From Lachnospiraceae bacterium (GTDB lineage Bacteria > Bacillota > Clostridia > Lachnospirales > Lachnospiraceae): a DNA stretch of 64,000 bases. The position numbers were made by a program, and so were the translations under genes. The notes below the pieces were generated by a model that made no database searches, had not been told where the DNA came from, and worked only from the letters and a program-made list of their open reading frames with translations. The stretch covers positions 1 to 64,000 of the forward strand of contig JAFVSN010000037.1 of NCBI GenBank assembly GCA_017503735.1, read 5' to 3'. Below are positions 1 to 64,000 of this stretch, in pieces (within the stretch, counting starts at the first letter, position 1; the number at the start of each line of letters is the position of its first letter).

Positions 1-2
1 AC

Positions 3-2777
3 AGTGTTGACGAAGCACTGGAAATCGCTGATAAGTTAGGATATCCGGTTGTTCTCCGTCCGGCATACACCATGGGCGGTGCAGGCGGTGGCCTCGTTTA
101 TAATAAGGAAGAGTTAAAGACCGTATGTGCAAGAGGCTTACAGGCAAGCTTAGTAGGACAGGTTCTTGTAGAAGAATCCATCCTCGGTTGGGAAGAGCTT
201 GAAGTCGAAGTTGTTCGTGACGCAGACAACAACATGATTACCGTTTGCTTCATCGAAAATATTGACCCGCTTGGCGTACACACCGGTGACTCCTTCTGTT
301 CCGCTCCGATGCTTACCATCTCCAAGGAGTGTCAGGCACGTTTAAAGGAACAGGCATTTAAGATTGTTGAATCCGTAGAAGTAATCGGCGGTACCAACGT
401 GCAGTTCGCGCACGATCCGGTTTCCGACCGTATCATTGTTATTGAAATCAACCCGAGAACCTCCCGTTCTTCCGCACTTGCTTCCAAGGCAACCGGTTTC
501 CCGATTGCACTTGTTTCCGCAATGCTGGCGGCAGGTCTCACCTTAAAGGATATTCCGTGCGGCAAGTACGGTACCCTTGACAAGTATGAGCCGGACGGTG
601 ATTACATCGTAATCAAGTTCGCACGTTGGGCATTCGAAAAGTTCAAGGGCGTTGAAGATAAATTAGGCACTCAGATGCGTGCCGTAGGTGAAGTCATGAG
701 TATCGGTAAGACCTACAAAGAAGCTTTCCAGAAAGCAATCCGCAGTCTTGAGACCGGTCGTTACGGCCTCGGTCATGCAAAGAACTTCGATCAGAAGACC
801 AAGGAAGAACTTCTTCAGATGTTAATTACCGCATCCAGCGAGCGTCACTTCATTATGTACGAGGCACTTCGCAAGGGCGCTACCGTGGATGAGATTCACA
901 ATATTACGAAAGTAAAGCACTACTTTATCGAGCAGATGAAGGAACTTGTGGAAGAAGAAGAAGCACTTGCCGCAAACAAGGGCAGCCTTCCGGCAGACGC
1001 AGCTCTCATTTCCGCAAAGAAGAACGGCTTCTCCGATAAATACTTAAGCCAGATTTTAGGTGTGTCCGAAGATTCTGTACGCGAACGTCGTATTGCCCTT
1101 GGCATTGAGGAAGCTTGGGAAGGCGTTCACGTAAGCGGCACCGAAAACAGTGCTTACTACTACTCTACTTACAACGCAGAGGACAAGAATCCGATCAATG
1201 CCGACTCCAAGAAGATTATGATTCTCGGCGGCGGTCCGAACCGTATCGGTCAGGGTATCGAATTCGACTACTGTTGCGTACATGCTGCTTTGGCATTAAA
1301 GAAGCTCGGTTTCGAAACGATTATCGTAAACTGTAATCCGGAAACCGTTTCCACCGACTACGATACCTCCGATAAGCTTTACTTCGAACCGCTTACCTTA
1401 GAGGACGTACTCAGCATTTATAAGAAAGAAAAGCCGCTTGGTGTGATTGCACAGTTCGGCGGCCAGACTCCGCTTAACTTAGCTGCAGACCTTGAAAAGA
1501 ACGGCGTTAAGATTCTCGGTACCTCTCCTTCCGTTATCGACTTAGCCGAGGACCGTGACCTATTCCGTGAAATGATGGATAAGTTAGAGATTCCGATGCC
1601 GGAGTCCGGTATGGCTACCACCGTTGAGGAAGCGCTTGAGATTGCTCATAAGATCGGTTACCCGGCAATGGTTCGTCCGTCCTACGTATTAGGCGGTCGC
1701 GGCATGGAAGTGGTTTACGACGACGAAGCAATGACCAGTTACATGAACGCTGCGGTAGGTGTAACTCCGGATCGTCCGATTTTGATTGACCGTTTCTTAA
1801 ATCACGCGTTAGAGTGTGAGGCAGACGCAATCAGCGACGGTACCCACGCTTTCGTTCCGGCTGTTATGGAGCATATCGAGCTGGCAGGTGTTCACTCCGG
1901 TGACTCCGCTTGTATCATTCCGTCCGTACACATTTCCGAAGAGAATGTAAAGACCATCAAAGAATATACCAAGAAGATTGCAGAGGAAATGCACGTTAAG
2001 GGTCTTATGAACATGCAGTACGCAATCGAGAACGGCAAGGTTTACGTGCTTGAGGCAAATCCGCGTGCATCCCGTACCGTTCCGCTTGTTTCCAAGGTTT
2101 GTAACATCCGCATGGTACCGATTGCAACCGACATTATTACTTCCGAAATAACCGGTCGTCCGTCTCCGGTAGCCGACCTTAAGGAACAGGATATCCCGTA
2201 CTACGGTGTAAAGGAAGCTGTATTCCCGTTCAACATGTTCCCGGAGGTTGACCCGATTCTCGGACCGGAAATGCGTTCCACCGGTGAAGTATTAGGACTT
2301 GCTCCTTCCTACGGTGAAGCCTTCTACAAGGCACAAGAAGCTACACAGTCCAAGCTCCCGCTTGGCGGCACGGTTCTCATTTCCGTGAATCGCAAGGACA
2401 AGGTAGACATCATTGAAGTAGCGCAGATGTTCTCCAACAACGGCTTCAAGATTCTTGCTACCGGCAATACCCACAAGGTTATCACCGAAGCAGGCATCGA
2501 AGCAGAACTTGTAAAGAAGCTTTCCGAGGGTCGTCCGAACATCCTTGACATGATTACCAACGGCGACATTGATTTAATCATCAACTCTCCGGCAGGCAAG
2601 GATAGCGTAAACGACGACAGCTACCTGCGTAAGGCAGCCATTAAGGGCAAGATTCCTTACATGACCACCGCTGCTGCGGCAAGAGCTACCGCAAAGGGTA
2701 TCCAGTCCGTACGTAAGCACGGCAACCGTGAGATTAAGTCCTTACAGCAGTTGCACAGCGAGATTAAGGATAAGTAA
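3..2777 (+). CDS. carB: Carbamoyl-phosphate synthase large subunit, 5' end missing
   Basis: This is the large subunit of carbamoyl-phosphate synthase, which makes carbamoyl phosphate from bicarbonate, ammonia (from the small subunit) and two ATP for pyrimidine and arginine synthesis. The reading frame is open from base 3, so the start lies left of the window; about 925 residues remain of the usual 1060-1070. Visible hallmarks are two ATP-grasp halves, the glycine-rich loop GGAGGGL and its counterpart VLGGRGMEV, the paired metal-site segments EINPRTSRSS and EANPRASRTV, the second-half nucleotide loop GGGPNRIGQGIEFDY, and a C-terminal MGS-like allosteric domain with FSNNGFKILATGNTH. Codon use is strongly biased, as in well-expressed genes. 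carA is not in the window and would be expected to the left. Identification is secure. Confidence 0.98.
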   Translation, partial: SVDEALEIADKLGYPVVLRPAYTMGGAGGGLVYNKEELKTVCARGLQASLVGQVLVEESILGWEELEVEVVRDADNNMITVCFIENIDPLGVHTGDSFCSAPMLTISKECQARLKEQAFKIVESVEVIGGTNVQFAHDPVSDRIIVIEINPRTSRSSALASKATGFPIALVSAMLAAGLTLKDIPCGKYGTLDKYEPDGDYIVIKFARWAFEKFKGVEDKLGTQMRAVGEVMSIGKTYKEAFQKAIRSLETGRYGLGHAKNFDQKTKEELLQMLITASSERHFIMYEALRKGATVDEIHNITKVKHYFIEQMKELVEEEEALAANKGSLPADAALISAKKNGFSDKYLSQILGVSEDSVRERRIALGIEEAWEGVHVSGTENSAYYYSTYNAEDKNPINADSKKIMILGGGPNRIGQGIEFDYCCVHAALALKKLGFETIIVNCNPETVSTDYDTSDKLYFEPLTLEDVLSIYKKEKPLGVIAQFGGQTPLNLAADLEKNGVKILGTSPSVIDLAEDRDLFREMMDKLEIPMPESGMATTVEEALEIAHKIGYPAMVRPSYVLGGRGMEVVYDDEAMTSYMNAAVGVTPDRPILIDRFLNHALECEADAISDGTHAFVPAVMEHIELAGVHSGDSACIIPSVHISEENVKTIKEYTKKIAEEMHVKGLMNMQYAIENGKVYVLEANPRASRTVPLVSKVCNIRMVPIATDIITSEITGRPSPVADLKEQDIPYYGVKEAVFPFNMFPEVDPILGPEMRSTGEVLGLAPSYGEAFYKAQEATQSKLPLGGTVLISVNRKDKVDIIEVAQMFSNNGFKILATGNTHKVITEAGIEAELVKKLSEGRPNILDMITNGDIDLIINSPAGKDSVNDDSYLRKAAIKGKIPYMTTAAAARATAKGIQSVRKHGNREIKSLQQLHSEIKDK

Positions 2778-2787
2778 GAGACTATGA

Positions 2788-2823
2788 AAGGCCATCGCAC
2801 CAAGTGTGGGATGGCCTTGTTTT
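2788..2823 (+). terminator. Rho-independent terminator after carB
   Basis: AAGGCCATC pairs with GATGGCCTT around a 13-base loop and is followed by a short T run, 10 bases after the carB stop codon. Confidence 0.85.
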
Positions 2824-2959
2824 GCGTGTAGGCAAAGTGAGTATGCGAGCAAACTGCGAGAACTTGTTCTCAAGCAGTTGCGCAGTCATACGAGCGCGCC
2901 CACGACTGAGTGGCTATGCCACGAAGTAGGGGCATGGGTGCGAAGCACAGCCTACACGC
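2824..2959. ncRNA. Candidate structured RNA or repeat element
   Basis: A perfect 10 bp closing stem (GCGTGTAGGC at 2824 with GCCTACACGC at 2950) encloses two arms. Arm one stacks GTATG/CATAC, CAAACTGC/GCAGTTG and GAGAAC/GTTCTC (2841-2891). Arm two can pair GCGCCCA near 2895 with TGGGTGC near 2935 and holds the hairpin GTGGC-TAT-GCCAC. No protein is convincing in either direction. It starts right at the carB terminator. It could be a small RNA, a 3'UTR element or an intergenic repeat; I do not recognise a named family. Confidence 0.45.
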
Positions 2960-2970
2960 AGTATTGAAAA

Positions 2971-3196
2971 AAGGGACCAAGTATAAGCATTTCTCTCATG
3001 ATTCGGATATAAGTCGTTCTAATTACTCCGGGGAAGAATTCTATAAAGTGACGCAACCGGTCATTACGCGGCGTCCATGCCGCGTGCGACCTCGCTCGTA
3101 CGTCCTGTCCGAGCGTTGCTGACAAACATGCGGAGTAATAAGAACGACTAATATCCTGCTCAAAGTTCGAAACGCTTATGCCCTGTACCCCCTTTC
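2971..3196. repeat. Long imperfect inverted repeat (hairpin element)
   Basis: The 26-base arms at 3005-3030 and 3131-3156 are reverse complements with two mismatches. Outer arms at 2983-2993 and 3169-3179 match at 10 of 11 positions. The centre holds smaller stems such as GCGGC/GCCGC near 3078-3095. The whole could fold as one hairpin over 200 bases long. No transposase is present, so it may be a MITE-like remnant or a structured RNA. Confidence 0.6.
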
Positions 3197-3311
3197 TCGT
3201 TTTACAATCCCAATAATATATCCATAAAACAAGGCCTATTCTACTCTTCTACGCGATGGCCGGTATACTCTACTATAATAACTTTACTCCCACACTACTA
3301 TTAAGCTTAAG

Positions 3312-3779
3312 CTATTTAAGTACCTTCACCAGAAATAAACACGGATTTTCTTCATCCCATACGCAAGTGAATACTTCCAACGGATAGAAACCTTCTTTCT
3401 TATAAAAGGCTCTGGTTCCGTTATATGGTTCATATTCCGCCGATTCATCCAGTGTCTTAACAGTCAGAAAACGATATCCATGCTTTTTACAGTATTCCGT
3501 ACAATTCTCCATTAACCGATGTCCGATGCCGTTTCTGTGATATTCCCGAAGAATACCGAAATTATAGATTTCTGCGGTGTAATGATTATGTCTTTTGATT
3601 ACCGCAAAACCTATTGCTTTTTCATCGTCGTACACCGCAAAAAACGGATACTCCCTGTGAATCATCGATTTTCTTTCAATATCCTCCGGTGGCGAAAACC
3701 ATTCCGGTAGTGCATTCATAATTTCAAGTGTTACTTTTGTTTTTTCGTCTTTGTTTTCTACCTTTTCAATTCTTATCAT
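3312..3779 (-). CDS. GNAT family N-acetyltransferase
   Basis: A 155-residue single-domain GNAT acetyltransferase, which transfers an acetyl group from acetyl-CoA to an amine; the substrate cannot be told from sequence. The fold is supported by AIGFAVIKRH (beta-4), the acetyl-CoA loop segment REYHRNGIGHRLMENC (Q/R-x-x-G-x-G/A type), and the C-terminal NGTRAFYKKEGF. The ATG is preceded by AAGGAGG with a 4-base gap to the start. It lies downstream of a leader with its own promoter and a terminator-like hairpin (3805-3838), so expression may depend on read-through of that hairpin. Confidence 0.85.
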   Translation of the reverse strand: MIRIEKVENKDEKTKVTLEIMNALPEWFSPPEDIERKSMIHREYPFFAVYDDEKAIGFAVIKRHNHYTAEIYNFGILREYHRNGIGHRLMENCTEYCKKHGYRFLTVKTLDESAEYEPYNGTRAFYKKEGFYPLEVFTCVWDEENPCLFLVKVLK

Positions 3780-3804
3780 AAATCCTCCTTATTCCGACAA
3801 GGCA

Positions 3805-3838
3805 CAAAAAAACTACAGAGTTTCCATTTACTCTGTAG
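3805..3838 (-). terminator. Terminator or attenuator upstream of the GNAT gene
   Basis: Read on the minus strand, CTACAGAG and CTCTGTAG close a 10-base loop followed by seven Ts. It ends the short leader transcript started near 4013 and sits 26 bases before the GNAT start, so it may act as an attenuator. Confidence 0.75.
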
Positions 3839-3915
3839 CCGAATCAACATTATTTACAGAGCAAAAATCATTCATGACATCAAAATAAAACTGCTTATGC
3901 AGCTTATTTTCTGAT

Positions 3916-3987
3916 TCAATTCTGATTTTCACTCGTTCCGTCTATTTTCCTACCGGTACCCGGCAGTACGATAATCGGGCAAATCAC
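3916..3987 (-). CDS. Possible 23-residue leader peptide
   Basis: A GTG-started reading frame of 23 codons with AAAAGGAA one base upstream of the start codon. The peptide begins MICPIIVLPGTG (hydrophobic) and ends in a polar tail. It lies in the leader between a consensus promoter (4021-4049) and the terminator at 3805-3838, upstream of the GNAT gene. It could be a true leader peptide or chance coding in a non-coding RNA; no family is recognised. Confidence 0.35.
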   Translation of the reverse strand: MICPIIVLPGTGRKIDGTSENQN

Positions 3988-4020
3988 TTCCTTTTCTGTA
4001 TTGTTGCCTTGTCTTTTGAT

Positions 4021-4049
4021 ATTATATCATCTAAGTTTGTTTTTTGCAA
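4021..4049 (-). promoter_or_regulatory. Promoter for the GNAT leader transcript
   Basis: Read on the minus strand: TTGCAA, 17 bases, TATAAT. It is divergent from the toxin promoter at 4090-4118. Confidence 0.75.
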
Positions 4050-4089
4050 GCGGGTGGTTTAAAAGCACAAAATTTAATCTTATGTTCGA

Positions 4090-4118
4090 TTGAACTCACG
4101 TTCGACTTGCAGTATAAT
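4090..4118 (+). promoter_or_regulatory. Promoter of the type I toxin gene
   Basis: TTGAAC, 17 bases, TATAAT. A second TATAAT-like hexamer follows at about 4125. The resulting mRNA would have a leader of about 80 bases before the toxin start. Confidence 0.7.
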
Positions 4119-4202
4119 ATTCTTGTATAATTGAACAGGAAGCAGGATGCGAATTTCCGATGTTAGATGCCCTCTAGTACACAAGATAGGGGGTGCTGCC
4201 CA

Positions 4203-4289
4203 ATGAACACAATGGAAGTTTTAACTTTGTTGTTAGTAGTTTTTGCAGCTGTATCGTTTTTAGACAATCGTTATAACAAAAAGAAATAG
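4203..4289 (+). CDS. Holin-like type I toxin peptide
   Basis: A 28-residue peptide beginning MNTMEVLTLLLVVFAAVSFL: a single hydrophobic helix followed by a charged tail ending in NKKK. This matches the pattern of the short 'putative holin-like toxin' family, membrane-acting peptides of type I toxin-antitoxin loci in Firmicutes. The start ATG follows a GGGGG-type ribosome site at 4190-4194. The 3' end of the gene overlaps a convergent antisense RNA (4276-4375), the usual layout of such loci. Family assignment is by pattern recognition; toxicity is inferred. Confidence 0.75.
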   Translation: MNTMEVLTLLLVVFAAVSFLDNRYNKKK

Positions 4290-4375
4290 CATCCGTACCC
4301 TCGCAAAGTCAGATGCTATTCTTGTAATCGTATTTAACTGAGGGCACTCGGAGATTTGATTCCGAATACCTTTCT
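4276..4375 (-). ncRNA. Antisense RNA antitoxin to the holin-like toxin
   Basis: A minus-strand promoter (4382-4410) would start a transcript near 4375. It ends at a hairpin AATAGCATC/GATGCTATT (4285-4320) followed by a T-rich run near 4277-4283. The roughly 100-base RNA is complementary to the last codons and 3'UTR of the toxin mRNA. No ORF is apparent. Confidence 0.65.
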
Positions 4376-4381
4376 AAGTAC

Positions 4382-4410
4382 ATTATACACGAAGGGGCTT
4401 GCATTTGCAA
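4382..4410 (-). promoter_or_regulatory. Promoter of the antisense RNA
   Basis: Read on the minus strand: TTGCAA, 17 bases, TATAAT. It overlaps the toxin mRNA terminator. Confidence 0.75.
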
Positions 4411-4420
4411 GTCCCTTTTT
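4394..4420 (+). terminator. Terminator of the toxin mRNA
   Basis: GGGGCTTGCA pairs with TGCAAGTCCC (one mismatch) and is followed by five Ts. Confidence 0.75.
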
Positions 4421-4433
4421 CAGAAGTCCCCCA

Positions 4434-7010
4434 TCATTCAAACACATTCTTCATCCAAACCCAACGGAATTTATCATACAAATATATCAATGCGCCGTTT
4501 CCTTTTTGGACAAAAACATTGTTCTTAAAGTCTGCGTCTAAAGATTCATTCATTGAAATCAGGCCGTATTTACTTCCGATACAAACATTATCTTCGATGA
4601 TGATTTCCTTAGCAAATTGTACCGGGTCAGTACATATGGTAATTGCGTAAAACCGTTCAAAACAGTTTAGGCTGTAAGTAGTTCCCATGTCAATTATCAT
4701 ATTATCCCTAAGAATCATTTTATCAAAGGAATTCTCCAGCGCCCCTATGACACGAATGCCCTCTCCACAGTTTTCTGCGAGATTCCCCTCCACAACATAG
4801 TTTCCCATAGAAACGCCTGCTTCTGTATTTTCAAAGGTACAAAGATTGGAACATTGATAAGCATAATTGTTTCGTATGATTGCATTGTTGGTAGCACAAT
4901 ATATATTATCGCCAATGATACTGTAACCTTCCGTCGGTTCCTCTGAAATAATATTATGCATGCGGCAAACCTGCCATTCAAAGGTACAATTCTGAATCAC
5001 TGCATCTTTGTCATTATTATTGCCCCAAATCGGACACAACACATATTTGAACGAGAGATTATCGATTACATACCCCTCCACGTTCCAAGCATCAAACACG
5101 CTTTGTATGGCCTTTCCTTCCGAGGCACCTACCACTTCAATATCATAATAAATCTCTCCCGGATTACCTGCATCACAACGTAAATATACCGGTCCTACTT
5201 CACCGCCGCTGTTTTGTTCTCCATCCCACTTCCAACAAAATTGTACCGGATAGGTAAGCCCCTCCAGGCTCACTCTGGAAACAAAGGTCATATCCTCTGT
5301 CAGTGCCTCTTCTACACTGCGGTATTCTCCCGTAGAAACAATGGACGCATTCGTGGCTCCGTCCGGATATACTCCGTCTACCGGACGTTCTCCCTCTGTA
5401 AAATCAAGAGCAAGCCAACCGTCCTTTGTCGGCCACTCCCACACTCTGGTAGCATAAACCTCTCCCTCATTGAAAATAATACCGCCGGTGTCCTGTAAAT
5501 TCCGGTTATACTTCCAGATTTTCTTTCCGGTAGCATCTTCATAATAAAGCTCCCAACACTCCGGGTATGCTGCATTTTCTGCCGCCATGGTAAATACCGG
5601 CTTTGCTCCTTCTCCGTATGCGGAATAGGTCACGTACGCTCCCGGAACAATCGCCTGCTCTACCACCCGGTAGGTTTTGCCTCGTTCAAAGAACACCGCA
5701 TCCCCCGGCTGCAGGGTGCCGTCATACTGCCACACGCTCAACACGCCAATATCTTTCTTCGGTGTTTCCGGCGATAAGCCGTCATTATCGTCATCCCCGT
5801 CCGTAGAGAAATAATATGCCGTTCCGGTATAGGTTTCTCCACGAATAAACTTGTCAGACTTCACAATCTCTGTTTTGGAGTTACGAATCTCCTCCCGACG
5901 TTTATCTGCCGCATCCAGATACGGCTGTACCGCCTTGGTATCTTCCTGTTTGATAAAAGTGGAATCTCCCAAAACATCATGGATTAAGTCATATTCCGTT
6001 CTGGTTAATATGATTCGCGCCACAGCCAACACTGCTTCGGCATAGGTTACCTTATCTCTCCCTCGAATAGAATTGTCGGCTTTATCCCGTGCGTATGGAT
6101 ACTCCCCGCTGTAGGTGGATTTTCGTCCGAAATTATAGTAAAAAGCTCCGTTTTCCAACCAATGATTCACAGTGCCATAGTCATCAACACAATAGATCAT
6201 TTCATACGCTTCGTCCCCGTACAGGTCCCATGTCAGATAGCTTTCATCCCAATTTTGATTGGTGGCTGATGCGGCTTCGTAACAGTCCTCCGCCACCACA
6301 GCCCAGCGTCCGCCAATGGTTCTTGCCGCCAAGTAGGTAATGGCCATGGCATCAAACCGGGTAAGAGAATCCTTACTACTGCGGTATTTCGGATATGCTT
6401 TCTTCCACTCTGCCACCTTATCCGGTGCCGCATAGCCAACAAAAGCATCCAGAAGTTCTGCTAATTCTGCACCGGATACTGTTTCTTGCTCTAATTTCTC
6501 TACCGGAAGTCCGATTTCTTCCGCCAAAAGGAGTTCCTCAATCCAAGTTTCTTCATATGGAAGAGATTTTATCATAGTACGTAGCTCCGCCGAGCTCATA
6601 GGTGCCGGAGTTGGACTTGGAATCGGCGTAGGTGTACTTGTCGGTGCCAATGTAACTACCGGTACCGGCGTTGCGGTCGACGCCGGTGTTTCTGTTGGTA
6701 CTGGCGTATCTGTCGGTGCAGGCGCATCGGTTATCATCTGTTCCGAAGTTATAGCCTCTGTCGGTTCCGGTGTCGCTGTCGGCTCCGGCGTTGCGGTCGC
6801 TTCCGGTACCCCTGTCGGTGCGACCGTAGGCGCTTCCATCGGTGTCACGTTCTTCGTCGGTTCTTCCGTTGGCTCCGTTGTCGGCACTACTGCCTCTGTC
6901 GGCTGATTTGTCGGTGTAGCCGGGCTATCCCCCTGCGAGGTCTGACAGGCACATAAGCCTAAGCAGATACATAACACGATGGCAAATAACTTAGAGTTTC
7001 TCCTTGGCAT
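4434..7010 (-). CDS. Surface lipoprotein with Pro/Thr-rich linker and beta-helix domain
   Basis: An 858-residue exported lipoprotein. The ATG at 7010 is chosen because AAGGAGG lies 8 bases upstream. A basic-hydrophobic signal peptide ends in the lipobox LCAC (Cys22). Residues of about 25-135 form a Pro/Thr/Ala/Glu-rich linker (TPEPT, TPVPT units) typical of wall-spanning stalks. A helical region follows. From about residue 395 a right-handed beta-helix domain opens with STDGDDDNDGLSPETP, a common opening of pectate-lyase-like folds, and later Asn-rich rungs such as IIRNNYAYQCSN and VVEGNLAENC. Such proteins often bind or cleave polysaccharides, but I see no assured catalytic residues. It stands alone, running towards the toxin locus. 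Confidence 0.75.
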   Translation of the reverse strand: MPRRNSKLFAIVLCICLGLCACQTSQGDSPATPTNQPTEAVVPTTEPTEEPTKNVTPMEAPTVAPTGVPEATATPEPTATPEPTEAITSEQMITDAPAPTDTPVPTETPASTATPVPVVTLAPTSTPTPIPSPTPAPMSSAELRTMIKSLPYEETWIEELLLAEEIGLPVEKLEQETVSGAELAELLDAFVGYAAPDKVAEWKKAYPKYRSSKDSLTRFDAMAITYLAARTIGGRWAVVAEDCYEAASATNQNWDESYLTWDLYGDEAYEMIYCVDDYGTVNHWLENGAFYYNFGRKSTYSGEYPYARDKADNSIRGRDKVTYAEAVLAVARIILTRTEYDLIHDVLGDSTFIKQEDTKAVQPYLDAADKRREEIRNSKTEIVKSDKFIRGETYTGTAYYFSTDGDDDNDGLSPETPKKDIGVLSVWQYDGTLQPGDAVFFERGKTYRVVEQAIVPGAYVTYSAYGEGAKPVFTMAAENAAYPECWELYYEDATGKKIWKYNRNLQDTGGIIFNEGEVYATRVWEWPTKDGWLALDFTEGERPVDGVYPDGATNASIVSTGEYRSVEEALTEDMTFVSRVSLEGLTYPVQFCWKWDGEQNSGGEVGPVYLRCDAGNPGEIYYDIEVVGASEGKAIQSVFDAWNVEGYVIDNLSFKYVLCPIWGNNNDKDAVIQNCTFEWQVCRMHNIISEEPTEGYSIIGDNIYCATNNAIIRNNYAYQCSNLCTFENTEAGVSMGNYVVEGNLAENCGEGIRVIGALENSFDKMILRDNMIIDMGTTYSLNCFERFYAITICTDPVQFAKEIIIEDNVCIGSKYGLISMNESLDADFKNNVFVQKGNGALIYLYDKFRWVWMKNVFE

Positions 7011-7181
7011 ATCGACTCCTCCTTGGCATCCGTAATCTACCTCTATTTTATCACGCAATTGTAATATTTAAAAGCGAAATCTCAGACCAAATGCGCTTTT
7101 AAGCAAATATTTCTTTCAAAACACAACTCAATCCCACAACCTTCCGTTGTTTTTTCCGCCCGTAACTATACTTTGCAGTTC

Positions 7182-7230
7182 TTGAAACATATACCTTTTC
7201 CCACTATAATAGAGTCAGGATAAGCGCTTA
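7182..7230 (+). promoter_or_regulatory. Promoter and palindromic operator of the first XRE gene
   Basis: TTGAAA (7182), 17 bases, TATAAT (7205). The 10 bp perfect palindrome TAAGCGCTTA (7221-7230) sits at the predicted transcription start, well placed for repression, perhaps by the XRE protein itself. Confidence 0.65.
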
Positions 7231-7257
7231 CCAATCAAAACGAAAGGTGATTCTATT

Positions 7258-8331
7258 ATGGAGATTATGATAAAAGACAAGCTGCGTACGTTACGTCAGC
7301 AGAAAAATGTTACCCAGGAGACTCTTGCCAATCATCTTGGCATTACTCCGCAATCAGTGGGCAAATGGGAACGAGGTGAAGGCTTCCCTGATATTACGCT
7401 TCTGCCGAAGCTGGCACTTTACTTTGATGTGACCGTGGATGAACTGCTTTGCGTAGACAAGGCCAGAATCGACGAAGTCATCAACAGCTATATTGCAGAA
7501 AGCAAGCTCTACAAACAAACCGGAGAAAATGCAAAGAATCTTGCCCTCTGGGAGAAGGCCTATGCGGAATTCCCCAATGATTGCCGTGTGATGGAAGGGC
7601 TCATGTATGCCATCAATCGAGACGGAGAATATCCTTGTCCACCGGAAAAAGCAGAGCGTATCATCGCACTCGGTGAAGCAATTTTGCAAAAATCCACCGA
7701 CATCAAGCAACGTGAAAATGCGATTCAGTACTTGTGTTATACTTATCGAGAAAATGACAATGAAAAAGCCCTACAATATGCGGATATGGGCGGCAGCTTT
7801 TATGTGACAAGAGAAGAGCTTCGTTCCTCTGTTTTGGAAGGAGAAGAAGGTGTAAAACAATGTCAGGAATATCTTATGTCCCTGATTCACTCTGCCGCAA
7901 TGACCGCTTCACAGATTGCTATAAAGGGAAGCTTTTCCCCTGAAGAAACCATTGAAGCCCATCAATTTTCCATTGATATTTATAAACGGCTGTTTTCGGA
8001 CAGGAACGTGGGCTTCTATGCAAACTATATTTCTCAGCATTATCGTTGCATTGCTCTTTTGTATGCGGAGCTTGGCGACGCCGTACACACACTGGAAGCA
8101 TTAAAGGAAAACTGCTACTATTCCGTTACGGAAGCAACCCTGCAAGACATGAACTACACCGCTCCGATGATAAACCGTGTTCAGCACAAGCAAGCAGACA
8201 CCTTAAAAAACTATACAGGAAATTGCTGCAACATAAGTCTGAAAACATTGGAAGCGAAACGATTCGACTTTGTGCGGGATACAGATGAGTTCCGGAAGAT
8301 TGTTGCCGAGTTACAGAGGTACGCGGAGTAA
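7258..8331 (+). CDS. XRE family regulator with C-terminal helical repeats
   Basis: A 357-residue cytoplasmic DNA-binding regulator. Residues of about 5-62 form a Cro/CI helix-turn-helix (LRTLRQQKNVTQETLANHLG, then TPQSVGKWERGEGFPD). The remaining 290 residues are helical and Trp/Tyr-rich (ALWEKAYAEFP), a TPR-like sensor region common in Firmicute one-component regulators. AAAGGTGA precedes the ATG. Its operator is probably the palindrome at its transcription start. It is the first of four proteins of this design in the window; the target genes and signal are unknown. Confidence 0.8.
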   Translation: MEIMIKDKLRTLRQQKNVTQETLANHLGITPQSVGKWERGEGFPDITLLPKLALYFDVTVDELLCVDKARIDEVINSYIAESKLYKQTGENAKNLALWEKAYAEFPNDCRVMEGLMYAINRDGEYPCPPEKAERIIALGEAILQKSTDIKQRENAIQYLCYTYRENDNEKALQYADMGGSFYVTREELRSSVLEGEEGVKQCQEYLMSLIHSAAMTASQIAIKGSFSPEETIEAHQFSIDIYKRLFSDRNVGFYANYISQHYRCIALLYAELGDAVHTLEALKENCYYSVTEATLQDMNYTAPMINRVQHKQADTLKNYTGNCCNISLKTLEAKRFDFVRDTDEFRKIVAELQRYAE

Positions 8332-8357
8332 GCCGGTGAATACTACTTAACCTTAAG

Positions 8358-8387
8358 AAAGCAGGCAAGCATATTGTCTGCTTTTTT
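8358..8387 (+). terminator. Terminator after the first XRE gene
   Basis: AAAGCAG pairs with CTGCTTT and is followed by a T run. Confidence 0.7.
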
Positions 8388-8669
8388 CTTTAAATATACT
8401 GGGTACACAAAAATATATCCTACTCCTTTCCATAATCGTTCAAATCCTTATTTCATAAGGCTTTCATCCGTTTTTCATCATACAATTTCATTGTGCAAAA
8501 CCACCAAAATTCCGGCAAATCTTTGTAAAACTTTCCGAGATGTTCATTCCCTTTATTTTATGCTATACTATACCCATGATATCAAGTACATTTCTTTCGG
8601 CGAATTCCGCCGGTATTTCCATGGAATTTTTATGTAACACAGCGTATGATTGCAAAAAAGGAGAAAAGA

Positions 8670-9692
8670 ATGGCAAATTTACAAACCTGTGCATCCTTAC
8701 AGGATGCCACCGGTACGTTGGAGTACCGGCTTACCAACGACTGCATGTTCCATGTGGTCTTTCAAAAGAACCCAAAGGCCTTACGAGGACTTTGCGCTTC
8801 CCTGCTACATATCTATCCTGATGAAATCCGTTCGGTAGAGGTTCTAAATCCATTAGAATTCAAGAAAATGCCTACGGACAAGTCTTTCGTTCTGGACTTA
8901 AAGGTAATGTTAAACGATGACCGCATCTTAAACTTTGAGGTACAGGTCGTAGACGAAAAAGACTGGCTGGAACGTTCCTTGTCTTACGCCTGCCGTACCT
9001 TCGACCAACTACAAAAAGGACAGTCGTATCTTGATGCCAAGCCGGTGTGGCATATCGGATTTCTGGATTACGACTTAGAGAACTTTACACCGGAATTTTT
9101 CGCCACTTACAAACTATTGAATATGAAAAATCATGAAATCTATAGTGACAAACTTACCCTATCTGTGGTAAACTTAAACCAAATAGAGCTTGCCACAGAG
9201 GAAGATCGTAAATACGGCATCGACCACTGGGCGCGGTTATTTAAGGCAACCACTTGGGAGGCGATCAAGAAAATGGCACAAGAGAACGAATACATTTCCA
9301 GTGCAGCGGAAACCATGTTTGAATCCAGTCAGGATGAGTCTATGCGCATCTTTATGGAAGGTGTTGAAGAGGCAAACCGCATTCGTCGCGGGCAGGAGAT
9401 ACGCATAGAGCGGGCAGAGGCCACCATCGCCCGGAAAGAGGCAATCATTGCTGAAAAAGAAGCGGTCATTGTCGAAATGGACGAAGTCATTGCCGAAAAA
9501 GATGGTGTCATTACCGAGAAAAATGCGGCCATTGCAGAGAAAGACAACATCATTACCGAGAAAAATGCGGCCATTGCAGAGAAAGACGACATCATTACCG
9601 AGAAAAATGCGGCCATTGCAGAGAAAGACGACATCATTGCAAAAAAAGAAGAAGAAATTGCTCGTCTAAAAGCACTTCTGGAACGTAAATAA
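8670..9692 (+). CDS. Rpn family recombination-promoting nuclease / putative transposase
   Basis: A 340-residue Rpn/PD-(D/E)XK nuclease-family protein; such proteins are linked to RecA-independent recombination and DNA cleavage. The start at 8670 is chosen because AAAGGAGA lies just upstream, unlike the earlier in-frame ATG at 8646. The N-terminal half carries the family signature: RLTNDCMFHVVFQKNPKALR, then DKSFVLDLKVMLNDD, then LNFEVQVVDEKDWLERSLSY, with the D-x-K and E-x-Q catalytic-type residues. The C-terminal ~80 residues are a long charged coiled coil built from 14-residue repeats. No terminal repeats of an insertion element are seen around it. Many Lachnospiraceae carry several copies. 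Confidence 0.85.
   Translation: MANLQTCASLQDATGTLEYRLTNDCMFHVVFQKNPKALRGLCASLLHIYPDEIRSVEVLNPLEFKKMPTDKSFVLDLKVMLNDDRILNFEVQVVDEKDWLERSLSYACRTFDQLQKGQSYLDAKPVWHIGFLDYDLENFTPEFFATYKLLNMKNHEIYSDKLTLSVVNLNQIELATEEDRKYGIDHWARLFKATTWEAIKKMAQENEYISSAAETMFESSQDESMRIFMEGVEEANRIRRGQEIRIERAEATIARKEAIIAEKEAVIVEMDEVIAEKDGVITEKNAAIAEKDNIITEKNAAIAEKDDIITEKNAAIAEKDDIIAKKEEEIARLKALLERK
9510..9635 (+). repeat. Three tandem 42 bp repeats inside the rpn gene
   Basis: Copies start at 9510, 9552 and 9594 and differ at one base (AACATC versus GACATC). Each encodes 14 residues of the type ITEKNAAIAEKDDI, two heptads of a coiled coil. Diverged copies precede them from about 9430. Length variation by slippage between strains would be expected. 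Confidence 0.9.
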
Positions 9693-9707
9693 GATTTATC
9701 TATACAC

Positions 9708-9740
9708 AAAAAAGGCGACCACCTTAATGTCGCCTTTTTC
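9708..9740. terminator. Bidirectional terminator
   Basis: AAAAAAGGCGAC pairs with GTCGCCTTTTTC; it follows the rpn gene and also lies past the end of the minus-strand gene at 9805. Confidence 0.85.
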
Positions 9741-9804
9741 ATTTTTATGACCTTCTACTGCACCTTTACAAACCTAATCCACTCATTTTCCCACCCAACT
9801 TATT

Positions 9805-9987
9805 CTACACTTCCTCCTTATAAAACACCACGGAACAAATCTCCCCTGCTCCTACCACCCGATAGGAATGCAGCTTCCATCCTTCGGCAGAATATTTATC
9901 CAACATTTCCTGTAAAACAGCCACAAACCGTTTCCCGGAAATAAATCCGCAGGCAAAAAAGTCTGTACAATACTTCACATTCCCCAT
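9805..9987 (-). CDS. Small DUF4177-like protein
   Basis: A 60-residue protein. The ATG at 9987 is chosen since AAAGGAGA lies 9 bases upstream. The segment LDKYSAEGWKLHSY, followed by a short strand and VVFYKEEV, matches the pattern of DUF4177, small single-domain proteins with an invariant EGW motif. Function is unknown. It is transcribed away from the phosphodiesterase gene behind it and ends at the shared terminator. Confidence 0.6.
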   Translation of the reverse strand: MGNVKYCTDFFACGFISGKRFVAVLQEMLDKYSAEGWKLHSYRVVGAGEICSVVFYKEEV

Positions 9988-10118
9988 AATAAAAGTCTCC
10001 TTTTTCTGAATCAGAATAAAACATCTGCTGCGGACTCCCGCGCCCGGCGCGGTCACTTGCAGCTACTACCCAATTTATTCTTAGCTTTCCTGTTTTATGA
10101 GACTTTTATTCCGCATTC

Positions 10119-11222
10119 CTACGTTTCAAATACAAGTAACGGAATCAACATTTCATCCTCTGTCAGACTTCCGTGCAAAGACACGAATCTCTCATCCGTA
10201 TAAAAGATGGAAAGATTTCCCGTAGCAATGGCTAAGTAGTTTCCCAACATTCCCCGGAAATTTTCATGATGTACTCCCGTTCCGAACAGATTTCTTCCAA
10301 TGGCTTCTTCCATGGGCATGAGCAAAAATTTGTCCCCGAATTCCTTTTTAAATTCTTCCTCGAATATATTCCTTTTCTCTTCCTTTACAAAGAAGTTCAG
10401 CACCCTCGGTTCCAAGGAAGGCAACCGTACCAGACAATCACAGATGGCCGGATAATCCTGAAGCACCACATACTCCGTATCGATATGACCGTGATCTGCC
10501 GTTACAAGAAAAAGCGTGTCCTCACATTCCTCTACCAAGTGATTTACCATACATTCCAGCTTTTCCAGTTCTTCTTTTACCACTTGCGCATTACAGCCGT
10601 TTCTGTGCAGCAGATTGTCCGGTTGATTCCAATAAGCATAAATGTACTTCCGGTCAGGTGCTTGGCATAACGTCTTAATACGGGCACAAATATCCTCCAT
10701 ACTCTTCGGGTACGGTGAGAGAAATGGCATAGCCCCATAGGCCTTTCCCCCGGCCTTATTGATTTGCTCTATCACACCCTCATAAGGCGTGACCGTCCAT
10801 GCCACGTTATAGTCTGCCGCCGGTTCTTCTGTCCCCTGCACCTTATTCAAAAATACCGTAACATTCTTATCCACTTGCGGATAATAACAGTCCCAACCTA
10901 ACCAGCTATGTTCACATGGCTGTAATCCGGACAATGCAGAAGTTGTAGCCGCCACCGTCGTTGACAAAAAGACCGACTTATAGATTCCCGCCAAATGACT
11001 GCGAAACGGTCCTTCTTCCGCAAGGAAATTCTCCAATATCACTTTCCCCATTCCATCCAGAAGAAGCAAAACAACATTCTTATACTCCTTATTAAGGTAC
11101 CGATCCGCTAAAGGTAACGTCCTCCCTACAGTCGGAAGTCCCCAATACTTTAAAATAGAATTCGGTAGATTGGCAATACAATTTTCGTAATCCGGCCAAA
11201 CTATATTATCTTTTGCTTTCAT
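10119..11222 (-). CDS. Alkaline phosphatase superfamily phosphodiesterase
   Basis: A 367-residue cytoplasmic protein of the alkaline phosphatase / nucleotide pyrophosphatase superfamily, two-metal enzymes that cleave phosphomono- or diesters. Metal-ligand motifs are visible: VLLLLDGMGK (first Asp), STTVAATTSALSG with the Thr nucleophile region, YWNQPDNLLHRNG, and VTADHGHID with Asp-His. No signal peptide is present. GGAGG lies 12 bases upstream of the ATG, a rather long gap. It is followed by the DUF4177-like gene and preceded by a GNAT gene in the same direction with 38 bases between. The substrate is not predictable. Confidence 0.8.
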   Translation of the reverse strand: MKAKDNIVWPDYENCIANLPNSILKYWGLPTVGRTLPLADRYLNKEYKNVVLLLLDGMGKVILENFLAEEGPFRSHLAGIYKSVFLSTTVAATTSALSGLQPCEHSWLGWDCYYPQVDKNVTVFLNKVQGTEEPAADYNVAWTVTPYEGVIEQINKAGGKAYGAMPFLSPYPKSMEDICARIKTLCQAPDRKYIYAYWNQPDNLLHRNGCNAQVVKEELEKLECMVNHLVEECEDTLFLVTADHGHIDTEYVVLQDYPAICDCLVRLPSLEPRVLNFFVKEEKRNIFEEEFKKEFGDKFLLMPMEEAIGRNLFGTGVHHENFRGMLGNYLAIATGNLSIFYTDERFVSLHGSLTEDEMLIPLLVFET

Positions 11223-11260
11223 CTCTTACACCATCCTCCCTCACTAATATATAAATTCCT

Positions 11261-11812
11261 CTACGCTCTGTCCGATTTTAATAACCCATACCAAACCTGA
11301 TCCATAATGCCCTGATTATTTCTTCCGGCACCACGCAGGGTTCCTTCGTACTTCATACCGGCCTTTTGCATCACTCTGCCGGACTTCGGATTATTGCTGT
11401 CATGGCATGCCGCTACACGGTTCATACCTACTTCGTCAAACAAGTAGCGCATGACCTCCGTCAAGGATTCCGGCATAATCCCGCGCCCCCACCAGGCCTT
11501 GCCCATGCAGTACCCGATTTCTGCCGCATCTGCTCTTTCTTTTATATACACCACAGAAATGTTACCCACAATCTCGCCGGTCTCTTTTAATTCAATTACC
11601 CAGTTATAATAGTCCGGATTCTCATAACGTGTAATCCAGTCCGTCACAAGAGACTTCGTCACCTCTACACTGCTATGCGTCGGCCAGGTCAGATATTTGG
11701 ACACCTCCGGGTCCGATGCCCAGTTTTTGTACATCGGCTCCGCGTCGGCTTCCGTGTATCGACGTAAAATCAAACGGTCGGTTTCCAGTCTTTTTGTTCC
11801 TTTATGCTCCAT
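11261..11812 (-). CDS. RimJ/RimL-type GNAT acetyltransferase
   Basis: A 183-residue acetyltransferase of the RimJ/RimL branch (acetylates protein N-termini or small amines in relatives). The opening RLETDRLILRRYTEADAEPMYKNW is typical, followed by GNISVVYI, AEIGYCMGKAWWGRGIMPE (acetyl-CoA loop) and NRVAACHDSNNPKSGRVMQKAGMKYEGTLR. The ATG at 11812 follows GGAGG by 8 bases; the earlier in-frame TTG at 11827 lies inside the ribosome site and is rejected. It is probably cotranscribed with the genes on either side. Confidence 0.88.
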   Translation of the reverse strand: MEHKGTKRLETDRLILRRYTEADAEPMYKNWASDPEVSKYLTWPTHSSVEVTKSLVTDWITRYENPDYYNWVIELKETGEIVGNISVVYIKERADAAEIGYCMGKAWWGRGIMPESLTEVMRYLFDEVGMNRVAACHDSNNPKSGRVMQKAGMKYEGTLRGAGRNNQGIMDQVWYGLLKSDRA

Positions 11813-11884
11813 AGCTTTTTCCTCCAATACTATAATTCAAATCGATAAATACACTTTTCTGTTTCGCCCCGTGCCCGCATATCG

Positions 11885-12676
11885 TTATCTGCCGGCCAGT
11901 GTCAATATCATATCCGGCAATACCACACTTCTTCCCCGATTGTACCGTTCCTCTTCCTCTTCGGTACGTCCCACCAAAGCCGTCCCGGTAGCAGAATTGT
12001 CCGACACCACCAAAAGAGCCACGCCAGGCACTTCCAGTAAATCTGCCATCAAATAAAAGGAGGCTGTTTCCATTTCAATTAAATCCGTATCAAACTCCTT
12101 GATTTCGTCCAAGTGATAGTATTCCAACGCAATGGAATCCGTACAGAACACGGAAGATTTCTTGATATCATACCCCTTTTTCTTTCCGATGTCAATCACT
12201 TCATCAATAAAAGACAGCTCCGGTTCTACCTTTTCAAAGGGCACAAAATCCCGTATGGATTCCTTCAGATACGTATTAGTGTAACCGCCGGATATGGAAT
12301 AGGACGGCGTACAAATATCCCCCAAACCGAATTCCTTCTTCAGTGCCCCTACTGCGCCGATAAAAATCATGGTTTTAAACTTCAGTTCCCCGCATATGGC
12401 CACATGGTCAATCAGATTCCCGGCAGATGAACCGATTTTCACCCAGGCAATCTTTAAATCATCCTTCTCCACCAAATACCCTGCGATATATGCACCTTCC
12501 CTTAACGTCGTCACCTTACAAAACCGCTCCATCTTCAGCTTGTACGGGGAAAAACTTGGTGCCACCACCAACGCATCGTACACCACATCATCCCGCAAAC
12601 CGAAAGCCTGCAGTGCCATATGTTCCGAGTTATATTGATGGAACTTGTCTATAATCCGTTTCATTTTTTCTTTCAT
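11885..12676 (-). CDS. Phosphorylase superfamily protein (nucleoside phosphorylase-like)
   Basis: A 263-residue protein of the PNP/UDP phosphorylase family, which cleave nucleosides with phosphate. Supporting motifs are VKIGSSAGNLIDHVAICGEL, FIGAVGALKKEFGLGDICTPSYSISGG, and LIEMETASFYLMADLLEVPGVALLVVSDNS, the last giving the family E-M-E segment that contacts the ribose. AAAGGAG precedes the ATG. Its start codon overlaps the stop codon of the small MerR-like frame (ATGA), so the two are translationally coupled. The natural substrate is uncertain. Confidence 0.75.
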   Translation of the reverse strand: MKEKMKRIIDKFHQYNSEHMALQAFGLRDDVVYDALVVAPSFSPYKLKMERFCKVTTLREGAYIAGYLVEKDDLKIAWVKIGSSAGNLIDHVAICGELKFKTMIFIGAVGALKKEFGLGDICTPSYSISGGYTNTYLKESIRDFVPFEKVEPELSFIDEVIDIGKKKGYDIKKSSVFCTDSIALEYYHLDEIKEFDTDLIEMETASFYLMADLLEVPGVALLVVSDNSATGTALVGRTEEEEERYNRGRSVVLPDMILTLAGR

Positions 12677-12777
12677 GTAGATTTACTCCTTTTTTCCTTT
12701 TCATCATACAAACGAACCGTTTTCTGGGAAACGCCGGTTTTTTTTGCAATTTCCCCTGATGTCATTCTTTTTTCCAT
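12673..12777 (-). pseudogene. MerR-type regulator cut down to its helix-turn-helix
   Basis: A 34-residue frame with a good ribosome site (GGAGG, 6 bases, ATG). Residues 5-27, MTSGEIAKKTGVSQKTVRLYDE, are the DNA-recognition helices of a MerR regulator. The frame then stops within ten codons where a full protein would continue for 100-250 residues, so wing, dimerisation and effector parts are missing. It may be a frameshift or deletion remnant, or a retained mini-regulator coupled to the phosphorylase gene. The promoter upstream still has the 19 bp MerR spacer. Confidence 0.7.
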
Positions 12778-12827
12778 AGGCATCCTCCGTCATGTACAGA
12801 AACGTCTGTTTCTCTAATCTTACCTAT

Positions 12828-12858
12828 AGTATAAGGGGTCCCCCTAGGGGAGAGTCAA
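12828..12858 (-). promoter_or_regulatory. MerR-type promoter with 19 bp spacer
   Basis: Read on the minus strand: TTGACT, a 19-base spacer rich in the dyad CCCCTAGGGG, then TATACT. A 19 bp spacer with a central dyad is the hallmark of MerR-activated promoters, where the regulator twists the DNA. It drives the MerR stump and phosphorylase genes. Confidence 0.75.
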
Positions 12859-12982
12859 GTAATAGTTCATTGTTTTTTATACAAGTCTTCGAAAATCAAG
12901 CGTTTCGCTGCCGATTTTCCCCTCCTGGCATACACGCTTACAAACTCAACGAATCCTTTACTTCTCAACAACGAATTGATAA

Positions 12983-13027
12983 TTGTTTTCCCAAAATTAT
13001 ATGTTATACTAAAATCACACCGGTGAT
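12983..13027 (+). promoter_or_regulatory. Promoter and inverted repeat of the second XRE gene
   Basis: TTGTTT, 16 bases, TATACT (13005-13010), followed at the transcription start by ATCAC-N4-GTGAT (13014-13027), a likely operator. Confidence 0.55.
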
Positions 13028-13050
13028 AACAACAAACGGAGGATACATTT

Positions 13051-14202
13051 ATGCAGATAACCATTGGAAAAAATATCAAAGACTTACGAAAGAGAGATAA
13101 CAGAACCCAGGAGGATTTGGCAACAGCCCTTGGGGTAACCTGCCAGGCCATTTCCCGCTGGGAATCAAACGGAGGCTACCCGGACATGGAACTGGTACCT
13201 GCCATCGCCAATTATTTTCATGTCAGCATTGATGAACTGTTTGGCTATCACGGCGACCGGGAAGCTCAGATTCAGGCCATTGTGGACAAGGCCGGTGCGG
13301 CGCTTCGGGCCTTAGGCGGTTTCTTAGGCGAAGGAAACGGGGATTTGACGGACACTGTAGAAATGCTACGAGGAGCCGTAGAAGAATTTCCAAACGAACC
13401 GGAGCTGATGATTAAACTGGCAGAATGCCTTTTCTATCTGGGTTGGCAGATAAAGGGCGTGAACCCAAAGATAAAAGAAGGTGACCCATACCGGTACGAT
13501 GACACCGAACGCAACAAGAACAACATCTATTGGCAGGAATCCTTGCAGATGTATGACAAGTTGCTTCACCTGGATGTCCCGACCAAATACCGGGAGGCTT
13601 CCCTTCATTCTATGATACACATGTATAAGTACATGGGAGAGTACGAAAAGGCAAAAGCCATCGCCAACGAACAGCCTTCCGTTCACTCCTGTAAAGAAGT
13701 CTTTCTCTCTTTGGCTACCGTAGGAGAAGAACAAGCAAAATACGAAGGTGAGCTTATTATTACGCTTCTCTCTCACCTTTACGGCACCGTTTCCCGCTCC
13801 ATACTGATGAATTCCGACCTTTCTTCTTCGAACTACGGACGAGAAGTTTTGCTCACCCTCATCCGTCTGTTTGAATCAATATTCCCGGATGGCAGATGCG
13901 GACGGGTGCATTGGGATTTACGTTATTTATATTTTATCTTAGCAAGATTGGAGTCGCAACACGGTGATTCATCTAAAGCACTTACCTATTTTGAGAAAGG
14001 CTTTGACCACCACACGGAATACCGTCGCATTTCAACAGACACCTACAACTACACTTCCCCTTTAGTGGAAAAGGTTTCCTTGGAAAAAAATCAATTTCAG
14101 GAAATCCCGGAGAATTTCTGGGCAATTACCATGCCGCAGTTTTCGGATGAGTTCAAGACCGAATTGAAGAAAAACGAGAAGTTTCGGGAGTGTTTTGAGT
14201 AA
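13051..14202 (+). CDS. XRE family regulator with C-terminal helical repeats
   Basis: A 383-residue one-component regulator with an N-terminal Cro/CI helix-turn-helix (IKDLRKRDNRTQEDLATALG, then TCQAISRWESNGGYPDMELV) and a large helical C-terminal region (ELMIKLAECLFYLGW, YEKAKAIANEQP) of TPR-like character. GGAGG lies 8 bases before the ATG. It is divergent from the MerR/phosphorylase unit. The inverted repeat at its transcription start suggests autoregulation. Same overall design as the proteins at 7258, 28217 and 29395, but not closely similar to the first. Confidence 0.8.
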   Translation: MQITIGKNIKDLRKRDNRTQEDLATALGVTCQAISRWESNGGYPDMELVPAIANYFHVSIDELFGYHGDREAQIQAIVDKAGAALRALGGFLGEGNGDLTDTVEMLRGAVEEFPNEPELMIKLAECLFYLGWQIKGVNPKIKEGDPYRYDDTERNKNNIYWQESLQMYDKLLHLDVPTKYREASLHSMIHMYKYMGEYEKAKAIANEQPSVHSCKEVFLSLATVGEEQAKYEGELIITLLSHLYGTVSRSILMNSDLSSSNYGREVLLTLIRLFESIFPDGRCGRVHWDLRYLYFILARLESQHGDSSKALTYFEKGFDHHTEYRRISTDTYNYTSPLVEKVSLEKNQFQEIPENFWAITMPQFSDEFKTELKKNEKFRECFE

Positions 14203-14231
14203 AATCTCCTTTCTCCCGCAAAGCAAACAGC

Positions 14232-14268
14232 AAAAGTCCTTCGGAGCAGAACACTTCGAAGGACTTTT
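14232..14268. terminator. Bidirectional terminator
   Basis: AAAAGTCCTTCG pairs with CGAAGGACTTTT; it separates the convergent genes at 13051 and 14279. Confidence 0.85.
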
Positions 14269-14278
14269 CATTCATTCT

Positions 14279-14695
14279 TCATTGCCACACCATCAGCAAT
14301 GTTCCCGCACCGATTAACAAACAGCCAATCATCGATTTTATGGTAAATTCCTCATGTAAGATAACAAATGCCAATATCAGCGTAAATACCACACTTAACT
14401 TATCAATCGGTACCACCTTGGAGGCCTTTCCGATTTGCAATGCTTTGTAATAACAGAGCCAGGACGCACTGGTAGCCAGACCCGATAAAATCAAGAAAAT
14501 CCAACTCTTTTTACTGATATGAAAAATATCTTTTTGTACATGCGTAAGAAAAACCATGCCCCAAGCCATGACAACTACAACAAGGGTACGTATGGCAGTT
14601 GCCAGATTAGAATTCACTTTCTCAATTCCGATTTTTGCTAAAATAGATGTCAGTGCCGCAAAAACAGCTGACAATAAAGCAAATACAAACCACAT
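14279..14695 (-). CDS. Single-EamA-domain membrane transporter
   Basis: A 138-residue inner-membrane protein with about five hydrophobic segments: one EamA unit, half the length of a ten-helix DMT transporter, so it would have to work as a dimer. Typical segments are FALLSAVFAALTSILAKIGI at the start and VVPIDKLSVVFTLILAFVIL near the end. The ATG at 14695 follows AAAGGAGG by 7 bases. The transported compound is unknown. It is followed by the peptidase E-HAD gene upstream in the same direction (75-base gap). Confidence 0.8.
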   Translation of the reverse strand: MWFVFALLSAVFAALTSILAKIGIEKVNSNLATAIRTLVVVVMAWGMVFLTHVQKDIFHISKKSWIFLILSGLATSASWLCYYKALQIGKASKVVPIDKLSVVFTLILAFVILHEEFTIKSMIGCLLIGAGTLLMVWQ

Positions 14696-14769
14696 AATGC
14701 TTCCTCCTTTGTACATCGTTTCCGTGAAATATTTCTTCCGGTTCTATCCTTCCACTGTCATCTTGCCTA

Positions 14770-16083
14770 TTACTTTTCTCCCAAAAGACTTTCAAACAGC
14801 GTCGTTACCGTATCTTCTACACACGCACAAGGATATTTTTCAAACTCCTCCCTTGTGGTCGTTCCCGTCAACACGCCGGCAAACTTCATCCCTGCCGCTT
14901 CCGCTGCCCTGGCATCTACATAACTGTCCCCCACATAAAGCGCGTCTTCTTTCTTAACGCCTAACCTCTCTACTGCAAGCAGCAATCCCTCCGGGTCCGG
15001 CTTCACCTTCGTCACATCCCCGACACCGATAAACACATCAAACAAATCCTCTACGTCAAACTTTTTCATAATGTTTCGTACACGATACGCAAATTTCGTA
15101 GTTACGATTCCAAGGCGGTATCCCTGCTCCCTAAGACTTACAAGCATTTCTTTAACTCCCGGGTACAATTCCGCGCTGTCTACCATCACCTCATCCGCTT
15201 TTTCTTTAAACAAATCAAAGAAACGGTCGGCACGTGCCTCGTCCATATTTCCGGTCAGTACTTTGTAGGTTTCGGAAAGAGATAAACCGATGGTTTTCTT
15301 AATCTCCTCATAAGACCGTTCTTCCTCCCCCATCTGTGCCAAAGCATACCGGGTGCTTTGCACAATACCGTTTGTGGTGTCCCCAAGGGTATAATCAAAA
15401 TCAAAAATAACCGTACTCAAACCGTTCTGTTTTAACATTCTGCCGTTCTCGAAGGCATAATACGGGCGTTCACCGATGACCTCCACCACACCGTCATTTA
15501 CGAAAAGAGTTACCTCCTCCGGCAAAGCCAGTACACGACGATGTTTTGAAACCTCAAGCAAATATTCCTTGTTCCGCGCATCCTCCTCCTTTTCCCTGCT
15601 GGTAAAATGGCAAAGCAAAGAAACTCCCTGTAACACATCCATTCCGGCGGTATCCGTAAGTCCTACCTCATTCGAGTCATCCAAGGCACAGGACTCCAAA
15701 TCCTCTCCGAAAATAATCGCCCCCGCACTTCCGCCGAAAGCCACGCCACCCTGTTCCAGATAAGTGCGTAATTGCTCACATGCACCGCATTCCTTTAATT
15801 CCTTCAACAGTTTAAAGGTGTTTCCGCCACCGATAAATACTACACTGTAATCGGAGAAATTTTTCTTAGCAAGCTCTGCGCCGCTCCGCACCATTTCGAT
15901 ATAGGGAATCTGTACCTTGGCCAGTTCTCCCGCAATCCACCGATAACAACTGTCGTACATTTCCGCCTCCATTGCCAACGGAATATACAAACATGGCTTG
16001 GTATGGTCAATTACCTCGTTTAATCTTTTATTTGCTTCTATGGTCTGTTCTCCGGCTCCACCGCCGCACAGAAAAACTTTCAT
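14770..16083 (-). CDS. Peptidase E (S51)-HAD phosphatase fusion protein
   Basis: A 437-residue protein made of two enzyme domains. Residues 1 to about 220 are peptidase E-like (family S51): FIGGGNTFKLLKEL and GGSAGAIIFGEDL with the catalytic Ser, as in Asp-dipeptidases and cyanophycinase. Residues of about 222-437 are a HAD phosphatase of the phosphoglycolate phosphatase/PpaX type: nucleophile VIFDFDYTLGDT, motif II LGIVTTK, motif III-IV KVKPDPEG and YVGDSYVDARAA. The two reading frames join without any stop or frameshift in between. GGAGG lies 10 bases upstream of the ATG. The paired function is not known to me. Confidence 0.85.
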   Translation of the reverse strand: MKVFLCGGGAGEQTIEANKRLNEVIDHTKPCLYIPLAMEAEMYDSCYRWIAGELAKVQIPYIEMVRSGAELAKKNFSDYSVVFIGGGNTFKLLKELKECGACEQLRTYLEQGGVAFGGSAGAIIFGEDLESCALDDSNEVGLTDTAGMDVLQGVSLLCHFTSREKEEDARNKEYLLEVSKHRRVLALPEEVTLFVNDGVVEVIGERPYYAFENGRMLKQNGLSTVIFDFDYTLGDTTNGIVQSTRYALAQMGEEERSYEEIKKTIGLSLSETYKVLTGNMDEARADRFFDLFKEKADEVMVDSAELYPGVKEMLVSLREQGYRLGIVTTKFAYRVRNIMKKFDVEDLFDVFIGVGDVTKVKPDPEGLLLAVERLGVKKEDALYVGDSYVDARAAEAAGMKFAGVLTGTTTREEFEKYPCACVEDTVTTLFESLLGEK

Positions 16084-16131
16084 CCTGTATCTGCCTCCGT
16101 TCTTTAAAATATGCCTTACACCTTATTACCC

Positions 16132-16578
16132 CTACAACAACTTCTTCATAAACACATCCGACCTTATGGTTTCCTTATACGGTGCGATCTCCGTAAAGCC
16201 TACTGCTTTATATAAGCGTATCGCCCTTTCAGACGTAGAAATCGTGTCCAGATATATAGCCTCATAGCCTGCCTGCTTTGCCGCCTCCAGAGCCGCAACC
16301 AATAACCGATATCCCAAGCCTTGTCCGTGATATTTGCTGTATAAATAAAGTGCTTTCAATTCACATTTTGCCTCATCCAAACCTCGCAAGCCTACAGTAC
16401 CTATCAGGGTGACTCCGTCATATAAGCACCATACCTTTTCAAACTCCTCTAAACTTTTCACATACTGTTTGATTGCATCAGCATCCAGATTCCTTCCGGA
16501 TTCCGGAAGCACCGCTTCTAAAAAATGTAGGACTTCGTTTTGTTCCGATTCCGTGTTGGTGTATTCCTTGATTTCCAT
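16132..16578 (-). CDS. GNAT family N-acetyltransferase
   Basis: A 148-residue GNAT acetyltransferase: TLIGTVGLRGLDEAKCELKAL (beta-4), YSKYHGQGLGYRLLVAALEA (acetyl-CoA loop), then YLDTISTSERAIRLYKAVGF. This is close to the common 'GNAT family, MarR-like partner' single domain class. AAGGGAG is 7 bases before the ATG. It lies 48 bases upstream of the fusion gene and is probably cotranscribed. Substrate unknown. Confidence 0.87.
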   Translation of the reverse strand: MEIKEYTNTESEQNEVLHFLEAVLPESGRNLDADAIKQYVKSLEEFEKVWCLYDGVTLIGTVGLRGLDEAKCELKALYLYSKYHGQGLGYRLLVAALEAAKQAGYEAIYLDTISTSERAIRLYKAVGFTEIAPYKETIRSDVFMKKLL

Positions 16579-16610
16579 CCGCTTACTCCCTTCTGCTATA
16601 CTCCCTCACT

Positions 16611-16757
16611 CTATTTCTCAAACCTCATATATCTGCTGATTTCTTTAAATCCACAGCTTTCCCAAAACTTCATTCCACGCTCATTCCAAGGTAATAGTTG
16701 TTTATTAAGTCCTGCCAACTGCGACACATCATCTAACGTACACTTTTTAATCTCCAT
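16611..16757 (-). pseudogene. GNAT acetyltransferase with the middle deleted
   Basis: A 48-residue frame with an intact ribosome site (AAGGAGAGG) whose first ~20 residues (MEIKKCTLDDVSQLAGLNKQ) look like a GNAT N-terminus and whose last ~24 (ERGMKFWESCGFKEISRYMR) look like a GNAT C-terminus. About 100 residues that hold the acetyl-CoA site are missing without a frameshift, so it cannot be an active enzyme. It lies behind the intact GNAT gene at 16132. Confidence 0.75.
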
Positions 16758-16824
16758 TCTAACCTCTCCTTCGTTAGACATATATTATCTACCATAATAT
16801 CAATCCCTTTCTCTCTTGTCAAAT

Positions 16825-16852
16825 AAAAAAGGCTGCCTCGCGACAGCCTTTT
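16825..16852 (-). terminator. Terminator after the helical protein gene
   Basis: AAAAGGCTG and CAGCCTTTT flank an 8-base loop, followed by a T run on the minus strand. Confidence 0.8.
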
Positions 16853-16863
16853 CCCCATTTACT

Positions 16864-17295
16864 TTACAAATACTCTTTCAACTTCTCCATGAAATCTTCT
16901 TCTTCTTTTACAAGACGTTCCGCTAACTTCTTGCTTTCCTCGGACGCATTTTCAAATTCATGCGCCTTCTCTGTAATGGTCTGAATTCCCATGTTACAAC
17001 CGTTCATCATGATTTTTGCAATCTCGGTATCGCTTCTTTTCACAAGCATCTTCATTTCGGTGGTCAGCCAGGACATGGCAGATGCCATCACCCCAGGGTC
17101 CTTCTCATATTCCCCGTTTTCCTCTAAGAGCTTTGCACTCTCCGCTTCCAATTTTTCATGGCGTTCCTTGCTCTCACGAATCAGTGTGGCAAGCCCCTCG
17201 GAAGTAGTGTAATCCTGAATCTGATTCATACTGTTAATGGCCATCTTACAACCGGAGTTACACTCTTGTAATAACTTTCTGGTGTCTTCCTGCAT
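16864..17295 (-). CDS. Helical protein of unknown function
   Basis: A 143-residue, almost entirely helical and charged protein with Met-rich segments (TTEMKMLVKRSDTEIAKIMMNGCNMGIQTI) and no signal or membrane segment. The layout suggests a four-helix bundle, reminiscent of ferritin-like or DUF2383-type small proteins, but no metal-ligand set is clear. AAGAAGG precedes the ATG. It is a single-gene unit closed by a terminator. Confidence 0.6.
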   Translation of the reverse strand: MQEDTRKLLQECNSGCKMAINSMNQIQDYTTSEGLATLIRESKERHEKLEAESAKLLEENGEYEKDPGVMASAMSWLTTEMKMLVKRSDTEIAKIMMNGCNMGIQTITEKAHEFENASEESKKLAERLVKEEEDFMEKLKEYL

Positions 17296-17405
17296 AAAAA
17301 ATACCTTCTTTCCATCTTATTTTATCCCTAGTATTTGGAAAGAAGGTCCTATTTATACATATATTCTATTTTCCGTGTTCATTCATAAACCTATTTGCAA
17401 AAAAA

Positions 17406-18305
17406 CTACTTCATTGCTACCGACAACACGATTCCGGCAATGATCACCCCGGCGCAAAATAACTTATATCCGATATTCTTCTCTTTAAAAATAAACTTTC
17501 CGGCTAAAATCGTTACAATACATCCCGCCTGCTTTAACAACGTCATAATCGTCACTTTACTGTCCGGGGACTGATTTGCAAGAAACAGGGCCTTGTCACC
17601 AATAACAAAAATCAAACTTAAAATCCAAATCCAATAATTCTTTAACGCACTCCATAACCGAATTTTAGTCTTGGTAATAACAATATATAACAAATAAAAC
17701 AACACCAAAAACAGCATATACCAAAACTGCAACTGGGTACTGCTCATCCGTCGCATCAGTACCTTGTCCATGGTGCCGGATACACCGTTTAACAAGCAGG
17801 ACAACAGCGCAAAACAGACTATTTTAAATCCCACTTTCTCTGCCGGTTCTTTTTTCAACAGTTCTCCGTCTCTGCCTTTTTTCATAAAAAGGCGCCTTCC
17901 TCCCGTCTGATACCGATACAATAAAAGCCCCGCACATACAAGAAGCAGACCTACCGTCTGCCGGAAGGACATTGCCTCTCTGAGAAAAATCACACCCATC
18001 AATGTAGAAAAAATCACCCGGGACAAATCCAACAAGCCATACAAGCTGATGGGCATCTTTTTGATAGCCTTAAAACTGAAAATCCACGCCACAAAGATAA
18101 CAAAGGATTTTACCGCAATCCATAGCATATCCTGCCACGGCACACCGCCTGCCTTTGTTACTCCCGGTGTTACCATCAGAAAAGAAAGGAGGGTATAAAC
18201 AAACAGCACCTCCAATATCGTATTCTTTTCCATGGATTTTTTCTTTATAATTTCCCGTGTTCCTTTAATCACGCCATAGAAAAGAGTCAGCCAAATCCAA
18301 AGCAT
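17406..18305 (-). CDS. DMT superfamily (EamA) transporter
   Basis: A 299-residue inner-membrane protein with about ten hydrophobic segments in two EamA-type halves: VIFSTLMGVIFLREAMSFRQ closes the first and KFIFKEKNIGYKLFCAGVII the second. A short charged loop (TGGRRLFMKKGRDGELLKK) lies between. The ATG at 18305 is chosen because GGGAGAG precedes it; the earlier in-frame TTG lies upstream of that ribosome site. A metabolite or sugar exporter is likely, but the substrate is not predictable. Confidence 0.82.
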   Translation of the reverse strand: MLWIWLTLFYGVIKGTREIIKKKSMEKNTILEVLFVYTLLSFLMVTPGVTKAGGVPWQDMLWIAVKSFVIFVAWIFSFKAIKKMPISLYGLLDLSRVIFSTLMGVIFLREAMSFRQTVGLLLVCAGLLLYRYQTGGRRLFMKKGRDGELLKKEPAEKVGFKIVCFALLSCLLNGVSGTMDKVLMRRMSSTQLQFWYMLFLVLFYLLYIVITKTKIRLWSALKNYWIWILSLIFVIGDKALFLANQSPDSKVTIMTLLKQAGCIVTILAGKFIFKEKNIGYKLFCAGVIIAGIVLSVAMK

Positions 18306-18410
18306 AACAGTCTCTCCCAAAATGAATTCCGCCCTATCCGCTTCTGCGAAAGGGCGGTCCTTATCCTCGGAATGTTATACCATATCCGCTTTGAATTGTC
18401 AACAAACCGG

Positions 18411-18689
18411 CTACTGTCTTTTCTTTTTAAACACCTTGCAGATCTTCCAGGTCAGGCCACCGAACAGTCCCGCAAATACAACTCCTAACAGAATCCGAAG
18501 CGCCACACTGTCATCAGTCAGTCCCAGAAAAACAAAGATAACACCGACTCCGATCAACAAAGCAGATAGAACAACTGCCGCCAGAATACGCAAAGACATA
18601 GGCACCTTCTTAGACTCCATCCCAACCAAAGACCCTTCCACAAGACCTTCAAAAATAAATTCAACAATCAGTTCAATTAATAATTCCAT
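18411..18689 (-). CDS. Small membrane protein
   Basis: A 92-residue protein with an amphipathic start (MELLIELIVEFIFEGLVEGS), two hydrophobic segments and a basic tail KVFKKKRQ. GGGGGAG precedes the ATG. Similar short 'lliELivE' membrane proteins are common in Clostridia and have no known role. A GC-rich hairpin (18328-18356) lies between it and the transporter gene and may reduce read-through. Confidence 0.65.
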   Translation of the reverse strand: MELLIELIVEFIFEGLVEGSLVGMESKKVPMSLRILAAVVLSALLIGVGVIFVFLGLTDDSVALRILLGVVFAGLFGGLTWKICKVFKKKRQ

Positions 18690-18755
18690 ATAACTCCCCC
18701 ATCTTCCGTTTATACATTTCTTCGTAATCTTTAAGCAACTTATGTCTATTCTCTT

Positions 18756-19259
18756 TTACTTCACTTCAATCTGGCACATCTTCATGGTCGTAAGAGCCGC
18801 CTCATGACTCTCCGGGGATACTCCCGCACAACAGGTACTGTCTACAGAAATGTCCGCATCCGGAAACTGTGCCTTTAATATCAACGCATTGGACACCACA
18901 CAAATATCGGTACAAAGACCGATTAGCTCCACTTCTTCAAAGAAAAAGTTCTTCTTCCAGTCCGGATACCCGAAATTCGGCTTATCTACCACAACCGCTC
19001 CCGGCACCATTAATCCGTCCGCAATTTCCCATCCCTTGGTGTCCTTCACACAATGTACCACCGGAAGCTTCTTACCCTCCGGAGTCTCCAGATAATTTTT
19101 CCCATGGGTATCTCTCGTAAAAATAATTTCGTCCCCACGGTCAAAATATTCCTCAATCTTTTCCTTTACCTTCGGTACAATTGCCTGCGCTTCCGTCGTG
19201 CCGAGTGCACCATCGATAAAATCGTTCTGCATATCAATGACAAGTAAAGTTCTCTTCAT
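18756..19259 (-). CDS. Isochorismatase-family cysteine hydrolase (nicotinamidase-like)
   Basis: A 167-residue cysteine hydrolase of the isochorismatase/nicotinamidase group. The Asp-Lys-Cys triad is visible: LLVIDMQNDFIDG (Asp9), HCVKDTKGW (Lys), and IGLCTDICVVSNAL (Cys). The last segment and the early TRDTHGKNY (metal site) fit nicotinamidases, which release nicotinic acid and ammonia from nicotinamide for NAD salvage; other amides are possible. The ATG at 19259 follows AAAGGAG. It is 33 bases downstream of the DUF1848 gene. Confidence 0.82.
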   Translation of the reverse strand: MKRTLLVIDMQNDFIDGALGTTEAQAIVPKVKEKIEEYFDRGDEIIFTRDTHGKNYLETPEGKKLPVVHCVKDTKGWEIADGLMVPGAVVVDKPNFGYPDWKKNFFFEEVELIGLCTDICVVSNALILKAQFPDADISVDSTCCAGVSPESHEAALTTMKMCQIEVK

Positions 19260-19292
19260 AATCTTACTCCTTTCTGTCATCCCGGTATCCTA

Positions 19293-20231
19293 TCATTCAA
19301 ACAATGTAAATTGTTTTTCTTTCAACGACACCACTTTCCGCTCTGTCACCTTATCACTTTCTTCTATCTTACCACACAAAATCGAAGAATGCACATCATA
19401 CTTTCTTAAGTTCTCCTTAACCTTTTCCTCACTGTGGTTCGCATAGCAATATACACAACCGTTTCCGCAGGTGTGATAGGTGCCGATATCGATGCTTTCC
19501 ATACAGCCGCATTCTCCGCGTTGGTTCTTATCCTTTGCGCCCTTTAACTTAGCCCCTGTGATTTCCTCAATCAACACTTTATCAATGCAGGCATTATGTA
19601 CGATCCCGCAATGTGAAAGATCAATCTGCTCCGCGCAGCTTGCCATCATCATACCGTTTTCCCTTGCTATCTCGCACAACTTCTTTGCAAAAGCTTCCGT
19701 TTCTTCCTTGGACAAATCATATACCCCCAGCTCCTGCAATTTCTTCTTATTCTTGGCATAAGTATCCACAAAACTGATGACACATTTTTCGGTATACCCG
19801 GAAAGTGCTTCTGCCATCTGCCGGAAGGCTTTTACATGATACTCCGGCGTATATCGGTTTGTAAATAAAATCGGATCATACCGCCAGATTACCCGCTTAC
19901 TCCCGATTGCTTCGGAAAGTCTTTGAAATACGGGAATCATAACCTCACGTTTATGTGGTATGTTCGCTTCGATATCTGCTCCGTAACTTGTCAGGGTAAA
20001 CTGAAAATAAAACGGATAAGGTTCCAACTCCGAAAGTCGGGCAAGCATCGGTTCCGGATTCTTTGTCCAAAAGACAATGCAGTCCACCGTTTCCGGTGAC
20101 AATTCCAACTTGCTGATCTGCTTCGAATTCATAGGATTGCGCATATACACAAAACCTTCTTTCATTCGAGCAAAAAACCAGTCCGAAAAGCAGCTCGGAA
20201 CATCGGTTCTTCGACTGACACTCAGAATCAT
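19293..20231 (-). CDS. DUF1848 family protein with C-terminal Cys cluster
   Basis: A 312-residue DUF1848 protein. The opening MILSVSRRTDVPSCFSDWF, then VFWTKNPEPMLARL and GSKRVIWRYDPILFTNRYT, are characteristic. The C-terminal segment CGCMESIDIGTYHTCGNGCVYCYAN supplies six Cys, four of them in a C-x3-C-x2-C-type layout like a radical-SAM or Fe-S cluster site. Biochemical role is not known. The ATG at 20231 follows GAGGAGG by 7 bases. It probably forms a unit with the hydrolase gene. Confidence 0.82.
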   Translation of the reverse strand: MILSVSRRTDVPSCFSDWFFARMKEGFVYMRNPMNSKQISKLELSPETVDCIVFWTKNPEPMLARLSELEPYPFYFQFTLTSYGADIEANIPHKREVMIPVFQRLSEAIGSKRVIWRYDPILFTNRYTPEYHVKAFRQMAEALSGYTEKCVISFVDTYAKNKKKLQELGVYDLSKEETEAFAKKLCEIARENGMMMASCAEQIDLSHCGIVHNACIDKVLIEEITGAKLKGAKDKNQRGECGCMESIDIGTYHTCGNGCVYCYANHSEEKVKENLRKYDVHSSILCGKIEESDKVTERKVVSLKEKQFTLFE

Positions 20232-20334
20232 GGGGCATCCTCCTCTTAACATAAGATCGGCAAAACGCCTACACTATCAAAAGTATAGAATCATTTTGCC
20301 GATATAAACTCTTATCTACATTATGACACAGCTC

Positions 20335-21828
20335 TTATTCTGCCTGCAGCTTCTCCGCATTTTCTTGTAAACGTTCCATAAGATTTGCAACATTCGCAAT
20401 ACTCTGCAAGTTCGTGTTGCAGCTTTCCAACGTCTCGTTTGCTTCTTCCATTACCTTCTGTGTCACTGCTTCCACATTCACAATACCCTCGGATACCTGT
20501 GCATTTGCTGCAGTTACTACATCTACGGTTTCCTTTAATTTAGAAACCTGCTCTACAATATTCTGGGTACTGTTGTGTATCTGCTCAAAATTGTCTGCCG
20601 TATCATCTACATACTGATTCTGCAAACGGCTACTTTCCAACAAACGCTCCATGGACTCCGTAACTGCTGCAATAGAATTTACAATACTACCGATTAACGC
20701 ATTAATCTCACCTGTCGCCTCATTGGTTTGGGAGGACAGCTTAGAAATTTCCGATGCAACCACCGCAAATCCTTTTCCGGCCTCTCCTGCTCTTGCCGCC
20801 TCGATACTGGCATTTAAAGAAAGAAGTCCGGTCTGATTTGCCACATCACTGATAAGTCCCATAATCGTCTGCATCTTATCCGCATTCTCTTTTAATTCCC
20901 CCATCTTTTCCGCTACCAATGCGCCGGACTCGCCGGATACCTGTACCTGGCTCAATAACTCTTTCATTACTTCATTGCCTTTATTTAAGTTTTCTTCCGC
21001 ATTCTGTACCTCGGAAACAATAGAGCCTACCACTTCATCTACCTGTTCTACATTGGAACCGATGGTTTCCGTATTCTGCTTCTGAATCTGAATTGCGTCC
21101 ACACCGTCTCTTGCACCGTCCGTAAGCGACTCCATGGCACGCTGTGTTTCACCGATTGCCTCCTTCAGCCCTTCCGTTTCTTCTACGGAAGCCTTAATAT
21201 TCTCCGTCATAGCCGCTGCTACTTCCAAAGTATTCTGTAAAATTTCTTCGGATTGCTGTTGCTGTAATTCAGCCCTCTCTATATTTGCCTGATTAATCAA
21301 ATTAATTTTCTTAAGTGCGAGTATGGTAAACAATTCCGTCAATAACAAACATGCAACGACAATCTCTGCTTCTGTCATTTCCGTTCCCACCATAATTCCT
21401 GCCATAATCTTTTTCACCACTACAATCAGGTTTACTACAATTGCCCATACACCCATTCCGGTCAACACTTTATTGTCCATAAACGTCATCAAAATAACGT
21501 ATGCCACAATAACGTAACAAAAAGCGAGGTTTGTCGTAGTAGTCAACATAATGTAAGTATAGAGTAACGCAAATCCCACCGCCAAAACATAACGGATTGC
21601 CACCGACTCCTTTTTCCGTGAAAAAAGAAGGAAGGAAATCAAACACGGAAGCACGCATAACGTCGCAATAATCAAATAACTTCCCAATTCCCTTGCACCT
21701 TTAAAAACTTCCAATACGTATGCCACCGCAATTACCGCATTCATAACAGACATGCCTGTAAGGACCGTCTTATTCATGCTTTTTGTTGCATTCTCTTTTA
21801 CTGATAAATCTTCCGTTATGTACTTCAT
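20335..21828 (-). CDS. Methyl-accepting chemotaxis protein with multi-pass N-terminus
   Basis: A 497-residue chemoreceptor. The first ~190 residues are about six membrane segments ([52 protein letters not shown]) with almost no external sensor domain and no obvious HAMP. The rest is a long coiled coil ending in the conserved CheA/CheW contact hairpin ([36 protein letters not shown]). It would signal through CheW-CheA to the flagellar motor, sensing something in or across the membrane. AGGAGG lies 8 bases before the ATG. It is a single gene. Confidence 0.9.
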
Positions 21829-21977
21829 GCCCTCTTCCTCCTATGTCCCTTCCATATTTTTCACAATTCAGACATCTTTGTGGTATATAATATATTTTAC
21901 AGTTTTTCAGCCACTTTTGTCAATTCATTTTTAACACATTATCTTGCATTTTTTCTGAAAATATTCACATTAACAAC

Positions 21978-22010
21978 CAAAGGCCGTGAATTACAAATCC
22001 ACGGCCTTTG
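21978..22010 (-). terminator. Terminator after the arabinofuranosidase gene
   Basis: CAAAGGCCGTG and CACGGCCTTTG form a perfect 11 bp stem. Confidence 0.8.
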
Positions 22011-22031
22011 GGCTTATTTCATTATTTTTAC

Positions 22032-23516
22032 TTACTTCACTTTCAAACGAATCATATTGTAGGAGTGTGGCTCCAGCTCTACGCTATCAGCCTTTGCATT
22101 ACCGTCGCGGGCAACTACCTCCTGAGTGTCTACGGAATTGGTCGCCTTCATATCGTCATGGTTCAAAATCTTATGCTCCAGAACACTCTCTACGGCAAAT
22201 CCTTCGAAACCAAGATCTAAAGTAACACTTTCCTTCATATTTCTGTTCACTACGAATACGGCCACTTCGCCTGCTTCTTCGTTGTATACTGCGGAACAGT
22301 CTACATACGGGATGGCATCCCACTTGCCCGCTGCATACTTTTCACACTCACAGGTAGCCTTAAGAGCAGTACCGCGTCCGTAACGGGAAGCATACATATA
22401 CGGATAGAAGGTGGTCTGTAACCAAAGCTTACCGCCGGTTACGGTCATCACCGGAGCAATAACATTGACAAGCTGTGCCAGACAACCGATTTTTACACGG
22501 TCGGAATGGTTAATGAGGGAGTTCAACAAACTACCTACAACCAGCGCATCCTCCATGTTGTAAATATCCTCCAACTGCGGCGGAGCAATACTCCAACGCG
22601 GAATCTGCTTATCCGCTTCATTGGAATGGAACCATACATTCCACTCGTCGAAAGAAAGGTGAATGTCCTTCTCGCTCTTCTTTTCTTCCTTAATCTTATC
22701 ACAAATCGCAACTACCTTCTCAATGAACTGATCCATATCGATGGAACTGCCCAGATACTCCTCTGTATTATCGTTACGATTGCCGTAATAGCTATGTAAG
22801 GAAATATAATCAATGTGCTCATAGCACTCACGCAACACGGTCTCTTCCCACTCTCCGAAGGTCGGCATACCGCTGCCGGAGCTACCACAAGCAACCAATT
22901 CGATGGATGGGTCGGTCCACTTCATAATCTTTGCAGCTTCACAAGCCTTTCTTGCGTAATCCTTTGCCTCCAAGTGACAAATCTGCCACGGACCGTCCAT
23001 CTCGTTACCGAGGCACCAGGTACGAATACCGAACGGCTCCTCAAAACCGTTTTTACGACGCATGTCCGCAAAATAAGTATCCGTTACGGCGTTACAGTAC
23101 TCTACAAGATTTCCTGCTTCCTCCGCACCTCTGGTACCTAAGTTTACCGCCATCATAATCTCACTGCCCACACGCTTTGCCCATTCCTGGAACTCGTCGA
23201 TACCCACCTGGTTCGTCTCGATGGTGCCCCAAGCCAGCTCCAAACGACGCGGACGTTTTGCCTTATCACCGGTACCGTCTTCCCAACGATAACCGGAAAC
23301 GAAATTACCGCCCGGATAACGAACTAACGGAATCTTCATCTCCTTAATGGTTTCCAATACATCCCCACGAAATCCCATGTCATCCGCGGTCTCGTGACCC
23401 GGCTCGTAAATGCCGCCGTACACCGCACGTCCCAAATGCTCAATAAAGGAACCGTACAGTCTGTCATCAATCTTACTAACAATCTTGTCCTTACTTAAAC
23501 TAAGCTTTGCCTTCAT
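22032..23516 (-). CDS. abfA: Alpha-N-arabinofuranosidase (GH51)
   Basis: A 494-residue GH51 enzyme that removes alpha-L-arabinofuranosyl side groups from arabinoxylan and arabinan oligosaccharides. It has no signal peptide and so acts inside the cell on imported fragments. The catalytic acid/base is Glu172 in WCLGNEMDG and the nucleophile Glu291 in LSFDEWNVW; HSYYGNR and RYPGGNF are further family motifs. AAGGAG precedes the ATG at 23516. It is divergent from the AraC regulator at 23702, which is its most likely controller. Confidence 0.95.
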   Translation of the reverse strand: MKAKLSLSKDKIVSKIDDRLYGSFIEHLGRAVYGGIYEPGHETADDMGFRGDVLETIKEMKIPLVRYPGGNFVSGYRWEDGTGDKAKRPRRLELAWGTIETNQVGIDEFQEWAKRVGSEIMMAVNLGTRGAEEAGNLVEYCNAVTDTYFADMRRKNGFEEPFGIRTWCLGNEMDGPWQICHLEAKDYARKACEAAKIMKWTDPSIELVACGSSGSGMPTFGEWEETVLRECYEHIDYISLHSYYGNRNDNTEEYLGSSIDMDQFIEKVVAICDKIKEEKKSEKDIHLSFDEWNVWFHSNEADKQIPRWSIAPPQLEDIYNMEDALVVGSLLNSLINHSDRVKIGCLAQLVNVIAPVMTVTGGKLWLQTTFYPYMYASRYGRGTALKATCECEKYAAGKWDAIPYVDCSAVYNEEAGEVAVFVVNRNMKESVTLDLGFEGFAVESVLEHKILNHDDMKATNSVDTQEVVARDGNAKADSVELEPHSYNMIRLKVK

Positions 23517-23701
23517 AAGAAACTCCTTCCTTCTGTAAAATCCGCCGTCTTTTCGGCGTATTATCATAATTTTATTGTATCATCCTTTTTCTTGTTGTAC
23601 ATACACGATGTTGCAAAAAAACTAACATATTGTGCAAACTTATTTTTTATGATATGCTATTAAAAAAGCAAAAAACGTACAAAAGAAAGGAGCCGGACCT
23701 C

Positions 23702-24484
23702 ATGCAGATAAAAAAAACAGGCTATCACCATACCCACGACACCTCTTTCCATATCGATCGTCCTTTCGGTTCCGGAGACTGGTTACTTCTTCTTGTATTT
23801 ACACCGTCCCGCCTCGTCCTTAACGAAACGGAACATATCACGACAGAGCCTTATTTTATTTTGTACGACAACGGCACCCCACAACATTACGGAGCTACCG
23901 ACACCGACTACACCGACGACTGGGTACATCTGACTTTAAACGAACGTGATCTGGCACACTTAAAAGAACTGGGGATTCCCTTTGATACGCCGGTGTTTCT
24001 CAAAAACATAGAGCAGCTTTCAAAACTACTGGAATCCATCGCCTACGAGTTCCACTCTCCCCATCCGTTAAAGCAGGAAAATTTAACCCTGTATCTACGC
24101 CTGTTTTTTAACTATCTGAGTGAAGAATTCGAGGCCATCCGGCATCGTGACCCACACTTTCTCCTGTTTAACCGCATCCGCAGCCAGATGTATAATGAGC
24201 CGTATTTATACCACTCCCCGGACGAACTGGCAAAAGAGGCGGGCCTTAGTCGTTCCTCTTTCCAGCACATCTACCGGAAGCTCTACGGCACCGGTGTCAT
24301 CGCGGACCTGATCCGTGCCCGGACGGAATATGCCTGTTACCTCCTGTCCTCCACTACCCTTCCGGTGTATCAGATTGCGGACACCTGCGGCTACCACAGT
24401 GAGATTCACTTTATGCGGCAGTTTAAAGAACAAACAGGAAAGACCCCGACAGAGTATCGAAGAAGTGTAACAAAGGAAGAATAG
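23702..24484 (+). CDS. AraC family regulator, divergent from abfA
   Basis: A 260-residue AraC/XylS regulator. The N-terminal ~140 residues are a cupin-like sensing domain. The C-terminal ~100 residues hold two helix-turn-helix units, including SPDELAKEAGLSRSSFQHIY and the family signature QIADTCGYHSEIHFMRQFKEQTGKTPTEYRR. AAAGGAG precedes the ATG at 23702. The 185-base divergent spacer to abfA contains the shared control region; an arabinose-type sugar is the expected ligand (inference). Confidence 0.88.
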   Translation: MQIKKTGYHHTHDTSFHIDRPFGSGDWLLLLVFTPSRLVLNETEHITTEPYFILYDNGTPQHYGATDTDYTDDWVHLTLNERDLAHLKELGIPFDTPVFLKNIEQLSKLLESIAYEFHSPHPLKQENLTLYLRLFFNYLSEEFEAIRHRDPHFLLFNRIRSQMYNEPYLYHSPDELAKEAGLSRSSFQHIYRKLYGTGVIADLIRARTEYACYLLSSTTLPVYQIADTCGYHSEIHFMRQFKEQTGKTPTEYRRSVTKEE

Positions 24485-24520
24485 CGCTTTTATCTTTCTC
24501 TCCGATTTTAAAAAAACTGC

Positions 24521-24549
24521 TTGCAATCTTTTTCATTCCGTGTTATGAT
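24521..24549 (+). promoter_or_regulatory. Promoter of the argS leader
   Basis: TTGCAA (24521), 17 bases, TATGAT (24544). The predicted start is about 24556, giving a leader of about 290 bases before argS. Confidence 0.7.
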
Positions 24550-24579
24550 ACACCTAAATTTTTTGAAAGGACAACTGCT

Positions 24580-24636
24580 ATGAATCCATTCTTGCAGAAC
24601 AGCTTAAGACGCAGACAGAGACGTATGCTCTTGTAG
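24580..24636 (+). CDS. Arginine-rich leader peptide of argS
   Basis: An 18-residue peptide, MNPFLQNSLRRRQRRMLL, with five Arg in six consecutive codons (AGA CGC AGA CAG AGA CGT at 24607-24624). GAAAGGA lies 9 bases before the ATG. Its last codons and stop are part of the first segment of the attenuator fold. A ribosome starved for charged tRNA-Arg would stall at codon 10-12, before this segment. Confidence 0.7.
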   Translation: MNPFLQNSLRRRQRRMLL

Positions 24637-24759
24637 CCTTGTGTATTATCGCACGGTTACAAGAGAGTACGTCTTGTGGCCGTGCGGTGCTGTGAAAGAA
24701 TTCATAGAGACATGGAACCGCAACGGATTTCGCAGATGCGAGCCTTGCGGTTCTTTTTT
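24621..24759 (+). promoter_or_regulatory. Arginine attenuator ahead of argS
   Basis: Four alternately pairing segments are visible. A (24621-24638) pairs with B (24655-24672) over 18 positions with one mismatch. B (24651-24663) pairs with C (24673-24685). C (24680-24688) pairs with D (24717-24726) with one bulge. D (24715-24723) pairs with E (24745-24753) as a terminator followed by six Ts. A stall early in the Arg run leaves A free: A:B forms, C:D follows and the terminator is lost. A ribosome at the stop codon masks A: B:C forms and the terminator closes. This gives argS expression on arginine shortage. Confidence 0.65.
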
Positions 24760-24842
24760 GTTTCCGAAATCCGCCCCCCACTATATGCGATTCCTTGTTA
24801 CGTTTGCAACCTTTCAAAACATCATCACTTAGGAGGTTTCTT

Positions 24843-26585
24843 ATGAAAACAACACTTTGTAACCACATCACGACTGCACTTCCGGGCATTTCCGCGGACA
24901 CCGTCGCAGAACTGTTGGCAGTCCCTCCGGAAGCAGCCATGGGCGACTTTGCCCTGCCTTGCTTTTCCTTTGCCAAAGCCTTGCGAAAAAGCCCTGCGCT
25001 TATTGCAGAGGATATAAAATCCGCTCTTTTTCCGGTTTTTACCATGCTTGGAATTGACCGTATCGAAACCGTGGGCGGCTACTGCAACTTCTTTTTTAAC
25101 CGCACCGCTTACGCCAAGGACTGTCTTCTCAAACTACAAACCGAGACTTTAGGTGTAGACCAACCGGGCACCGGCAAAACCGTATGCATGGACTACTCCT
25201 CTCCCAACATTGCCAAAAACTTTCATGTAGGTCATTTGCGTACCACTGTCATCGGCAATTCTCTGTATAAAATTTTTGACAAATTGGGCTGGCATGTGGT
25301 TCGTACTAACCACTTAGGCGACTGGGGTACCCAGTTCGGAAAGCTCATTGTCGCTTATAAGCTTTGGAGCAGCAAAGAACAAGTAGAAGAAAAAGGAATC
25401 GAAGAATTGCTTCGGATCTATGTGAAGTTTAATGCCGAAGAAAAGGTACATCCGGAACTGACAGAGGATGCCCGCGCCTGGTTTGTGAAAATGGAGCAAA
25501 ACGATCCGGAAGCACTTTCTTTCTGGAATTGGTTCAAGGACATCAGTATGATTGAATTTGAGCGTGTCTACAACCTACTCCACATGTCCTTTGACTCCTA
25601 CACCGGAGAGAGCTTCTTCCGGGAAAAAGTCCCGGCACTGGTCACAGAACTCACGGAAAAGAACCTTCTTACGGAAAGTCAGGGAGCCAAAATCATTGAC
25701 CTGTCGGCCTATGATATGCCACCTTGCCTTATCCTGAAAAATGACGGCGGTTCCATCTACCACTCCCGTGACATTGCAGCTGTCCTGTACCGAAAGGAAA
25801 CCTATGACTTTGACAAATGTCTCTATGTTACAGGTCTCGAACAAAGCCTTCACTTTAAACAGGTCTTTCAGGCAGTGAAGCTCATGGGCTATGATTGGAC
25901 AGACTCTCTGGTGCACATTCCTTACGGTCTGGTAAGTCTCGGAGGCTTGAAGCTTTCCACCCGTGGCGGACACATCATCTACGCCGAGGATATTTTAAAG
26001 GAAGCCATTTCCCGTGCCCTTGCCGCCATCGAAGAAAAAAATCCGAACCTAACAGACAAAGAATCCGTGGCGCGGATGGTAGGCGTGGGCGCGGTTATTT
26101 TCCACGACCTCTTTAACCAGCGTATCAAAAACGTAGAATTCTCCTGGGACGAGGTCTTAAGCTTTGACGGCACCACCGGCCCTTATGTGCAGTACACCTG
26201 TGCCCGGGCAAAAAGCGTGTTGCGGAAAGGCAATTTCTGCTCCGATACCGCCGATATTGCCGACACCTCCGCTGGCATAGCAAAAGACACGCTTGCGGAT
26301 ATTGATTTTTCCGTTTTCACCGACGACTGCAGCTATGCCTTAATCAAGACGCTGTCCGGTTACAACGACGCGGTACAGGCCGCCGCCGAGCGTTACGAAC
26401 CGTCCGTTATCGCACGGTATCTGATTTCCGTTGCCGCCGCCTTTAATAAATTCTACCATGAATGTTCCATTCTTCATGCCGAGGAGCATGAGAAAAAAGC
26501 CCGTCTGGTTCTGACGGACTTAGTACAAAAGGTATTAACAGACGGATGCGAATTGCTTGGCATGGAGTGTCCGGAGGAGATGTAA
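24843..26585 (+). CDS. argS: Arginyl-tRNA synthetase
   Basis: A 580-residue class I aminoacyl-tRNA synthetase that charges tRNA-Arg. The HIGH motif appears as SPNIAKNFHVGHLRTT. The KMSK region reads LSTRGGHIIYAED, as is usual in ArgS. The N-terminal ~100 residues are the ArgS tRNA-binding domain (MGDFALPCFSFAKALRKSP) and the C-terminus is the anticodon-binding DALR domain (EHEKKARLVLTDLVQKVL). The ATG at 24843 follows GGAGG by 6 bases. Control is probably through the leader described above and not through a T-box. Confidence 0.96.
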   Translation: MKTTLCNHITTALPGISADTVAELLAVPPEAAMGDFALPCFSFAKALRKSPALIAEDIKSALFPVFTMLGIDRIETVGGYCNFFFNRTAYAKDCLLKLQTETLGVDQPGTGKTVCMDYSSPNIAKNFHVGHLRTTVIGNSLYKIFDKLGWHVVRTNHLGDWGTQFGKLIVAYKLWSSKEQVEEKGIEELLRIYVKFNAEEKVHPELTEDARAWFVKMEQNDPEALSFWNWFKDISMIEFERVYNLLHMSFDSYTGESFFREKVPALVTELTEKNLLTESQGAKIIDLSAYDMPPCLILKNDGGSIYHSRDIAAVLYRKETYDFDKCLYVTGLEQSLHFKQVFQAVKLMGYDWTDSLVHIPYGLVSLGGLKLSTRGGHIIYAEDILKEAISRALAAIEEKNPNLTDKESVARMVGVGAVIFHDLFNQRIKNVEFSWDEVLSFDGTTGPYVQYTCARAKSVLRKGNFCSDTADIADTSAGIAKDTLADIDFSVFTDDCSYALIKTLSGYNDAVQAAAERYEPSVIARYLISVAAAFNKFYHECSILHAEEHEKKARLVLTDLVQKVLTDGCELLGMECPEEM

Positions 26586-26627
26586 GATATAGTGATTACC
26601 ATTTCCTGAAAACTCCAATAACTAAGC

Positions 26628-26671
26628 AACGAGTAAGTCTTTTATTCATTAAGGCTTACTCGTTACTTTTT
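26628..26671. terminator. Bidirectional terminator between argS and abiEii
   Basis: AACGAGTAAG and CTTACTCGTT form a perfect 10 bp stem with T-rich sequence on the argS side. Confidence 0.8.
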
Positions 26672-26688
26672 CAAATTTGTAACCTGCA

Positions 26689-27498
26689 TTACTCAAGTTC
26701 TTCCCCGTCAAAAAACGCACATATTCCTTCTACTGCTTCTTCTATAGGAATCTCCAACCAATTTTTATCTGATTTCTTTACATTCTCTATATACCGTTTA
26801 TTATCAAATATGGATCTTAAACGATTTCTAATGTCAAAAATATCATTTTCCCTCATACCGGAATCTTCATATATGTATACTGCAAGACACTTCTTCAATT
26901 CACTAACCGACACCAAATCCTTCAAATATATAATGTCAAATACATCTTTAAATCTCGTAGAAAAGAAACCGAACTTTAATAGCGAACGTAACTTTTCTGC
27001 AAGCATCTGCTCCATTGAATTAATCAATAGACTGGCCCCATCCTCTTGAATACATACATCAAAGCAATACTCCTCTTGCTCAATCTGAAGTTGCTTATGT
27101 ACGCCTAAATCAATTTTACTTTTTACCACATTTCCGAACAAATCCCGGATTATTACATCAACACGTTTCCCATGATACTCTTGTTGGCTGAGTTCTTCAA
27201 ACGCACCGACGGATTGTATCGTAATTCCATCTACACAATTCATTCTTTGTATAAACCTCTTTATGGATTCATCTTCTAAAGAATACCGAATAAAATCAAT
27301 ATCTATATCCTGCGTAGCTCGTCTGATATTTCCTGTTACACTGCGCATTACTACTCCACCTTTTATCGTAACATTACGACATAAGGAACTGTTTGCGATT
27401 GCCATCAAAATAATATCCTGACAGACACGTGCTTCTGCATTTTTTCTGGAATATCCCTCTTCTACAAATCTCTCTACCCAATCCCTAATATTATACAC
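26689..27498 (-). CDS. abiEii: AbiEii/AbiGii-type nucleotidyltransferase toxin
   Basis: A 269-residue toxin of the AbiE phage-defence toxin-antitoxin type. AbiEii is a nucleotidyltransferase that blocks growth when phage enter. Key features are the GGVVM segment and RRATQDIDIDFIRY, the Asp pair of the catalytic strand, plus a downstream Lys/Glu region (QMLAEKLRSLLKFG, TRFKDVFDIIYL) typical of the family. Its first codon overlaps the last base of abiEi, so the two are translated together. GC content is visibly lower than in neighbouring genes, which fits horizontal arrival. Confidence 0.88.
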   Translation of the reverse strand: MYNIRDWVERFVEEGYSRKNAEARVCQDIILMAIANSSLCRNVTIKGGVVMRSVTGNIRRATQDIDIDFIRYSLEDESIKRFIQRMNCVDGITIQSVGAFEELSQQEYHGKRVDVIIRDLFGNVVKSKIDLGVHKQLQIEQEEYCFDVCIQEDGASLLINSMEQMLAEKLRSLLKFGFFSTRFKDVFDIIYLKDLVSVSELKKCLAVYIYEDSGMRENDIFDIRNRLRSIFDNKRYIENVKKSDKNWLEIPIEEAVEGICAFFDGEELE

Positions 27499-28040
27499 TA
27501 AAACACCTCCGACTCTAACCGCTCTATAATCTTACTACTCTTCGGAAAAGCCGCTGCCATCTCCTGTACTTCCTGAATATCCAACTCGTTTACCAGCTTT
27601 CTGTATCGTCCGATTATCTCCTTGTAGTAATCGTAAGGTAGTTTTGACTTATTTCGCACAACTTCAATCAGCATACGCTCCTTACTGTAAATCTTAATCT
27701 CATAGTCAATCTGTTTTTCCCTAACTACTCCCAGTTTCACCACTTCCTTGGGCAAGAAACACTGCTTTACACGTTTATCCTTCATCTTAGATGCATCCCG
27801 GTCTGTTGCCAAATGGGAATAATCCGGAATTGTATCTGTCAGACCATAATGATAAAATGCGCTATCCATCGTTAAAATAGCGTCCGGATATTTTTTCGCA
27901 AGAATCTCTTCCTCTGATGCATATTGCGTGTCCGAATATATCCCTTTTTCTAATTGAAATAACTCACCCTTCTCAATTACTTTACGCATTTGATAATCAG
28001 ACCCGTATTTCTCTATACACTCCTGATAAGTATATAACAT
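27498..28040 (-). CDS. abiEi: AbiEi-type antitoxin
   Basis: A 180-residue antitoxin paired with AbiEii. The N-terminal winged-helix portion (QMRKVIEKGELFQLEKGIYS) binds its own promoter, and the segment PDAILTMDSAFYHYGLTDTIP is the AbiEi core. AbiE pairs are thought to work without direct protein contact (type IV), the antitoxin also repressing transcription. A consensus promoter lies 60 bases upstream. GTGAGAGGATG precedes the ATG. Confidence 0.85.
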   Translation of the reverse strand: MLYTYQECIEKYGSDYQMRKVIEKGELFQLEKGIYSDTQYASEEEILAKKYPDAILTMDSAFYHYGLTDTIPDYSHLATDRDASKMKDKRVKQCFLPKEVVKLGVVREKQIDYEIKIYSKERMLIEVVRNKSKLPYDYYKEIIGRYRKLVNELDIQEVQEMAAAFPKSSKIIERLESEVF

Positions 28041-28100
28041 CCTCTCACCTCCGTTTTAATATTCCTCCGCTTTTTTTATGTTTTGCGGATGTTCACTTTA

Positions 28101-28128
28101 ATTATACCACAAGATTACTATCTGTCAA
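28101..28128 (-). promoter_or_regulatory. Promoter of the abiE pair
   Basis: Read on the minus strand: TTGACA, 16 bases, TATAAT. Confidence 0.8.
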
Positions 28129-28169
28129 CTGTTTTTCAATATTATAAGCCATGACATTCTTATATACAT

Positions 28170-28213
28170 AAAAAGGTCGCATCCGCAGTCCTCGCCACAG
28201 ATACGACCTTTTT
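28170..28213 (-). terminator. Terminator after the third XRE gene
   Basis: AAAAAGGTCG and CGACCTTTTT form a perfect stem with extra GATG/TATC-type pairing inside. The loop sequence is close to that of the terminator at 29353-29388. Confidence 0.85.
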
Positions 28214-28216
28214 CTC

Positions 28217-29146
28217 TTACTCCTGCTTTTCCAGCTTTTCTTTACACCGTTTCGCCTGCTCTCTCGGCCAATTTGCACTTACATCAGAACCTTTTTCAAG
28301 CAACATATCCACCAGCCTCATCCAAGCCTCATAGGCCTTGTCGTATTCTCCCAGCTTCTCCCGACAGAACGCAATGGCAACTAAGGACTCCAACCATCTT
28401 GACTGCAATTCCAAATGCTTTTCCCAATATGGAAATGCCTCATCATACTTTTCCAGCTCTGCACATACATCCCCGGCGTAACCGTAAAAGCGAGGGTCCT
28501 CCGGATATTTTGCAATGGCATCCTTCACCACCTTGTAACATTCCTCATACTGTTTTGCCCAATAATAAGCACATACTAAGGAAACCAGTTCTCCCACATT
28601 TTCCGGTTCATTCTCTACTGCCTGCAACTGCTCCTCAATACACCTCTGGCCCTCTCCCAAATCAGCACGGACAGAAATCATACAACCTTTCATAAGATAG
28701 TAAAACTCTGTATCATTTTCCTTGCTCAGTTCCATTGACTTTCCGTAGTACTCCAATGTTTTCTTTTTACAAACACCTCTCATTACATTATGCAGCCAAC
28801 CATATCCCCGATAATCCTCCGCCGTCATGGTGCCTTCTTTTTCCATTCGCTGGTATTCCTGATACGCCGTCATAAAATCATCATGCTTATAAGTATCCTC
28901 ATACACCGCCAACAACCGGTCCGCCAAATTGGTGTATCCCTGCGGGCTTTCCTTAAACAAATCATCCACCAGCACACCATACAATTTCGATAGTTCCGGT
29001 AACATCATCACATCCGGAAATGTCGCTCCCGTTTCCCAACGTGACACCGACTGGGCACTTACCCCAAGCTTTTCCGCCACCTGCTCCTGGGTCATCTTCT
29101 GCTCCTGTCTCAGCTTTCTGAGATTCTTTGAAAAATTATCGTTCAT
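28217..29146 (-). CDS. XRE family regulator, tandem paralogue A
   Basis: A 309-residue one-component regulator. Residues of about 5-62: LRKLRQEQKMTQEQVAEKLG and SAQSVSRWETGATFPDVMMLPE (helix-turn-helix); the rest is TPR-like (YYWAKQYEECYKVVKDAIAKYPEDPRFYGYAGD). The ATG at 29146 follows AAGGAGA; a longer frame to 29269 has no ribosome site and runs through the operator. It is clearly paralogous to the next gene upstream, with the same operator palindrome and terminator type, so the whole cassette was duplicated. Confidence 0.82.
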   Translation of the reverse strand: MNDNFSKNLRKLRQEQKMTQEQVAEKLGVSAQSVSRWETGATFPDVMMLPELSKLYGVLVDDLFKESPQGYTNLADRLLAVYEDTYKHDDFMTAYQEYQRMEKEGTMTAEDYRGYGWLHNVMRGVCKKKTLEYYGKSMELSKENDTEFYYLMKGCMISVRADLGEGQRCIEEQLQAVENEPENVGELVSLVCAYYWAKQYEECYKVVKDAIAKYPEDPRFYGYAGDVCAELEKYDEAFPYWEKHLELQSRWLESLVAIAFCREKLGEYDKAYEAWMRLVDMLLEKGSDVSANWPREQAKRCKEKLEKQE

Positions 29147-29170
29147 TCTATACTCTCCTTTTATCACTCC

Positions 29171-29240
29171 GCAAATCCGGCACGCGTTACCGGATTTGCA
29201 TTCCATCACAACTTCAAGAAGACTTCTTGACTTTATCATA
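29171..29240 (-). promoter_or_regulatory. Control region of XRE paralogue A
   Basis: Contains the -10 hexamer TATGAT (29235-29240, minus strand), the palindrome CAAGAAGACTTCTTG (29215-29229) at the predicted transcription start, and a 10 bp inverted repeat GCAAATCCGG/CCGGATTTGC (29171-29199) in the 5'UTR. The same parts recur before paralogue B. Confidence 0.6.
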
Positions 29241-29352
29241 CAGGAAAGTATACAAAAAATCCATATCACAATTTAAGTGAATTTTCTCAGTTTCTAAGAG
29301 TTTCATCAAAGTAAAGCTCGGTAAAATCTCACTTTTTACCGATAAATACAGA

Positions 29353-29388
29353 AGGTTCGCATCCGCAGCCACGCCACAGATGCGAACC
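29353..29388 (-). terminator. Terminator after the fourth XRE gene
   Basis: GGTTCGCATC and GATGCGAACC form a perfect 10 bp stem. Confidence 0.8.
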
Positions 29389-29394
29389 ATGTCT

Positions 29395-30333
29395 TTACTC
29401 CTGTTTCCCCATCTTCGCCTTACATTCATCTGCCTTTCTCATCGGGAACTTCACCGCAATATCATAATCCCCCCGCCGCTCGTTCATTATACCGACAATC
29501 CTCATCCACGCCTCGTAAGCCTTATCATATTCTCCCAGTTCCTCACGACAAAATGCGATGGAAAATAAGGAATCTAACATCTGCGGTTTCAACTCATAAC
29601 GCTTCTCCCAGTACGGGTATGCATCGGCATACATTCCCAATTCCTTACACGCATCCCCGGCAAGACAATAAAGCTCCGATTCCTCCGGGAATTTCGCAAT
29701 CGCTTCCTTTGCTACCCGATAGCACTCCTCATATTGCTTTGTCCAGTAATAGGCAGCCTCCAGACATGCCCATTCCATCCAATCCTCCGGATGCTCTTTT
29801 ACCGCCTGCAGCTGTTCTTCAACACATTGCGGACCTTCCGCTGTATGAACGCATCGATTACCCACCTTTCCGAATTTTGCGCTAAAATAAAGCTCCGGAT
29901 TATTTCCCTTGCTCAGCTCCATGGTTTTATCCGAATCTTCCATCATTCTTCTTTTACAAACCCATAACATATTTCCATACAAAGAAGCACGTCCGTGATA
30001 ATCACCTGCCTCCATGCTACCTTCCCGTTCCATTCGTTCATACTCTTTTACCGCTGCCATGAAATCATCATTTTTATAAGTATCACAGTACACCGCCACC
30101 AACCGGTCGGACAATTTTCCGTATTCTTGCAAATCCTCCTTAAACAAATCATCCACCAACACCTCATACAATCTTGCAATCTCCGGCAACAGCAAAACGT
30201 CCGGTAAGGTAGCTCCCGTTTCCCAACGGGACACCGCCTGGGCACTTACCCCCAATCGCTCCGCTACATACTCCTGAGTCAATCGCTTTCCCTGTCTCAG
30301 CTTTCTGAGATTCTTTGCTAATATTTTATTCAT
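29395..30333 (-). CDS. XRE family regulator, tandem paralogue B
   Basis: A 312-residue regulator with the helix-turn-helix LRKLRQGKRLTQEYVAERLG / SAQAVSRWETGATLPDVLLLPE and a TPR-like body (YYWTKQYEECYRVAKEAIAKFPEESELYCLAGD). It is similar along its full length to paralogue A. AAAAGGAG precedes the ATG. Each copy has its own promoter, palindrome and terminator. The two may cross-regulate; target genes are unknown, though the MATE pump lies just upstream in the same orientation. Confidence 0.82.
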   Translation of the reverse strand: MNKILAKNLRKLRQGKRLTQEYVAERLGVSAQAVSRWETGATLPDVLLLPEIARLYEVLVDDLFKEDLQEYGKLSDRLVAVYCDTYKNDDFMAAVKEYERMEREGSMEAGDYHGRASLYGNMLWVCKRRMMEDSDKTMELSKGNNPELYFSAKFGKVGNRCVHTAEGPQCVEEQLQAVKEHPEDWMEWACLEAAYYWTKQYEECYRVAKEAIAKFPEESELYCLAGDACKELGMYADAYPYWEKRYELKPQMLDSLFSIAFCREELGEYDKAYEAWMRIVGIMNERRGDYDIAVKFPMRKADECKAKMGKQE

Positions 30334-30357
30334 GCTCTATTCTCCTTTTATTCATCC

Positions 30358-30464
30358 GCAAATCCGACGCGCGCCACCTGATTTGCTCTTTCTGTCGTGT
30401 CACTCCGATTCACTTCACATCATACCGTTAACACATTTCCAAGAAGCTTCTTGACTAAATCATA
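30358..30464 (-). promoter_or_regulatory. Control region of XRE paralogue B
   Basis: Contains TATGAT (30459-30464, minus strand), the perfect 14 bp palindrome CAAGAAGCTTCTTG (30440-30453) and the 5'UTR inverted repeat GCAAATC/GATTTGC (30358-30386). Confidence 0.6.
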
Positions 30465-30503
30465 CAGGAAACTTTGTGGAAAAACCATATCTTATTTTAA
30501 TTG

Positions 30504-30528
30504 AAGGACTCTCAAAAACTGAGAGTCC
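30504..30528 (-). terminator. Terminator after the MATE gene
   Basis: AGGACTCTC and GAGAGTCCT close a 7-base loop, followed by a moderately T-rich stretch on the minus strand. Confidence 0.7.
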
Positions 30529-30587
30529 TCTGAATCTGTTCTTATAAAATTTTCGATAATGCTCTGCAAAGCGCACCGCTCTCAGCC

Positions 30588-31979
30588 TTACGCTTCCCGT
30601 ACCTTCCGGAACGGATTCCACCGCCCCTTGGCATAACAAATCAAAAACAGCACAAACAGGAACAGATTGTGCGCAATCATGCACGCCCAGGCTGCCACCA
30701 GTCCCAAATCAAAGAAGCTCGTACAAATGAAAGTACCCACAATGCGCACCAACCACATGCCCACAATGTTATACACAAACGGCCGCTTCGTCTCACCGAC
30801 GCCCTGCATCATACCTTCCATAATAATGGAGAATCCATAAAACGGTTCCGATACCGCCACCATACGAAGCACCGTGGTTCCGAGGTTAATAACCTCCTCG
30901 GAGTCAGAGAATATTCCCACCAAAGCCGGTGCCGAGAAAAATAGTGCCGCTCCCGAGAAAACCATTAAAGCAATCTCAATCGGAAAGAACATTCGCGCCA
31001 ATTCTTTCAGCCGCTTCTCATCGTTGGCACCGTAGGCATTGCCCGCTAACGTAGCCGCCGCCGTCTGCATACCGTAACCCGGAATGTAAAAGGCTGACTC
31101 CACCGTATTTGCAATGGTATGGGCCGCTGTAGACACATCTCCAAGCGCATTTATCATAGACGCAAAGGCCACATAGCCCAGCGATGTACCGAATCGCTGA
31201 AACAGATTCGGCATTGCCACACGAAGACACGGCTTAATAATTCTCATATCCGGTCGCAAGGACTCCCCCTTCGGAGAAACCTGCGGATGCCTCCAAAGCA
31301 CAATCGTAATCAAAACACCGCCTACCGTAAATGCAATAGCACTGGCCACCGCCGCACCGATGACGCCCATATCCGCGCCCCACATAGTAAATTCAAAAGA
31401 AAAAACATGTAATTGTCTGGTCGGATAAATCAGTAAAAAGTTCAATATTACATTGACCAGATTCACCACCACGCCGATTTTCATAGGAGATTTCGTATCT
31501 CCCGCCGCCCGGAGTACCGTACCGAAAATTACACTGGCGGTTCGGAACAGCATCGGCAAATATAAAATCAAAAAGTAAGTTCCTGCCAAATCCCGAATGC
31601 TTTCATCCACCTGCATCCATTTCGGAATCTGACCGGATAGCCCTACAGTAATCAATGTGACCGCAACACCTACTACCAATACTGCAAGCAAAGCCTGAGA
31701 CGCCGCCTTCTTCGCGGCCTCTTTATCACCGGCTCCCAATGCTTTTGCTATGTACGCCAAAAATCCCACACCTACCGCAGATATGGTACTGCCCACCAGC
31801 CAATTTACCGTGGTGGTGGCACCTACCGCTGCGGTCGCCTGAGTTCCCAGACTGCCCACCATGGCAGTGTCGATATATTGCACAGCAGTCTGCATTAACT
31901 GCTCCAACATGGTCGGCCACGCCAATGCCAGGATGACTCCTGCCATACCGAAATTCAGCCGACGCTTTCTTGTTTCTTT
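30588..31979 (-). CDS. MATE family efflux transporter
   Basis: A 463-residue inner-membrane protein with about twelve hydrophobic segments. MATE pumps export drugs or cations in exchange for Na+ or H+. Typical features are WPTMLEQLMQTAVQYIDTAMVG near the start, the repeated half-signature LGTQATAAVGA, and GYGMQTAAATLAGNAYGAND opening the second half. The ATG at 31979 follows GAGGT; earlier in-frame starts lack a ribosome site. Substrates cannot be predicted. Confidence 0.92.
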   Translation of the reverse strand, partial: KETRKRRLNFGMAGVILALAWPTMLEQLMQTAVQYIDTAMVGSLGTQATAAVGATTTVNWLVGSTISAVGVGFLAYIAKALGAGDKEAAKKAASQALLAVLVVGVAVTLITVGLSGQIPKWMQVDESIRDLAGTYFLILYLPMLFRTASVIFGTVLRAAGDTKSPMKIGVVVNLVNVILNFLLIYPTRQLHVFSFEFTMWGADMGVIGAAVASAIAFTVGGVLITIVLWRHPQVSPKGESLRPDMRIIKPCLRVAMPNLFQRFGTSLGYVAFASMINALGDVSTAAHTIANTVESAFYIPGYGMQTAAATLAGNAYGANDEKRLKELARMFFPIEIALMVFSGAALFFSAPALVGIFSDSEEVINLGTTVLRMVAVSEPFYGFSIIMEGMMQGVGETKRPFVYNIVGMWLVRIVGTFICTSFFDLGLVAAWACMIAHNLFLFVLFLICYAKGRWNPFRKVREA

Positions 31980-32101
31980 CATATATTCTGACCTCATACT
32001 ATTCCTTTGCCGAAACAAAGCGCCCTCTCTTGGCTGTCTTCTCCAAGTACAGACGCTTGTTATCTTCTCTTTAAAATCCCATCTTTTTCTTTTATTACGC
32101 C

Positions 32102-33259
32102 CTACTGCTCCGGCTTCTTCTTCGGCGGGCGCGGTCCCATAAATTGATAGAAATAAGTCTTTAACATGCCGTTGTAAATCTTACGGTTCTTGTCCGCCTG
32201 ACGACCGAAATACTTCTGGGCCTCCTCATAAGAGGTAATCATATAACAGGACCAACTGTCCAGTCCCGCGAAGGCCTTTCCGAACTCCTGATACAGTGCC
32301 GGAAGCGCCTTTTTCTCCTCCAGACGCTCTCCGTACGGCGGATTCGTAATCACAAATCCGTATTTCTTCGCATGGCTTAACTGGCTGACCGGTCGCTGCT
32401 GGAAATGGATGTAGTCAAGCACTCCCGCATCCTCTGCGTTCTGTCGCGCCGCCTTTATCATATCACCGTCAATGTCATAGCCCTGAATCTGCATCGCTAC
32501 ATCCCGTTTAATTAAATCCTCCGCCTCATTAACGGCATCGTACCAAAGCTTCTTCGGCACAAGGTGCATCCAATCTTCGGAAAGAAACTCACGATTCATG
32601 CCCGGTGCAATATTTGCTCCGATCATAGCCGCTTCAATCGGTATGGTACCACTGCCGCAGAACGGGTCCACCAAAATGCGATCCTCCCTCCACGGAGTCA
32701 GTAAAATCAGTGCCGCTGCCAAGGTCTCCGTAATCGGTGCCTTGGAGCTGAGCTTACGATAGCCTCTCTTATGCAAGGACTCACCGGAGGTATCCAACCC
32801 CACCGTTACCTCATCCTTTAGAATAGACACGCGAATCGGGAACGGTGCCCCATCCTCCGGAAACCATTCCTTCTTGTAGCTCTGCTTCATGCGCTCTACC
32901 ATAGCCTTTTTCATAATACGCTGGATATCCGACGGGCTGAACAGCTTACTCTTTACCGAGTTTGCCTTCGTCACCCAAAACTTGCCGTTCTCCGGAATAT
33001 ACCGTTCCCACGGTAATGCCTTGGTCTTCTCAAACAGTTCCTCAAAGGTAGTTGCCCTAAACCGCCCCACCACCAAAAGCACGCGCTCCGTAGTACGCAG
33101 AAAAATATTCGCCCGCGGAATTGCGGTCACATCTCCTACAAAGCTGACCTTACCGTCCTCTACCGCTTTTATCTCATATCCCAAGTCCGTAATTTCTTTT
33201 TTCAAAACAGACTCCGTGCCAAAGTGACACGGAGTCAGAAACTCAAACAACTCTGCCAT
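32102..33259 (-). CDS. RlmL/YpsC-type rRNA guanine methyltransferase
   Basis: A 385-residue class I SAM-dependent RNA methyltransferase. The N-terminal region holds a THUMP RNA-binding domain (GTESVLKKEITDLGYEIK, IFLRTTERVLLVVGRF). The catalytic domain has the SAM loop VDPFCGSGTIPIEAAMIG and the N-P-P-Y active-site motif VITNPPYGERL. Relatives (YpsC, N-terminal half of RlmKL) make N2-methylguanosine in 23S rRNA. The start at 33259 is chosen by the AAAGGA-type site just upstream and by family length. Confidence 0.88.
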   Translation of the reverse strand: MAELFEFLTPCHFGTESVLKKEITDLGYEIKAVEDGKVSFVGDVTAIPRANIFLRTTERVLLVVGRFRATTFEELFEKTKALPWERYIPENGKFWVTKANSVKSKLFSPSDIQRIMKKAMVERMKQSYKKEWFPEDGAPFPIRVSILKDEVTVGLDTSGESLHKRGYRKLSSKAPITETLAAALILLTPWREDRILVDPFCGSGTIPIEAAMIGANIAPGMNREFLSEDWMHLVPKKLWYDAVNEAEDLIKRDVAMQIQGYDIDGDMIKAARQNAEDAGVLDYIHFQQRPVSQLSHAKKYGFVITNPPYGERLEEKKALPALYQEFGKAFAGLDSWSCYMITSYEEAQKYFGRQADKNRKIYNGMLKTYFYQFMGPRPPKKKPEQ

Positions 33260-33333
33260 TCCTTTGTCCTTTCTGACCTTATCATCATGATGCTTTTGTA
33301 TCATCTTATCATACTCGGTCAAAAAAAGAAACT

Positions 33334-33633
33334 CTATTTTTGAAAACGTCGATATCCTTCATAGCCTCCTGCCAAACTGTAGGCCGCATATCCTGCCTTT
33401 CGCATCCGCAGAGTAACCTTCGCACTTAAATTTCCTCGATCGCAACATACTACAATAACTTCTCTTTTTTGAAATCTATTCAAAAAATCCGGTTCCTCCG
33501 AATAAGGAACTGAGATTGCACCGGGAATATGCCCTTTCTGATACCTTTCCTCTTCCCGTACATCCACAAGTCGTGCATTCCCTTTTGCTTGTAACTTTTT
33601 CCATTCTCCTAAGGTTATTACATATCGGTACAT
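33334..33633 (-). CDS. Rhodanese-like domain protein
   Basis: A 99-residue single rhodanese domain. LVDVREEERYQKGHIPGAISVPY is the typical first half. The active-site loop VVCCDRGNLSAK has the expected Cys (the second of the pair) followed by a six-residue loop, so sulfur transfer is plausible. AAAGGAGG lies before the ATG. A palindrome GAAACCGGTTTC at 33693-33704 lies about 60 bases upstream and could be an operator. Confidence 0.82.
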   Translation of the reverse strand: MYRYVITLGEWKKLQAKGNARLVDVREEERYQKGHIPGAISVPYSEEPDFLNRFQKREVIVVCCDRGNLSAKVTLRMRKAGYAAYSLAGGYEGYRRFQK

Positions 33634-33805
33634 TCCATACGCCTCCTTTCGAACGGTAAGGGAAATCCTTTCCCTTTTATATTATATGAACAGAAACCGG
33701 TTTCGTTTATACGGACAATATAATCGTTACCGGATGTAAGTAACGTCACCCCGGTATTACCATATAGAACCAAGAAGCTCTCTTGCAAGATTTCCTTTAG
33801 AGCAA

Positions 33806-33847
33806 AAAAAGCGGTCGATACCCGATTCCCGAATATAGACCGCTTTT
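33806..33847 (-). terminator. Terminator after the anti-sigma gene
   Basis: AAAAGCGGTC and GACCGCTTTT form a 10 bp stem followed by seven Ts on the minus strand. Confidence 0.88.
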
Positions 33848-33871
33848 CAGTATTTTACTATCTATTCTCCC

Positions 33872-35191
33872 TTATTTTAAATCCACCACAACTTCCTGCT
33901 CCAACCGGCATCGTTCGGAATACTGAAGCTCCATCCGGATCTCCTCATGAGGATACTCATCCAGAAGATATCCTACGGAAATACGACCTTCCTCACCGAT
34001 TTCCAAACCCGTATCTCCATCCATCATAACTGTAAAACTGTACAAATTCCCATCCGTATCATAGCCGAAATACCCTAAGGAAGCACAATACGAATTTCCA
34101 CCGATGTGTGATTGTTCAAAAATCAGCTTTACACGACCGTCATCGGTTCTTTGAATCTCTTTTAACACGGTATCCTCCGGAAGCGGCCCGGTTTCTTCCG
34201 TTTTCAAATCTACCCAAGTTTCCTCCATCCCTTTTTCCAACCAATCAACGCCGGTGATTACCATCTTCAAATGTTCCGCCTCATAGAAATACGGACTCTC
34301 GGCATAATAGGACACCACATCATCCTCCTGCGAAGAACCGAAGGATAGCATTCCGTTTGCGTTATTGGAAAAACTTTCTCCTTCCCCGTTTTCCACATAA
34401 AACTCTAATCCCTTAAACCATGCGGTATTCTCCGGAGCATCCGTTACGTTGATTCGCATATGGGTCGGATACACCTCTATCTCCGTTACGGTAAGCGTTT
34501 GTCCGTCTATTATAAAAGATTGATTTACCGGGTACTTCTTTCCCTGCTCGGTAAAGGTTGGGTCAAACTCCAACAAAAAGACAAATACATCAATGCATTC
34601 ACTTCGGTTCCCTTCCTCATCATACGCATAAATTTCCATACGAAGATTCAGCTTCCCCGGCACATCTCTATTACTAAAATCAATGCTTGCATGACGCAAT
34701 TCTTCATTTGCGAGACCGTGTTCTGCCCCAAGAACGGAATACCCGTTCATCTCTTCACCGTTTTCGTCCAACAGATCACAGTATGCATCCAGACACACAT
34801 ATGTCTCCGACTCAAACCGGTAAAATACATTCACCTGCTTCCGATCCACAATCAGATAGGGAATTTCTACCGTAACATCACCTTTTGTCTGTTTCAGATT
34901 CATCTCCTGTACATATTCATTGTCCACCGCAGTGCTTAAAGACTTCGAAAATTTCACCGCTTCTGCCAATTCTCTTAAAAACGGTACCTTTGCGCAGGCC
35001 TCTGCCACAGGTGCACAAAAATTAACCGATAAAACAAATACCGCAAAAACAGCGACCAAACTCATAAGCGGCTGATATAAAAATTGCTTTCTTGCCTTTC
35101 TGCGACTTCCTCTTTGAATGGACTCCCTTACCTCCGGTACACTCTCATCCAACTCCCTCATTAATTCCGTAAACTCATCATTCCTATTCAT
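33872..35191 (-). CDS. DUF4179 membrane anti-sigma factor-like protein
   Basis: A 439-residue single-pass membrane protein. A cytoplasmic N-terminus of ~45 residues (FTELMRELDESVPEVRESIQ) is followed by one membrane helix (PLMSLVAVFAVFVLSVNF) and a large outer-face domain beginning PVAEACAKVPFLRELAEAVK, the DUF4179 signature. Such proteins hold an ECF sigma factor inactive until a wall or envelope signal arrives. The ATG at 35191 is preceded by GGGGAGGAGGG and overlaps the last 8 bases of the sigma gene, which shows coupling. Confidence 0.82.
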   Translation of the reverse strand: MNRNDEFTELMRELDESVPEVRESIQRGSRRKARKQFLYQPLMSLVAVFAVFVLSVNFCAPVAEACAKVPFLRELAEAVKFSKSLSTAVDNEYVQEMNLKQTKGDVTVEIPYLIVDRKQVNVFYRFESETYVCLDAYCDLLDENGEEMNGYSVLGAEHGLANEELRHASIDFSNRDVPGKLNLRMEIYAYDEEGNRSECIDVFVFLLEFDPTFTEQGKKYPVNQSFIIDGQTLTVTEIEVYPTHMRINVTDAPENTAWFKGLEFYVENGEGESFSNNANGMLSFGSSQEDDVVSYYAESPYFYEAEHLKMVITGVDWLEKGMEETWVDLKTEETGPLPEDTVLKEIQRTDDGRVKLIFEQSHIGGNSYCASLGYFGYDTDGNLYSFTVMMDGDTGLEIGEEGRISVGYLLDEYPHEEIRMELQYSERCRLEQEVVVDLK

Positions 35192-35657
35192 AATTTCCCT
35201 CCTCCCCAAGTTCCAAACGTAACAACTGTAATGCCTTCCGTTGTCTGGTTGCTGCGGTTCCCTGCGGGATTTTAAGTAACTCTGCCGTCTCAACTAAAGT
35301 AAAACCCGAAAAATACCGTAACACAATTACATCCTTCAACTCCTTCGGAAGCTTTTGTAAAGCCTCCTTTAGCGGTAAAGAATCGAACTCCTCCGTCGTG
35401 GTCTCCGGCAAATCCTCTATCGGGCAGAAACGCTTTCTACGGCGCAACTCATTATTACATTCATTGATTAAAATCCGGGTCATCCAAGTCGTAAAAAACT
35501 CCGGCTTCCGAAGCCTCTTATATCCACACAAGCCTTTATAGATTGCTTCATCAAGCGCATCCAGTGCCTGCGCATGACTTCCCAGATATAGCATAGCGGT
35601 TTTATACAACTGTCCCCGTATGGCTTCCACACGATATGTAAACTCTTCTTTGTTCAA
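35184..35657 (-). CDS. ECF-type RNA polymerase sigma factor
   Basis: A 157-residue ECF sigma factor. Region 2 is at about 10-70 (AMLYLGSHAQALDALDEAIYKG, TRILINECNNELRRRKR) and region 4 at about 100-150 (LPKELKDVIVLRYFSGFTLVETAELLKIPQGTAATRQRKAL). The start is TTG with AAAGGAGG 8 bases upstream. With the overlapping DUF4179 gene it forms a sigma/anti-sigma pair, probably responding to envelope stress; the regulon is unknown. Confidence 0.88.
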   Translation of the reverse strand: MNKEEFTYRVEAIRGQLYKTAMLYLGSHAQALDALDEAIYKGLCGYKRLRKPEFFTTWMTRILINECNNELRRRKRFCPIEDLPETTTEEFDSLPLKEALQKLPKELKDVIVLRYFSGFTLVETAELLKIPQGTAATRQRKALQLLRLELGEEGNYE

Positions 35658-35784
35658 CTCCCTTGCCTCCTTTCACCTATTAGACGCAGTAAGAGGGGAA
35701 ATTTATTTTAAATTATTTATTTTTTTATTTTACCTTTCATATTCTACTAAACAGTTCAAAAAATGTCTACCCGTGAGAAGGATA

Positions 35785-35838
35785 TTCCGGTACTCTTTCC
35801 GAAACGCTTCTTTCCGGTCACCGCTCTTCCGGTACTCT
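35785..35838. repeat. 12 bp direct repeat upstream of the sigma gene
   Basis: TTCCGGTACTCT occurs at 35785-35796 and again at 35827-35838, with a related TTTCCGGTCACCG between. No gene is seen in 35658-35920; these repeats may be regulatory or part of the adjacent hairpin element. Confidence 0.4.
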
Positions 35839-35923
35839 CCTTTCTCGGACAAGCCGGCGCAAGAAAGAAATAGTTGAACCCGATTGCGGCGAACTCTTGC
35901 TTTCTAACACATCTCTAAAACAA

Positions 35924-36109
35924 AAGTCATCGCATTCTTTCATTGAGTATTTGCTTTTCCCGAAGGGTCGCGTTCTTAGCACAGTCGATATCACCTCTTA
36001 CCGTTTCTAAGTCTCGAGGCCGCCCCCGAAGAGACGTTTAGAAACGGTTAGAGGAAGATTGACGAAGCGTTGCGACTTGCAAACATCCAATGAAAAAATG
36101 CGATGACTT
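35924..36109. repeat. Second long inverted-repeat (hairpin) element
   Basis: Outer arms 35924-35945 and 36088-36109 are 22-base reverse complements with one mismatch. Inner arms 35994-36014 and 36031-36054 pair over 21 bases with a 2-base bulge and one mismatch. Weaker pairing extends to about 35884 and 36148. No ORF fits. Design and size resemble the element at 2971-3196, though the sequences differ. Confidence 0.65.
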
Positions 36110-36180
36110 ATGAATAGAGCCCTAAAAGCAAGAAGGAGCCGCCACAACTTCCTTGCGACAGCCCCGCTCCGGCTAAAAAA

Positions 36181-36357
36181 CTAACGATTGCTTTCGTTCT
36201 TGCTTGCGTTACGAGCACAGTTACGGCAGTTCTGAGTGTTGTTCTGAGTATTGTTGTTTACACCGTTCTGGGTGTTATTCTTCATACCACCGTTCTGCGC
36301 ATTGTTCTGGGTGTTGTTCTTTGCATTGTTCTGAGTATGCTCATTATTATAAGACAT
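36181..36357 (-). CDS. Asn/Gln-rich small protein
   Basis: A 58-residue low-complexity protein built from units like NNTQN and AQNGG, ending CRNCARNASKNESNR. AGGAGG lies 5 bases before the ATG at 36357, so translation is likely. Two Cys near the end could bind metal or form a bond. Similar N/Q-rich short proteins occur in spore-forming Clostridia but I know no function; spore-related or aggregation-prone roles are only possibilities. It lies just downstream of the TerC gene in the same direction. Confidence 0.6.
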   Translation of the reverse strand: MSYNNEHTQNNAKNNTQNNAQNGGMKNNTQNGVNNNTQNNTQNCRNCARNASKNESNR

Positions 36358-36422
36358 AAAAATACCTCCTGCTAAGACTGAGTTGTCGGTTACAGGGAGT
36401 ATTATTTGCAGATACCACTGAT

Positions 36423-37250
36423 TTATACACTTCCTTTTTTTGTCGCTAGAAAGGAAGCAAACATGCTGAAAGAAAGTACCGCCAGAATAAAACAAATGGA
36501 GCATGCCGTGGAAATTGTCCGGTCAAACACGGCGATAAAAAGCTTAATCCCCGTAAAAACCAAAATCGTCGCGATTCCGTATTTTACATAAATAAATCGC
36601 TTTGCCAATTTTTCTAACCCGAAGTACATCTGGCGTAATCCTAAAATTGCCAAAATATTCGATGCGTATACAATTACCGGATTCGTTGTTACGGAAAAAA
36701 CCGCCGGAACCGAATCAATGGCAAAAATAATATCGGACAATTCAATTACTACCAACACCACAAACAACGGTGTCGCATAACGATATTTCTTTTTTGTATC
36801 TCCTGTTTTTTTCTTCATTACAAAAAAACATGTACCGCAAAACTGTTCCGTTACCGGCATAAACTTACGAACCAAACGCATCCCAAGCGATGTCCCGATT
36901 TCCTTTTCCTGTTTTTCTCCGGGCAAAAACATCTTAATACCGTTTACAATCAATATCATTCCGAACAAATATAAAATCCATTCAAAACGGGATACCATTG
37001 CCGCTCCACATACAATGAACAATAAACGCAAAACTGCCGCTCCCAGAATACCGTAATGTAACACTCTGTGACGTAACTGCTCCGGTACGGAAAATGTTGT
37101 GAAAATGGATAAAAAAACAAATAAGTTATCCACGCTCAAACTGAGTTCTATCAGATAGCCACCTAAAAAATCCAATGCGATTTCACTTCCGAACAAGAAA
37201 TACAAAAAGATATCTGTCAGGATTGCTACAATTATCCACATACTTGTCAC
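36423..37250 (-). CDS. TerC family membrane protein
   Basis: A 275-residue inner-membrane protein with about seven hydrophobic segments and the TerC core: LGGYLIELSLSVDNLFVFLSIF (buried Asp-Asn), HRVLHYGILGAAVLRL, and VVIELSDIIFAIDSVPAVFSVT (buried Glu, Asp, Asp). Relatives export manganese or support metal loading of secreted enzymes. The start codon is uncertain: the GTG at 37250 and the ATG at 37241 both lack a strong ribosome site. I could not find a yybP-ykoY manganese riboswitch upstream. It is the last host gene before the prophage. Confidence 0.88.
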   Translation of the reverse strand: MTSMWIIVAILTDIFLYFLFGSEIALDFLGGYLIELSLSVDNLFVFLSIFTTFSVPEQLRHRVLHYGILGAAVLRLLFIVCGAAMVSRFEWILYLFGMILIVNGIKMFLPGEKQEKEIGTSLGMRLVRKFMPVTEQFCGTCFFVMKKKTGDTKKKYRYATPLFVVLVVIELSDIIFAIDSVPAVFSVTTNPVIVYASNILAILGLRQMYFGLEKLAKRFIYVKYGIATILVFTGIKLFIAVFDRTISTACSICFILAVLSFSMFASFLATKKGSV

Positions 37251-37457
37251 TTCGATTCTTACGTTTCTTCTCGTTTTACTATATGCACCATTCTGAGTTC
37301 TCTTCCTATTTTTCTTTATTTTGTTTTTGCATTTGTTTATACTTTTTTAATTGCATTTTGTCGACATGTACAATACAATAAGAGTGTGTTAAAGATTCCC
37401 CTAAGTCTTTAGCACGATATAACCCCTTATTAATATTTATACTCCCCTCATGAGAAG

Positions 37458-37512
37458 AAAACCCTTGAAAATCAAGGGTTTTCTCTCTTTTTGTGTTGCT
37501 AGTTTGTTGCTA
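37458..37512. other. Probable prophage left end (att region)
   Basis: A perfect hairpin AAAACCCTTGA/TCAAGGGTTTT (37458-37482) is followed by two direct GTTGCTA repeats at 37495 and 37506. Short tandem repeats of this kind near a terminator hairpin are common arm-type integrase sites at prophage ends. The exact core cannot be set without the other end. Confidence 0.35.
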
Positions 37513-37554
37513 TTTATGTACTTTTTCGACATGATACCACGGTCCAAAATCCGG

Positions 37555-38214
37555 TTAAAGGACTACCCAACTTCCGGCAGAACCCTTATTTTTCGTGATG
37601 TTCACGGAACCGGTTGCCGCATCAATTTTATAAACGAAGTACACTCCCGGTTCATAGGCTTTCTTTAATGCCCTCATTCCGTTTTTCGCATCCATAGCGG
37701 TATTATACCTCTGCAACGGAGCTACGACGGATACCATATCTCCTACAGCAAGTTCCGCGCTCTGTTCAATCCAATCCGGAACACCATAACAATCCCACTC
37801 GGATTCCTTAAACTCCCGGTACTCACATCCATTATACATCTCGTACAACATTCCATCACCGGTATAAATTGCAACGTGTACGATTTTAAGATTCTGCTTA
37901 CGGAAAATCAAACACATCCTATTCATCGGCATCCGTGAAATTTTACCTCTGTCCGGACACGAAGAGTAGTACCCGGATGCGGTATCATCTTTACCGGACA
38001 ACGGTTTTAAAAAACCGCTACAGTCCGCCCCGATTTTACCTTCTACATCCTCAAAACGTATTTTCTCATACTTTTTTGCTCCGAATGTCTTTTTAAGAGA
38101 CTCAAACAAACTTTTAGTTATTACCTCCGCGTTTGCGCCCCAAAGGTATACCGCACACGCAAGAAACAGAGACTTGCAATAACGTTTTACGCCTTCTGCA
38201 CTAATCTTCCCCAT
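37555..38214 (-). CDS. Phage endolysin, NlpC/P60 type
   Basis: A 219-residue lytic enzyme with an NlpC/P60 cysteine peptidase fold, cutting peptidoglycan stem peptides at lysis. The catalytic Cys is in IGADCSGFLKP, the His in IVHVAIYTGDGMLYEM, and an acidic/Asn third residue should follow. A small C-terminal domain (VYFVYKIDAATGSVNITKN) may bind the wall. It overlaps the 3' end of the holin gene and is the last gene of the lysis unit. The ATG at 38214 is taken because of the GGAAGG site; GTG 38223 is an alternative. Confidence 0.82.
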   Translation of the reverse strand: MGKISAEGVKRYCKSLFLACAVYLWGANAEVITKSLFESLKKTFGAKKYEKIRFEDVEGKIGADCSGFLKPLSGKDDTASGYYSSCPDRGKISRMPMNRMCLIFRKQNLKIVHVAIYTGDGMLYEMYNGCEYREFKESEWDCYGVPDWIEQSAELAVGDMVSVVAPLQRYNTAMDAKNGMRALKKAYEPGVYFVYKIDAATGSVNITKNKGSAGSWVVL

Positions 38215-38671
38215 TCTCTTCACCTTCCTTCGGTGTTATATCAGCCTTTTGCTCCGCTTTGCTCTTAATATACACTACGAGCTTTTCAAGGAACGGCGGA
38301 AGCTTCACACCGATATCCTTTAAATTCTCCAATATGGAAAGCAACTCATTACAGATAATCCATACACACACGACACAAGCCACAAGGAATGTGAACGGAA
38401 CCGTCAGCCCCATTATCTCGGTAGTGTATTTAAGAAGCTCGTCCACAATTACGCCGACAACAACCAACAGCCACAAGCATATCTTTTTTACGATCCCGCG
38501 GAGTCCTACGGAAGAACTTATCTTCTCCCCTCTCGCCGGTGCAGCAAATAAGCCTGTGAAATAATCAATCACGTTACACGACACCATGAGAAGCACAGGG
38601 ATATATAGAACCCCAAGAAGGCTTGACAGTGCCGAAAAGAAGCTTATGAATACTGCTTTTATTTTAGTCAC
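38201..38671 (-). CDS. Phage holin
   Basis: A 156-residue holin of the phage holin / toxin-secretion family, with hydrophobic segments at about 5-30, 60-85 and 90-110 and the family segment SCNVIDYFTGLFAA followed by SSVGLRGIVKK. It permeabilises the membrane so that the endolysin can act. The GTG at 38671 is preceded by GGGGGA; the longer frame upstream lacks a site. It overlaps the endolysin gene. Confidence 0.88.
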   Translation of the reverse strand: MTKIKAVFISFFSALSSLLGVLYIPVLLMVSCNVIDYFTGLFAAPARGEKISSSVGLRGIVKKICLWLLVVVGVIVDELLKYTTEIMGLTVPFTFLVACVVCVWIICNELLSILENLKDIGVKLPPFLEKLVVYIKSKAEQKADITPKEGEENGED

Positions 38672-38725
38672 GGTTATTCCCCCTCTACAGTGAATTTTTA
38701 TCATTAAGTTTTTTACATGGTTTTT

Positions 38726-38755
38726 GACAACCCCACCTATCGAGGCGGGGCTGTC
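38726..38755. terminator. GC-rich hairpin between tail and lysis genes
   Basis: GACAACCCCACC and GGCGGGGCTGTC pair with one G-T. The T run is on the plus-strand side, so as a minus-strand terminator it is poor; it may lower or block read-through into the lysis genes. Confidence 0.45.
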
Positions 38756-38766
38756 TTTTGAAGCGT

Positions 38767-38934
38767 CTACACGGTCTTGTCGATCTCTAAACCCTGTTCC
38801 TTGATGTAAGCATCAATCTGCGCTGCGAGAGTATCATCTTCTTTCACAGCCTTAGAATCCATGACCTCTAAATAGGTCACGTTTTCAAGTACGATGTTGC
38901 GCACTAAAAACTTTGCTTTTGCACTGATCTTCAT
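38767..38934 (-). CDS. Small phage protein
   Basis: A 55-residue protein beginning MKISAKAKFLVRNIVLENVTYLEV, with AAAGGAGG upstream of the ATG. The size and place, between the tail-tip genes and the holin, match the XkdX-type small proteins of other phages, but the sequence gives no clear family. A longer frame to 39129 has no ribosome site. Confidence 0.6.
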   Translation of the reverse strand: MKISAKAKFLVRNIVLENVTYLEVMDSKAVKEDDTLAAQIDAYIKEQGLEIDKTV

Positions 38935-38959
38935 AGTATTACCCTCCTTTCCTTTGACT

Positions 38960-39298
38960 TTATCCCATAAGCACTTCAAGAAGCGTATCGTTAAGCATTG
39001 TGATTTCTTCCCGTTGTGCTTTAATGAGTTCCTCCAGTTCCGCAATCCGTTCCTCCGTCGATACATAGGGCTTCCAGTCCGGATTGAGGACAAATTCTCC
39101 GTCCGCGAAGAAATACTTGTCACCAACATAATCTTCGGGAATAGTTACGTTATCAACCACGGTATAACCGTTGTCGATGTAATACTCAATGAACTCACCC
39201 CTTTGAATCTGCCACTTTTCAAAGGGTTCATCAAAAACACCAAACTGAATATCATCTCCGAATGTGATGATATGAGTACCTTTTAATAAAAGTTTCAT
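38960..39298 (-). CDS. Phage tail-associated protein (XkdW-like position)
   Basis: A 112-residue protein: a beta-rich first part (HIITFGDDIQFGVFDEPFEKW) and a C-terminal coiled coil (ERIAELEELIKAQREEITML). AGGAGG precedes the ATG. It sits between the receptor-binding protein and lysis genes, where short coiled-coil tail accessory proteins are usual. Function not established. Confidence 0.6.
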   Translation of the reverse strand: MKLLLKGTHIITFGDDIQFGVFDEPFEKWQIQRGEFIEYYIDNGYTVVDNVTIPEDYVGDKYFFADGEFVLNPDWKPYVSTEERIAELEELIKAQREEITMLNDTLLEVLMG

Positions 39299-39309
39299 GC
39301 CTTTACCTC

Positions 39310-40518
39310 CTAGTCATAAATCAATGAATTGTCAGTCGCCGAATATGCACTAACTGACACCCAAGTCCATTCGCCTTCCGCAGAACAATACCCAGCTTTA
39401 GCATAACTTGATTCCTCTGTTGTAGTTGTCAATTTCGTGCATGTCCCAAGCAAACGATGTATATTCCAACTTCCATCTTTCACACCCGTTTGGTCTGTTG
39501 CTATCTTAACGGCACTACCTCCCGATTTGTGAACTTTGTACAAGTTAGTAGTGCGTGACGGAACTGAAATCAACAAATAATCTTTATCAAATATTGATTC
39601 GATAAAGTATGGTTGATAATACTGTTCAAGCCCCGATGTATCTAAGCCACTTATGCTCATAATCGTTCCGTCGGGCTTATACATGTTCCATTTGGTGTCG
39701 TTGGTAACAAATTTTGATGTGTAGTATATACCATCCTCTGCAATGCACACATTACTCCATGAATATACAACTTTGTTTCCACTGGAATTTTTGGGCCAAT
39801 CCCATGACACACAATCATCAGATACTAATACCCCAGAATTTTTTGTATCCGTGGTATAATTATAAAACAGTGCATACTGCACTTTTCCGTGGAACATGCC
39901 TTTAAAAAGCACCATTTGGAGTGAGTATGTACCAAAGTTACCATCGAGAGTATACCCATTTGGAAGCGAGGTGAAAGATGTAACCAATGTCCAAGTGAGC
40001 AAATCCATAGAGGTGTATATGCTTATTGTAACGGTGCTATTAACGGTATGTTTATATACTGCGTAAAACTTCCCATCAATTACTGTAATACACCTACCTT
40101 GAATGTTACTCGTCACTGGTTCATGGCTTTCTGCAACTGTCGTAAAGTTGATACCATCCTCTGTGTATTGGAAGGTACCGTTAGTGTTGATAAAGTAATA
40201 TTTTCCATTAAAAAACAGAGAATAGGCAAACGAATAACCACCAAAATTAACGTGTGCAAAATCACTACCATAAAAAGTAGAGCCTAGCTTTACTGCTTCT
40301 GTCCAACTTGCAAAGTCCTCCGAACTTCGTGCATATACAGCTCCATATTGAGGACGGTATCTGTGGACAAACCTCTTCGTGAAACCACTGTAAAACTCCC
40401 TTGCTATCCCGTTTACGCCAATCCACATCGTATCAATTTCTCTTGCAACATTGTTTACACCAACCCATCCTTTATCACCCGCACGGGCAAGGTTGCTTAC
40501 GCCAATATCTAAAGACAT
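39310..40518 (-). CDS. Probable receptor-binding tail protein, beta-propeller type
   Basis: A 402-residue protein. The N-terminus has three short repeats (GWVGVNNVAREI, MWIGVNGIAREF) seen in many Clostridia phage tail proteins, probably an attachment module. The remainder has repeated YxF-NGKYY / TEDGINFTTVA / SSEDFASWTEAV blades like BNR/sialidase-type propellers, suited to binding a wall sugar. GGGGGCGAGG precedes the ATG. It is the last large gene of the adhesion module. Confidence 0.65.
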   Translation of the reverse strand: MSLDIGVSNLARAGDKGWVGVNNVAREIDTMWIGVNGIAREFYSGFTKRFVHRYRPQYGAVYARSSEDFASWTEAVKLGSTFYGSDFAHVNFGGYSFAYSLFFNGKYYFINTNGTFQYTEDGINFTTVAESHEPVTSNIQGRCITVIDGKFYAVYKHTVNSTVTISIYTSMDLLTWTLVTSFTSLPNGYTLDGNFGTYSLQMVLFKGMFHGKVQYALFYNYTTDTKNSGVLVSDDCVSWDWPKNSSGNKVVYSWSNVCIAEDGIYYTSKFVTNDTKWNMYKPDGTIMSISGLDTSGLEQYYQPYFIESIFDKDYLLISVPSRTTNLYKVHKSGGSAVKIATDQTGVKDGSWNIHRLLGTCTKLTTTTEESSYAKAGYCSAEGEWTWVSVSAYSATDNSLIYD

Positions 40519-40530
40519 ATCCTCGCCCCC

Positions 40531-41322
40531 TTACTTATACTTGATGTAAATATCACCCGTAGGAAGTGCGGAAACACCGCTTTCAAGTGCCGTATCTCCC
40601 ACATAGACATTTCTCACCTGCTTATCTCCGAGAGTGGCTACCGCTGTTGCATTTGCAACTACCTTACCGGCAAGCGTACCGGTTTTGATGTTTGATGCAA
40701 CGTGGTCGTGAGTCGATTCCGCCGCTCCGACATCCGCCGCTTTTGACGGTATGCTCGGCGTGTCGGATAGATCCTTATAACTTCCACTGAAAGCAACCTC
40801 CTTCAAATCAGTGAAGAACTTTGCAATCTTTCCGAAAATAGTAGACAGTTTCTCACCGGTAGCAATATTGTTTCTTGAAGACGCTGCACTAAACGCAGCG
40901 GTCACATGGCTTCCGTTCCCGTCGGTATTGAGCTTCTTTTCAAACTCCTCGTAAAGTGTCTTATTCTGCACCGGATTCGTGCTTGTCGGGCTGAGTGAAG
41001 CGTCACTGTTTGCGACTTCTCCTCTCGGTCCTTTCAAATTTCCGGTATATACCCACTTTGCAACGGATGCGTCACCGCCTAATACGCAGCGGTATGTGTT
41101 GCCGTTCTCTGTGTTTAAATACTGATCGTCAACAAGTGCTTCCGCAATTCCGCTTCCGGAAAACACGGCTTCTGCGGTAGAGGTCCCTGTGATTCCGGTA
41201 CCGTCGAACCATTTGCTTCCGCGTTGTCCTGTTGCACCGGTATCTCCGGTTTTTCCCTGTGGACCTTCCGGACCTTCCGGACCTCTGACGTTACCGATTA
41301 CAATTTCTTTATATTCTGACAT
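40531..41322 (-). CDS. Tail fibre protein with collagen-like segment
   Basis: A 263-residue phage fibre. Near the start is a short collagen-type Gly-X-Y run (GPEGPEGPQGKTGDTGATGQRG), followed by a beta-rich segment and a Thr/Ala/Asn-rich C-terminal part (SNIKTGTLAGKVVANATAVA) typical of trimeric tail fibres. The ATG at 41322 follows AAAGGAG. It lies just downstream of the BppU-like gene and likely assembles on it. Confidence 0.75.
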   Translation of the reverse strand: MSEYKEIVIGNVRGPEGPEGPQGKTGDTGATGQRGSKWFDGTGITGTSTAEAVFSGSGIAEALVDDQYLNTENGNTYRCVLGGDASVAKWVYTGNLKGPRGEVANSDASLSPTSTNPVQNKTLYEEFEKKLNTDGNGSHVTAAFSAASSRNNIATGEKLSTIFGKIAKFFTDLKEVAFSGSYKDLSDTPSIPSKAADVGAAESTHDHVASNIKTGTLAGKVVANATAVATLGDKQVRNVYVGDTALESGVSALPTGDIYIKYK

Positions 41323-41336
41323 CATTTTCTCCTTTC

Positions 41337-42269
41337 CTACGGCTTTGCCGTAATGTAGTATAAATTTCCTTCTTCATCCAGTCGAAACTCCGGTTCAGAG
41401 TCCCCGGAGCGGACGTATGCTTTAAGATTCCCTTCCGCATCGACACCAAGAGAAAACATTCCGCTTATCGGAACAAACACACCACTCTCACCGGTCTCGC
41501 CTTTCTCCCCTTTTTCTCCGGGTTCTCCTCGTGGTCCAGGGTCGCCTTTCTCTCCCTTCGGTCCTTGCGTACCGGACGGGCCATTAAACAATCCAAGAGA
41601 CAACCGCTCGTTAATATCATCAACAAGATACTGAACAGACAACTTCGAATTGTAAAAATCCGTCTCGCGCTTTTCCTCTGCTTTGGCAAACTCTTCCTTT
41701 GCCATGGTCATTTCAAGGATTGCCTCGTTTACCTCGTCCTTCATGCGCGTTAATGAATCGGACTCATACACGGACCCATCCGCATAATTAGCAACAAAAG
41801 TAAAATCATCTTTTAACTCTATAGACACAAGCCTCGTGTCGTATACAAACTGTGCCTTTGCAACCATTGCTTCCAATGCAGAAAATTGAGGTGCTGTCTC
41901 TGCCGCCTCGTCACTCTCCTTGCTTTCCTCTACCTCCAGTGTAAAAGTAGGCGCATAAAGGACAGTATTCTCGTCCATTACTTTTAACTGCATTTCAACA
42001 ATACCGGCAACGTCTGTATCAGCTTGCAGAACATTGTAGTATACCGTGTTATCTACAACCTCACACGCTCCGTAGTTCGTGACACCATTTTCCTTCGTAA
42101 CGTACATAATCGCCGTAGTTCCAACGCCGAACTTACATGACGTGCCGCTTGCGTTAATGCTTATCGCTATCATGCGTGCAGACACATCACCGGTAAAGAA
42201 ACCGCGAAGCACTTTTTGAACTCCGCCCTTGTGCGCGTCAAGGATGATTCTGTAATTGATTTTATCCAT
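41337..42269 (-). CDS. BppU-type upper baseplate protein with collagen-like segment
   Basis: A 310-residue protein. Residues 1 to about 120 match the BppU N-terminal domain pattern (YRIILDAHKGGVQKVLRGFFTGDVSARMIAISI), which anchors receptor-binding proteins in lactococcal phage baseplates. A helical region and a Gly-X-Y collagen-like stretch follow (GPKGEKGDPGPRGEPGEKGE), then a short beta tip. AAAGGGGG precedes the ATG at 42269. First gene of the unit driven by the motif at 42308-42341. Confidence 0.8.
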   Translation of the reverse strand: MDKINYRIILDAHKGGVQKVLRGFFTGDVSARMIAISINASGTSCKFGVGTTAIMYVTKENGVTNYGACEVVDNTVYYNVLQADTDVAGIVEMQLKVMDENTVLYAPTFTLEVEESKESDEAAETAPQFSALEAMVAKAQFVYDTRLVSIELKDDFTFVANYADGSVYESDSLTRMKDEVNEAILEMTMAKEEFAKAEEKRETDFYNSKLSVQYLVDDINERLSLGLFNGPSGTQGPKGEKGDPGPRGEPGEKGEKGETGESGVFVPISGMFSLGVDAEGNLKAYVRSGDSEPEFRLDEEGNLYYITAKP

Positions 42270-42307
42270 CGTTATCCCCCTTTCGTTCATTCTCCATCCT
42301 TTTTCTC

Positions 42308-42341
42308 AGCGTACACGAAAAAGAGAGGGCTTTTCTAACCC
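42308..42341 (-). promoter_or_regulatory. Phage late promoter-like motif, copy 4
   Basis: Minus strand: GGGTTAG (42335-42341), 21 bases, TACGCT (42308-42313), ahead of the adhesion/lysis unit. The GGGTTAG half lies in the terminator hairpin of the preceding unit. Confidence 0.55.
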
Positions 42342-42345
42342 TCTC
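42323..42345 (-). terminator. Terminator after the giant protein gene
   Basis: GAGAGGG and CCCTCTC close a 9-base loop followed by five Ts on the minus strand. Confidence 0.8.
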
Positions 42346-42352
42346 TTTCAAA

Positions 42353-45300
42353 TTATTTCAATTTTAAGGACTCGTACACTTCCCCGACTGTATTGTTCCA
42401 AATCATAACCACATCACGCACAAAACTTCCCATCGGGAGTCCGGTTAACTGAGAGACTGTCTTTAACATGGAGTATACAGCCTTATAGTTAATCCCTTCA
42501 TCCTTGGCTTTCCATATTTTCTTTAATGCGTTCCATGTACTCGTCATGAATGCCTCGTCCATTCTCGTCGGGCTGTATCCTTGTCCAAGTGAAAAGAAAT
42601 CTTTTAGCACAGGAACCATACCCAACACATCGGAAATCATGTTTTCGGTAACATTTTCGATGTATGCGTCCGTGAACTCCTCTTCTTCATCATCGCGCCA
42701 TGTATCAAATAGTCCGCCGATCGCTGCGCCGGTAAGACTCGTAATGCAGTAAGTGAACACCGACCGAAGAATGAGATTCTTGTTCTTCCGTAATGCAGCC
42801 GCCGCACTTTTGGTCTTCCGCTTATCCGCATTGAACTGAGTGTATCCGTCCATAAGAAGATTATAGGACATCATCGGCTCCGACATGAAGGATACATACA
42901 TCTGAGCGATTCCGGACTTGCTACGCATCATCTGCGTTCTCGTCATGGTAGAGTCAACTACCTGGGTAGCATAAATCACATCGCGGAGGCGTTCTGCAAC
43001 AGCCCTGTCCTTTGCCTCTCCGGTAAGTCCCGGCTGTGTATCCTTAATCTCTGCTTCGCACGCATTGTAAAGGAATCCCCATGTCATTGAATCGCCCCAC
43101 TCAGCGAGCTTCATAGACTTATCCTTAATCCAATCGAAAGCACTCTCGTCGTGCTTAATCATGGACGTTACACCACGGTTTATATTCGTATCATAGAATC
43201 CGAGGGACTTCCATAATGCAATACCACAAGTGTCCTTCGCCTTCTGAATCTGAGGCTTGTGCAACAGTGCCGCAGACAGATACTTCGGGTCCATTACCGC
43301 GGACGCTCTTACATAAGATACCGGCTGTAAGAAAGCAACTCTAAGGTTTGCACCAACTGCCGCTGTCTTATAATAGGAAATCATCTTACGCCCGAACTTC
43401 TCAGCCTCTAACATGCCGCCGCTGTGCGCTCCATTGATGTCCTTCATAAATTGGAAAATATACTTTGTAGCACCGTCGCCGTATGCGCTCTCCAAGGACT
43501 GTCTCAAAGTCTTCGCCGTTCTTCTTTTGTCTTCCGGATCCTCCGGATTAAACTTGTATGTTTCCTTGTAGCTGTACCACCGGAACATATCAAGAACAGG
43601 AAGCGCAAGCGCATTATACTTCGCCATATCGGAAGTATGGGTTGCAAACACATCAAAGATGTTATCTACCATAATACGGTTACTTGCATTCGGATTAAGT
43701 TCCTTTGTGAAGTCCATATTGAGAAGTCGGAATACCTCACTTCCTTTTCTGCTGTTCGGGCTGTCCTTGCTAGGTGTTACATTTGCATCGGACTGAATCG
43801 GGAAATAGTTCTCTTCACCGAAGGACTTGATACCAAACCGTCTCATGGATACCTCATTACCCCAATCGGAACAAACGGTATTCATGAACTTTTGCAAATC
43901 ATCCGCAACCTTCTTCTGCCGTTCCGTCAGAGTAGAAACTACCTTGTCAATCTCATGAGGGAGCAACAATGCGCCCTTCTCATTCGTGATGGTATTCGCT
44001 CCGTTTTTGAAGTTTTCTACTCTGATTCCACCCCTTATTAAGTGGTTCCGGGCCTGTTCTCTCTTCTGCAAACAGTAAAGGGACATAATATGCGCGGTTG
44101 TCATTTTTGCCTTGCTTCCATCTGCGAACTTAAACTCATGTACTTCCTTACTCCACTTGTTTACTTCCTTTGCTTCATAACAAGCCTCGGAGTAGTCAAT
44201 AATCTGCTTTACATGGAAGGCCATCTTATCCCATCCGTTTTGCATATTGCGGAAAATCTGCTGTCCGCCCTCTCCCATCATCTTAAACGCATATACCGGG
44301 AGCTTATTATCGAAGTTAAAGAAATTGGAAATTCCTCCAACCTTCTTGTTCTTTTCTCCGAGACTGTCAGCGTAAAGCATCGTACTCTGTGCCATGTTAG
44401 AGATTGCCTTTCCGTTGGCATCTGCAAGGGCTTTGTTCGCGGATCTTACGATGTGGCTAAGAATGGAAAGCATCTTGTTCACGTCCTGTAATTGTTCTAA
44501 GGTCATGTCACGAAGAACAAACTGATTATCTCCAACCTTTTCTACAATACCGTCTATCTGCTCCTTTATTTCTCCAAGGAAGTTCACATAATCGATCGGC
44601 ATATCAAGAGAATAATCTTCCGGTCCCTGTCCATCGTCGATATCTTTCATCTTCTTATAAAGATGTGCAAATGCTTTCTTTAAGGAAATGTCCTTTTGCG
44701 TCGGTTCTCCGGTACCGAGGAGGCTTTCGGAAGAAAAATCCAACGCCCGGAGTACCGCTGCGACCGGTTCCTTTAACTCTTCAACAATATGCTCCTTTTT
44801 GGTGTTGTTCTTCAACCAGGTATTGAGTTTTAAGGACTTCTTCGTAATCTGTGAAATCTGATTGCGACGTTCTAACTTCTCTCGGTATTGCTTCGTGTAC
44901 TCGTGGCTTTCCTTTTTGAGTTGTGCAATCTTTTCGTCCCGCGCCTCGCGTACCTTATGAATCAACTCGGAATAATGCCATCTCGTCTCAAATACCTCCG
45001 CATCCTTACGCTCTCTCAGTTCCTTCATTTCCTGTCGGTGTTCAAACTTCAAACGCTTTACTTCCTTGTCGTGCTTGTCGGCAAGGGTACGCACCGGAGA
45101 TACATTCCAGAACTGATTGTAAATCTCAAATGCAAGCTCACGAGCCACCTCGGACTTATCGTAAGTTTCAACAACCTCGGATGCCGTTTTTGTGGAATCA
45201 TAAATGTCAAGAAGTGCAGTCACCATATCCGCATCCGAAATATCGGCATCGAAAACATCCGGATACATTGCCGCCCACTCGCTCCATGCAGATTCAAGCG

Positions 45301-48300
45301 GGATACCGTCATTCGCTACGGTAACTCTGCCGAAAAAGTTCCGGATCCAGTTCTTTCCGTATGCGTACTCAGCCTCGGCCTTCTGCGTGTCGTTAAAGGA
45401 TACTCTTGTGTTGCGGATTGTAGAAAGAATCATTTTCGCGTAATCATCCTTTACCTTACGTTCCCGTGCCTCTGCCGCAACTCTCTGTGACAAGTCTGTT
45501 GCCTTTGACATGAACACATCCCACTCAACATCCTCGCCCTGTAGGTATTCGTAAATACCCTTTAATTCCGACGCAAGGTCTGCTTTGTTGTAACTACTAT
45601 CCGCCAGTTTGAGGATATGTCCCGCTACTGCGGCAATGTGGCTTTCGTTCAGCTCCCTTCCGCCGGTAACGGTACGCTCCAGTTTGTTCTTCTTCCGGAG
45701 TCTTTCAATATCAGCTTTCAGTTTATTATTTTCACGCTGAATTCGCTTCAACGCGCCTACTGCGTCATAGATGCTTTCGGTCTGGCGGTCGGAGTAGTGG
45801 ATATCCGCATCGGAAGTAGGATTCTTATTATCTATGGATTTGATTTGGTTTGGATTAAACGGCATCCATGCAAGTCCTTCTTCTTCCCAGACCATTCCGT
45901 CATATCCGGCATCTTTGATTTTATCGGTAAGGTTTCCGTCGCCTGTCCAATAGGCCCCGGCATCAAACAAATCTACCATCGAATAATAAACAACACCATC
46001 AAAGTTTGCGCCTTTTAATGTGTCTCTTGTTCCGTTCTTTCCAGTCACAGAAGAATCAAAAACCACACCATTTACGCCGTTCTTCTTGAACCATGATTTC
46101 CATTTGTCAAGTGGCATTGCAGTATCTTCAAACCTCAAAGGATTTTTGATATCAAGATAGTACGCACTTGTTATTCCGTAGTTCTCTGCATATGATTCAT
46201 TTTCCGAAAAATAACCAGCGATGTTTGAACCACCGTTCTGCTCTGTTATATATTCGTTAGGTCTGAATACCGTAAAACTCTCATGTGTGCCATGATAAAC
46301 AACTTTAAGATTGCCGTTCTCGTCACGAACTTGGGAATCCTTGAAGAACTGAATCTGCTCCTTGGTGAGACCATTGCCTTCGGAGTCTCTAGTTGAATAC
46401 CGGATGTCCTCGTTACTTGTCGGCGTTTGGTTGGAAGTGAGTTTCGCCTGGTTGCTGTTGAACACGATGTAGTGAACCGTACCCTTTCCGATTCCCATGT
46501 TCTTGAACTTCTCGGAAACCGTACTGTCGATAATTCCGTCATATCCTAGCTTTTCAACGATAATACGCGCAACCTCATTCGCCACAAGCTCGCCGTTCTC
46601 ACCCTCGATATAAAGGTCATTCAATCTTGTCTTTAAATCTTCCAAGGTAATTCCGCCCTCTGCATAGGCATCGTACAGAATAGAAGGTATATCGTCCGTG
46701 TTGTAGAATCCTTCTGCATCAACAGCAGCCATTATATCATCGATATAATCACTCGCCATCTGCTCTACAGCCTCGTCGTATTCATTCTCGTCTTCGAAGT
46801 CTTCCATATCATACTCAGAAGAAATATCGGACATAAGGTACGTCTGATGCTCTCCGACGTAGCACGGATTCTGGATGTTTAAGTACGTTTTAAGAGTAAC
46901 CGGCTCCTCGGATGTAGCGTACTTCTCACGAAGAACTTCTACAATCTCGTCAACATCCATATACTCACCATCTTCGTTCACATATTCTTCGCTATTCGGC
47001 CATACAAGCATTTCTGCCTCGTGTTCGAGCTTTATTACAAAATCCGGACCGTCAAAGTTCGCATAGTTTCTCTCAACGTCTCCGATGTCGTTAGTGAAGT
47101 AGAAGCCACTACCCATATTGCCCTCCGGATTAGCGTACTGCTTATCGAAGGTATAGAACTCTCTAACAGTTCCGTGATATACAACCATGAGATTTCCTTC
47201 TTTGTCCAAGGCCTTGCTGTTCTTAAAGAACTCAATCTGCTCTTTGGTGAGACCGTTGCCTTCGGAGTCACGGTCAGAATTTTGCACGTTTTCTGCTTCG
47301 TTTTTCTTTCTATTCCCAGTATTATCAACGTTCTCCTTGACTATACTGTCATTGTATGTTACAATACCATTAGAACCAATGGTGATTGACCCGAAAGGCA
47401 ATTGTAGCCCAGTATCGGCCAACCAACTGTTGGTTCTTTGCATATCCGGATTTATGTACCGGAGTACGCTATTCTCTATTAAATACTGCATTCCGCTGTT
47501 TCTTGCGTATGCACTCGCAACTCTTATTTCATCCAACTCTATTCCGTTTCTTCCTACCGGATGCAATTCCAACGCAACCATTACCGGGTTGTTTTTGATT
47601 TTGTAATCAACCAATAGCTCGCCGGTAAGAACGAGTCTGCCAGATACAGAACGAGAGTCCATAACAAGAATCGGGTCGTTAATCAATAACGGTAATTTTT
47701 TCACAACATCCTTCATTTCCGGATGGTCGTTGAGTATACTTGCCAACTTCGAAGAATCTATAAAGATACCCTTTTTCGGAACTCCTAACGTTTCCAACGC
47801 ATTGCCAGTCACGCCGACCTTAAATCGAAGGCGTGGATTTTTCTTGTCCCATGCGTCATACTGACGGCCAAAATCTTGCATGATTTTTTTTGTAATACGG
47901 TCACTATTCTGCGTCCGTTCCGATGCCGCAACATCCTCAGTCTCGCTATTCTGCATCGCCTGGTTTGCCCTCACAGCCTTTGCAAATGCCTCGTCCCATG
48001 CCTTTTGTAACTCGGCCATCTTAGCATCATACTTCCGGACAGCCTTTGCTTCCTCACTATTGGACTGATACACCCCAAGTAATTCCTTTAACCACGCTCT
48101 GATTTTATCAATAACTTCCTTGAACTTCTCCGAAAAAGTCTTCAAAGTCTGAACGTCCATCTTCTCAATAATCTCATTCGCGGTCTTGTTACCGGAAAGC
48201 ATATCTTCACACGCTCTTGCGATTATTTCATCCTGTGCGTATTCATCGGACACATCGCGTCCGCGCTTCTTGTGGTTGTTCTTCTCTGCCGCAACCAACG

Positions 48301-50821
48301 CCTCCGGAGTGGACTTGTAATGTACGGAAAGCGTATCCATAACAACCTCAGACAGCTTCGCATAAGCCTCCGGAGCTTTTTCCTTCATCCAGTGAGTAAC
48401 TTCATGAGACATAGTAGGAATCATGGAGTCCTCAAATACACCCTCGTTCTCTTTAAAGCCCGCGTATACATCGACGTATACCGTGTTTGTTTTCTTGTCA
48501 TAGCGTCCGTTTTCAGCGGTTCTCACGCCGTTCTTGTCCGCCTTAGATTCAAACAGTACGACATTTACTCCGGTCGCCTTCGAAAACATCTTCGCAAAGG
48601 AAGCCGATGCCTTCTGTCTGCTGTTCAAATTCTTATAATTTACTCCCTTATCAGAAAAAGTACCGGCATTTATGGTCCCTCCCTCAGAAAAATACTTCTC
48701 TGTGACTGCATCCGCCTTCTTCTGCGGGTTTGCTGTTCTTTCAGAGATACCGAGCTTGTAAGCCTGTATTGCCTGTGCTTCTGAGAGTACGCCGCGTCTC
48801 TTTACTGCGTTATCTACTCCGAAAGCGTTCTTTCCGTAGGCATACGCCATATCGAAAGAATCTTTATATGCGGTCACGTCCTGTCCGTTATACATAGACA
48901 CAAAAAGGTCGGCGTGAGACGGTTCCATTCCTTCCGCCATCTCCACCAACTCAGCATCTTTTCTGTTGAGAGTGACAGCATCCCGCGCTCTTTCCCCCAT
49001 GCTCGTCTTTAATACAGTATTCCCGGTTTCGTCTGTGCGGATTCCCTGTAATCTGATCGCATTTCCGGTCACATTATCCACCGTATCGGATACATCCATA
49101 GAGGCCATTTTACCAACCGCATCCGGAGCGTTTCTTTTCATGCTCTCATACGCTTTCTGTCGCTCCGCTGTGAGGTCTTTTTCCACCTGGCTATACAACT
49201 TATCCTTTTCTCGTTTGGACAGCTTCTTACCGTCCTTTTCTGCCTCTGCAAGCCGAGACTCATACTCCGTTTCGACGTATAATTCTTCTGCTGCGTTTCT
49301 ATCAGTAACATAATCTGTACCGTATCTGTACGACTGCAAAAGGGACGGGGACTGCACAAAAGCACTTGATAATGTACCGACAAGGAAAGCGTTTAACAGT
49401 TCCTCGTCCTCAACCAACTGTCCTAATTCTTCATCGGACATATAGGTAAACTTCTTTGCTACGGCGGAGCCAAGCCCGGCAAAAACTTCTTCCAAGCCCT
49501 CGCCGGCTGCTTTAATCCCGTACTCTGCGGCGTTTCTCAGAACAAAGTTTCCAATCTTGTTTCCAACTTTCTTCGCAAACATATCATCAAGACCGGCAAT
49601 ACCACGGCTTAACCCAAGTGCATTTATACCTTTACCTAAACCACCGAACATTAACTCAGAACCGGATTCAAATGCACCGCTCATAAGACCATACAAAAAA
49701 GCCTCTCCGTCCGTTGCTCCGTTTTGATATGCTTCACTCATGCCACTACCGGCGGAAGACGCGAGCAACGAACCACTTGTAAGAATCTGAGTGCCAACCT
49801 TACCAAGCCCAAGACCCTTTCCAATACCACCGGTTGCAAGATTAAAGCCCATCTGGCCTACACCTTCCATCACAGCATCGCCCATGCCACCGAGGAAAGA
49901 ATCGTTCTGAATGTTGGAAGAGTAATACGGACGGTACAAATCTTGCGTCATGTTTCTATTTGCGTGTTCCTTCATAGACTCCGCCGCTTTTTCCGCACCG
50001 AAGAAATCTGCCACCCTAGAAGCTCCGTGAGTCGCAAAGTCCGCAACGCCTTCCATTGCGCCAAGAAGACCTTTACTACCCTTTACAACCGCATCCACAG
50101 CGGTAGCACCAAGAGCGTCCAACACATCGCCCGGCTGATATCCGTCAGCAAACGCATCACTTCCCTTAAAGAGTGCATCACGGTTAATCATCGTTGCATC
50201 ATACAAACGGTTCCGGTAGTCCTTCCACGCCTTTTGTGTTTCTCCGGAAGTAGTCTCAATAAGATAATCAACCGTTCTCAGTTCCTTTTCCGCGTCCGCC
50301 TTGTTTGCATACCCCACATTCAAACCGTACTTAGAAAGGAAGTCTGCATCTCCCGGATTCTCCTTTATCGCCTTCTGCACCCCATCAAAGTCAAGTCCCT
50401 TGTACTTTTTCAGACGGTCCGCATTCTTTTTCGCCATGTTGTAGGAAAAAGAGTCAGAATACTTCCCATACTCAGCGGACAAGGAGCCCCAACCGGTCAG
50501 CGCATCATCATAAGACTTAATCAATTTGTCCATGTTGCGGTTAAACTCTGTGAGGTCCTTTCCGTTATTGTTACTGTTCGTGTATCCCTTATAGGCGGTC
50601 AGACGGTCACGCATAGAAGATACCGTCTGATACGACTTTTTCATATCGTCTGCGGAGTGCCATCCTCTATAAACACGGTTTACGAGCTTAGAGGCTGATG
50701 TGAGGTCGGATTGTAAAGTATCAAGGCCGATATTCTGTTCCGCAACATGACTTCCAAACTTTCCCGTCCCCGTCTTCTTTGCTTTGTCCTGGCTGTTTAT
50801 ATAATCCAAAAATTTACCCAT
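42353..50821 (-). CDS. Giant polyvalent phage protein (2822 aa)
   Basis: A single 2822-residue frame, much larger than any neighbour. Visible parts: residues 230-490 Gly/Ala-rich, weakly hydrophobic; about 730-870 a zincin protease (SHEVTHW, His806-Glu807-His810, Glu865 as a possible third ligand); about 975-1160 a MuF C-terminal/BECR-like domain (VMDSRSVSGRLVLTGELLVD); about 1185-1463 and 1484-1665 two related ADP-ribosyltransferase-like domains (VVYHGTxxxFxxF, GSGFYFTN / IAGYFSEN); coiled coils near 1690 and 1915-1985; then an LPD-like helical region and a hydrophobic stretch near the C-terminus (SLTGAAIGGLFDTW). Polyvalent proteins of this type are carried in virions and injected with the DNA to act on the host. 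AGGAGG precedes the ATG. Domain limits are approximate. Confidence 0.8.
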   Translation of the reverse strand: MGKFLDYINSQDKAKKTGTGKFGSHVAEQNIGLDTLQSDLTSASKLVNRVYRGWHSADDMKKSYQTVSSMRDRLTAYKGYTNSNNNGKDLTEFNRNMDKLIKSYDDALTGWGSLSAEYGKYSDSFSYNMAKKNADRLKKYKGLDFDGVQKAIKENPGDADFLSKYGLNVGYANKADAEKELRTVDYLIETTSGETQKAWKDYRNRLYDATMINRDALFKGSDAFADGYQPGDVLDALGATAVDAVVKGSKGLLGAMEGVADFATHGASRVADFFGAEKAAESMKEHANRNMTQDLYRPYYSSNIQNDSFLGGMGDAVMEGVGQMGFNLATGGIGKGLGLGKVGTQILTSGSLLASSAGSGMSEAYQNGATDGEAFLYGLMSGAFESGSELMFGGLGKGINALGLSRGIAGLDDMFAKKVGNKIGNFVLRNAAEYGIKAAGEGLEEVFAGLGSAVAKKFTYMSDEELGQLVEDEELLNAFLVGTLSSAFVQSPSLLQSYRYGTDYVTDRNAAEELYVETEYESRLAEAEKDGKKLSKREKDKLYSQVEKDLTAERQKAYESMKRNAPDAVGKMASMDVSDTVDNVTGNAIRLQGIRTDETGNTVLKTSMGERARDAVTLNRKDAELVEMAEGMEPSHADLFVSMYNGQDVTAYKDSFDMAYAYGKNAFGVDNAVKRRGVLSEAQAIQAYKLGISERTANPQKKADAVTEKYFSEGGTINAGTFSDKGVNYKNLNSRQKASASFAKMFSKATGVNVVLFESKADKNGVRTAENGRYDKKTNTVYVDVYAGFKENEGVFEDSMIPTMSHEVTHWMKEKAPEAYAKLSEVVMDTLSVHYKSTPEALVAAEKNNHKKRGRDVSDEYAQDEIIARACEDMLSGNKTANEIIEKMDVQTLKTFSEKFKEVIDKIRAWLKELLGVYQSNSEEAKAVRKYDAKMAELQKAWDEAFAKAVRANQAMQNSETEDVAASERTQNSDRITKKIMQDFGRQYDAWDKKNPRLRFKVGVTGNALETLGVPKKGIFIDSSKLASILNDHPEMKDVVKKLPLLINDPILVMDSRSVSGRLVLTGELLVDYKIKNNPVMVALELHPVGRNGIELDEIRVASAYARNSGMQYLIENSVLRYINPDMQRTNSWLADTGLQLPFGSITIGSNGIVTYNDSIVKENVDNTGNRKKNEAENVQNSDRDSEGNGLTKEQIEFFKNSKALDKEGNLMVVYHGTVREFYTFDKQYANPEGNMGSGFYFTNDIGDVERNYANFDGPDFVIKLEHEAEMLVWPNSEEYVNEDGEYMDVDEIVEVLREKYATSEEPVTLKTYLNIQNPCYVGEHQTYLMSDISSEYDMEDFEDENEYDEAVEQMASDYIDDIMAAVDAEGFYNTDDIPSILYDAYAEGGITLEDLKTRLNDLYIEGENGELVANEVARIIVEKLGYDGIIDSTVSEKFKNMGIGKGTVHYIVFNSNQAKLTSNQTPTSNEDIRYSTRDSEGNGLTKEQIQFFKDSQVRDENGNLKVVYHGTHESFTVFRPNEYITEQNGGSNIAGYFSENESYAENYGITSAYYLDIKNPLRFEDTAMPLDKWKSWFKKNGVNGVVFDSSVTGKNGTRDTLKGANFDGVVYYSMVDLFDAGAYWTGDGNLTDKIKDAGYDGMVWEEEGLAWMPFNPNQIKSIDNKNPTSDADIHYSDRQTESIYDAVGALKRIQRENNKLKADIERLRKKNKLERTVTGGRELNESHIAAVAGHILKLADSSYNKADLASELKGIYEYLQGEDVEWDVFMSKATDLSQRVAAEARERKVKDDYAKMILSTIRNTRVSFNDTQKAEAEYAYGKNWIRNFFGRVTVANDGIPLESAWSEWAAMYPDVFDADISDADMVTALLDIYDSTKTASEVVETYDKSEVARELAFEIYNQFWNVSPVRTLADKHDKEVKRLKFEHRQEMKELRERKDAEVFETRWHYSELIHKVREARDEKIAQLKKESHEYTKQYREKLERRNQISQITKKSLKLNTWLKNNTKKEHIVEELKEPVAAVLRALDFSSESLLGTGEPTQKDISLKKAFAHLYKKMKDIDDGQGPEDYSLDMPIDYVNFLGEIKEQIDGIVEKVGDNQFVLRDMTLEQLQDVNKMLSILSHIVRSANKALADANGKAISNMAQSTMLYADSLGEKNKKVGGISNFFNFDNKLPVYAFKMMGEGGQQIFRNMQNGWDKMAFHVKQIIDYSEACYEAKEVNKWSKEVHEFKFADGSKAKMTTAHIMSLYCLQKREQARNHLIRGGIRVENFKNGANTITNEKGALLLPHEIDKVVSTLTERQKKVADDLQKFMNTVCSDWGNEVSMRRFGIKSFGEENYFPIQSDANVTPSKDSPNSRKGSEVFRLLNMDFTKELNPNASNRIMVDNIFDVFATHTSDMAKYNALALPVLDMFRWYSYKETYKFNPEDPEDKRRTAKTLRQSLESAYGDGATKYIFQFMKDINGAHSGGMLEAEKFGRKMISYYKTAAVGANLRVAFLQPVSYVRASAVMDPKYLSAALLHKPQIQKAKDTCGIALWKSLGFYDTNINRGVTSMIKHDESAFDWIKDKSMKLAEWGDSMTWGFLYNACEAEIKDTQPGLTGEAKDRAVAERLRDVIYATQVVDSTMTRTQMMRSKSGIAQMYVSFMSEPMMSYNLLMDGYTQFNADKRKTKSAAAALRKNKNLILRSVFTYCITSLTGAAIGGLFDTWRDDEEEEFTDAYIENVTENMISDVLGMVPVLKDFFSLGQGYSPTRMDEAFMTSTWNALKKIWKAKDEGINYKAVYSMLKTVSQLTGLPMGSFVRDVVMIWNNTVGEVYESLKLK

Positions 50822-50838
50822 GCGTGCCTCCTAATTGT

Positions 50839-52479
50839 TTATTTTCCTCTGTTTCGTACGTAGTCTTCCTGTATCTTTTTGATAAGCTCTGCCTTTCTCT
50901 CCGGGCTGAGGTTATCATCGCCTATGACAGCATCAATGTATGGCTGATACGGAATGTTTGTATCTTCGAGCATATAATTAAACGCTTCGCCAAACGCTTC
51001 ATTACCGGCGTTTTCCTTACCCATGAGGTAAAGCTGCGAATACGCCGCATCATATCCGTCTCCAGATGCCCCCCCGTTTGCGACCCAGGTATCCTTAATG
51101 CTTTCAATCTCAGAAAGAGATAGCCCTTCTGTTTCTCCGAGCGGACTAAGTGCAGCCTGTGAATCCCGATATTCGCGTTCTTCGTCATCCAATGCTTTTC
51201 CGTAATCAAAATCCCTAGCGTCAGTGTAAGCACCAAACCGGAAATTCCTATCATCCACAGCCTGGTTATAGGCATCAACATACGCACCATACTTAGCATT
51301 AAAATCATCCCAATAAGACTTCTCCGCCGCACTTCTGTCGTTAAGATACCTATTGTACTCTCTCTCGTACATACTTGCTGCATTGTCGCGGTTTGAGGTA
51401 TAAGCATTAAGCATCCGGTTATACTCCGCGCTGTCTGCGTCCTGTAGCATCGCAAGTTCAGATAGCATCTTATCTCCCTCTGCGTTATACGCACCGAGCG
51501 CAAGATTATAATATTCCGGAAGGTTGTTGTATGCTTCGGAAATGTACTGATTATACGCAGAGTTTCCTACGGCTTGTCCGTATGTGCTCCCGTATCCGCC
51601 GGTAAGTGCCGCCGCCTGTCCCATGGAGTCTTGCATTGCCATCTTGCCACTGTTCATGGATGCGGAAAGCATCTGCTGAAACATCGGGTCGGTACTCATG
51701 TCATACGAGAACTTGTCCCGGTTTCTATATTCATCCATCAACGACTTGATCTGACTCGTGTAAGAGGTTTTTCCGGAATTAAGCTGCGATAAGAGGGAGT
51801 TTGTATACTCCATCGCTTTTTTGTATTCGTCGGATACTGCAAACTGTCCGTACTCAAAACCGATATTGTCCAAATCAATTCCGTAATCCTCCGGAGAAAT
51901 CCCGATAGAGGCGTTTAAATCAAGCCCGTAATCTTCCGGTTTTACAACCGGGGCATCAACGGCGTTCTTTGCAACCACACCGGCCGTATTTTCTTCTACG
52001 GCTTTACTCTCCTCCGGGACAGTATCAAAAACAGAATCAACAAGGGACATATCGACCATAGAAGGCGGCATCTGAGGTCCAATATATTCTTCTTCCGGAA
52101 TCTCCGGGACTGCGTTGTTCATCACCGTAAACTTGTCGCTCAACAACGAAGCGGCCGGACTTGCTTTCTCGGTAACCGATGTGTTAGCCTTGTTTTGCGC
52201 GGATTCCATCGCCCGCTTCGTAATAAGGTTGTCAACCAATCCTACACCAATCCGTGCGCCAAGTTCGGCGGGAATGGTAATTAACCCCGCTGTGCCCGGC
52301 TTAATTACAGTTCCCGGCTTAGATGCAAGCGGTCCGTTGTAATTTGGTGTCGTATTGTTCTTTAAAGCAAGCTTTTCCTTTCTTGCATCATCCGAAGATG
52401 TCCCGACATTTGATTTATTCGCCGGCGTGTTACTCTTGTTTTTGTTTCTGTTCCAAAAGTCCATATTAACGATTGGCAT
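50839..52479 (-). CDS. Phage internal/virion structural protein
   Basis: A 546-residue protein: a disordered N-terminal half rich in Asn, Pro and Val, then a long helical, Tyr/Ala/Asp-rich part with AALTGGYGSTYGQAVGNSAYNQYI and repeated NRYLNDRSAAEKSYWDDFN-type segments seen in internal proteins of short-tailed phages. Likely a core or ejection protein. GGGGGA precedes the ATG, which starts one base after the previous stop. It lies between the tail genes and the giant protein, consistent with an ejection complex. Confidence 0.65.
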   Translation of the reverse strand: MPIVNMDFWNRNKNKSNTPANKSNVGTSSDDARKEKLALKNNTTPNYNGPLASKPGTVIKPGTAGLITIPAELGARIGVGLVDNLITKRAMESAQNKANTSVTEKASPAASLLSDKFTVMNNAVPEIPEEEYIGPQMPPSMVDMSLVDSVFDTVPEESKAVEENTAGVVAKNAVDAPVVKPEDYGLDLNASIGISPEDYGIDLDNIGFEYGQFAVSDEYKKAMEYTNSLLSQLNSGKTSYTSQIKSLMDEYRNRDKFSYDMSTDPMFQQMLSASMNSGKMAMQDSMGQAAALTGGYGSTYGQAVGNSAYNQYISEAYNNLPEYYNLALGAYNAEGDKMLSELAMLQDADSAEYNRMLNAYTSNRDNAASMYEREYNRYLNDRSAAEKSYWDDFNAKYGAYVDAYNQAVDDRNFRFGAYTDARDFDYGKALDDEEREYRDSQAALSPLGETEGLSLSEIESIKDTWVANGGASGDGYDAAYSQLYLMGKENAGNEAFGEAFNYMLEDTNIPYQPYIDAVIGDDNLSPERKAELIKKIQEDYVRNRGK

Positions 52480-52480
52480 C

Positions 52481-53011
52481 TTAATCCCCCTTTTCTTCGT
52501 ATCGTCCTATTGCAATCCAGGAAAACGTGCTCGATTCTCCTGTTGTAAAGCCGGTATTTGTGATAGTCACATCAACGTGCGGGCTTGTGATAAGCACCGG
52601 TACCGCACTGTATTCCTTTTTAAATGTAACTGTGGTCCCGTTGTTCATGTTGCCGTAGCATATCCTGGTTCCGTCCGGTAGTCCGACATATCCATCCTCT
52701 CCCTCGGACATCACTGATTTTAACGATTCCTTGTATGCTTCGGAATTAAGTACATCCGATACGGTAAGCTGTGATGTGCTTACCTTCTCTACCCTCTGTT
52801 GGCTTTCCTCGGCGTTTGTCTGCACGCTCTGCATTTCCATACCAAGGTTTGAAAGCTCCATGCGGAAGGCTGCTGAGAAGTTCATGGGACCGATATCAGT
52901 AAGAGCAAGTTCAAGAGTCTCACGAAGCTGATACAAATAGTCCTCTATCTGTCTTACTTTGCTCCTTTCGTCCGCCGCCCTAAAATTCGGGTACGGTATA
53001 AGATGCTCCAT
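52481..53011 (-). CDS. Phage tail protein with lectin-like C-terminus
   Basis: A 176-residue protein. Residues of about 15-85 are coiled coil (QIEDYLYQLRETLELALTDIG). The C-terminal ~70 residues (TVTFKKEYSAVPVLITSPH, TGFTTGESSTFSWIAIGRY) match the beta-sandwich pattern of H-type lectin-like domains found on phage tails. Its start overlaps the stop of the preceding gene (ATGA). A sugar-binding tail component is likely. Confidence 0.6.
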   Translation of the reverse strand: MEHLIPYPNFRAADERSKVRQIEDYLYQLRETLELALTDIGPMNFSAAFRMELSNLGMEMQSVQTNAEESQQRVEKVSTSQLTVSDVLNSEAYKESLKSVMSEGEDGYVGLPDGTRICYGNMNNGTTVTFKKEYSAVPVLITSPHVDVTITNTGFTTGESSTFSWIAIGRYEEKGD

Positions 53012-54789
53012 TAAACATCGCTCCCTTCCTCTATGGTCTTCGTAACGGAATATATCTTACAATCGCCGGTTCCTTCCAAGCGGTACTTGAAATGGTCACA
53101 CCGCCTCGGCATTACCGGAATTGTAAAGGTCTTCGTTGCCTTGCCGCTCATGTTGAAGATATGATCCCATTCCCCGCAAGAATCGTACTGTAAGTAAAAA
53201 TCCACGCTCGCACCTATCTCCATGGAAAGACGGATATTGATTCTGCCGACATACTTATTGTCCGGGGAAGAAAACCCAAGATTCCCGCTTTCTGCCATCC
53301 ATTTGACACGCTTTTCGTTCTCCCTATCGTCTGTGTCATACACAATGGTTCCAAAAACTGATTTCAGCTTCTTGTCCTCGGAATCTACATAATACAAATC
53401 CTCGTCGTGCCTACAGAAAAACATTACGGCCGTATCGTCTTCTTTACACCACAAACCTTTTTTCGTGTCATACACAAACAACGCATACTTACCGTCCGTC
53501 CCCTTCATAGAGATGTAATATTCATCTCCTATTGTGCCACCAACAGCGTCCAAATATCTAACCTCGCCAAGATTATTTGATATGGTTTGTGGTTGGCTTC
53601 CGCCATAAGCGCAAACAGCATCCGCGCTCTTGTAATACAGTACCTCGTTTACGATACACAGGCTTTTATGGCTTCCCCTCTGCACACCCCTACAGTACGT
53701 CTCAACTGTTCTGTGTGCGCCGGTACTACTCACAATTACCTTTACCATACAATCCTCTTTGAAAAAGATAGGATTGCCAAGGTACGTTGTTGCGCCGGTA
53801 AATTTCCCGTCACTACCAATCGTTGCCGCCCAGGAGTCAGTCGATATACCCGCATACGCTTTCCAGTTCGTCACATCTCCAAGCTTACAACAATATACCT
53901 CGTGCCCGTCCGCAGAACACCCCCACAGCCGGTTATTGCATTCCGTGACAAACTCCATATCCGGGACTTCACGCACAACCTCTATAGGAACCGTAAGCGT
54001 CTTGTTTGCTCCGAGAAGTCCCACGATGGTAATGCAATCGTCTGTAAGGTCGGTAATGCAAGTATTGATTGATACTTTCCCGTCGCCCTCGTCGTTTACA
54101 AAGATGTTCTTTGCCTCCGTCCATTCCACACCGGTCAAATCAAGCGTGATTTTTATACCGTCCTCTTTCTTAAAATTCTTTCCGATTCCAACCTGGGAAA
54201 TCTGAATATAGGTTGTGTTCACGTTTACCCAAACAGAAGTAGCAGAGGACCATTGACGCAAGGTAGACTTGCCATTGATGGTAGACATTAGGTAATCGCC
54301 GGTTTCCGGTTCTTTGTCTTTGTAATACGCCTCGTCGTGCCACACAATCGCCTTTCCACTTGCATCACACAAGGAAAACGTGACCTCTGCATTAGAATTA
54401 AATCTTGACTCAATTTCTCCGGAAGTGTTATCCGATGTGTTATACCACACCTTATCCGGAAAAATAACGATGTACGCGCCCATCTTTGCAATCGTCTTTT
54501 CTCCTTCTATGGAAATGGTTCCGGATACTTCCTTTTCTTCTCCGTCAAGATACAGCTTCCCATTATCAACCCATACAAGACTTTCCTTTTCGATTAACCC
54601 TTGCGGATTCTCAAACGTCCGACACACGCCTCTCCTTCTACGCGGGGACAACACAGGGAAATACCTCGAAGTCATATTTCGCATATCGTAAAATTCTCCG
54701 TCCGCACAGGCAAGAGTATGATTATACCCGCCGAAAGCTGTTGTCATTTCCCTTCCTCTTGTCTGCTCTACATACTGTGGAAAATACAT
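53011..54789 (-). CDS. Phage beta-propeller tail (nozzle-like) protein
   Basis: A 592-residue, beta-rich protein with N-terminal FGGYNHTLACADGEFYDMRNMTSRYFPVLSPRRRR and many short blades (TEVCYKSADAVCAYGG-like, DKKLKSVFGTIVYDTD). The position after the head-tail adaptor and the length suit a tail nozzle or hub of short-tailed phages. Its start and end codons overlap both neighbours, so the tail genes are translationally coupled. Function is inferred from place and fold type. Confidence 0.6.
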   Translation of the reverse strand: MYFPQYVEQTRGREMTTAFGGYNHTLACADGEFYDMRNMTSRYFPVLSPRRRRGVCRTFENPQGLIEKESLVWVDNGKLYLDGEEKEVSGTISIEGEKTIAKMGAYIVIFPDKVWYNTSDNTSGEIESRFNSNAEVTFSLCDASGKAIVWHDEAYYKDKEPETGDYLMSTINGKSTLRQWSSATSVWVNVNTTYIQISQVGIGKNFKKEDGIKITLDLTGVEWTEAKNIFVNDEGDGKVSINTCITDLTDDCITIVGLLGANKTLTVPIEVVREVPDMEFVTECNNRLWGCSADGHEVYCCKLGDVTNWKAYAGISTDSWAATIGSDGKFTGATTYLGNPIFFKEDCMVKVIVSSTGAHRTVETYCRGVQRGSHKSLCIVNEVLYYKSADAVCAYGGSQPQTISNNLGEVRYLDAVGGTIGDEYYISMKGTDGKYALFVYDTKKGLWCKEDDTAVMFFCRHDEDLYYVDSEDKKLKSVFGTIVYDTDDRENEKRVKWMAESGNLGFSSPDNKYVGRINIRLSMEIGASVDFYLQYDSCGEWDHIFNMSGKATKTFTIPVMPRRCDHFKYRLEGTGDCKIYSVTKTIEEGSDV

Positions 54790-55238
54790 CAGCTACGCAC
54801 CCCCTTGAAGATTTTAAACCCTACACGCTTCCGGGTATGGGTCTTGTTATAATACTTTTCATAATTTAACAGTAGCCCGTTAAACGTGGATGCGCTGTTA
54901 TTGTATCTCGCTGCTTCCCCGTTTGCTTCATCTATCTTCGCTTTAAGATATGCAACATAAAGCTCGTCATACGGGAATGGGACAAGAAGCTCTTTCGAAA
55001 GGTCCTCCGCTGTGTAACCGGCAAATTCTACCGGACCTGTCTCTTCCTCCGGAATCTCCTCTCCTTCTCGAAGAATAACAACCTTGTCTTCTTCCTTTTC
55101 GGCGGGCTGTTCGTACATATCAATGATGTCATTTTTAATGGATGCCTCTAAAACGGACAGCCAACGTAATTTTTCCTCAATACCGTACTGATTCGGTTTG
55201 GTTGCATCTACTCTGTTAATGCACTCTTCTATTATCAT
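54789..55238 (-). CDS. Head-tail adaptor-like protein
   Basis: A 149-residue helical protein starting MIIEECINRVDATKPNQYG, with FPYDELYVAYLKAKIDEANGEAARYNNSASTFN in the second half. Such length and content are typical of gp4-like (P22) head-completion proteins that join portal and tail. It overlaps the tail protein gene by one base. Confidence 0.6.
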   Translation of the reverse strand: MIIEECINRVDATKPNQYGIEEKLRWLSVLEASIKNDIIDMYEQPAEKEEDKVVILREGEEIPEEETGPVEFAGYTAEDLSKELLVPFPYDELYVAYLKAKIDEANGEAARYNNSASTFNGLLLNYEKYYNKTHTRKRVGFKIFKGVRS

Positions 55239-55257
55239 GACGTACCCCCTTCTAAGT

Positions 55258-55288
55258 AAAAAAGGGAAAGCCTACAGCTTCCCCTTTT
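55258..55288 (-). terminator. Terminator within the capsid-tail unit
   Basis: Minus strand: AAAGGGGAAGC, a short loop, GCTTTCCCTTTTTT-like run. It follows the 101-residue gene and may set high capsid over tail mRNA levels. Confidence 0.65.
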
Positions 55289-55301
55289 GCATCTCTTCTT
55301 T

Positions 55302-55607
55302 CTACTGCGGCTCTCTGAGTCCGTTCTTGTCGATATAATCAATAGCCGCGTCCTCGGCTTTCTCATTGTTCTCGATAATCTCTGCAAGACCTTCCGGAAC
55401 CTCGACATACTCTCCGCGCTTAATGATATAGTTCTTGAAATTATAGGAATAAAACTCGTCCTGGACGGCTTTCTGTCCTTTTAACTTCGGGAGCTTAATT
55501 CGCACGGTCTTCTCAGTGGTTGCTTTCTTCGAAGAACTTCTCTTCTTCTCAGTGGTTGCCGCTTCTGCTACGTTTGCTGTAACATTCTCTTCATTATTGT
55601 TTGCCAT
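55302..55607 (-). CDS. Small phage head protein
   Basis: A 101-residue protein with a charged, Lys/Ser/Thr-rich disordered start (TTEKKRSSSKKATTEKTVRI) and a compact C-terminal part (KRGEYVEVPEGLAEIIENN). Many phages have such a 'post-capsid' small gene of unknown or decoration role. AAAGGATG precedes the ATG. Confidence 0.55.
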   Translation of the reverse strand: MANNNEENVTANVAEAATTEKKRSSSKKATTEKTVRIKLPKLKGQKAVQDEFYSYNFKNYIIKRGEYVEVPEGLAEIIENNEKAEDAAIDYIDKNGLREPQ

Positions 55608-55630
55608 GCCTTATCATCCTTTCTTTAATA

Positions 55631-55655
55631 GGGAGCGGAAGGCGAACCCGCTCCC
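55631..55655 (-). other. Hairpin between capsid gene and the next gene
   Basis: GGGAGCGG and CCGCTCCC form a perfect 8 bp stem without a long T run; a weak terminator or an mRNA-stabilising 3' hairpin for the capsid message. Confidence 0.5.
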
Positions 55656-55668
55656 CTTAATATTATCC

Positions 55669-56691
55669 CTAGTTCTCCTCGTCGATATCGCCGTAGGAAG
55701 AACCGGATTCTACACGAATCATTCTCTCCTGGTAGAGAATCTTTGCACCGTGGCAGAACTTATATCCGATGGTGCTGAACTGTTCAAGCGGACCGCCGAT
55801 AGTTCCCTTCGGCTTAACGATCATCTCCATGCCTTCTCCCTCCGGATCAAGAACACCGTACGCCTTCTTACCAAAGAATAAGGTGGCATAAACAGCATTC
55901 GCGCCCCCGGCGGTTTCCTTGCCCCATACCTTAGCTTCGTTGCACTCGATAAAACGAACATTATGAAGCTTGCCGATTTCTCCTTCGAAAATCGGGGCTA
56001 CGGCGTTATACTTGTGGAACTCCTTCCACTCCTCGCTGTTGCGGAGGTCAAATGCAACGGACGGATGGATAATTGCAACATAGGAACCGTCAATAAGCGG
56101 TGCACGGTTCTTCTTTAACCAGGTGGCAGTCTTCGCAACCATCTCCGGAGTAAGTACGTCTGCGTTAGTAAGTGCCGCTCTGGACTCCTTACCGCCACAG
56201 TATGCAACAGAATTACCGGCAATAAGTACGTTTCTCGTAAGAGTGTCGTAAGTCTCGCCCTCTGCCGCACCCATCTCCTCGGTTGCGCCGAAAATAACAT
56301 CGTCGAAAGACTCCAACTCTAAGCGGTCGGATACTGCGGTGTAATCGCCGTGCTGAGTCGTTTCAGCCTCTAAGGAAATCATGCCGAAGCTCTTTCCTTC
56401 CGGAATAACACCCTCAGTAAGCGGGGTCAACGCCTTTGCAAAGGTCTTGAACTTTCTCCACTCGATCTTGTTGCCCTTCATCGGCTGCTTGTCACCGAAC
56501 TGAGTGAACACCATCTCCGCACGAGCATTTTCCAACAAAGTCTTGTTGTAGAAAGTCTTCATGGTCGGAGATAAGCTTGCCTGTGTGGTTACATTGACCG
56601 GATTTACGGTCGGAGTACCGGCAGTGGTACCCTGGGTAAAATCAGCGAATAACTGTAAGTTTACGCGATTCAATAAATGGTTCTTTCTCAT
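55669..56691 (-). CDS. Major capsid protein, N4-gp56 type
   Basis: A 340-residue capsid protein. The segment KTFYNKTLLENARAEMVFTQFG followed by GNKIEWRKFKTFAKALTPLTEGVIP and GDYTAVSDRLELESFDD is characteristic of N4-gp56-family capsid proteins (HK97 fold). The first 16 residues end in VNLQLFA, a match to the Prp cleavage motif, so the mature chain probably starts at Asp17. GGGAGAAAAA precedes the ATG. Confidence 0.9.
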   Translation of the reverse strand: MRKNHLLNRVNLQLFADFTQGTTAGTPTVNPVNVTTQASLSPTMKTFYNKTLLENARAEMVFTQFGDKQPMKGNKIEWRKFKTFAKALTPLTEGVIPEGKSFGMISLEAETTQHGDYTAVSDRLELESFDDVIFGATEEMGAAEGETYDTLTRNVLIAGNSVAYCGGKESRAALTNADVLTPEMVAKTATWLKKNRAPLIDGSYVAIIHPSVAFDLRNSEEWKEFHKYNAVAPIFEGEIGKLHNVRFIECNEAKVWGKETAGGANAVYATLFFGKKAYGVLDPEGEGMEMIVKPKGTIGGPLEQFSTIGYKFCHGAKILYQERMIRVESGSSYGDIDEEN

Positions 56692-56724
56692 TTTTTCTCC
56701 CTTCTGTGTACAGGGAGGTATTTG

Positions 56725-57672
56725 CTAACTTCCCTGTCGTTTCTTTCTTCTTTCTGCGTCTGCATATGCCCTAAGCTGTTCGAGGGACATCTTGCTGAAA
56801 TCTTCTTTCGTGGTTACGGCCGCAACACTTCCGCTGATGCCATTCTCTACCGGTCTTGCCTTGTTCGCCGCTACCGCTTGTGCGGTCTGCGACGTAATCT
56901 GCTGTGCGGCGTTCTGTACCGCACCGGACATTACCGACTCCCAATGACAAGCCATATAGGCCGCTGTAGTGTCGCCATTTGTCTGTAAGCACAGCTGACG
57001 AAACTTTTCATCCTTCATCTCGGACTCCAAGTCAAAGCCAGGGAAGCGGGCTTTGGTCTTTTCGGCGTTCCGCTGTAAAACCATCATGTGCTGTCGCAAT
57101 GCCTCCTGTCTCTGTCTCTCCTTTTCCTGTGCTTCCATCATCTGCACTTTGCGCTCCATTGTGACAAGCTTTCTTGCTTCCTCCGGAGAAATATCATGCT
57201 CCATTGCATAACTCTCGTAGTAGGAATCATCCGCATTCACCTTCTCGGCGAGGGATTCTAAGAAATTCTCTGCGGTAGTATCAACGCCGTACTTAGAAGC
57301 AACAGTTTCGAGAAGTCCCAACATCTGAGCGTTTTGCGCCTCAACGCCCTTGTACTTCTTCAAGCGGTCGCCTATGGTCTTCGCCATGTACGCCTCGTGC
57401 TCTTCCTTGTAATCGTCGCTCTTGATAAGCTCCGCATAGGTTGCCTTTTTCGCGCCTTCCTGTGGCTCCGTAGTGGTCGGTGCCTCTTCTTTCTGAACCG
57501 TAGGAGTGTGTTTCTCCACAGCCTCCTTATAGTTCTTTCTTGCCCGCTCCGGGATTACGGACGGAATTTCTACTCCGGAAGTTTCTCCACCTACTGCGCC
57601 ATCTCCACCGGCTCCACCATCGCCGCCTTCTCCGAAAAGCTGTAAGTTGAGGTTAAATAAATAATCACGCAT
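56725..57672 (-). CDS. Capsid scaffolding protein
   Basis: A 315-residue protein, disordered and Gly-rich at the start, then strongly coiled-coil and charged (ARKLVTMERKVQMMEAQEKERQRQEALR), ending basic (AYADAERRKKRQGS), as scaffolds do. It directly precedes the capsid gene. Its first 14 residues (MRDYLFNLNLQLFG) contain the same NLQLF motif as the capsid, so it should be cut by the phage Prp protease. AAAGGAG precedes the ATG. Confidence 0.82.
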   Translation of the reverse strand: MRDYLFNLNLQLFGEGGDGGAGGDGAVGGETSGVEIPSVIPERARKNYKEAVEKHTPTVQKEEAPTTTEPQEGAKKATYAELIKSDDYKEEHEAYMAKTIGDRLKKYKGVEAQNAQMLGLLETVASKYGVDTTAENFLESLAEKVNADDSYYESYAMEHDISPEEARKLVTMERKVQMMEAQEKERQRQEALRQHMMVLQRNAEKTKARFPGFDLESEMKDEKFRQLCLQTNGDTTAAYMACHWESVMSGAVQNAAQQITSQTAQAVAANKARPVENGISGSVAAVTTKEDFSKMSLEQLRAYADAERRKKRQGS

Positions 57673-57701
57673 ATAAAATGCTCCTTTCGTCTGTGCTATT
57701 T

Positions 57702-57715
57702 AGGGACACGAACCC
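57702..57715 (-). other. 5'UTR hairpin of the scaffold unit
   Basis: AGGG-N6-CCCT, placed between the promoter-like motif and the ribosome site; the same 15-base sequence recurs at 58884-58898. Confidence 0.5.
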
Positions 57716-57725
57716 TTATGAACTC

Positions 57726-57759
57726 AGCGTAACAAAGTAAATAATGTTTTTTCTAACCC
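57726..57759 (-). promoter_or_regulatory. Phage late promoter-like motif, copy 2
   Basis: Minus strand: GGGTTAG (57753-57759), 21 bases, TACGCT (57726-57731), ahead of the scaffold-capsid-tail unit. Confidence 0.6.
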
Positions 57760-57783
57760 CGAAAACAAAATTTTTTTTCATGC

Positions 57784-57811
57784 AAAAAGGACACCCTTTC
57801 GAGTGTCCCTT
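57784..57811 (-). terminator. Terminator after the Prp unit
   Basis: Minus strand: GGGACACTC, 5-base loop, GGTGTCC, then five Ts. Confidence 0.85.
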
Positions 57812-57851
57812 CTGCGTAGGATTGTATGATAAAAAGAATGAAATTTGTATA

Positions 57852-58139
57852 CTAAAGATCGATATCTTCAATGACTGCTCGTACTTCCAGAACGTGAAGG
57901 TATTCGCCCATACTGGACTGCTGTTGCCTTAACAAATCGGTCGGACAGTCGTGTGTCGGCATAGCCACACGCTTCGGACTGTCGTAATAATTTGTTCTCT
58001 CAGCAGCCTCAATCTTATTGTTAAAAGCCTTTAACCTTTCGTATCTGATTTTTGTCTGATAGTACTCAGCCTTGAACCTCTCCTTGTAATCCTGGCTATT
58101 CATCATTTCTACAGTATCCTTTAATTCAATGTTACTCAT
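57852..58139 (-). CDS. Small phage protein, helical
   Basis: A 95-residue charged helical protein with no recognised family (MNSQDYKERFKAEYYQTKIRY, LLRQQQSSMGEYLHVLEVRA). GGAGAATC precedes the ATG at 58139. Third gene of the short unit with the Prp protease. Confidence 0.55.
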   Translation of the reverse strand: MSNIELKDTVEMMNSQDYKERFKAEYYQTKIRYERLKAFNNKIEAAERTNYYDSPKRVAMPTHDCPTDLLRQQQSSMGEYLHVLEVRAVIEDIDL

Positions 58140-58155
58140 AATGATTCTCCTCTCT

Positions 58156-58473
58156 TTATTCAACAGTGAAATTGATGTAGTTCCCGTGCATATTCACAAG
58201 CAACTCAAAACCACATAACACGGTCCAATATGTTCTCTGCATCGTTGCAAGGAACGGCTTCTTCGGGACGCATGATACCAACACATCGCCCTCTTCAATG
58301 TTAATCACCGGTTCCTCTTCCAACATGCCTCTGCTTTCTTTTACAGCATAAGCGAGCTGATATGCGAGCATGGACACCGCACTACACACGATGTCCTTTC
58401 CCTTCTCCGCAGCTCCCGCGTGTCCTTTTATCGTGAGCTTTAATTCGCTCGGTTTAAATGTAACTTCTACCAT
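58156..58473 (-). CDS. prp: Prp-type cysteine protease encoded by the phage
   Basis: A 105-residue Prp protease. The signature KGHAGAAEKGKDIVCSAVSM gives the catalytic His18 and Cys30. In Firmicutes Prp removes the N-terminal extension (x-L-Q-F-F-A type) of ribosomal protein L27, and in Staphylococcus phages the host Prp trims scaffold and capsid. Here the phage carries its own copy, two genes upstream of a scaffold and capsid that both begin with NLQLF. GGAGTGTATC precedes the ATG. Confidence 0.88.
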   Translation of the reverse strand: MVEVTFKPSELKLTIKGHAGAAEKGKDIVCSAVSMLAYQLAYAVKESRGMLEEEPVINIEEGDVLVSCVPKKPFLATMQRTYWTVLCGFELLVNMHGNYINFTVE

Positions 58474-58482
58474 GATACACTC

Positions 58483-58854
58483 CTATTCCGCCGCAATGGT
58501 AATCGGTTTGTTTTCCCCCGGCTGCTGAACGGCAAATTTGAATCCTACGGTGCAGAAACCATCAAACTCCTTTTCAATGAACATCCACTCCGGATGTAAT
58601 TCTGCAAGCCGATGTAATTCTTCACAGATTTTATTGATAACTTCCTTTCTTGCCGCGGCTTTCTTTTCGTCTGTGAACTCGCCCTTGACCTCTACATAGT
58701 CTCCAAACTGTCTTACAAGTGGAGTACCGTCAATGAGTCTGATAAATTGTCTTCCGCTCTTGTCTTTGAACAAAGCCTTGTCATCTCCGAGCTTCTTTAC
58801 AAACTCCGCACCATCCATTTCCTCATACGCTTTTACCATTTCTTCAAAATTCAT
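58483..58854 (-). CDS. Small phage protein
   Basis: A 123-residue protein (MNFEEMVKAYEEMDGAEFVKKLG, RQFIRLIDGTPLVRQFGDYVEVKGEFTDE, MFIEKEFDGFCTVGFKFAVQQ) with mixed helix and strand and no known family. AAAGGAG precedes the ATG at 58854. First gene of the Prp unit. Confidence 0.55.
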   Translation of the reverse strand: MNFEEMVKAYEEMDGAEFVKKLGDDKALFKDKSGRQFIRLIDGTPLVRQFGDYVEVKGEFTDEKKAAARKEVINKICEELHRLAELHPEWMFIEKEFDGFCTVGFKFAVQQPGENKPITIAAE

Positions 58855-58883
58855 ATAGATTCTCCTTTCGTCTGTGTTGTTAT

Positions 58884-58898
58884 AGGGACACGAACCCT
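58884..58898 (-). other. 5'UTR hairpin of the Prp unit
   Basis: AGGG-N7-CCCT between the promoter-like motif and the ribosome site; identical to 57702-57715 in sequence. Confidence 0.5.
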
Positions 58899-58907
58899 TA
58901 TGTACCC

Positions 58908-58940
58908 ATCCTATCAAAACACTATTTGTTTCTCTAACCC
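58908..58940 (-). promoter_or_regulatory. Phage late promoter-like motif, copy 3
   Basis: Minus strand: GGGTTAG (58934-58940), 20 bases, TAGGAT (58908-58913), ahead of the Prp unit. Confidence 0.55.
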
Positions 58941-58950
58941 CAAAACAAAA

Positions 58951-58978
58951 AAAGACCACCCGTACAGAGTGGCCTTTT
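58951..58978 (-). terminator. Terminator after the portal gene
   Basis: Minus strand: GGCCACTC-loop-GGGTGGTC followed by a run of seven Ts. Confidence 0.85.
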
Positions 58979-58997
58979 ACTGTGATTTAATTTTGAT

Positions 58998-60974
58998 TTA
59001 TTCTGCCTGTGTGGATGCTCTCGCCTGTTCGCGTGAACGCTCAACATACGGATGCTCCGCCATTCCTCCGGAAATATTTACATCCCCACCTTGTGGGAGA
59101 GGTTGTCCGGATTGCGAAAGAATTGTTTGACCCACTCTCATTCCCTCGCGCGGGCTATATGCCTGTGCGTACTGTAACGCCAACTGCTGCCACATAAGCA
59201 CTTGCTGTTGTAATGTAACGTTTTGCTGTATCCGCTGTATAATTTCTTCTTTGTGGTTAAAATCCATCATCTGCAAACAAGCGAGTGCCTGGTCCGCCAT
59301 CTGCGGATTAAAGAACCCTTGTGAGTAGAAATTGAGCGCAAGTTCATTCATCTCCATCTTTTTGTATGGGTTTGCCTTTTCACTCGTAACCTCGATATCA
59401 AATTCCGGTAAGCGGTATCCTGTCTCATATCCCATGGTCTGCATCTTCTGCGGCTTAATACCAACGTTGCTGTACTCTATATACTGTTCCTGTCCGTTTA
59501 CGTCCGGTGCAATGCGGAAGGTACGCGGGACATCATAAAACTGTCGGATTAACTCAACAACAAGGTACACAACCTCTCGATATGCTCTGTGGAATGCCTT
59601 GTTACTACTTCGCGCATTCTTACCGGCTGTTTCCTGTAATGCCGCAATAGCAGAAGCAGCAGTCACACCGGATGGAGCAACACCGTTATTTGAATCCTGG
59701 TTGGATGTGATGTATTTCAACTCTTCGATTTTGTTGTTATACAGTTCCACATAAATCTGAGGAAGTTGGCAGTTATCAATCGGGCGGATGTTAGTCTCGT
59801 CAATGCTTCCAGTAACATGAACGATTTTCTTGCTGTAATCCGCAAATTCCTCCTCTTTAATGCTTCCATCGCCCTTAGAGAAGTACCGCGGTGTTGCGCC
59901 GGCCTTACCATTCTCCATGATTGCTTTGTTCATCTCGTCAATCTGAATCTGCGTGTCCCTTCCGATGTCTGTCAAGCCGTACCCGCAAAGGCTTCCCTCT
60001 ACCGGATACAGCGGTTGTACTACAAACGGGTACTTTGCATGGTCATACAATCCTCTTTCTGCAACACTCGGCTGACCGGTCGGAACTTCAATCTCAATAC
60101 CCGTGTCCGGATCCATTGTCTTTCTTAACGGAACCTCCGTCTCATTCTCTGTGGCGTACAAAACAATATCGTTTACATACTTTACAAATTGAAGCACGCG
60201 CTTTCCGTTGTACTCCGTATGATAATACCAATCAATTACCACGCTCTTTTCTGATGTATCAATATTTTCGTCATACAGATACTTTGCAAGGGTAATTCCA
60301 TTCCCTCCTAGCTTTCCGACACATTGTGGGTATCTCTGCTCTAACAAATCGTTATTCACAAGCTCCGTATGGAAAAGATGCGTCGAATCCTGTATGTTCG
60401 TAATGCCCGGCTCCCAAAACAGATTGATGAAGTCGATTTTCTTGATCGAAATATCTCCGAGACCGTTGTGCTTGCTTCCGTCCCAAAATACACCGTGGAC
60501 CCCTCCGCCTTGCTTTAACATATACCATGCATGATCGGAATAAGTTTCCTCGTATCTGTTCTGTTCCATGATTACCGGAATGATAGCAGACAGCTTCGCT
60601 GCTTCTCCCTTATCATCCCTCTGTCTCGGCTTTATGTTACAAGTCGGATACGAGTCCATAACATCGCTGTATCTGCTCTGAATACAACTCCATAGCCACG
60701 CAGTAGCCGGTTGGAACTCCTTCTCTGCATTCTCCTCGTCGATATACCGCCATTGCCGAAGCTTCCAGAACTCCTCGTTTGCAATTATCTTCTGCTCCAG
60801 TCTTGCTTTGCCGGCCTTATACTTCTTTAAAATATCGGATGCCCTCAAAACCTCGTCTGAACCAATCTTCTTCGGTTGCATGGATTGGGCTTCTCTTGCC
60901 ATCTTATTCTTTTTAAGCATGTCCATCTCTGCCGCCGCTCTCTGTAACAGTCTTTGTCTTTCCTTCCGCGCCAT
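58998..60974 (-). CDS. Phage portal protein
   Basis: A 658-residue portal protein of the P22-like class used by short-tailed phages: the dodecamer at one capsid corner through which DNA passes. Supporting features are ILKKYKAGKARLEQKIIANEEFWKLRQWRY near the start, the conserved TLPxE-like core (GLTDIGRDTQIQIDEMNKAIMENGKAGATPRYF), and the helical SGVTAASAIAALQETAGK clip region. GGGGG precedes the ATG; the gene begins three bases after the terminase stop. Confidence 0.88.
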   Translation of the reverse strand: MARKERQRLLQRAAAEMDMLKKNKMAREAQSMQPKKIGSDEVLRASDILKKYKAGKARLEQKIIANEEFWKLRQWRYIDEENAEKEFQPATAWLWSCIQSRYSDVMDSYPTCNIKPRQRDDKGEAAKLSAIIPVIMEQNRYEETYSDHAWYMLKQGGGVHGVFWDGSKHNGLGDISIKKIDFINLFWEPGITNIQDSTHLFHTELVNNDLLEQRYPQCVGKLGGNGITLAKYLYDENIDTSEKSVVIDWYYHTEYNGKRVLQFVKYVNDIVLYATENETEVPLRKTMDPDTGIEIEVPTGQPSVAERGLYDHAKYPFVVQPLYPVEGSLCGYGLTDIGRDTQIQIDEMNKAIMENGKAGATPRYFSKGDGSIKEEEFADYSKKIVHVTGSIDETNIRPIDNCQLPQIYVELYNNKIEELKYITSNQDSNNGVAPSGVTAASAIAALQETAGKNARSSNKAFHRAYREVVYLVVELIRQFYDVPRTFRIAPDVNGQEQYIEYSNVGIKPQKMQTMGYETGYRLPEFDIEVTSEKANPYKKMEMNELALNFYSQGFFNPQMADQALACLQMMDFNHKEEIIQRIQQNVTLQQQVLMWQQLALQYAQAYSPREGMRVGQTILSQSGQPLPQGGDVNISGGMAEHPYVERSREQARASTQAE

Positions 60975-60977
60975 AAT

Positions 60978-62423
60978 TTACCCCCTTCTGATAGCGTTGT
61001 ATTTGTGATATTTTCCATGCTCCGCATACTGATTCAGCGGGTCATGCATAGGCTTCTTCTTTGTTTCTATTACTCTCGGTGCAATCGGACGCATCATGCA
61101 GAAATAGCGAATTTCATCACATGCATGGTCTTCCAAATCAGAATCCAAATCCTCAACAACATGTTCATCAAACATCATCAACGGAATTGTTCGGATTGAA
61201 TCTTTGCACGTATCGAAAAAATATATCATCGCATATCCGTTCTCATCGAACTTCATGCGTTCTCTCACTTGCATCCATCCCGGTATTCTGTCGTTCACCC
61301 CAGGGTCAAACCAAAGCTGATGTTTCTCTGCTACCTCGGCAGCAGAAACGCCTCTTGAACCGTCCCATATGGAAGGATCTGCAACGCCTTGTATCGTCTT
61401 ACCCCTTAACCACGGATGCTCTCGCTCTATTTGTGCTATCTTCCCGAACATAGCCTCATTGCTCCACTTAACACCCTCGTTCGGTGTGCCGGTGCATCCG
61501 TACAGCTCCAATATCCGGTACGCAACACCTTCATAGTCCACGGCCCACCATCCGCATGAGAACGGTTTGCCATAACCCCAGTCATAGGACCGGTATATCT
61601 TCCAGTCCTTCGGAATCTCAAACGGCTCAATAACATGGGTGAACTTATGATCTTCCATTGCCTCTTCTTCCGTTATGCCGGCATCGTGACACATCTGCGG
61701 CTCCGGTGTGATACGGAACTCCTCGAAGTATGCACCCTCAAAGACATCCCATCTGCCTTCCAACCACGCCTTTCTGAGTTTCGGCGGTAACGCTTCAAGC
61801 TGTCTGATATAGTCTGGATCGCTCTCCATGAGTGCCTTATTATCCGTCACAAGAGACTGAATGAACTCATAGTCCTCTGGATACTCACCCTTCTCGTACT
61901 TCTTATCGATAAAGAGACGTTTAATGTATCCATGTCCGATTCCGCCCGGATTGCAAGTGTAGTACACGCGCTTCGGAAATCCGTTTACACCACGCACACA
62001 CGCTACAATCTTCTTAATCTGCGTCTCGGAAAGCTGTGTTGCTTCGTCCAGGAAGAGGACATCTACCTCAGTACCCTGATACCGGTCTACATCTTTCTCT
62101 GAGTCGCAGTATCGGAATAGGATGCGGCTCCCATTCTTGAACCGTATCTCCTTCTTGCTGTCGTTGTACCTCGCGATGCTTCCGGGCATTCCGCACTTAA
62201 GCAACTCTTTTAACGGATTGATATGGTTTTCTGTAAGCTCCGGATATGATTTACGGACAATCATTACCTTTATGCCGGCCCACCTCAAACACATGAGTAC
62301 CGCCTTGATTCTTACCACCCAGGACTTGCCGCCACCTCGCGCGCCGCCGAAGCAAACGTGCTTCTTCCTAGCCTTAAGGAACTTCTTCTGCTTTGGTGAT
62401 GGTTCCGGAATATCAATCTGCAT
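60978..62423 (-). CDS. terL: Phage terminase large subunit
   Basis: A 481-residue ATPase-nuclease that packages DNA into the capsid. Walker A is FGGARGGGKSWVVR (Lys33), Walker B VDVLFLDEATQL, the coupling motif YYTCNPGG, and an RNase H-like nuclease follows (YRSYDWGYGKP, VADPSIWDGSRG). The ATG at 62423 follows GTGAGG and overlaps the 3' end of the small subunit gene. Confidence 0.95.
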   Translation of the reverse strand: MQIDIPEPSPKQKKFLKARKKHVCFGGARGGGKSWVVRIKAVLMCLRWAGIKVMIVRKSYPELTENHINPLKELLKCGMPGSIARYNDSKKEIRFKNGSRILFRYCDSEKDVDRYQGTEVDVLFLDEATQLSETQIKKIVACVRGVNGFPKRVYYTCNPGGIGHGYIKRLFIDKKYEKGEYPEDYEFIQSLVTDNKALMESDPDYIRQLEALPPKLRKAWLEGRWDVFEGAYFEEFRITPEPQMCHDAGITEEEAMEDHKFTHVIEPFEIPKDWKIYRSYDWGYGKPFSCGWWAVDYEGVAYRILELYGCTGTPNEGVKWSNEAMFGKIAQIEREHPWLRGKTIQGVADPSIWDGSRGVSAAEVAEKHQLWFDPGVNDRIPGWMQVRERMKFDENGYAMIYFFDTCKDSIRTIPLMMFDEHVVEDLDSDLEDHACDEIRYFCMMRPIAPRVIETKKKPMHDPLNQYAEHGKYHKYNAIRRG

Positions 62424-63258
62424 AATCCTCACCACCTTTGATAACTACCGTAATCTCCGTATCCGTCTGCTCTTCCTTCGCTTCCTTACGCAACTTAGCA
62501 ATCCTTGCCTTTTGCTCCTCGGTTGCCAGATTCATATGTTCTGCAAGCCACTCCAGGGCTTTCATCTTGTCTGCAAGTTTAATTGATGCACCATTCTTTC
62601 CTTGCTTTACCTCTGCAATCAAGGTCCCGTCCACATCCGCGGACTTTTTAAACCGTACAACATTCACATCTTGCATAATAGCTGTTTTCTCTCCGGTATC
62701 TTCATCCTTTATCACTACCGGGCCAAACGCTCCCATTACCGGCACGGTCTCACGGCCAAACTCCACATAATCCGTTATGTCTGCAAATGCTATATCCATA
62801 AACTTCTGAAAGATGTCCTCTTCCTTTAAGAACTCTCGGTTTAGCTTTGCCTGTTTAAGCCTCTCTATTTCTTTCCTCACGCCATCTTTCGCCAACTGCC
62901 TATAACCTATGGCCGCCGCGGTCTCATGACTCACTCCATATGCCTTCTGATATGCCTTTGTTGCATTGAACGATCTCACATAGTAAACGCAAAATAACTT
63001 CTGTTTATCCGAAAGCTCCTCATTCTGCATTACAGTCTGTACCTCTTTTGAGGCTTCCGCGTTTACCTCTTCATTGCACCCTTTGTTTTTGGGTGCACCC
63101 TTTTCTTTTTTTGGGTGCACACCTTTTCTATCCCATTCATATCTCTTCTTCCACGATTTAACGGTGTCAATGGATACTCCGTATTTCTCGGCAATCTCTC
63201 TGTATTTCATGCCAAGCATATAATCATTTTCAGCCGCGCTACGTTTATCCGTATTCAC
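62413..63258 (-). CDS. terS: Phage terminase small subunit
   Basis: A 281-residue small terminase that binds the packaging start. N-terminal helix-turn-helix (MKYREIAEKYGVSIDTVKSWKKR), a Lys-rich linker, then SDKQKLFCVYYVRSFNATKAYQKAYGVSHETAA, the phBC6A51/terS-type core. The start is GTG; the copy at 63258 fits the ribosome site better than the one at 63261. It overlaps terL. Confidence 0.9.
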   Translation of the reverse strand: MNTDKRSAAENDYMLGMKYREIAEKYGVSIDTVKSWKKRYEWDRKGVHPKKEKGAPKNKGCNEEVNAEASKEVQTVMQNEELSDKQKLFCVYYVRSFNATKAYQKAYGVSHETAAAIGYRQLAKDGVRKEIERLKQAKLNREFLKEEDIFQKFMDIAFADITDYVEFGRETVPVMGAFGPVVIKDEDTGEKTAIMQDVNVVRFKKSADVDGTLIAEVKQGKNGASIKLADKMKALEWLAEHMNLATEEQKARIAKLRKEAKEEQTDTEITVVIKGGEDYAD

Positions 63259-63281
63259 CACCTTCCTTTCCTACTATCGAA

Positions 63282-63315
63282 AGCATATCAGAAGAAATGT
63301 GTGCATCTCTAACCC
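63282..63315 (-). promoter_or_regulatory. Phage late promoter-like motif, copy 1
   Basis: Minus strand: GGGTTAG (63309-63315), 21 bases, TATGCT (63282-63287), ahead of terS-terL-portal. Confidence 0.6.
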
Positions 63316-63339
63316 GGAAAAAAATATTTCAAAAACCTC

Positions 63340-63368
63340 TTGACATCGGTGTACACCTATGCTATAAT
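63340..63368 (+). promoter_or_regulatory. Early phage promoter with internal palindrome
   Basis: TTGACA (63340), 17 bases, TATAAT (63363), both consensus. The perfect 10 bp palindrome GGTGTACACC (63348-63357) fills the spacer and could be the site of a phage repressor. Confidence 0.8.
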
Positions 63369-63413
63369 GGACTCATAAGATACAGAAAACCACCCACCGA
63401 AAGGAGAAAAGAC

Positions 63414-63896
63414 ATGAAAGTATTATTTGACAGAAAGAGAATCGAAGTAAGAGAAGTAAAGATGCTTGAGGCAACGACGGGTTATCACCACAGCCTCTAC
63501 ACAGACGGAACCGCCTACTACGTTACCAACTCAGAAGGAAGCGAGGAAGTAACTTCCTTCGGCAATTACGAGTCCGAGGAACAGGCTATTGCCGAATTTG
63601 AAGAGTACGTTCAGAACGTGGGAGCATCCACTCTCTACTACGTCCGCACCAACGGATATGATATGATGGTCCTTAAGAACAACGAGACCGAGGAATGTTG
63701 GTACGTTACCGGAACTCTCGGAAACGAGGCATTATTCCCTGTCATCGCTAACGAGGCCGAAGCCGAGAAGCATCTTGAACTCTTCGCAGAGGAAAATGAT
63801 TTCTCCGATATCTGCGCCGCATGGGAGAACGACTTGCTCTATGACCGGCTTTTTGAAAATGTAGAGATCTTGGCTCAAAAGAAGGTTTATTGGTAA
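63414..63896 (+). CDS. Acidic early phage protein
   Basis: A 160-residue strongly acidic protein (SEGSEEVTSFGNYESEEQAIAEFEEYV, NEAEAEKHLELFAEENDFSD) with no known family. AAAGGAG lies 6 bases before the ATG. It is the first gene of the rightward early operon. Small acidic early proteins of phages are often inhibitors of host systems, by mimicry of DNA; that is only an inference here. Confidence 0.7.
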   Translation: MKVLFDRKRIEVREVKMLEATTGYHHSLYTDGTAYYVTNSEGSEEVTSFGNYESEEQAIAEFEEYVQNVGASTLYYVRTNGYDMMVLKNNETEECWYVTGTLGNEALFPVIANEAEAEKHLELFAEENDFSDICAAWENDLLYDRLFENVEILAQKKVYW

Positions 63897-63908
63897 AGGA
63901 GAGAACTC

Positions 63909-64000
63909 ATGGCAGCCCAAAACCCACAGGCAAAATATGATGCCAACAACACCATTGCGGTAAAGTTCAAGCTTAACAAGAAGACGGATGCAGACATCAT
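63909..64000 (+). CDS. Early phage protein, cut by the window end
   Basis: Begins MAAQNPQAKYDANNTIAVKF, with GGAGAGAA before the ATG, and is open to the end. The opening resembles short ribbon-helix-helix-type proteins found in many Clostridia mobile elements; too little is present to be sure. Confidence 0.6.
   Translation, partial: MAAQNPQAKYDANNTIAVKFKLNKKTDADI

Follow-up and report, generated by a model that had tools for sequence, protein, structure and literature searches.

The element described here lies in the genome of a Lachnospiraceae bacterium (GCA_017503735.1), in a window of 64,000 nucleotides that comprises positions 1 to 64,000 of the forward strand of contig JAFVSN010000037.1. 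The stretch from 24521 to 24759 contains a promoter match, an 18-codon leader open reading frame (MNPFLQNSLRRRQRRMLL), segments able to form the helices A:B, B:C, C:D and D:E, and a T-run, with argS downstream (Table 1). Leader codons 24607-24624 read RRRQRR, five of the six being arginine. The identity of argS is given by TIGR00456 (459.9 bits, cut-off 261.65). Promoter-like matches also occur upstream of the leaders of 47 relatives, with a mean score of 9.26 versus 7.75 (sd 0.96) for shuffled sequences. Folding of the 323-nt stretch yields -101.2 kcal/mol versus a shuffled mean of -76.1 (sd 5.3; z -4.71), a value equalled by 0 of 100 shuffles. The original prediction had placed an arginine leader-peptide attenuator here. 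That observation is confirmed, and its coordinates hold on re-reading of the sequence. An antisense open reading frame at 24578-25045 was judged spurious, and a search for other Rfam families at a relaxed threshold returned three matches only, at chance level.

Table 1. Features of the leader region and its downstream gene (window coordinates)
Feature	Position	Strand	Basis
Promoter, TTGCAA + 17 nt + TG-extended TATGAT	24521..24549	+	sigma-70-like match
Leader ribosome-binding site AAAGGA, 8 bases 5' of ATG	24566..24571	+	sequence
Segment 0, covering the start codon region and first codons; partner of the C-D spacer	24578..24603	+	pairing energies, folding
Leader peptide ORF MNPFLQNSLRRRQRRMLL, 18 residues, stop TAG 24634-24636	24580..24636	+	kept in relatives
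Regulatory triplet AGA CGC AGA (Arg-Arg-Arg)	24607..24615	+	folding, codon comparison
Segment A	24621..24638	+	alignment, folding
Segment B; pairs with A via 24655-24672, or with C from 24650	24650..24672	+	alignment, folding
Segment C; pairs with B, or via 24680-24688 with D (antiterminator)	24672..24688	+	alignment, folding
C-D spacer, partner of segment 0; GCTGTG 24689-24694, ATTCATAG 24700-24707	24689..24714	+	pairing energies
Segment D; pairs with C or with E	24715..24726	+	alignment, folding
Segment E (24745-24753) and T-run (24754-24759); predicted intrinsic terminator with D	24745..24759	+	alignment, folding
argS, accessory arginyl-tRNA synthetase, 580 aa	24843..26585	+	TIGR00456

Directly 5' of the promoter is an AraC-family regulator (23630-24484, + strand), which is likewise found upstream in the genus relatives viewed (L005, L006 and L011). 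On the other side of argS, the region 26689-28040 (- strand) encodes an AbiEii-like nucleotidyltransferase (Pfam AbiEii) and, directly upstream of it, a 180-aa protein with no Pfam match; the two are probably an AbiE-type pair. The window also holds one TwoAYGGAY RNA (RF01731) at 2998-3163 (- strand).

A pattern scan of named species genomes identified 46 loci, 43 of which carry Lachnospiraceae names; the remaining three come from metagenome bins named Clostridium, Eubacterium and Paenibacillaceae. Lachnoclostridium phytofermentans and Anaerocolumna aminovalerica are among the carriers and can be cultured. Within the window's genus, a DNA match is present in 7 of 10 genomes. Among 397 family genomes, a covariance model (R1) gave matches with E up to 0.01 in 13. 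Strong matches (E of 1e-15 or below) account for ten of them; the three weak ones (G068, G087 and G202; E 7e-4 to 7e-3) were attributed to chance, since none has a leader or terminator resembling the others. A wider model (R2), applied with stricter filters to overlapping samples, matched 5 of 392 order genomes, each belonging to the window's own family, and among 391 class genomes only the window's own. Reverse-strand model matches with weak E-values are a mirror of the A:B hairpin and were disregarded. The exact pattern found no element in viral contigs; with no match in 72,556 plasmid records either, at the sensitivity used, a mobile element origin was rejected.

Conservation was assessed mainly in an alignment of 44 rows (A3), consisting of the pattern loci minus six, plus the window, L002, L027 and L032; a second alignment (A4) holds 29 chosen rows. 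The six loci left out are two that end within the element (L057 and L076), three with decayed RNA (L040, L047 and L048) and one with a frameshifted leader (L067). Both the leader peptide and the stems are kept in relatives, so the lack of conservation that was named at the outset as refuting the proposal is not what is observed, and comparison at this level establishes the parts of the element and their conservation. Standard pairs are kept in 93.2% of cases for A:B, 98.8% for B:C, 93.6% for C:D and 77.3% for D:E, whereas control pairings offset by 1-3 columns keep 25.6-57.5%. The inner D:E pairs, as derived from the window, stand in only 35.8% of cells. Covariation is pronounced in A:B, where seven pairs show changes on both sides (equalled by 0 of 500 shuffles), although one of the seven is unpaired in 36 of the 44 rows. 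Six leaders have CAT (His) for the last arginine codon, and in these same six a G-C pair has become A-U through the corresponding change in B. For B:C there is one double-changed pair, a number reached by 264 of 500 shuffles, with a covariation score reached by 4 of 500. The covariation expected for C:D is borne out in part: its score exceeds all but 2 of 500 shuffles, but its one double-changed pair is reached by 439 of 500. The mutually exclusive helices are thus backed by comparison, with compensatory changes that appear strong in A:B and few in B:C and C:D.

Arginine codons are conserved as had been anticipated, with the qualification that the scan pattern itself fixed part of them. Arginine occupies positions 2 and 3 of the triplet in all 44 rows and position 1 in 39; the triplet is RRR (AGA CGY AGA) in these 39 and ERR (GAA CGC AGA) in five methyltransferase rows. 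A model search, in which the letters are free, found one copy with Arg-Ser-Arg (L113).

The proposed 18-position stem A:B (24621-24638 with 24655-24672) pairs at 17 of its 18 positions, the other being a G.A mismatch. B:C, C:D and D:E are all present as described, D:E being followed by the T-run at 24754-24759. These four helices do not complete the inventory, however, as the leader start region (24578-24603) is able to pair with the C-D spacer (24689-24707) in a long-range helix that was absent from the earlier list and that crosses C:D. Segment 0 pairs with its own spacer at a mean of -15.0 kcal/mol, compared with -10.6 for spacers swapped among the 44 rows, and in 40 of the 44 rows the z-score against shuffled spacers is below -2. 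A row's own spacer ranks best among the 44 in 6 rows, within the top five in 21, and worse than 15 in 9. This comparison of sequences indicates covariation between the two partners.

The dependence of folding on ribosome position was predicted with a thermodynamic model and an assumed ribosome footprint, the RNA being folded from 11 nt beyond the start of the A-site codon through to the end of D. When the A site holds the first triplet codon, the probability of C:D exceeds 0.5 in all 44 rows, falling to 39 rows at the second codon and 35 at the third. It does so in 7 of 44 rows with the ribosome three codons before Arg1, and in none from Arg1+8 onward or at the stop codon. A footprint of 8 or 14 instead of 11 moves the C:D pattern by one codon. 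The triplet is the only site where a waiting ribosome yields both A:B and C:D in these foldings. The switch logic first put forward, in which a stall at the first arginine codons leaves A free and lets transcription proceed while a ribosome at the stop codon masks A and brings termination, is therefore reproduced in 44 of 44 copies when folded to the end of D. For the states with no ribosome or with a ribosome on the AUG, 43 rows were folded (L072 was omitted, its upstream sequence being missing), and C:D exceeds 0.5 in 3 and 5 of them, respectively. The window is one of the three no-ribosome exceptions, with C:D at 0.67, but at 0.25 with slightly different ends; it is a poor example of this state, and the termination predicted without translation is weak there. 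Its C:D is also only 0.49 with a stall at Arg2 and 0.11 at Arg3. Once the fold extends to E, D:E is above 0.5 in each of the 44 rows, whichever of the four ribosome states is assumed. Since equilibrium folding always favours the terminator, read-through must be kinetic, with C:D forming first and holding until the polymerase has passed. This kinetic win of C:D over D:E, which we infer, is the weakest step of the model.

The window-type argS gene follows the element directly at 31 of the 46 pattern loci, although the gene is broken into two pieces at L055 and several are cut by the end of the locus. Three loci retain only C-terminal argS remnants (L053, L068 and L077), and four have a methyltransferase gene in this place. 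The remaining eight have no downstream hit: L040, L047 and L048 have no argS and a decayed RNA; L057, L065 and L076 end too early for a downstream gene; L067, with its frameshifted leader, gives no argS match though an argS-like start is visible; and at L073 a transposase-like open reading frame lies directly behind the terminator at the expected place of argS, the other copy in that genome (L005) having argS. Among copies found by the model, little or nothing of argS remains behind the leader at L021 and L112 (a short piece after the terminator), and L032 has no argS match. The leader thus often outlives its argS gene. The neighbours of the leader-argS unit, judged by eye, differ among eight loci, as if the unit had moved alone.

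A second copy of the element, absent from the original prediction, is present in the window's own genome (C52:40683-40817; in locus L002, about 1504-1634 on the - strand), with the leader M(M)NGMLNSLERREEERRLL, in which Glu replaces the first Arg. It precedes a class I methyltransferase gene and then a GNAT gene, and is the fifth copy of this kind. All five are within the window's genus, and in four of them the GNAT gene follows. Neither the methyltransferase nor the GNAT protein reaches any NCBIfam cut-off.

The genome of the window has two argS genes, 29% identical, of which the one behind the element is the second and the other is the housekeeping gene; this accessory character had also escaped the earlier description. 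The housekeeping argS appears by eye to have a plain promoter and a short 5' region, and no T-box match was found at it. Defined by at least 54% identity, the window-type argS is present in 20 of 200 family genomes. All five genomes that hold both kinds of argS (the window genome, G015, G033, G105 and G135) carry the element, and it is present in none of the 15 in which the window-type gene is the only argS. In a tree, the attenuated genes (23 full-length rows) are separated from the 15 sole genes by a branch with a support of 98/100, so the link between element and second argS that emerges from this comparison may reflect a single event, the 20 genomes not being independent. Among 40 distinct genomes chosen because they carry the leader (47 handles less 7 duplicates), at least two argS matches occur in 33, although G441 and G442 among these have just fragments, either next to a whole gene or instead of one. 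Of the seven with a single match, only G410 holds the attenuated gene. Two further structured RNAs were noted near other argS genes: a Clostridiales-1 sRNA (RF01699) behind a sole-type argS (L095, 3179-3330), and a TwoAYGGAY RNA about 1.3 kb upstream of the housekeeping argS (L016, 4543-4709).

No T-box was found at the window argS at the Rfam gathering score, as had been noted at the outset, nor at E up to 10. The accompanying statement that clostridial argS is more often under T-box control finds no support in the family sample, where none of 30 other argS loci reaches the T-box gathering score. Elsewhere in the genome there are 17 T-box matches, 11 of them over the cut-off, so the organism does use T-boxes, only not for argS.

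An attenuator of this type is recognized by a translated leader with cognate codons, an intrinsic terminator between leader and gene, and a cognate gene downstream. Here, the leader has a ribosome-binding site and an arginine triplet and is predicted to be translated, D:E with its T-run is a predicted terminator, and argS is the gene downstream at 31 of 46 loci. The methyltransferase copies do not fit the expectation of a downstream gene in arginine metabolism; the argS loci do. These features support the attenuator interpretation. Very probably, the element attenuates transcription by way of a translating ribosome, responds to charged tRNA-Arg and governs the gene of a spare arginyl-tRNA synthetase. 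Transcription would start at about 24556, and a ribosome would begin the leader. With plentiful Arg-tRNA, it would reach the stop codon and cover A, so that B:C forms and D is free to pair with E, terminating transcription before argS. A ribosome waiting at Arg-Arg-Arg would instead cover segment 0 and expose A; A:B would form and leave C free to pair with D before E is made, and the terminator would come too late to prevent transcription of argS. If no ribosome starts, segment 0 would pair with the C-D spacer and hinder C:D, and the terminator would form. Taken together, the three states would limit read-through to a ribosome waiting near the triplet. We infer that arginine is the signal and that an inducible spare synthetase is of benefit.

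A more specific reading of this benefit, possible but doubtful, is that the unit serves as an emergency module for times when arginyl-tRNA synthetase activity is lost: an inhibitor or analogue would block the housekeeping enzyme, and a divergent, inhibitor-tolerant spare would be switched on. If this were true, the blocker would be a natural inhibitor, or an analogue of arginine, made by neighbouring organisms in rumen, gut or soil. Sensor and resistant target would form a self-contained unit that is transferred and lost as a whole, and the methyltransferase copy would give this alarm a second output.

The motif [R/K]-X-[R/K], known as +X+, causes macrolide-dependent ribosome arrest, and RRR fits it. 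A macrolide-like antibiotic might accordingly arrest the ribosome at the triplet and open the gene through the same RNA switch, a reading that the methyltransferase and GNAT genes behind the second copy could be taken to favour. Arg-Leu-Arg leaders before hflX in Bacillales, described in PMC8632094, offer a parallel. However, +X+ is not family-wide: it occurs as RRR in the argS leaders and is absent from the five methyltransferase leaders, which read ERREEERR or ERREERR. The proteins encoded there fall below every NCBIfam cut-off, and the gene most often found downstream, argS, is not known as a drug-resistance gene. Drug sensing is accordingly improbable. A general sensor of slow translation, in which any early block in the leader opens argS irrespective of arginine, would draw on the prediction that A:B forms whenever a ribosome sits upstream of A. 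Segment 0 is nevertheless predicted to keep C:D low in these states (3/43 with no ribosome, 5/43 at AUG and 7/44 three codons before Arg1), and arginines stand at triplet positions 2 and 3 in all 44 rows, if partly forced by the pattern, which makes such a sensor very improbable. Action of the peptide or of the short terminated RNA in trans, with a secondary link to argS, is scarcely credible: leaders do persist after argS loss (at the three remnants, the three Butyrivibrio loci and the model-found L021 and L112), but the downstream RNA has also decayed at the Butyrivibrio loci, the paired substitutions in A:B speak for an RNA that acts in cis, and the N-terminal half of the peptide varies along with its pairing partner.

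Transcription attenuation by charged tRNA-Arg, the favoured reading, has clear counterparts. The his and trp operons of enterobacteria are controlled by attenuators, and in his superattenuation the untranslated state also terminates, as is predicted here. The argS element differs from these in controlling an aminoacyl-tRNA synthetase, in sensing arginine, in having no sequence relation to them and in that its segments upstream of A find their partner in the C-D spacer instead of in A. The T-box riboswitch (RF00230) likewise controls synthetase genes in Firmicutes and senses uncharged tRNA, whereas the argS element would sense through the translating ribosome and has no T-box match at its site. 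In E. coli, the synthetase genes pheST are under a leader-peptide attenuator, for another amino acid and in another phylum. The same can be said of the Streptomyces attenuators that precede leuS and trpS2 (PMC1262725), trpS2 being also a second synthetase. The histidine leader peptides upstream of hisZ and a hisS* paralog in bacilli (PMC2965389) share with the argS element a Firmicutes host and the control of an additional synthetase paralog by a leader peptide, the other paralog being regulated in a different way; they concern His and another order, whereas the present case involves Arg and argS with no T-box match at the housekeeping gene. The uORFC-8-2 motif upstream of cysS in Rhodobacterales is also a predicted ribosome-mediated synthetase attenuator with conserved cognate codons, and differs in its amino acid (Cys), its host group (alphaproteobacteria) and its structure (PMC8632094). 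Searches of the open-licence PMC literature found no report of an arginine leader on argS.

Control of synthetases by leader peptides is thus already known or predicted, and the unusual client here is a spare synthetase, to which attenuation is tied. The element is a predicted arginine version of a classic form of bacterial gene control, an RNA switch that appears to turn on the spare argS in response to ribosomes held up for want of charged arginine tRNA. It would extend the few cases of leader-peptide attenuation of synthetases in Firmicutes, where T-boxes would be expected, to arginine and argS. The occurrence of one element before two unrelated operons shows the re-use of such a sensor, and the predicted three-state arrangement would be a compact example of an RNA adjusted to open the gene solely for a ribosome that waits at one triplet.
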